Shown here: positions 1 to 11,305 of the stretch, in pieces | Layout: each line of letters opens with the position of its first letter | How positions within the stretch are numbered: the stretch's first letter is position 1 | Source: an uncultured Desulfuromonadales bacterium | GTDB lineage: Bacteria; Desulfobacterota; Desulfuromonadia; Desulfuromonadales; Geopsychrobacteraceae | Assembly (NCBI GenBank): GCA_947259685.1 | Contig: CAMYNC010000152.1 | Coordinates: forward strand, 1-11,305 | Length of the DNA stretch: 11,305 nt | Direction: 5' to 3' | The notes under the pieces: model-generated | What the model was told of the DNA's origin: nothing | Databases searched by the model: none | The model's input: only the letters and a program-made list of their open reading frames with translations | Translations under genes and position numbers: made by a program

Positions 1-90
1 GTCCGCAGAGGACTCTCACCTCCAAGTCACCAACCAACCACCACAGTTGATCGGACGGTGCTTTCGCACCACGCGCCCTGCCGGGCGCAC
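1..90 (-). mobile_element. 5' end of a group II intron (probably class C), cut by the window edge
   Basis: Read on the minus strand from position 90, the sequence begins GTGCGCCCGGCAGGGCGC. This fits the group II intron 5' consensus GUGYG and closely resembles the start of the Oceanobacillus iheyensis class C intron as I remember it. Next come a hairpin GGTGC-GAAA-GCACC (70 to 57) and, nearer the edge, a GAGGTGAGAGTCCTC hairpin typical of early domain I. The intron starts one base after the T8 tract of the terminator at 92-124 and in the same orientation, the insertion habit known for class C introns. The ribozyme body, reverse transcriptase and domains V and VI would lie beyond the left edge, so completeness and activity cannot be judged. 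No coding sequence is disrupted. Confidence 0.8.
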
Positions 91-91
91 G

Positions 92-124
92 AAAAAAAAG
101 GGGAGCCCTGAATCAGGACTCCCC
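92..124 (-). terminator. Rho-independent terminator of the aldehyde ferredoxin oxidoreductase gene
   Basis: On the minus strand an 11-bp stem (GGGGAG, a U-G wobble, then CCTG, paired across an ATT loop with CAGG, G and CTCCCC) is followed by eight T residues (99 to 92). It starts 18 nt after the stop codon at 142-144. The wobble pair forms only in the minus-strand RNA, and the T-tract is on that side, so the terminator acts on the minus-strand gene. Confidence 0.92.
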
Positions 125-141
125 CCTCCAGCTAATTGCGA

Positions 142-1884
142 TCAATCCCAGTTGTAGAGTTGATCCAATTCCTCATCGGTTACGCCGAAGGTGAGGTTGT
201 GCGGTGGCAACTCTTCGGTCTGGAAGAAACGCGGCAGACGATCGTCTTCGGCACTAAAGCCGGCAGCCGTATTGAACTCACGCTCCAGTTTCAAAACCTT
301 TTGTCCCAGCGCAACGACATCGTCGCCGGTCATCTCGATGCCGTAGAATCCACCCAGCAAATCGAGCAATGACTGGAAGGTTTCCGGTTGGTCCAGAATC
401 GGGAAAGCGATGAACAAACAGAGCCCGGTCGAATCGATGGCGGTGGTCGCAATCTGCAGGTTACGTGACAGTTCAACCTGACCTTCCGGTTTCAACGGAT
501 CCACATCTCCACCGACCTTCAGAATATTGGTTGCAACAGCATAACCGGCGGTGTGATCGGCTCCTTGGGTACTGGTCGCATAGGTCACGCCAATCCCCTG
601 GACAGTACGTGGATCATAGGCTGGCAGCGCCTGGTTCTTGACCACTGGTACACGTGTAACGCCGAAGGCCTTGCCGACCATCCCTGCTCCGCCGCCGAGG
701 ATACGTCCCAACGGAGTGCCCTTGGCAACTTCATCTCGCAGCAGGCTGATTGCCCCTTTGTCGTCACCAAACTCAATCACGCCAGCGTCCATGGCAACGC
801 CGATAGCGACACCCATTTCAATCGTATCAACGCCGACGTTATCATCCCAATAATCAAGCGTCGCAATGGTATCCAGGTCGCTGATGCCGCAGTGGCCACC
901 ATGAGACCAGACGGTTTCATATTCGGGCTGCTTGGTCAGGTACTTACCATCCTTATCGTTGTAGATACCGGAACATTGAATGACACAACCACGATGGCAA
1001 CCGTGAGTTGCTTTTCCGCCACGGGCGATTTCCAGTTCAGCCTGAGACTCACCACTGATCTTGGTTGCGTCTTCAAATTGACCGGTCTTGAAGTTACGGG
1101 TCGGGTAGCCGCCCGCTTCATTCAGCACGTTGGTCAGCACGTTAGTACCGTATGCCGGCAGACCTTCACCAGAGACCGGGTGCTTGCGTATCCCTTCAAC
1201 AAAGGCGCGGTTGGCAACCTTGAACCGGTCAGCATCCTGCGGCGGGCGATTACTACATCCGGCATCATCAAGGATGATAACCTTGATCTTTTTGGAACCC
1301 ATAACCGCACCAACACCACCGCGTCCACAGTGGCGGGTTGGCCGCAGTTCAGGATCGGTACAGGCAATGGACGCCGAAGCCATTAAGTATTCACCGGCAG
1401 TGCCGATGGACATAAAGGCAACCTTATCGCCGTATTCTTTACGTAACTTATCGATCAGCGGATAATTATCGAGCAGCTTGTTGCTGTTATCGACGCTGAT
1501 TTCAACCCGGTCCTTATTGATGTGAATTTTATAGAGGTCATCCCCTTCTGGTAGTCCCTCGATAATAATCGCAGCATATCCAAGGCGAGCGAGCACCTGG
1601 GCCGCCTGACCACCAGCATTAGATTCCTTGATTCCACCTGTCAACGGGCTTTTGCAGCCAACCGAAATGCGGCCGGATATGGCAGCGGCAGTCCCACTGA
1701 GCATCCCTGGAGCAATAACCAGTTTGTTCTCAGCACTGAGCGGATGACAATCGGGTGGGACCTCTTTACCCACGATCGTCGAAGTGGTTGCCCGGCCTCC
1801 CAGCGCAGCAAATTCACCTGCTTTTTCGGTACTTTGCTGAGGCCCACCAGCAGCACCCATATTGATTCTTAGAATTTTGTCCAT
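142..1884 (-). CDS. Aldehyde ferredoxin oxidoreductase family protein (tungsten/molybdenum bis-pterin enzyme)
   Basis: A 580-aa cytoplasmic enzyme of the AOR family, whose characterised members oxidise aldehydes to acids (or run in reverse) with ferredoxin, using a tungsten or molybdenum bis-pyranopterin cofactor and a 4Fe-4S cluster. The N-terminal beta domain contains a GRISVGCKSPLTGG segment (residues 71-84). A pterin-binding stretch RHCGRGGVGAVMGSKK covers 184-199. Probable cluster ligands are C296, C300, C304 and the distant C489 in DSTGLC. A second cofactor loop with GADHTAGY is at 441-448. The first cysteines are spaced C-x3-C-x3-C, not the C-x2-C-x3-C of Pyrococcus AOR; I associate this with YdhV-like members, so the substrate is unknown. 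The start at 1884 is set by GGGAGA (1896-1891) six nt upstream. A longer in-frame reading to 2031 would translate the structured leader and is rejected. It is transcribed alone and ends at the terminator at 92-124. Confidence 0.94.
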   Translation of the reverse strand: MDKILRINMGAAGGPQQSTEKAGEFAALGGRATTSTIVGKEVPPDCHPLSAENKLVIAPGMLSGTAAAISGRISVGCKSPLTGGIKESNAGGQAAQVLARLGYAAIIIEGLPEGDDLYKIHINKDRVEISVDNSNKLLDNYPLIDKLRKEYGDKVAFMSIGTAGEYLMASASIACTDPELRPTRHCGRGGVGAVMGSKKIKVIILDDAGCSNRPPQDADRFKVANRAFVEGIRKHPVSGEGLPAYGTNVLTNVLNEAGGYPTRNFKTGQFEDATKISGESQAELEIARGGKATHGCHRGCVIQCSGIYNDKDGKYLTKQPEYETVWSHGGHCGISDLDTIATLDYWDDNVGVDTIEMGVAIGVAMDAGVIEFGDDKGAISLLRDEVAKGTPLGRILGGGAGMVGKAFGVTRVPVVKNQALPAYDPRTVQGIGVTYATSTQGADHTAGYAVATNILKVGGDVDPLKPEGQVELSRNLQIATTAIDSTGLCLFIAFPILDQPETFQSLLDLLGGFYGIEMTGDDVVALGQKVLKLEREFNTAAGFSAEDDRLPRFFQTEELPPHNLTFGVTDEELDQLYNWD

Positions 1885-1924
1885 TCGCGTTCTCCCTTTG
1901 GTTGTAAAAGAGGTTGCATAAAAA

Positions 1925-2017
1925 ACTCCTTTCCACCTGGGAGGCAGGACCGTTTCCAATCCTACCCATAGGCCCATCGCCTTGAGAAAAATCCTTTTAG
2001 GCAGCCGGACTCGGAGT
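1925..2017 (-). promoter_or_regulatory. Candidate Moco/Tuco riboswitch in the AOR leader
   Basis: The minus-strand leader folds compactly. P1 pairs ACTCC (2017-2013) with GGAGT (1929-1925). A 6-bp hairpin at 1962-1947 is capped by a GAAA tetraloop. CCTAA (2001-1997) and TATGG (1970-1966) face each other as a near-canonical 11-nt GAAA receptor. The conserved-looking block CCTGCCTCCC follows the tetraloop hairpin. A GNRA loop with a matching receptor is a published hallmark of the Moco RNA motif, which controls genes making or using molybdenum cofactor (Tuco variants for tungsten). The downstream gene is such an enzyme. The start-site SD (GGGAGA) could pair with CTCTTT about 20 nt upstream, giving a possible translational switch; P1 is also followed by T6. 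The match to the family consensus is from memory and needs a covariance-model search. Confidence 0.75.
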
Positions 2018-2068
2018 CGTACCTTGGTCATGTTTAACGATCGATTTTGACCGACCAGAGAAAGCTAT

Positions 2069-2084
2069 TGCAATGCAGATGCCA
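2069..2084 (-). promoter_or_regulatory. Sigma-54 (RpoN) -24/-12 promoter for the AOR gene
   Basis: The minus strand reads TGGCATCTGCATTGCA from 2084 to 2069. It matches the consensus TGGCAC-N5-TTGCA with only one difference and the required 10 nt between GG and GC. Transcription would start near 2058, about 40 nt before the riboswitch fold, so promoter, aptamer, SD and gene are in the right order. Sigma-54 control implies an enhancer-binding activator; no convincing binding site was identified in the AT-rich stretch upstream. Confidence 0.65.
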
Positions 2085-2334
2085 TCAAATATAACACTGG
2101 TTGATAAATATAAATATGAACATTACAGGTATTTACAACACAGCTATTAAATAAATCATCCTTAGGTTCATTGCAAAGGAGAGGAATTGTGGAGAATCTC
2201 TCCAGTCGAAAGCAACTTGCCATAGCCTCATCTCGACTCAAGAGTGTAGCATTTCTAAACACTGGGGATTTTTTCTACACCAAATCGGCCGGTGGATTTG
2301 CTGGTGAGGAGAAATATATCCGATTGATTTCCGC
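2085..2334. other. Divergent intergenic region between the AOR and larA genes
   Basis: No gene is supported here; the only open frames lack a credible start and SD. The left half (2085-2160) is AT-rich, as expected upstream of a sigma-54 promoter. An inverted repeat GGAGAG (2178-2183) and CTCTCC (2198-2203) could be an operator or a weak hairpin in the larA leader. Confidence 0.5.
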
Positions 2335-2340
2335 TATACT
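2335..2340 (+). promoter_or_regulatory. Possible -10 element (TATACT) for larA
   Basis: TATACT lies 45 nt upstream of the larA start and matches the -10 consensus in five of six bases. The -35 position (AAATAT at 2312-2317) is poor, so this would be a weak or activator-dependent promoter. No sigma-54 element was found on this strand. Confidence 0.3.
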
Positions 2341-2384
2341 AAAAAAAGGAAAACATTAAACAGCATACAGTCGGGGAGGCGTTA

Positions 2385-3659
2385 ATGCAGATTCAACTCA
2401 AATATGGTGAAACAGGCCTGGATCTGGATTTTCCTGAAACACCCAATTTCGTTGGGGTTCTCTATCCGAAAGAGGCAGAGGTCATAGCCTCGCCTGCGAC
2501 GGCGGTTGAGCAGTCACTCAGGCAACCGATTGCCAGCAAGCCGCTGCCTGAGCTTGCCAAAGGCAAATCGGATGCAGTCATTGTCATCAGCGATATCACC
2601 CGACCTGTGCCCAATACTCTGCTCCTGCCGCTTATCATTCAGCAACTGGAAACAGCCGGAATCCCCGCTGAGAAAATCACCATTTTAATTGCCACCGGGA
2701 TTCATCGTCCCAACGAAGGAGCGGAACTTGAGCGACTGGTCGGCAAACAGATCGCCTCTGCCTACCGGATCATCAACCACTTTTCTAAAAATCAAGATGA
2801 GATGCAGCTAGTCGGGCATATTGGCGACGGCGTGCCGGCCCTGGTCAACAAGCATTACCTGGCAGCCGATCTGAAAATACTCACCGGTTTTATTGAGCCA
2901 CACATGTGGGCGGGCTTTTCCGGTGGAAGAAAATCGATTCTGCCAGGCATCTCTTCGGTCAAAACTCTCGAGTTTATGCATGGACCGGAAATGGTTGCCC
3001 ACCCGCAGACCCGCTACGGCGTTTTGGAAGGAAACCCTTTTCACGAAGCCGGGCTGGCGATTATGGAGCAAGCTGGAGCCGATTTTATCGTCAACGTGAC
3101 TTTGGATACCGAGAAACGCATGACTGGTGTGTTTTCCGGCGATCCAGTGCAGGCCCATCTGGCCGGGGTGGAATTTCTCTCCCGGCATTGTGTTAAAACT
3201 CTGGATGAGCCGCTCGACTTCGTTGTCACCACCAACGCCGGGGCACCGCTGGACTGCAACCTCTACCAGACCGCCAAGGGGATATCGGGAGTGGCCGGCG
3301 CCACCCGCGAAGGAGGCGTGATTCTCATCGCTACCGAATGTATGGAAGGGTTTGGCAGCGATGAATACCGGGCGGTGTTTGAGCACGCCACAACGCCGGA
3401 GGCATTTATTGAGAAGCTGATGAAGAAAGAGTTTTTTATCCCCGATCAATGGTGCGCTCAAGAAACCTATCAGGTGATGCTGAAAAATGAAATCTGGGTC
3501 CACACCAGCGGAATCGATGCCGCCACCCTGAAACGGTTTCATTTCCAGCCAGTAGCCCAGATCAATCAGGCGGTGGCGGAGCTGCTTGAACGTTTTGGGC
3601 AGGATGCCCGCTGGGCGATCGTTCCTGATGGCCCCTTGCTGATTCTACAGGTGCTCTGA
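2385..3659 (+). CDS. larA: Nickel-pincer-dependent lactate racemase family protein (LarA/DUF2088)
   Basis: A 424-aa cytoplasmic protein of the LarA family, which racemises or epimerises 2-hydroxy acids by hydride transfer through a nickel-pincer nucleotide bound to a lysine. Residues corresponding to the Lactobacillus enzyme's active site are all visible: D70 and R73 in SDITRP, H107 in GIHRP, H132, H173 in IEPH, the cofactor lysine K183 in SGGRKSILPG, and H199 in FMHG. The length equals that of the characterised enzyme. The start is fixed by GGGGAGG (2373-2379) five nt upstream. The pincer-making genes larB, larC and larE are not in the window. The family includes racemases for other hydroxy acids, so lactate is only the default substrate. 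Together with the divergent AOR gene it suggests organic-acid metabolism, but no shared pathway is proven. Confidence 0.9.
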   Translation: MQIQLKYGETGLDLDFPETPNFVGVLYPKEAEVIASPATAVEQSLRQPIASKPLPELAKGKSDAVIVISDITRPVPNTLLLPLIIQQLETAGIPAEKITILIATGIHRPNEGAELERLVGKQIASAYRIINHFSKNQDEMQLVGHIGDGVPALVNKHYLAADLKILTGFIEPHMWAGFSGGRKSILPGISSVKTLEFMHGPEMVAHPQTRYGVLEGNPFHEAGLAIMEQAGADFIVNVTLDTEKRMTGVFSGDPVQAHLAGVEFLSRHCVKTLDEPLDFVVTTNAGAPLDCNLYQTAKGISGVAGATREGGVILIATECMEGFGSDEYRAVFEHATTPEAFIEKLMKKEFFIPDQWCAQETYQVMLKNEIWVHTSGIDAATLKRFHFQPVAQINQAVAELLERFGQDARWAIVPDGPLLILQVL

Positions 3660-3682
3660 ACACTATTGGACTACAGCCGATG

Positions 3683-3723
3683 CAACAAGGCCGCTCCTGA
3701 AAAATTCAAGAACGGCCTTGTTG
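3683..3723. terminator. Hairpin terminator shared by larA and the convergent DUF2853 gene
   Basis: CAACAAGGCCG (3683-3693) pairs perfectly with CGGCCTTGTTG (3713-3723), and the loop can extend the stem further. It sits 23 nt after the larA stop and 27 nt after the stop of the opposing gene. Neither side has a strong T-tract, so it may act as a bidirectional terminator or mainly as a 3'-end protecting hairpin. Confidence 0.6.
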
Positions 3724-3750
3724 TCTACAAACTAGAACGAATAATACGCC

Positions 3751-4068
3751 TTATTCGAACATTGACAATTTGCCATATTTTTCAGCAAGCAGATAATAAA
3801 AAGAGACCCGGGATTTGTTCCGATTGCTGGTGCCCATTTTTTCACAAACCTCGCTGAGGGCTTGATCAAGCTCAGCATCGTCTGCGGTTAAAGCCAGTTT
3901 TTTCTTTAAAAATTTTTCCCGAACAGTTTCAAGTTCTGACTTCTGAGAACACGAAACGGTTGCCGCATCTCTACTCCTCAGAGCGATACCGCAATGCTTT
4001 ACGATCCCGGCAACAGCTGTTTCATTGACATTGGAAGCATACTTTTTGACATCTTCCACATAATCCAT
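3751..4068 (-). CDS. DUF2853 family protein, function unknown
   Basis: A 105-aa soluble protein with no signal peptide or membrane segment. It matches my memory of the DUF2853 family (PF11015) along its whole length: an N-terminal YVEDVKKY segment, VSCSQKSELETVREKFL (residues 38-54), a LDQALSEVCEKMG stretch, and the terminal SNRNKSRVSFYYLLAEKYGK block (residues 81-100). Length is usual for the family, and predicted structure is mostly helical. No biochemical role is known. The start is fixed by AGGAGG (4080-4075) six nt upstream. It is monocistronic, convergent with larA and divergent from the channel gene. Confidence 0.88.
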   Translation of the reverse strand: MDYVEDVKKYASNVNETAVAGIVKHCGIALRSRDAATVSCSQKSELETVREKFLKKKLALTADDAELDQALSEVCEKMGTSNRNKSRVSFYYLLAEKYGKLSMFE

Positions 4069-4127
4069 AGCTTTCCTCCTGACATCGAATGAGTGAAATA
4101 AACCTTCCGAGCGAAAATCTGCATGTC

Positions 4128-4158
4128 ATTATACATGAAATAATTGAACTTTTTGCAA
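4128..4158 (-). promoter_or_regulatory. Probable sigma-70 promoter of the DUF2853 gene
   Basis: On the minus strand a perfect TATAAT (4133-4128) is preceded by TTGCAA (4158-4153) with a 19-bp spacer, longer than optimal. Transcription would start near 4120, giving a leader of about 50 nt. Confidence 0.55.
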
Positions 4159-4171
4159 AGAACAAGATAAA
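4144..4171 (+). promoter_or_regulatory. Weak candidate promoter of the channel gene
   Basis: TTGAAC (4144-4149) and GATAAA (4166-4171) are 16 bp apart, each matching four of six consensus bases. It overlaps the divergent promoter of the DUF2853 gene, so the two could interfere. Confidence 0.3.
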
Positions 4172-4218
4172 CTTTTTTCACTCGAAAATTCTATTTGCTG
4201 CAGACCCTAGAGGATGAA

Positions 4219-5289
4219 ATGAAAAACAGATATTTTCTCAGCCTGCTGGTTCTTATGATCGGCATGTTGCCAGCATCGGTATTCGGCAATGATAATTTAG
4301 TTGTCGGAACCATTGAAAGACCTCCTTTTATGTTTTATACCGACGGACAGCCATCAGGTTTTTCGGTTGAATTGTGGGAGCAGATCGCCCGAGAGATCCC
4401 CGTAACCTATCGTTGGCAGCCCCATCAACGATTTTCAGACATGGTTGATGAAACCGTTGCCGGCAGAAACAACCTGGCGATTGCCAATATCTCGATCACA
4501 GCAGAGCGTGAAAAAATTGCCGATTTTTCACAGCCGATTTTTCAATCAGGAATGGCAATTGCCGTTAAAAGTGGCGGACGCAGGTCTTTTATAAGTCTAT
4601 TTTGGGATTCGGGTATTTTATTATTTATTGCCGGCGCTTTTGTTGTCCTGCTGATCATCGCCCATATTCTTTGGTTCTTCGAAAGAAATGTGGTCGATGC
4701 GCGCCATGACTATTTTCGGGATAGCTACTTAGGCGGCGTTTGGGATGCTTTCTGGTGGGCGTTCGTCATCATGACGATGGGCGGCTTCGAGAATGAAGTG
4801 CCGCATAAAAAATTCAGTCGTTTTCTTGCGATGATCTGGATTCTGATCAGCCTGTTTTTTATCTCTACCCTGACAGCTAAAATCACCACAGCTTTGACCG
4901 TTGCTGAATTACAGACCGGGATAGAAAGTTACCGAGACCTTTCAGGGAAACGGGTTGGTGTGACCATTGGCTCGTCTCACCAGAAATTCTTATCCAGCCA
5001 TGGGATAAGTCCGCGTGGCTATGAGTCTCTGGAGCAGCTCTATGAAGATCTGAACAAGGGTAAGCTTGATGCCATAGTCGCGGACTTTCCAATTCTTTCT
5101 TATTATGCCAATCATGACGGAGCAGGTTGGTTAAAGATAGCCGGAGAGCCATTCAACCTAGAATCCTTTGGGATACTATTGCCCGAGGACTCATCCCTGG
5201 TAGAAGAAATTGATGTGGCGTTGCTTAAAATCCGGGAAAACGGATCCTACGAAAAGCTATTGAACAGATATTTTGGGGACCTGCAATGA
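4219..5289 (+). CDS. Prokaryotic ionotropic glutamate receptor-like ligand-gated channel
   Basis: A 356-aa inner-membrane protein with the GluR0-type layout. A signal peptide (residues 1-23) is followed by the first half of a family 3 solute-binding domain (about 26-118), with the ligand arginine R97 in ITAEREKIADFS. Then come TM1 (132-154), a pore loop (172-190), TM2 (199-221) and the second half of the binding domain (about 233-354). TM2 carries ISTLTAKITTALT, which resembles the eukaryotic iGluR gate motif SYTANLAAF. It probably opens a cation pore on binding a periplasmic amino acid. The filter region reads TMGGFENEVP (186-195) where GluR0 has TVGYGD, so K+ selectivity should not be assumed. 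The start is ATG 4219, four nt after AGAGGA (4209-4214); an in-frame TTG at 4195 is less likely. No operon partner is seen. Confidence 0.86.
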   Translation: MKNRYFLSLLVLMIGMLPASVFGNDNLVVGTIERPPFMFYTDGQPSGFSVELWEQIAREIPVTYRWQPHQRFSDMVDETVAGRNNLAIANISITAEREKIADFSQPIFQSGMAIAVKSGGRRSFISLFWDSGILLFIAGAFVVLLIIAHILWFFERNVVDARHDYFRDSYLGGVWDAFWWAFVIMTMGGFENEVPHKKFSRFLAMIWILISLFFISTLTAKITTALTVAELQTGIESYRDLSGKRVGVTIGSSHQKFLSSHGISPRGYESLEQLYEDLNKGKLDAIVADFPILSYYANHDGAGWLKIAGEPFNLESFGILLPEDSSLVEEIDVALLKIRENGSYEKLLNRYFGDLQ

Positions 5290-5479
5290 GTTTGTCAGTA
5301 AGGCAAAGACAAGTTGCCCTTAGCCAGCATCATCTCAACAATGTGCACCATGATCAAAGAAGATTGAAAAGCCACAGATCATAAGCAGCCTGAACGGCAC
5401 GCGCTCGTCCACCACCGACTCCTTTCAACTCCCTGAGGTTTGCTCGTAACCCCAGACGCAAAGACACCCAATCACTTCC

Positions 5480-5494
5480 TGACCATTTTGGTCA
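5480..5494. promoter_or_regulatory. Perfect palindrome TGACCA-N3-TGGTCA, candidate operator
   Basis: A 6-bp perfect inverted repeat with a three-base centre lies 46 nt upstream of the putative -10 box. Symmetry and size suit a dimeric repressor or activator of the peroxidase operon. It could instead be a weak terminator of the channel gene, since AATTTAATTT follows it on the plus strand. Confidence 0.4.
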
Positions 5495-5540
5495 AATTTA
5501 ATTTACTTCTCCAAGAGAATTTTTAGATTTTTGATAACAT

Positions 5541-5546
5541 TATAAT
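5541..5546 (+). promoter_or_regulatory. Putative -10 element (TATAAT) of the peroxidase operon
   Basis: A perfect TATAAT within an AT-rich tract, with no good -35 at the proper spacing. A TTGATA lies only four bases upstream, too close to serve. Transcription would start near 5552, with a leader of about 70 nt. Confidence 0.4.
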
Positions 5547-5622
5547 GAAATTTCGAGCCACCGAGCTACGCTTCTAAAAGAGTTTCACGCACCAGCAGGT
5601 GATTTCTATTGAGGAGTGACCT

Positions 5623-8472
5623 ATGGAAATTAAAGTCTGTCTCGTCATGCTGATCTCGATATTTTTCTTTACAGGCTGTAGCGAAAAGCCTGCTTCTGAA
5701 GTCGCCCCTCCAACAGAAAAGACGGCAACAACGCCAACCGCCGAGGAAAGCGAGCCTGAAAAAGAATCTCTGTCTGAACTGGCGGCCTGCCGCGAAATGG
5801 TCAAGGATGGCTTCCGGCCGATCGCCAAAACTCGCGCAGAGCGCTTTTTAGGTAAGGTTGCGGTGTTCACTGCCGAATGTCGCGGCGGTGAAAAAGCCCT
5901 GAAATATCGTTTGGCCCCCTGGGTCGACTGGGGTAACTACTGGGCGACCGGCGATGAAACTTCCAAAGGCAAAGGGCTGCTTTACAGCGGCGGGCATTTG
6001 GGCCCCAACGGTCGCGGTATCGACGGCGCCCTGCTCGACCTTGAATACGAGCGGATTGAGTTGGTCAAATTCAATCTGTTCGATAATTACACCTTTGAAA
6101 CCTATCTCGAAGGGCAGGACGCCGTCGAAGGCCCGGCGGTGAAAGTCTGGCCCGAAATGCGCTTGGCAGAAGATCATCCCCAATTTAAAGAGGTAGGCGG
6201 AGAGCAGGCACAGCTCTGCAAGGGCGACCTGATCCGTTCCCGAACCCTGACCGGGATCTGTAATGACATCAAGAACCCGGCCATGGGCGCAACCAATATG
6301 CTGTTTGCCCGCAACGTCCAGTTTGAAGAAACCTTCCCCCGCCTCGGCGGCACCGAGCTACTGCGTAACCGGCATGGTGATCGGCTTGGTCTGCTGAAAC
6401 CCGATCCGCAACTGATCAGCCGCAAGCTTTTCACCCGCAGCCAGACCAAAACAGATAAATGTGCAGAGGGCTTAGGTTTGGAGGGTGATTCTACCGACGG
6501 CCATTGTGACTATAAAAAAGCACCCTTTTTCAACGTGCTGGCGGCTTTCTGGATTCAATTCATGACCCACGACTGGTTCTCCCACCTGGATGAAGGCGCC
6601 AACCAGCCCGAATACATGCAGGTTGGCTGCGATGATCCAGCCCTCGGCTGTCGTCCCGATGATCAGATGGAGAAGGCACTGGTGGCCGAAGATAGCCCTC
6701 CTGGCAGTTTCAGTTTCCAGGGAAAGAATTATCTGAAGCGGGCGCCAAAAATCTTTAAAAACACAGTGACCGCTTGGTGGGATGCCTCACAGATCTACGG
6801 CTATGATGAAACCTCTATCAAACGCGTCAAGCGGGATACTCAAGACCCGGCCAAGCTGCTCTTGGTGCAGCAGGGTTCCCTGCCAGGGGCCGGCGAAAAA
6901 TTAGGCTATTTGCCATTGCTGGAAGCTTCCGATCCAATGAACCCGGCCTGGGCCGGCCAAGCGGCAACCGGATTTCCTGATAACTGGACTATCGGTGTGG
7001 CCTTTTACCACAATCTTTTCTCCCGCGAGCATAACGTTTTTGTCGATGCCTTCCGGGCCCAGGCAACCAAGACCCCTGAAGCCGATTCGGGGCTTCGTCA
7101 TCCAGCCAAACCTGACCAGGTCATCCGCTATAAGGATGTCAGCGATGCAGAGCTATTCGAGGTCGCCCGGCTGGTGGTTTCGGCTGAAATCGCCAAAATT
7201 CATACCATCGAATGGACCACCCAACTCCTGTACAACGAACCTCTCTACCGAGGGATGAACTCCAACTGGGGCGGCTTGTTCGAAGAGGATTCACTGGTCG
7301 CCAAGGTGCTGGAACGGATCGTGGTCAATAATTACGGAAAAACCGAAGATGTCAAACGCGCCACCCAGTGGTATTCGGTGTTTGCATCGGGGCCAGGCAT
7401 CTTCGGCCTGGGCAGTCGCGTTTATGATGACGACAGGATCTTTGCCAGAATCAACCCGAAAAAGAAAGACATCTGGAGCCTGACCAATCCCGAGCATATC
7501 AACGGCGGGGTCAACCATTTCGGCTCACCGTTTAACTTTCCTGAAGAATTCACTACCGTCTATCGGTTGCATCCGCTGGTTCCCGACCTGATTGAATACC
7601 GCGACTGGAAGAATGAGCCAAACCAGATTCGCAGCAAAATTCCGGTGGTCAAAACTTTCCGCGGCAAGGCCACTACAGCGATGCGCGAAAAGGGTCTAGC
7701 AAACTGGGCACTCAGCATGGGTCGCCAGCGACTGGGGCTGTTGACCTTGCAGAATCATGCGCAATTTTTACAGAACCTGGAGATGCCGCGGCTCAAAAGT
7801 CCGACCAAAAAGATCGACGTGGCAGCCCTTGACCTGATCCGCGACCGTGAACGAGGCATCCCAAGGTTTAACGAATTCCGTCGCCAGTATGGTTTGAAAC
7901 AGCTCACCAGTTTTGACGATTTCATAGATCAGCGGTTGCCTGAAGACTCCCCTGCCCGACTGGAACAACAGCAACTGGTCCAGACCCTGCGCGAAGTCTA
8001 CGGCCAGCATCGTTGCGATGCAGCAAAAGTCATCACTCAATCGCAGGTAAATGACGACGGGTCAGCAATCAACGACTGCCTCGGACATCCGGATGGTTCC
8101 ATGGTCGACAATGTTGAAGATATCGACACCGTGGTTGGCTGGCTGGCCGAATTTACCCGGCCGCACGGCTATGCGATATCCGAAACCCAGTTCGTGGTCT
8201 TTATCCTTAACGCCTCCCGGCGGCTGTTCAGTGACCGTTTTTTCACCTCCAGCTTCCGGCCTGAGTTCTACACCCAGCTCGGCGTCGATTGGGTGAACAA
8301 CAACGTGTCACCGCTGAAACGGGTGCTCTTGCGGACTACGCCCGAATTGGCGGAACAACTCGAACCGGTGGTTAATATTTTTGATCCCTGGGCCAGAGAT
8401 CGCGGCAGCTATTACTCGCTGGAATGGAAACCGATTCCAAGTGCCAAATCGGATCCTGCATTCAATGAATAA
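5623..8472 (+). CDS. Animal-type haem peroxidase/fatty-acid dioxygenase-like lipoprotein
   Basis: A 949-aa exported haem protein. Residues 1-19 form a lipoprotein signal (FFFTGC, lipid cysteine C19), followed by a Pro/Thr/Glu-rich linker (20-50) and an N-terminal region of about 230 residues that I do not recognise. The animal haem peroxidase domain (PF03098 type) spans about 300-880. It has distal histidine H316 in FMTHDWFSH, R468 in FSREHN, proximal histidine H650 in YRLHPLVPD, and RDRERGIPRFNEFR (740-753), the family's usual RGRDHG-like segment. Y647 sits three residues before H650, as Tyr385 and His388 do in cyclooxygenase and as in fungal linoleate diol synthases and PpoA, favouring a fatty-acid dioxygenase over a simple peroxidase. 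GAGGAG (5611-5616) six nt upstream sets the start. It is the first gene of the operon and overlaps the P450 gene. Substrate is inferred, not shown. Confidence 0.9.
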   Translation: MEIKVCLVMLISIFFFTGCSEKPASEVAPPTEKTATTPTAEESEPEKESLSELAACREMVKDGFRPIAKTRAERFLGKVAVFTAECRGGEKALKYRLAPWVDWGNYWATGDETSKGKGLLYSGGHLGPNGRGIDGALLDLEYERIELVKFNLFDNYTFETYLEGQDAVEGPAVKVWPEMRLAEDHPQFKEVGGEQAQLCKGDLIRSRTLTGICNDIKNPAMGATNMLFARNVQFEETFPRLGGTELLRNRHGDRLGLLKPDPQLISRKLFTRSQTKTDKCAEGLGLEGDSTDGHCDYKKAPFFNVLAAFWIQFMTHDWFSHLDEGANQPEYMQVGCDDPALGCRPDDQMEKALVAEDSPPGSFSFQGKNYLKRAPKIFKNTVTAWWDASQIYGYDETSIKRVKRDTQDPAKLLLVQQGSLPGAGEKLGYLPLLEASDPMNPAWAGQAATGFPDNWTIGVAFYHNLFSREHNVFVDAFRAQATKTPEADSGLRHPAKPDQVIRYKDVSDAELFEVARLVVSAEIAKIHTIEWTTQLLYNEPLYRGMNSNWGGLFEEDSLVAKVLERIVVNNYGKTEDVKRATQWYSVFASGPGIFGLGSRVYDDDRIFARINPKKKDIWSLTNPEHINGGVNHFGSPFNFPEEFTTVYRLHPLVPDLIEYRDWKNEPNQIRSKIPVVKTFRGKATTAMREKGLANWALSMGRQRLGLLTLQNHAQFLQNLEMPRLKSPTKKIDVAALDLIRDRERGIPRFNEFRRQYGLKQLTSFDDFIDQRLPEDSPARLEQQQLVQTLREVYGQHRCDAAKVITQSQVNDDGSAINDCLGHPDGSMVDNVEDIDTVVGWLAEFTRPHGYAISETQFVVFILNASRRLFSDRFFTSSFRPEFYTQLGVDWVNNNVSPLKRVLLRTTPELAEQLEPVVNIFDPWARDRGSYYSLEWKPIPSAKSDPAFNE

Positions 8473-9808
8473 GGCAGACGCCATCATGAACAAAGCTGCA
8501 GAAATTCCGACCCTGTCGACCAGGGAGGGGTTATCTTACAGTCTGGGACAGATCCTGCCCAACTACATGGGCGGCTTATTCACGCCCAATCAATTCTGGT
8601 TTGGCGTTTGGAGCAAGTTGCACCCCGACCCCTCAGCCGTCAAACTGGTCAGCAAACTGCGGAAGAAGTACCAGAGCGACTATCTTTATCTGAAGCTCTT
8701 GGGAAAAAAATCGCTGCTGGTGCTCGATCTTGAGGGGATCAAGACGATTCTCGACAATTCACCCGAGTTATTTGCCGAACCGAAAATTAAACGCCAGGGG
8801 ATGTCCTATTTTCAGCCGAACGCGCTAACGATTTCCCGCGGTGCGGAGTGGCATGAGCGACGCAAATTCAATGAGGCGGTGCTCGCTTCTGGCAAGGACA
8901 TTCATCCCCACGGCGAACACTTTCTGCAATTAATCTTTCAGGAAGTTGACCGACTGCAACTCCAGCCGGCCAAAGCGTTGGTCTGGGAGGATTTCTCGCT
9001 GCTATTCCAGCGCATAACCCTGCAAATCATTTTTGGCCAGGGCTTCACCGATATTGCTTTGACCAATGCTCTGCAGGAGTTGATGAGCACCAGTAACAGG
9101 GGATTTCTCTTGAAAAAATCGCGGAAGTTTGACGATTTTTATCGCCAACTTAACGAGCAACTCAAGCAGGCCCGTCATGGCAGCCTGGCCGAACGTTGCA
9201 GCCAGGTCCCCTCAACGGATAACACCCGGGTGGAAAATCAGGTCCCTCACTGGATATTTGCCATGGCTGACACCCTGGCCATTAATTGTGCCCGAGCACT
9301 GGCGCTGATTGCCGCCCACCCTGAGGCGGAAGAGCAGTTGCGGCAGGAACTGTCCCAAAAGGAGCTCTCCTCGGCAGCTGGCGTCAATCAATTGAACTTT
9401 TTGGAAGGCTGCGTGCAAGAAGCAATGCGACTTTGGCCAACAACACCGATGCTGGTCCGGGAAACCGTTCAGGACACTGAACTCGGCGGCGAACAAGTCC
9501 CGATAGGAACCCAGGTGATTATCCTCAACAGTTTTAATCATCGGGACCGGGAAACACACACTTTTGCAGATCGTTTTGCCCCGGAAATCTGGTCGGAGTG
9601 GCCCACGAATTACCATTTTAATCACCTCAGTAATGGCAAGCAGGTCTGTGCCGGCAAAGATCTGGCCCTGTTTATTGCCAAAGCGGTCCTGGCCCGGATG
9701 CTCGCTACCCACAGCTATCAGCTGGTGAGACCAGGGCTCTCTGCGGACGGGCCAGTGCCCTACCGCTATAATCATTTTCACCTGGAGTTTATGCGTCAAT
9801 ACCTCTGA
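8465..9808 (+). CDS. Cytochrome P450, possible partner of the haem dioxygenase
   Basis: A 447-aa P450 with no signal peptide or N-terminal anchor, hence predicted cytoplasmic. Visible motifs are WxxxR in helix C (W129 to R133), an I-helix MADT with D269 and T270, the K-helix ExxR (E319 to R322), FADRFAPEIW (367-376) in place of the PERW region, and a haem loop LSNGKQVCAGKDL with thiolate C395, where Leu replaces the usual Phe of FxxGxxxCxG. NGKQVCAGKD resembles the loop of CYP74 hydroperoxide-transforming enzymes. However, T270 is retained while CYP74 lacks it, so an ordinary monooxygenase remains possible. ATG 8465 overlaps the peroxidase stop by 8 nt, suggesting coupled translation; ATG 8486 behind AAGG is an alternative. 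No reductase or ferredoxin gene is visible nearby. Probable role: rearranging or hydroxylating the oxidised lipid made by its neighbour. Confidence 0.9.
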   Translation: MNKADAIMNKAAEIPTLSTREGLSYSLGQILPNYMGGLFTPNQFWFGVWSKLHPDPSAVKLVSKLRKKYQSDYLYLKLLGKKSLLVLDLEGIKTILDNSPELFAEPKIKRQGMSYFQPNALTISRGAEWHERRKFNEAVLASGKDIHPHGEHFLQLIFQEVDRLQLQPAKALVWEDFSLLFQRITLQIIFGQGFTDIALTNALQELMSTSNRGFLLKKSRKFDDFYRQLNEQLKQARHGSLAERCSQVPSTDNTRVENQVPHWIFAMADTLAINCARALALIAAHPEAEEQLRQELSQKELSSAAGVNQLNFLEGCVQEAMRLWPTTPMLVRETVQDTELGGEQVPIGTQVIILNSFNHRDRETHTFADRFAPEIWSEWPTNYHFNHLSNGKQVCAGKDLALFIAKAVLARMLATHSYQLVRPGLSADGPVPYRYNHFHLEFMRQYL

Positions 9809-9871
9809 ACTGACTAGACGATAAATGTCCCCCTGGATCGCCGCAAGGCGCTTAAACAAAGGATCGATGTC

Positions 9872-10330
9872 GTGAATTCAACCGTGAACAAATTTGTTGA
9901 TATGAACCGGGAGCAGTTGGACGAAATCTACAAGAACGCCACCGCAGGAAAGGTTCCAACAACTGAGATGCGCGGCACGGCGATTGTCGCCGGCAGCCAA
10001 TTTTCTCAACTCTATGCCCGATTGGCACGGTTGCTTGCCTGGCAGGGAAAGGTGTTTGACATTTTCGCACCGCCGGATTGCGGGGTGTTGATCAATAAGA
10101 TCACCCCCTTCAGTCTCAACTTTATCGTCGCCAAGGTCTACCGGGGGGCAAGCTGGATGGACGGCAAAGAAACGATCATCATCGACTATTCCAAAACCTC
10201 CTTTTTTGCCAAGAAGATCCGCGATGAAATTCGTGAAGTCGAACCAGGGATTTACCTGGGCAAAGTCTGGTGGGGAAAGCACCGCATCCTCGATTTTGCG
10301 CTGGAGGCGATAAACGACAGTAAAGATTAA
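9872..10330 (+). CDS. Conserved 152-aa protein of unknown function in the peroxidase/P450 operon
   Basis: I cannot assign a function. The protein has no signal peptide or membrane helix. Its pattern of alternating short hydrophobic stretches, with WQGKVFD (53-59), AKVYRGASWMDGKETIIIDYS (about 86-106), RDEIREVEPGIYLGKVWWGK (116-135) and LDFALE near the end, suggests a compact beta-rich, lipocalin-like or ligand-binding fold. The layout faintly recalls GXWXG/DUF4334 proteins, but I do not claim membership. The start is GTG 9872, eight nt after AAAGGA (9858-9863); an in-frame ATG at 9902 has no SD. It lies 63 nt after the P450 gene, on the same strand and without a terminator between, so it is probably co-transcribed. 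A lipid-binding or product-handling role is a guess from context only. Confidence 0.85.
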   Translation: MNSTVNKFVDMNREQLDEIYKNATAGKVPTTEMRGTAIVAGSQFSQLYARLARLLAWQGKVFDIFAPPDCGVLINKITPFSLNFIVAKVYRGASWMDGKETIIIDYSKTSFFAKKIRDEIREVEPGIYLGKVWWGKHRILDFALEAINDSKD

Positions 10331-10382
10331 AGACAAACTTTTTGACTGAGTTTTAACCACAATGTCCATAAAGGAACCCCCC

Positions 10383-11305
10383 ATGGGTGAATTCACTCAC
10401 CAGCAGGCACTGACAATTTATGCGCAGATCAGGCCCGGGCAGCTTGGGGCTCTGCGCGAAACTCTGGCAACCATCGCCGCCGATGTCGCCGGGGACGATA
10501 CACTCTCCTTTGGCCAGTTCAGGCAGCTGCACTTCGCCAGGCTGCTGATCCTTGACGAGGCAAGACCGACCACCCCTGAGCAACAGCGCGATCTCAACAG
10601 CACTCCTATCCCCCCTCACCTGGCTCTGTTGTGTAATGTCGATGGCCCGGTGGAAAGCTTTATCAATCACCTGGCCGAGAAAGCTGGCACCGGCTTAGAC
10701 GCAATTTTTAGCCACTGCGAGGCTTACCCTCAGCCTGATCTACGCAACCTGCAGAGTCGGCGGGACTATTTGAGATACCATCAGATCAGTGAGGCGGCAT
10801 TCTACGTCAATACCATCGGCCGCAGCGTGGAGCAGATCCGCCAGGAAGCCAGGCTGCGGGAGGCAATCCAACCTTTTTTGGACGAGCATAGCTGGACGGG
10901 TCGTAGCGCTGAAGAGGTCCGTCAACAGATCATTGATTTCGTGCAAAACCAACCAGAGCTCGCTTGGGCAACCCAGCCCGCGCAGCAGCCACCTCTCTGG
11001 TGGGTAATTCGGGAAAAAGCTCAATTCATTATTTTCGCGGTACTAGGTGCCATCCTTGGCGTGTTGCTATTACCGCTGATTCTGCTGATTCTGCTGATTC
11101 TGCGAAGCAGAGAAAAGCGTGATCCGGTGGAAAATATCCGCCCATCAACCGAGCGTCTGAATTATCTGCGCTCCTTCGAAGACCATTGGGCACATAATCA
11201 ATTCAGCGCGGTCGGCCATATCAAGCCTGGAATAATCCGTCGAATCACTCTGCAGGTAGCGCTTGCAGGCGTCAATTTCGGCGTTCGTCACCTGTTCAAC
11301 AAGGG
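10383..11305 (+). CDS. Membrane-anchored conserved protein of unknown function, 3' end beyond the window
   Basis: The frame is open from ATG 10383 to the window edge: 307 codons with no stop. AAGGA (10371-10375) seven nt upstream supports the start. The N-terminal domain (residues 1-200) contains LHFARLLIL (49-57), a LLCNVDGP segment (82-89), GLDAIFSHCEAYP (104-116) and AFYVNTIGR (139-147). A Pro/Trp-rich stretch leads to one long hydrophobic segment (213-240), then a basic RSREKR turn. A second domain begins with FSAVGHIKPG (274-283) and RHLFNKG at the edge. From memory, homologues continue with another HFAR-like block, so the protein may hold two copies of one alpha/beta domain around a membrane hairpin. 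No enzymatic function is known to me. It follows the 152-aa gene by 52 nt in the same operon, so it may serve the lipid-oxidation pathway at the membrane. Confidence 0.87.
   Translation, partial: MGEFTHQQALTIYAQIRPGQLGALRETLATIAADVAGDDTLSFGQFRQLHFARLLILDEARPTTPEQQRDLNSTPIPPHLALLCNVDGPVESFINHLAEKAGTGLDAIFSHCEAYPQPDLRNLQSRRDYLRYHQISEAAFYVNTIGRSVEQIRQEARLREAIQPFLDEHSWTGRSAEEVRQQIIDFVQNQPELAWATQPAQQPPLWWVIREKAQFIIFAVLGAILGVLLLPLILLILLILRSREKRDPVENIRPSTERLNYLRSFEDHWAHNQFSAVGHIKPGIIRRITLQVALAGVNFGVRHLFNK
11076..11102 (+). repeat. Three tandem copies of a 9-bp unit inside the membrane protein gene
   Basis: CTGATTCTG occurs three times in a row without change, in frame, encoding Leu-Ile-Leu repeats at the end of the predicted membrane segment. 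Gain or loss of a unit would change the helix by three residues without a frameshift. Confidence 0.85.

What the first reader, a model, noticed from the sequence alone, without database searches (positions are those of the whole stretch)
5623..9808. Split two-gene analogue of oxylipin synthases: haem dioxygenase-like lipoprotein plus P450
An animal-type haem peroxidase and a P450 are encoded in overlapping genes. Fungal Ppo proteins fuse these two domains to oxygenate fatty acids and rearrange the hydroperoxide, and animals pair COX with CYP5/CYP8. The same logic as separate bacterial genes, with two further unknown genes, suggests an undescribed bacterial oxylipin pathway. The host looks like an anaerobe, which makes an O2-consuming lipid pathway unexpected; it could serve oxygen defence or signalling at oxic interfaces.
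Basis: partly seen in the sequence, partly recalled or inferred. Interest (0 to 1): 0.78.

Follow-up and report, generated by a model that had tools for sequence, protein, structure and literature searches.

The report
Bacterial fatty-acid dioxygenase paired with P450
In a bacterium related to Desulfuromonadales, a gene for a plant-like fatty-acid oxygenase sits beside a P450 gene that stands where relatives often carry a catalase-like gene, which hints at bacterial versions of the two-step routes that make lipid hormones in plants, fungi and animals.

Summary
The two genes are real and conserved as a pair. The 949-aa lipoprotein is an alpha-dioxygenase-type enzyme: a family profile hits only rice and Arabidopsis alpha-dioxygenase in the PDB at E<=1e-5, and haem ligands, catalytic Tyr and carboxylate-binding residues are kept in 80-81 of 81 relatives. 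The P450 keeps an acid-alcohol pair and lacks the fungal HxC signature. In 83 related loci the neighbour of the dioxygenase is catalase-related in 21, a P450 in 7, never both; 37 have none of the partners searched. P450-paired dioxygenases are not one clade (AU p 2.7e-6). The cluster also holds either G4-DyP-catalase-like genes or two RoxA-like di-haem genes. G3 models as a calycin-like barrel. Three of nine distant loci have catalase-dioxygenase fusions.

Best reading: a modular bacterial oxylipin-type cluster with a P450 in the usual catalase slot. Substrate, product and hand-over are unproven; the dioxygenase looks exported, the P450 cytosolic. The sister genome has a haem-copper oxidase gene, so O2 use is not paradoxical. 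New variant of a known kind.

The parts
5623..8472 (+). DOX: alpha-dioxygenase-type haem oxygenase, 949 aa, N-terminal lipoprotein signal (residues 1-19) and about 190 extra N-terminal residues of unknown fold
   Evidence: Pfam An_peroxidase 1.4e-67; PDB 4kvj E 6e-58, 4hhr E 4.9e-57; profile hits only alpha-DOX at E<=1e-5
6568..6570 (+). distal haem His316 (rice alpha-DOX H157)
   Evidence: alignment; H in 80 of 81 rows, 1 gap; numbering from PMC8720084 passages
7201..7218 (+). His527 and Thr532 (rice H311 carboxylate contact, T316 alpha-carbon positioning)
   Evidence: 81 of 81 rows each; roles from PMC8720084 passages
7561..7572 (+). catalytic Tyr647 (rice Y379) and proximal haem His650 (rice H382)
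   Evidence: 81 of 81 rows each; the PDB sequence 4kvl carries Phe at the same column
8221..8223 (+). Arg867 (rice R559, carboxylate contact)
   Evidence: 81 of 81 rows
8465..9808 (+). P450, 447 aa (start perhaps 8486), no N-terminal membrane or export signal seen by eye
   Evidence: Pfam p450 7.6e-32; homologue starts in A3
9269..9274 (+). I-helix Asp269-Thr270 acid-alcohol pair (motif F-A-M-x-D/E-T, M and T not invariant)
   Evidence: alignment A3 of 38 rows: acidic residue, then Thr in 90% or more
9647..9649 (+). haem-thiolate Cys395 in loop NHLSNGKQVCAGK
   Evidence: invariant in 38 of 38 rows of A3
9872..10330 (+). G3: 152-aa calycin-like beta-barrel protein, recurrent member of the cluster
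10383..11305 (+). G4 (cut by the contig end; first possible ATG 10362): protein with a central hydrophobic, membrane-like stretch, 434 aa in L001; fold unresolved
   Evidence: L001 homologue, alignment A2, low-confidence model

Best explanation
The window carries the front part of a modular fatty-acid oxygenation cluster. SHOWN by sequence: an alpha-dioxygenase-type protein with a lipoprotein signal and the six tested alpha-DOX active-site residues; an adjacent P450 of a subfamily that recurs next to it; a third conserved protein whose model is a calycin-like barrel; in the nearest relative, L001, then G4, a DyP-type peroxidase and a second catalase-like protein. SHOWN by comparison: the P450 stands in the place held by a catalase-related protein in 21 relatives, and the gene sets are mixed and matched. 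INFERRED: the dioxygenase uses a tyrosyl radical to put O2 on a fatty acid (predicted at C2, giving a 2-hydroperoxide or its one-carbon-shorter aldehyde), and the neighbouring haem protein (P450 here, catalase-related elsewhere) turns that hydroperoxide or its breakdown product into a stable oxylipin, or disposes of it; G3 may carry the lipid; the second gene set carries out further oxidation. Odds: dioxygenase is a fatty-acid oxygenase about 0.75; partner acts on its product about 0.5; signalling rather than disposal about 0.35.
For: Alpha-DOX type: PDB; residues. Pair conservation. Exchange of partner: 21 catalase-related, 7 P450 of two types, 0 both; P450-paired dioxygenases not one clade, p-AU 2.7e-6. 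Second set: G4-DyP-catalase-like in 25 of 35 partner-bearing loci (3 cut by contig ends), RoxA-like pair in 10, never both; P450 and catalase-related loci each occur with either. The RoxA-like proteins have two CxxCH motifs in each frame longer than 400 aa; the L042 pair matches RoxA-like_Cyt-c and the di-haem peroxidase model, the type to which PMC4496055 (passages) assigns P. aeruginosa 10S-DOX and 7,10-diol synthase. Catalase domains are fused to distant alpha-dioxygenases in L086, L094, L095. G3 barrel model.
Against: No substrate or product is known. The dioxygenase has an export or lipoprotein signal while the P450 shows none, in the four loci with this P450 (by eye); 7 of 21 catalase-related partners also lack a signal (heuristic starts). 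The P450 keeps an acid-alcohol pair, which suits a reductase-fed monooxygenase at least as well as a hydroperoxide-using enzyme. 37 of 83 loci have none of the searched partner genes beside the dioxygenase although at least 1.5 kb downstream is held, so a partner is not obligatory. Only 6 of 120 listed P450 relatives, the window's own included, share a contig length with one of 119 listed dioxygenases (lists cut at 120). The protein is about 300 aa longer than plant alpha-DOX. L004 has the P450 upstream and no G3. L061, without a partner by my rule, has a catalase-related hit on the opposite strand. The second gene set of the L042 pair: one of the two passes the di-haem peroxidase cut-off (176 against 150), the other falls just short (146.6).
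Confidence: 0.55

Rival explanations
1. Conventional monooxygenation: the P450 hydroxylates the same lipids, or the aldehyde made by the dioxygenase, fed by cellular ferredoxins; it is not a hydroperoxide isomerase and only shares a pathway.
For: Acid-alcohol pair kept in the aligned homologues; best PDB relatives shown are monooxygenases such as sugiol synthase, CYP19 and BM3; no row named as CYP74, CYP8 or CYP5 among the 60 shown of 177.
Against: The place is filled by catalase-related proteins, which need no reductase (established knowledge), in 21 of 28 loci with either; no redox-partner gene among the Pfam matches in the window.
Confidence: 0.25
2. Lipid-peroxide defence: the cluster oxidises and then destroys free fatty acids or peroxides at the cell envelope; no signal molecule is made.
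For: Several peroxide-handling haem proteins side by side: DyP, two catalase-related proteins, di-haem peroxidase-like proteins. PA2077 expressed without its partner is harmful in P. aeruginosa (PMC4496055 passages).
Against: A dioxygenase that makes hydroperoxides is an odd first step for defence; the fatty-acid-binding residues tested are invariant.
Confidence: 0.2
3. Other lipid substrate: the dioxygenase-P450 set acts on terpenoids, hopanoids or other long-chain lipids rather than free fatty acids.
For: RoxA-like neighbours (rubber-oxygenase superfamily) in 10 loci; GMC oxidoreductase neighbours in 8 loci.
Against: Equivalents of the carboxylate contacts H311 and R559 are kept in 81 of 81; the L042 RoxA-like pair is far below the NCBIfam cut-offs for RoxA, RoxB and RoxC.
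Confidence: 0.15
4. Chance neighbours or assembly artefact.
For: The window is one 11-kb contig.
Against: Same order in L001 and in a 3.66-Mb contig of Candidatus Tenderia electrophaga; co-divergence.
Confidence: 0.02

Closest known systems
Plant and cyanobacterial fatty-acid alpha-dioxygenase (alpha-DOX, PIOX; CalDOX, LepDOX)
   Same: Equivalents of the haem ligands, catalytic Tyr, carboxylate-binding His/Arg and Thr are conserved; best sequence match in the PDB.
   Different: About 300 aa longer with an N-terminal extension and insertions, lipoprotein signal, neighbouring P450; activity not shown.
Fungal linoleate diol synthases / Ppo (DOX-P450 fusions)
   Same: A haem dioxygenase of the same superfamily beside a P450.
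   Different: Two genes, not one; nearest solved relatives are alpha-DOX; QxC at the P450 Cys loop instead of the HxC reported for LDS (PMC13049297 passage).
Nostoc 10S-DOX with a separate catalase-related hydroperoxide lyase, and a cyanobacterial catalase-haem dioxygenase fusion
   Same: Catalase-related protein coupled to a haem dioxygenase; the same coupling is in 21 relatives of the window and in fusions L086, L094, L095.
   Different: In the window a P450 takes that place. Known to me from passages of PMC13049297 and PMC11719350; no sequence of these was compared.
Pseudomonas aeruginosa oleate diol synthase (PA2077/PA2078)
   Same: Tandem RoxA-like di-haem proteins stand in 10 relatives, two of them with this P450 (L004, L084).
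   Different: Not in the window or in the L001 contig; relation inferred from family models and CxxCH spacing (213-242 residues against 245 and 235 in the paper), not from a direct comparison.
COX with CYP5/CYP8 (prostanoids)
   Same: Haem dioxygenase plus P450 logic.
   Different: COX matches in the PDB only at E 0.03 or worse; no row named CYP5 or CYP8 among the 60 shown for the P450.

Membership tests
fatty-acid alpha-dioxygenase | closest homology to alpha-DOX within the peroxidase-cyclooxygenase superfamily | tested here: met
   PDB profile search: 3 of 3 sequences at E<=1e-5 are rice/Arabidopsis alpha-DOX; single-sequence search alpha-DOX 6e-58, lactoperoxidase 2.1e-5, COX 0.033 or worse. 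Only PDB chains were compared; no Ppo or 10S-DOX sequence was at hand.
fatty-acid alpha-dioxygenase | catalytic Tyr with distal and proximal His | tested here: met
   Tyr and proximal His 81 of 81, distal His 80 of 81 with 1 gap
fatty-acid alpha-dioxygenase | H311, R559 (carboxylate) and T316 | tested here: met
   81 of 81 each; roles from PMC8720084 passages
fatty-acid alpha-dioxygenase | usual length of about 580-650 aa without added domains (recalled; PDB chains 621 and 652 aa); typical, not known to me as defining | tested here: not met
   949 aa, homology begins near residue 205. For this reason I call it alpha-dioxygenase-type, not a proven member.
fatty-acid alpha-dioxygenase | oxygenation of fatty acids at C2 | not testable with these tools
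   needs an assay
fungal LDS/Ppo | dioxygenase and P450 in one polypeptide | tested here: not met
   two frames, stop at 8470-8472
fungal LDS/Ppo | HxC at the P450 haem-thiolate loop (PMC13049297 passage) | tested here: not met
   QVC in the window; Gln at that position invariant in A3, 38 rows
fungal LDS/Ppo | dioxygenase domain in the LDS clade | not tested
   no LDS reference sequence was fetched
CYP74 / CYP8A1 / CYP5A1 hydroperoxide- or endoperoxide-isomerising P450s | closest P450 relatives are of these families | tested here: inconclusive
   none so named among the 60 rows shown of 177 PDB hits
CYP74 / CYP8A1 / CYP5A1 hydroperoxide- or endoperoxide-isomerising P450s | loss of the I-helix acid-alcohol pair (recalled) | tested here: not met
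   D/E followed by T/S in alignment A3
dioxygenase plus catalase-related partner system | catalase-related gene or domain beside the dioxygenase | tested here: not met
   P450 in that place in the window; catalase-related in 21 of the 83 loci classed
P. aeruginosa-type oleate diol synthase | tandem RoxA-like di-haem proteins | tested here: not met
   not found in the window's genes or on the L001 contig; found in 10 relatives

The most novel reading that the evidence does not exclude
A general bacterial oxylipin machine with two interchangeable parts: an exported alpha-dioxygenase-type enzyme makes a fatty-acid hydroperoxide, the neighbouring haem enzyme (P450 or catalase-related, exchanged more than once) sets what it becomes, a second set (G4, DyP and catalase-like, or a di-haem pair) sets the final product, and a calycin-like protein carries it. 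The P450 form would be a bacterial, split counterpart of the dioxygenase-P450 logic of fungi and animals, possibly producing lipid signals in Desulfuromonadales, Tenderia, Nitrosomonas, methanotrophs and halomonads.
Probability: 0.3. Interest if true: 0.82.

Novelty: new variant of a known kind. Interest (0 to 1): 0.62.

Why it matters
Several lipid-hormone routes of animals, plants, corals and fungi couple a dioxygenase to a second haem enzyme that is either a P450 or a catalase relative (established knowledge; in part PMC13049297, passages). Here one bacterial cluster shows both options in the same place, exchanged more than once, and relatives exist in named isolates (Methylomonas, Nitrosomonas, Halomonas, Alteromonas; Roseateles as one without a partner gene). 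That makes it directly testable whether the two partner types do the same job, what the product is, and whether bacteria outside Pseudomonas use such lipids.

Tried and rejected
Chance adjacency: rejected. Ppo/COX as nearest kin: not borne out, but no Ppo sequence was compared. A CYP74-like reading from the CAGKD letters near Cys395 (a resemblance I recalled): set aside, since the family keeps D/E-T and the PDB relatives shown are monooxygenases; that none is named CYP74 in the rows shown is no exclusion. Strict-anaerobe paradox: weakened by a COX1 oxidase gene in the sister genome G001; no bd oxidase match there, in a MAG whose completeness is not told. Structure of G4: model at pLDDT 55 from 8 sequences, not searched further. 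Literature: among the papers listed by searches (10 of 15 listed) and 73 no title or shown abstract is about an alpha-dioxygenase-P450 gene pair in bacteria, and 24 and 71 listed none; I saw listings and passages only, and the library lacks most subscription papers, so absence from print is not shown. Rows dropped: L010 and L028 (broken or short frames) from the residue table and the 81-row tree; L090 as a duplicate of L004; L081-L083 and L086-L089 from the 83-locus count. In one search L052 was scored 'none' because of an overlapping start and was corrected by hand to P450b. The AU tests used 43 rows and groups named after the first tree was seen. Searched partner families were those of the query set only; other neighbours of the 37 partnerless loci were not followed. 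Other, more distant P450 matches occur away from the dioxygenase in several genomes (G005, G010, G012, G013, G014) and were not followed.
Full report
WHAT IS THERE. The window is a whole 11,305-base contig. The + strand carries the dioxygenase gene DOX (5623-8472, 949 aa, lipobox FFFTGC), a P450 (8465-9808, or from the ATG at 8486), G3 (9872-10330) and G4 (from 10383 or 10362, cut by the contig end). Upstream lie an aldehyde ferredoxin oxidoreductase, a LarA-type racemase, a DUF2853 protein and a glutamate-receptor-like channel. The nearest relative, L001, is a Desulfuromonadales MAG with 86% identical DOX and the same order, continuing with full-length G4, a DyP-type peroxidase (TIGR01413, 129 bits against a cut-off of 100.5) and a catalase-like protein.

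THE DIOXYGENASE. Against the PDB the single sequence best matches rice and Arabidopsis alpha-dioxygenase (E 6e-58 and 5e-57), then lactoperoxidase (2e-5), with COX at 0.03 or worse; a profile of 11 family members hits only the three alpha-dioxygenase sequences at E<=1e-5. With the rice numbering of PMC8720084 (passages; the PDB chain is offset by 3), distal H157, catalytic Y379, proximal H382, carboxylate contacts H311 and R559 and T316 map to H316, Y647, H650, H527, R867 and T532. In 81 aligned relatives these are kept in 81 of 81, the distal His in 80 with one gap. By hand on the alignment, F549, F552, I553, A556, W315 and F375 are also identical, while M325 and A331 differ (Leu and Ser). 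So a fatty-acid oxygenase of alpha-dioxygenase type is the best reading; activity is unproven and the 300 extra residues are unexplained.

THE P450. The family search gave 1203 proteins at E<=1e-20 among 7999 candidates scored. In 38 aligned members the Cys is invariant, the I-helix reads F-A-(M)-x-[DE]-[TS], ExxR is kept in nearly all rows, and the residue two before the Cys is an invariant Gln. The minireview PMC13049297 (passages) says that all fungal LDS P450s keep HxC there. The nearest PDB rows shown are monooxygenases. Hence it does not fit the LDS signature, nor show the acid-alcohol loss that I recall for CYP74.

THE PAIR IS CONSERVED. DOX of this subfamily is rare: one strong match in 395 genomes of the phylum of G001, plus two at E 3e-4 and 8e-4; 1 of 176 in its class; in the class of G003, 7 of 369 match at E<=1e-10, 3 of them at full length. 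The P450 at E<=1e-30 is in 2 of the same 369, both beside DOX: G003, which was the centre of the draw, and G650 = Candidatus Tenderia electrophaga, where the two matches lie 22 bases apart. In the class of G001 it is in 1 of 176, G001 itself, again the centre.

EXCHANGEABLE PARTS. Of 299 pattern matches in the genome collection 196 encode a relative; the best 80 were kept; with L084, L085 and the window, 83 loci were classed. Beside DOX: catalase-related protein 21, this P450 4, a second P450 type with an I-helix TGSGT 3, GMC oxidoreductase plus large cytochrome c 7, GMC alone 1, contig end within 1.5 kb 10, none of these 37. No locus has both a P450 and the catalase-related protein. Six of the seven P450s and 19 of 21 catalase-related genes lie directly between DOX and G3; L004 has the P450 upstream and no G3, L042 and L053 have a longer G3 further down. 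G3 or its long form is in 34 of the 35 loci of the P450, catalase-related and GMC/cytochrome classes and in none of the 37. A second set, whose position varies (in halomonads it is upstream on the other strand, in Nitrosomonas beyond the GMC genes), is G4-DyP-catalase-like in 25 of those 35 (three cut by contig ends) or two RoxA-like di-haem proteins in 10, never both; P450 and catalase-related loci each occur with either. The catalase-related protein of L079 has Pfam Catalase E 7e-11, and its best PDB matches are 3e4w, an 'uncharacterized protein' that I recall as a mycobacterial catalase relative (E 1e-4), and coral allene oxide synthase-lipoxygenase 1u5u (E 2e-3). On the DOX tree the P450 label needs three changes, and holding the four P450-paired DOX proteins together is rejected (p-AU 2.7e-6; with the second P450 type 5e-13; groups chosen after seeing the tree). 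L004 with P450 is sister to L039 with the catalase-related gene (SH-aLRT 99). Together with the co-divergence I infer repeated exchange or loss around an old pair; the direction is not settled.

DISTANT RELATIVES. Four further genomes (L086-L089) and five plasmid loci (L091-L095, five opened of 20 records) carry alpha-dioxygenases about 28-36% identical. L086, L094 and L095 are catalase-dioxygenase fusions (Pfam Catalase 3.5e-7, 4e-6, 1.4e-6). L095 and L092 have RoxA-like neighbours; L087 has GMC, a large cytochrome c and a RoxA-like piece; the Calothrix plasmid L091 has a GMC gene; Streptomyces L093 has a P450 with one gene between. L088 has none of the searched families within 6 kb, and L089 is cut off inside the gene. 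A cyanobacterial catalase-haem dioxygenase fusion is already in print (PMC11719350, passage), so the coupling itself is known; the P450 alternative at the same place is what I did not see described in the listings of searches.

COMPARTMENTS AND OXYGEN. The lipobox Cys column is Cys in 47 of 81 DOX rows; of the others printed, most show a hydrophobic N-terminus by eye. The P450s show none; 14 of 21 catalase-related partners have an N-terminal hydrophobic or lipobox segment and 7 do not, with heuristic starts. The product would have to cross the inner membrane in the P450 loci: this is the weakest link of the two-step reading. The sister genome G001 holds a haem-copper oxidase subunit I gene (E 1.3e-147) and no bd oxidase match, so oxygen use is plausible.

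VERDICT. Observation confirmed, interpretation partly supported: a real, conserved, split dioxygenase-P450 pair, of alpha-dioxygenase rather than COX type by the PDB comparison, set in a modular haem-enzyme cluster. The closest known are bacterial and plant alpha-dioxygenases, dioxygenase-catalase systems, fungal dioxygenase-P450 fusions and the P. aeruginosa diol synthases (PMC4496055, passages). New variant of a known kind; interest 0.62.

Noticed in passing
window 4195-5289 (+): Glutamate-receptor-like channel: SBP_bac_3, Lig_chan and Ion_trans_2 matches in one protein, with TMGGFE where K+ channels have a TVGYG-type filter (recalled).
   Followed up: no
   Followed up: partly
L042, L051, L052, L053, L067, L070, L074, L078, L084, L004: Tandem RoxA-like di-haem cytochromes near the dioxygenase (Alteromonas, Thioalkalivibrio, Tenderia and others), probably of the P. 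aeruginosa diol-synthase type.
   Followed up: partly
L038, L044, L054, L062, L068: The five Nitrosomonas loci fetched have dioxygenase, GMC oxidoreductase, a large di-haem cytochrome c, G3, G4, DyP and catalase-like genes together, but no match to the P450s or the small catalase-related partner.
   Followed up: partly
L093:727-5650: Streptomyces plasmid: alpha-dioxygenase, alpha/beta hydrolase, a P450 (26% identical to the window's) and an FAD-linked oxidase in a row.
   Followed up: no
P0134: A relative of the window's P450 (588 aa) that also carries PF07366 and PF12680, SnoaL-like by recall.
   Followed up: no
L046, L051, L052: A second P450 type in the same place with I-helix TGSGT, lacking the acidic residue, so perhaps not an O2-activating P450.
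   Followed up: partly
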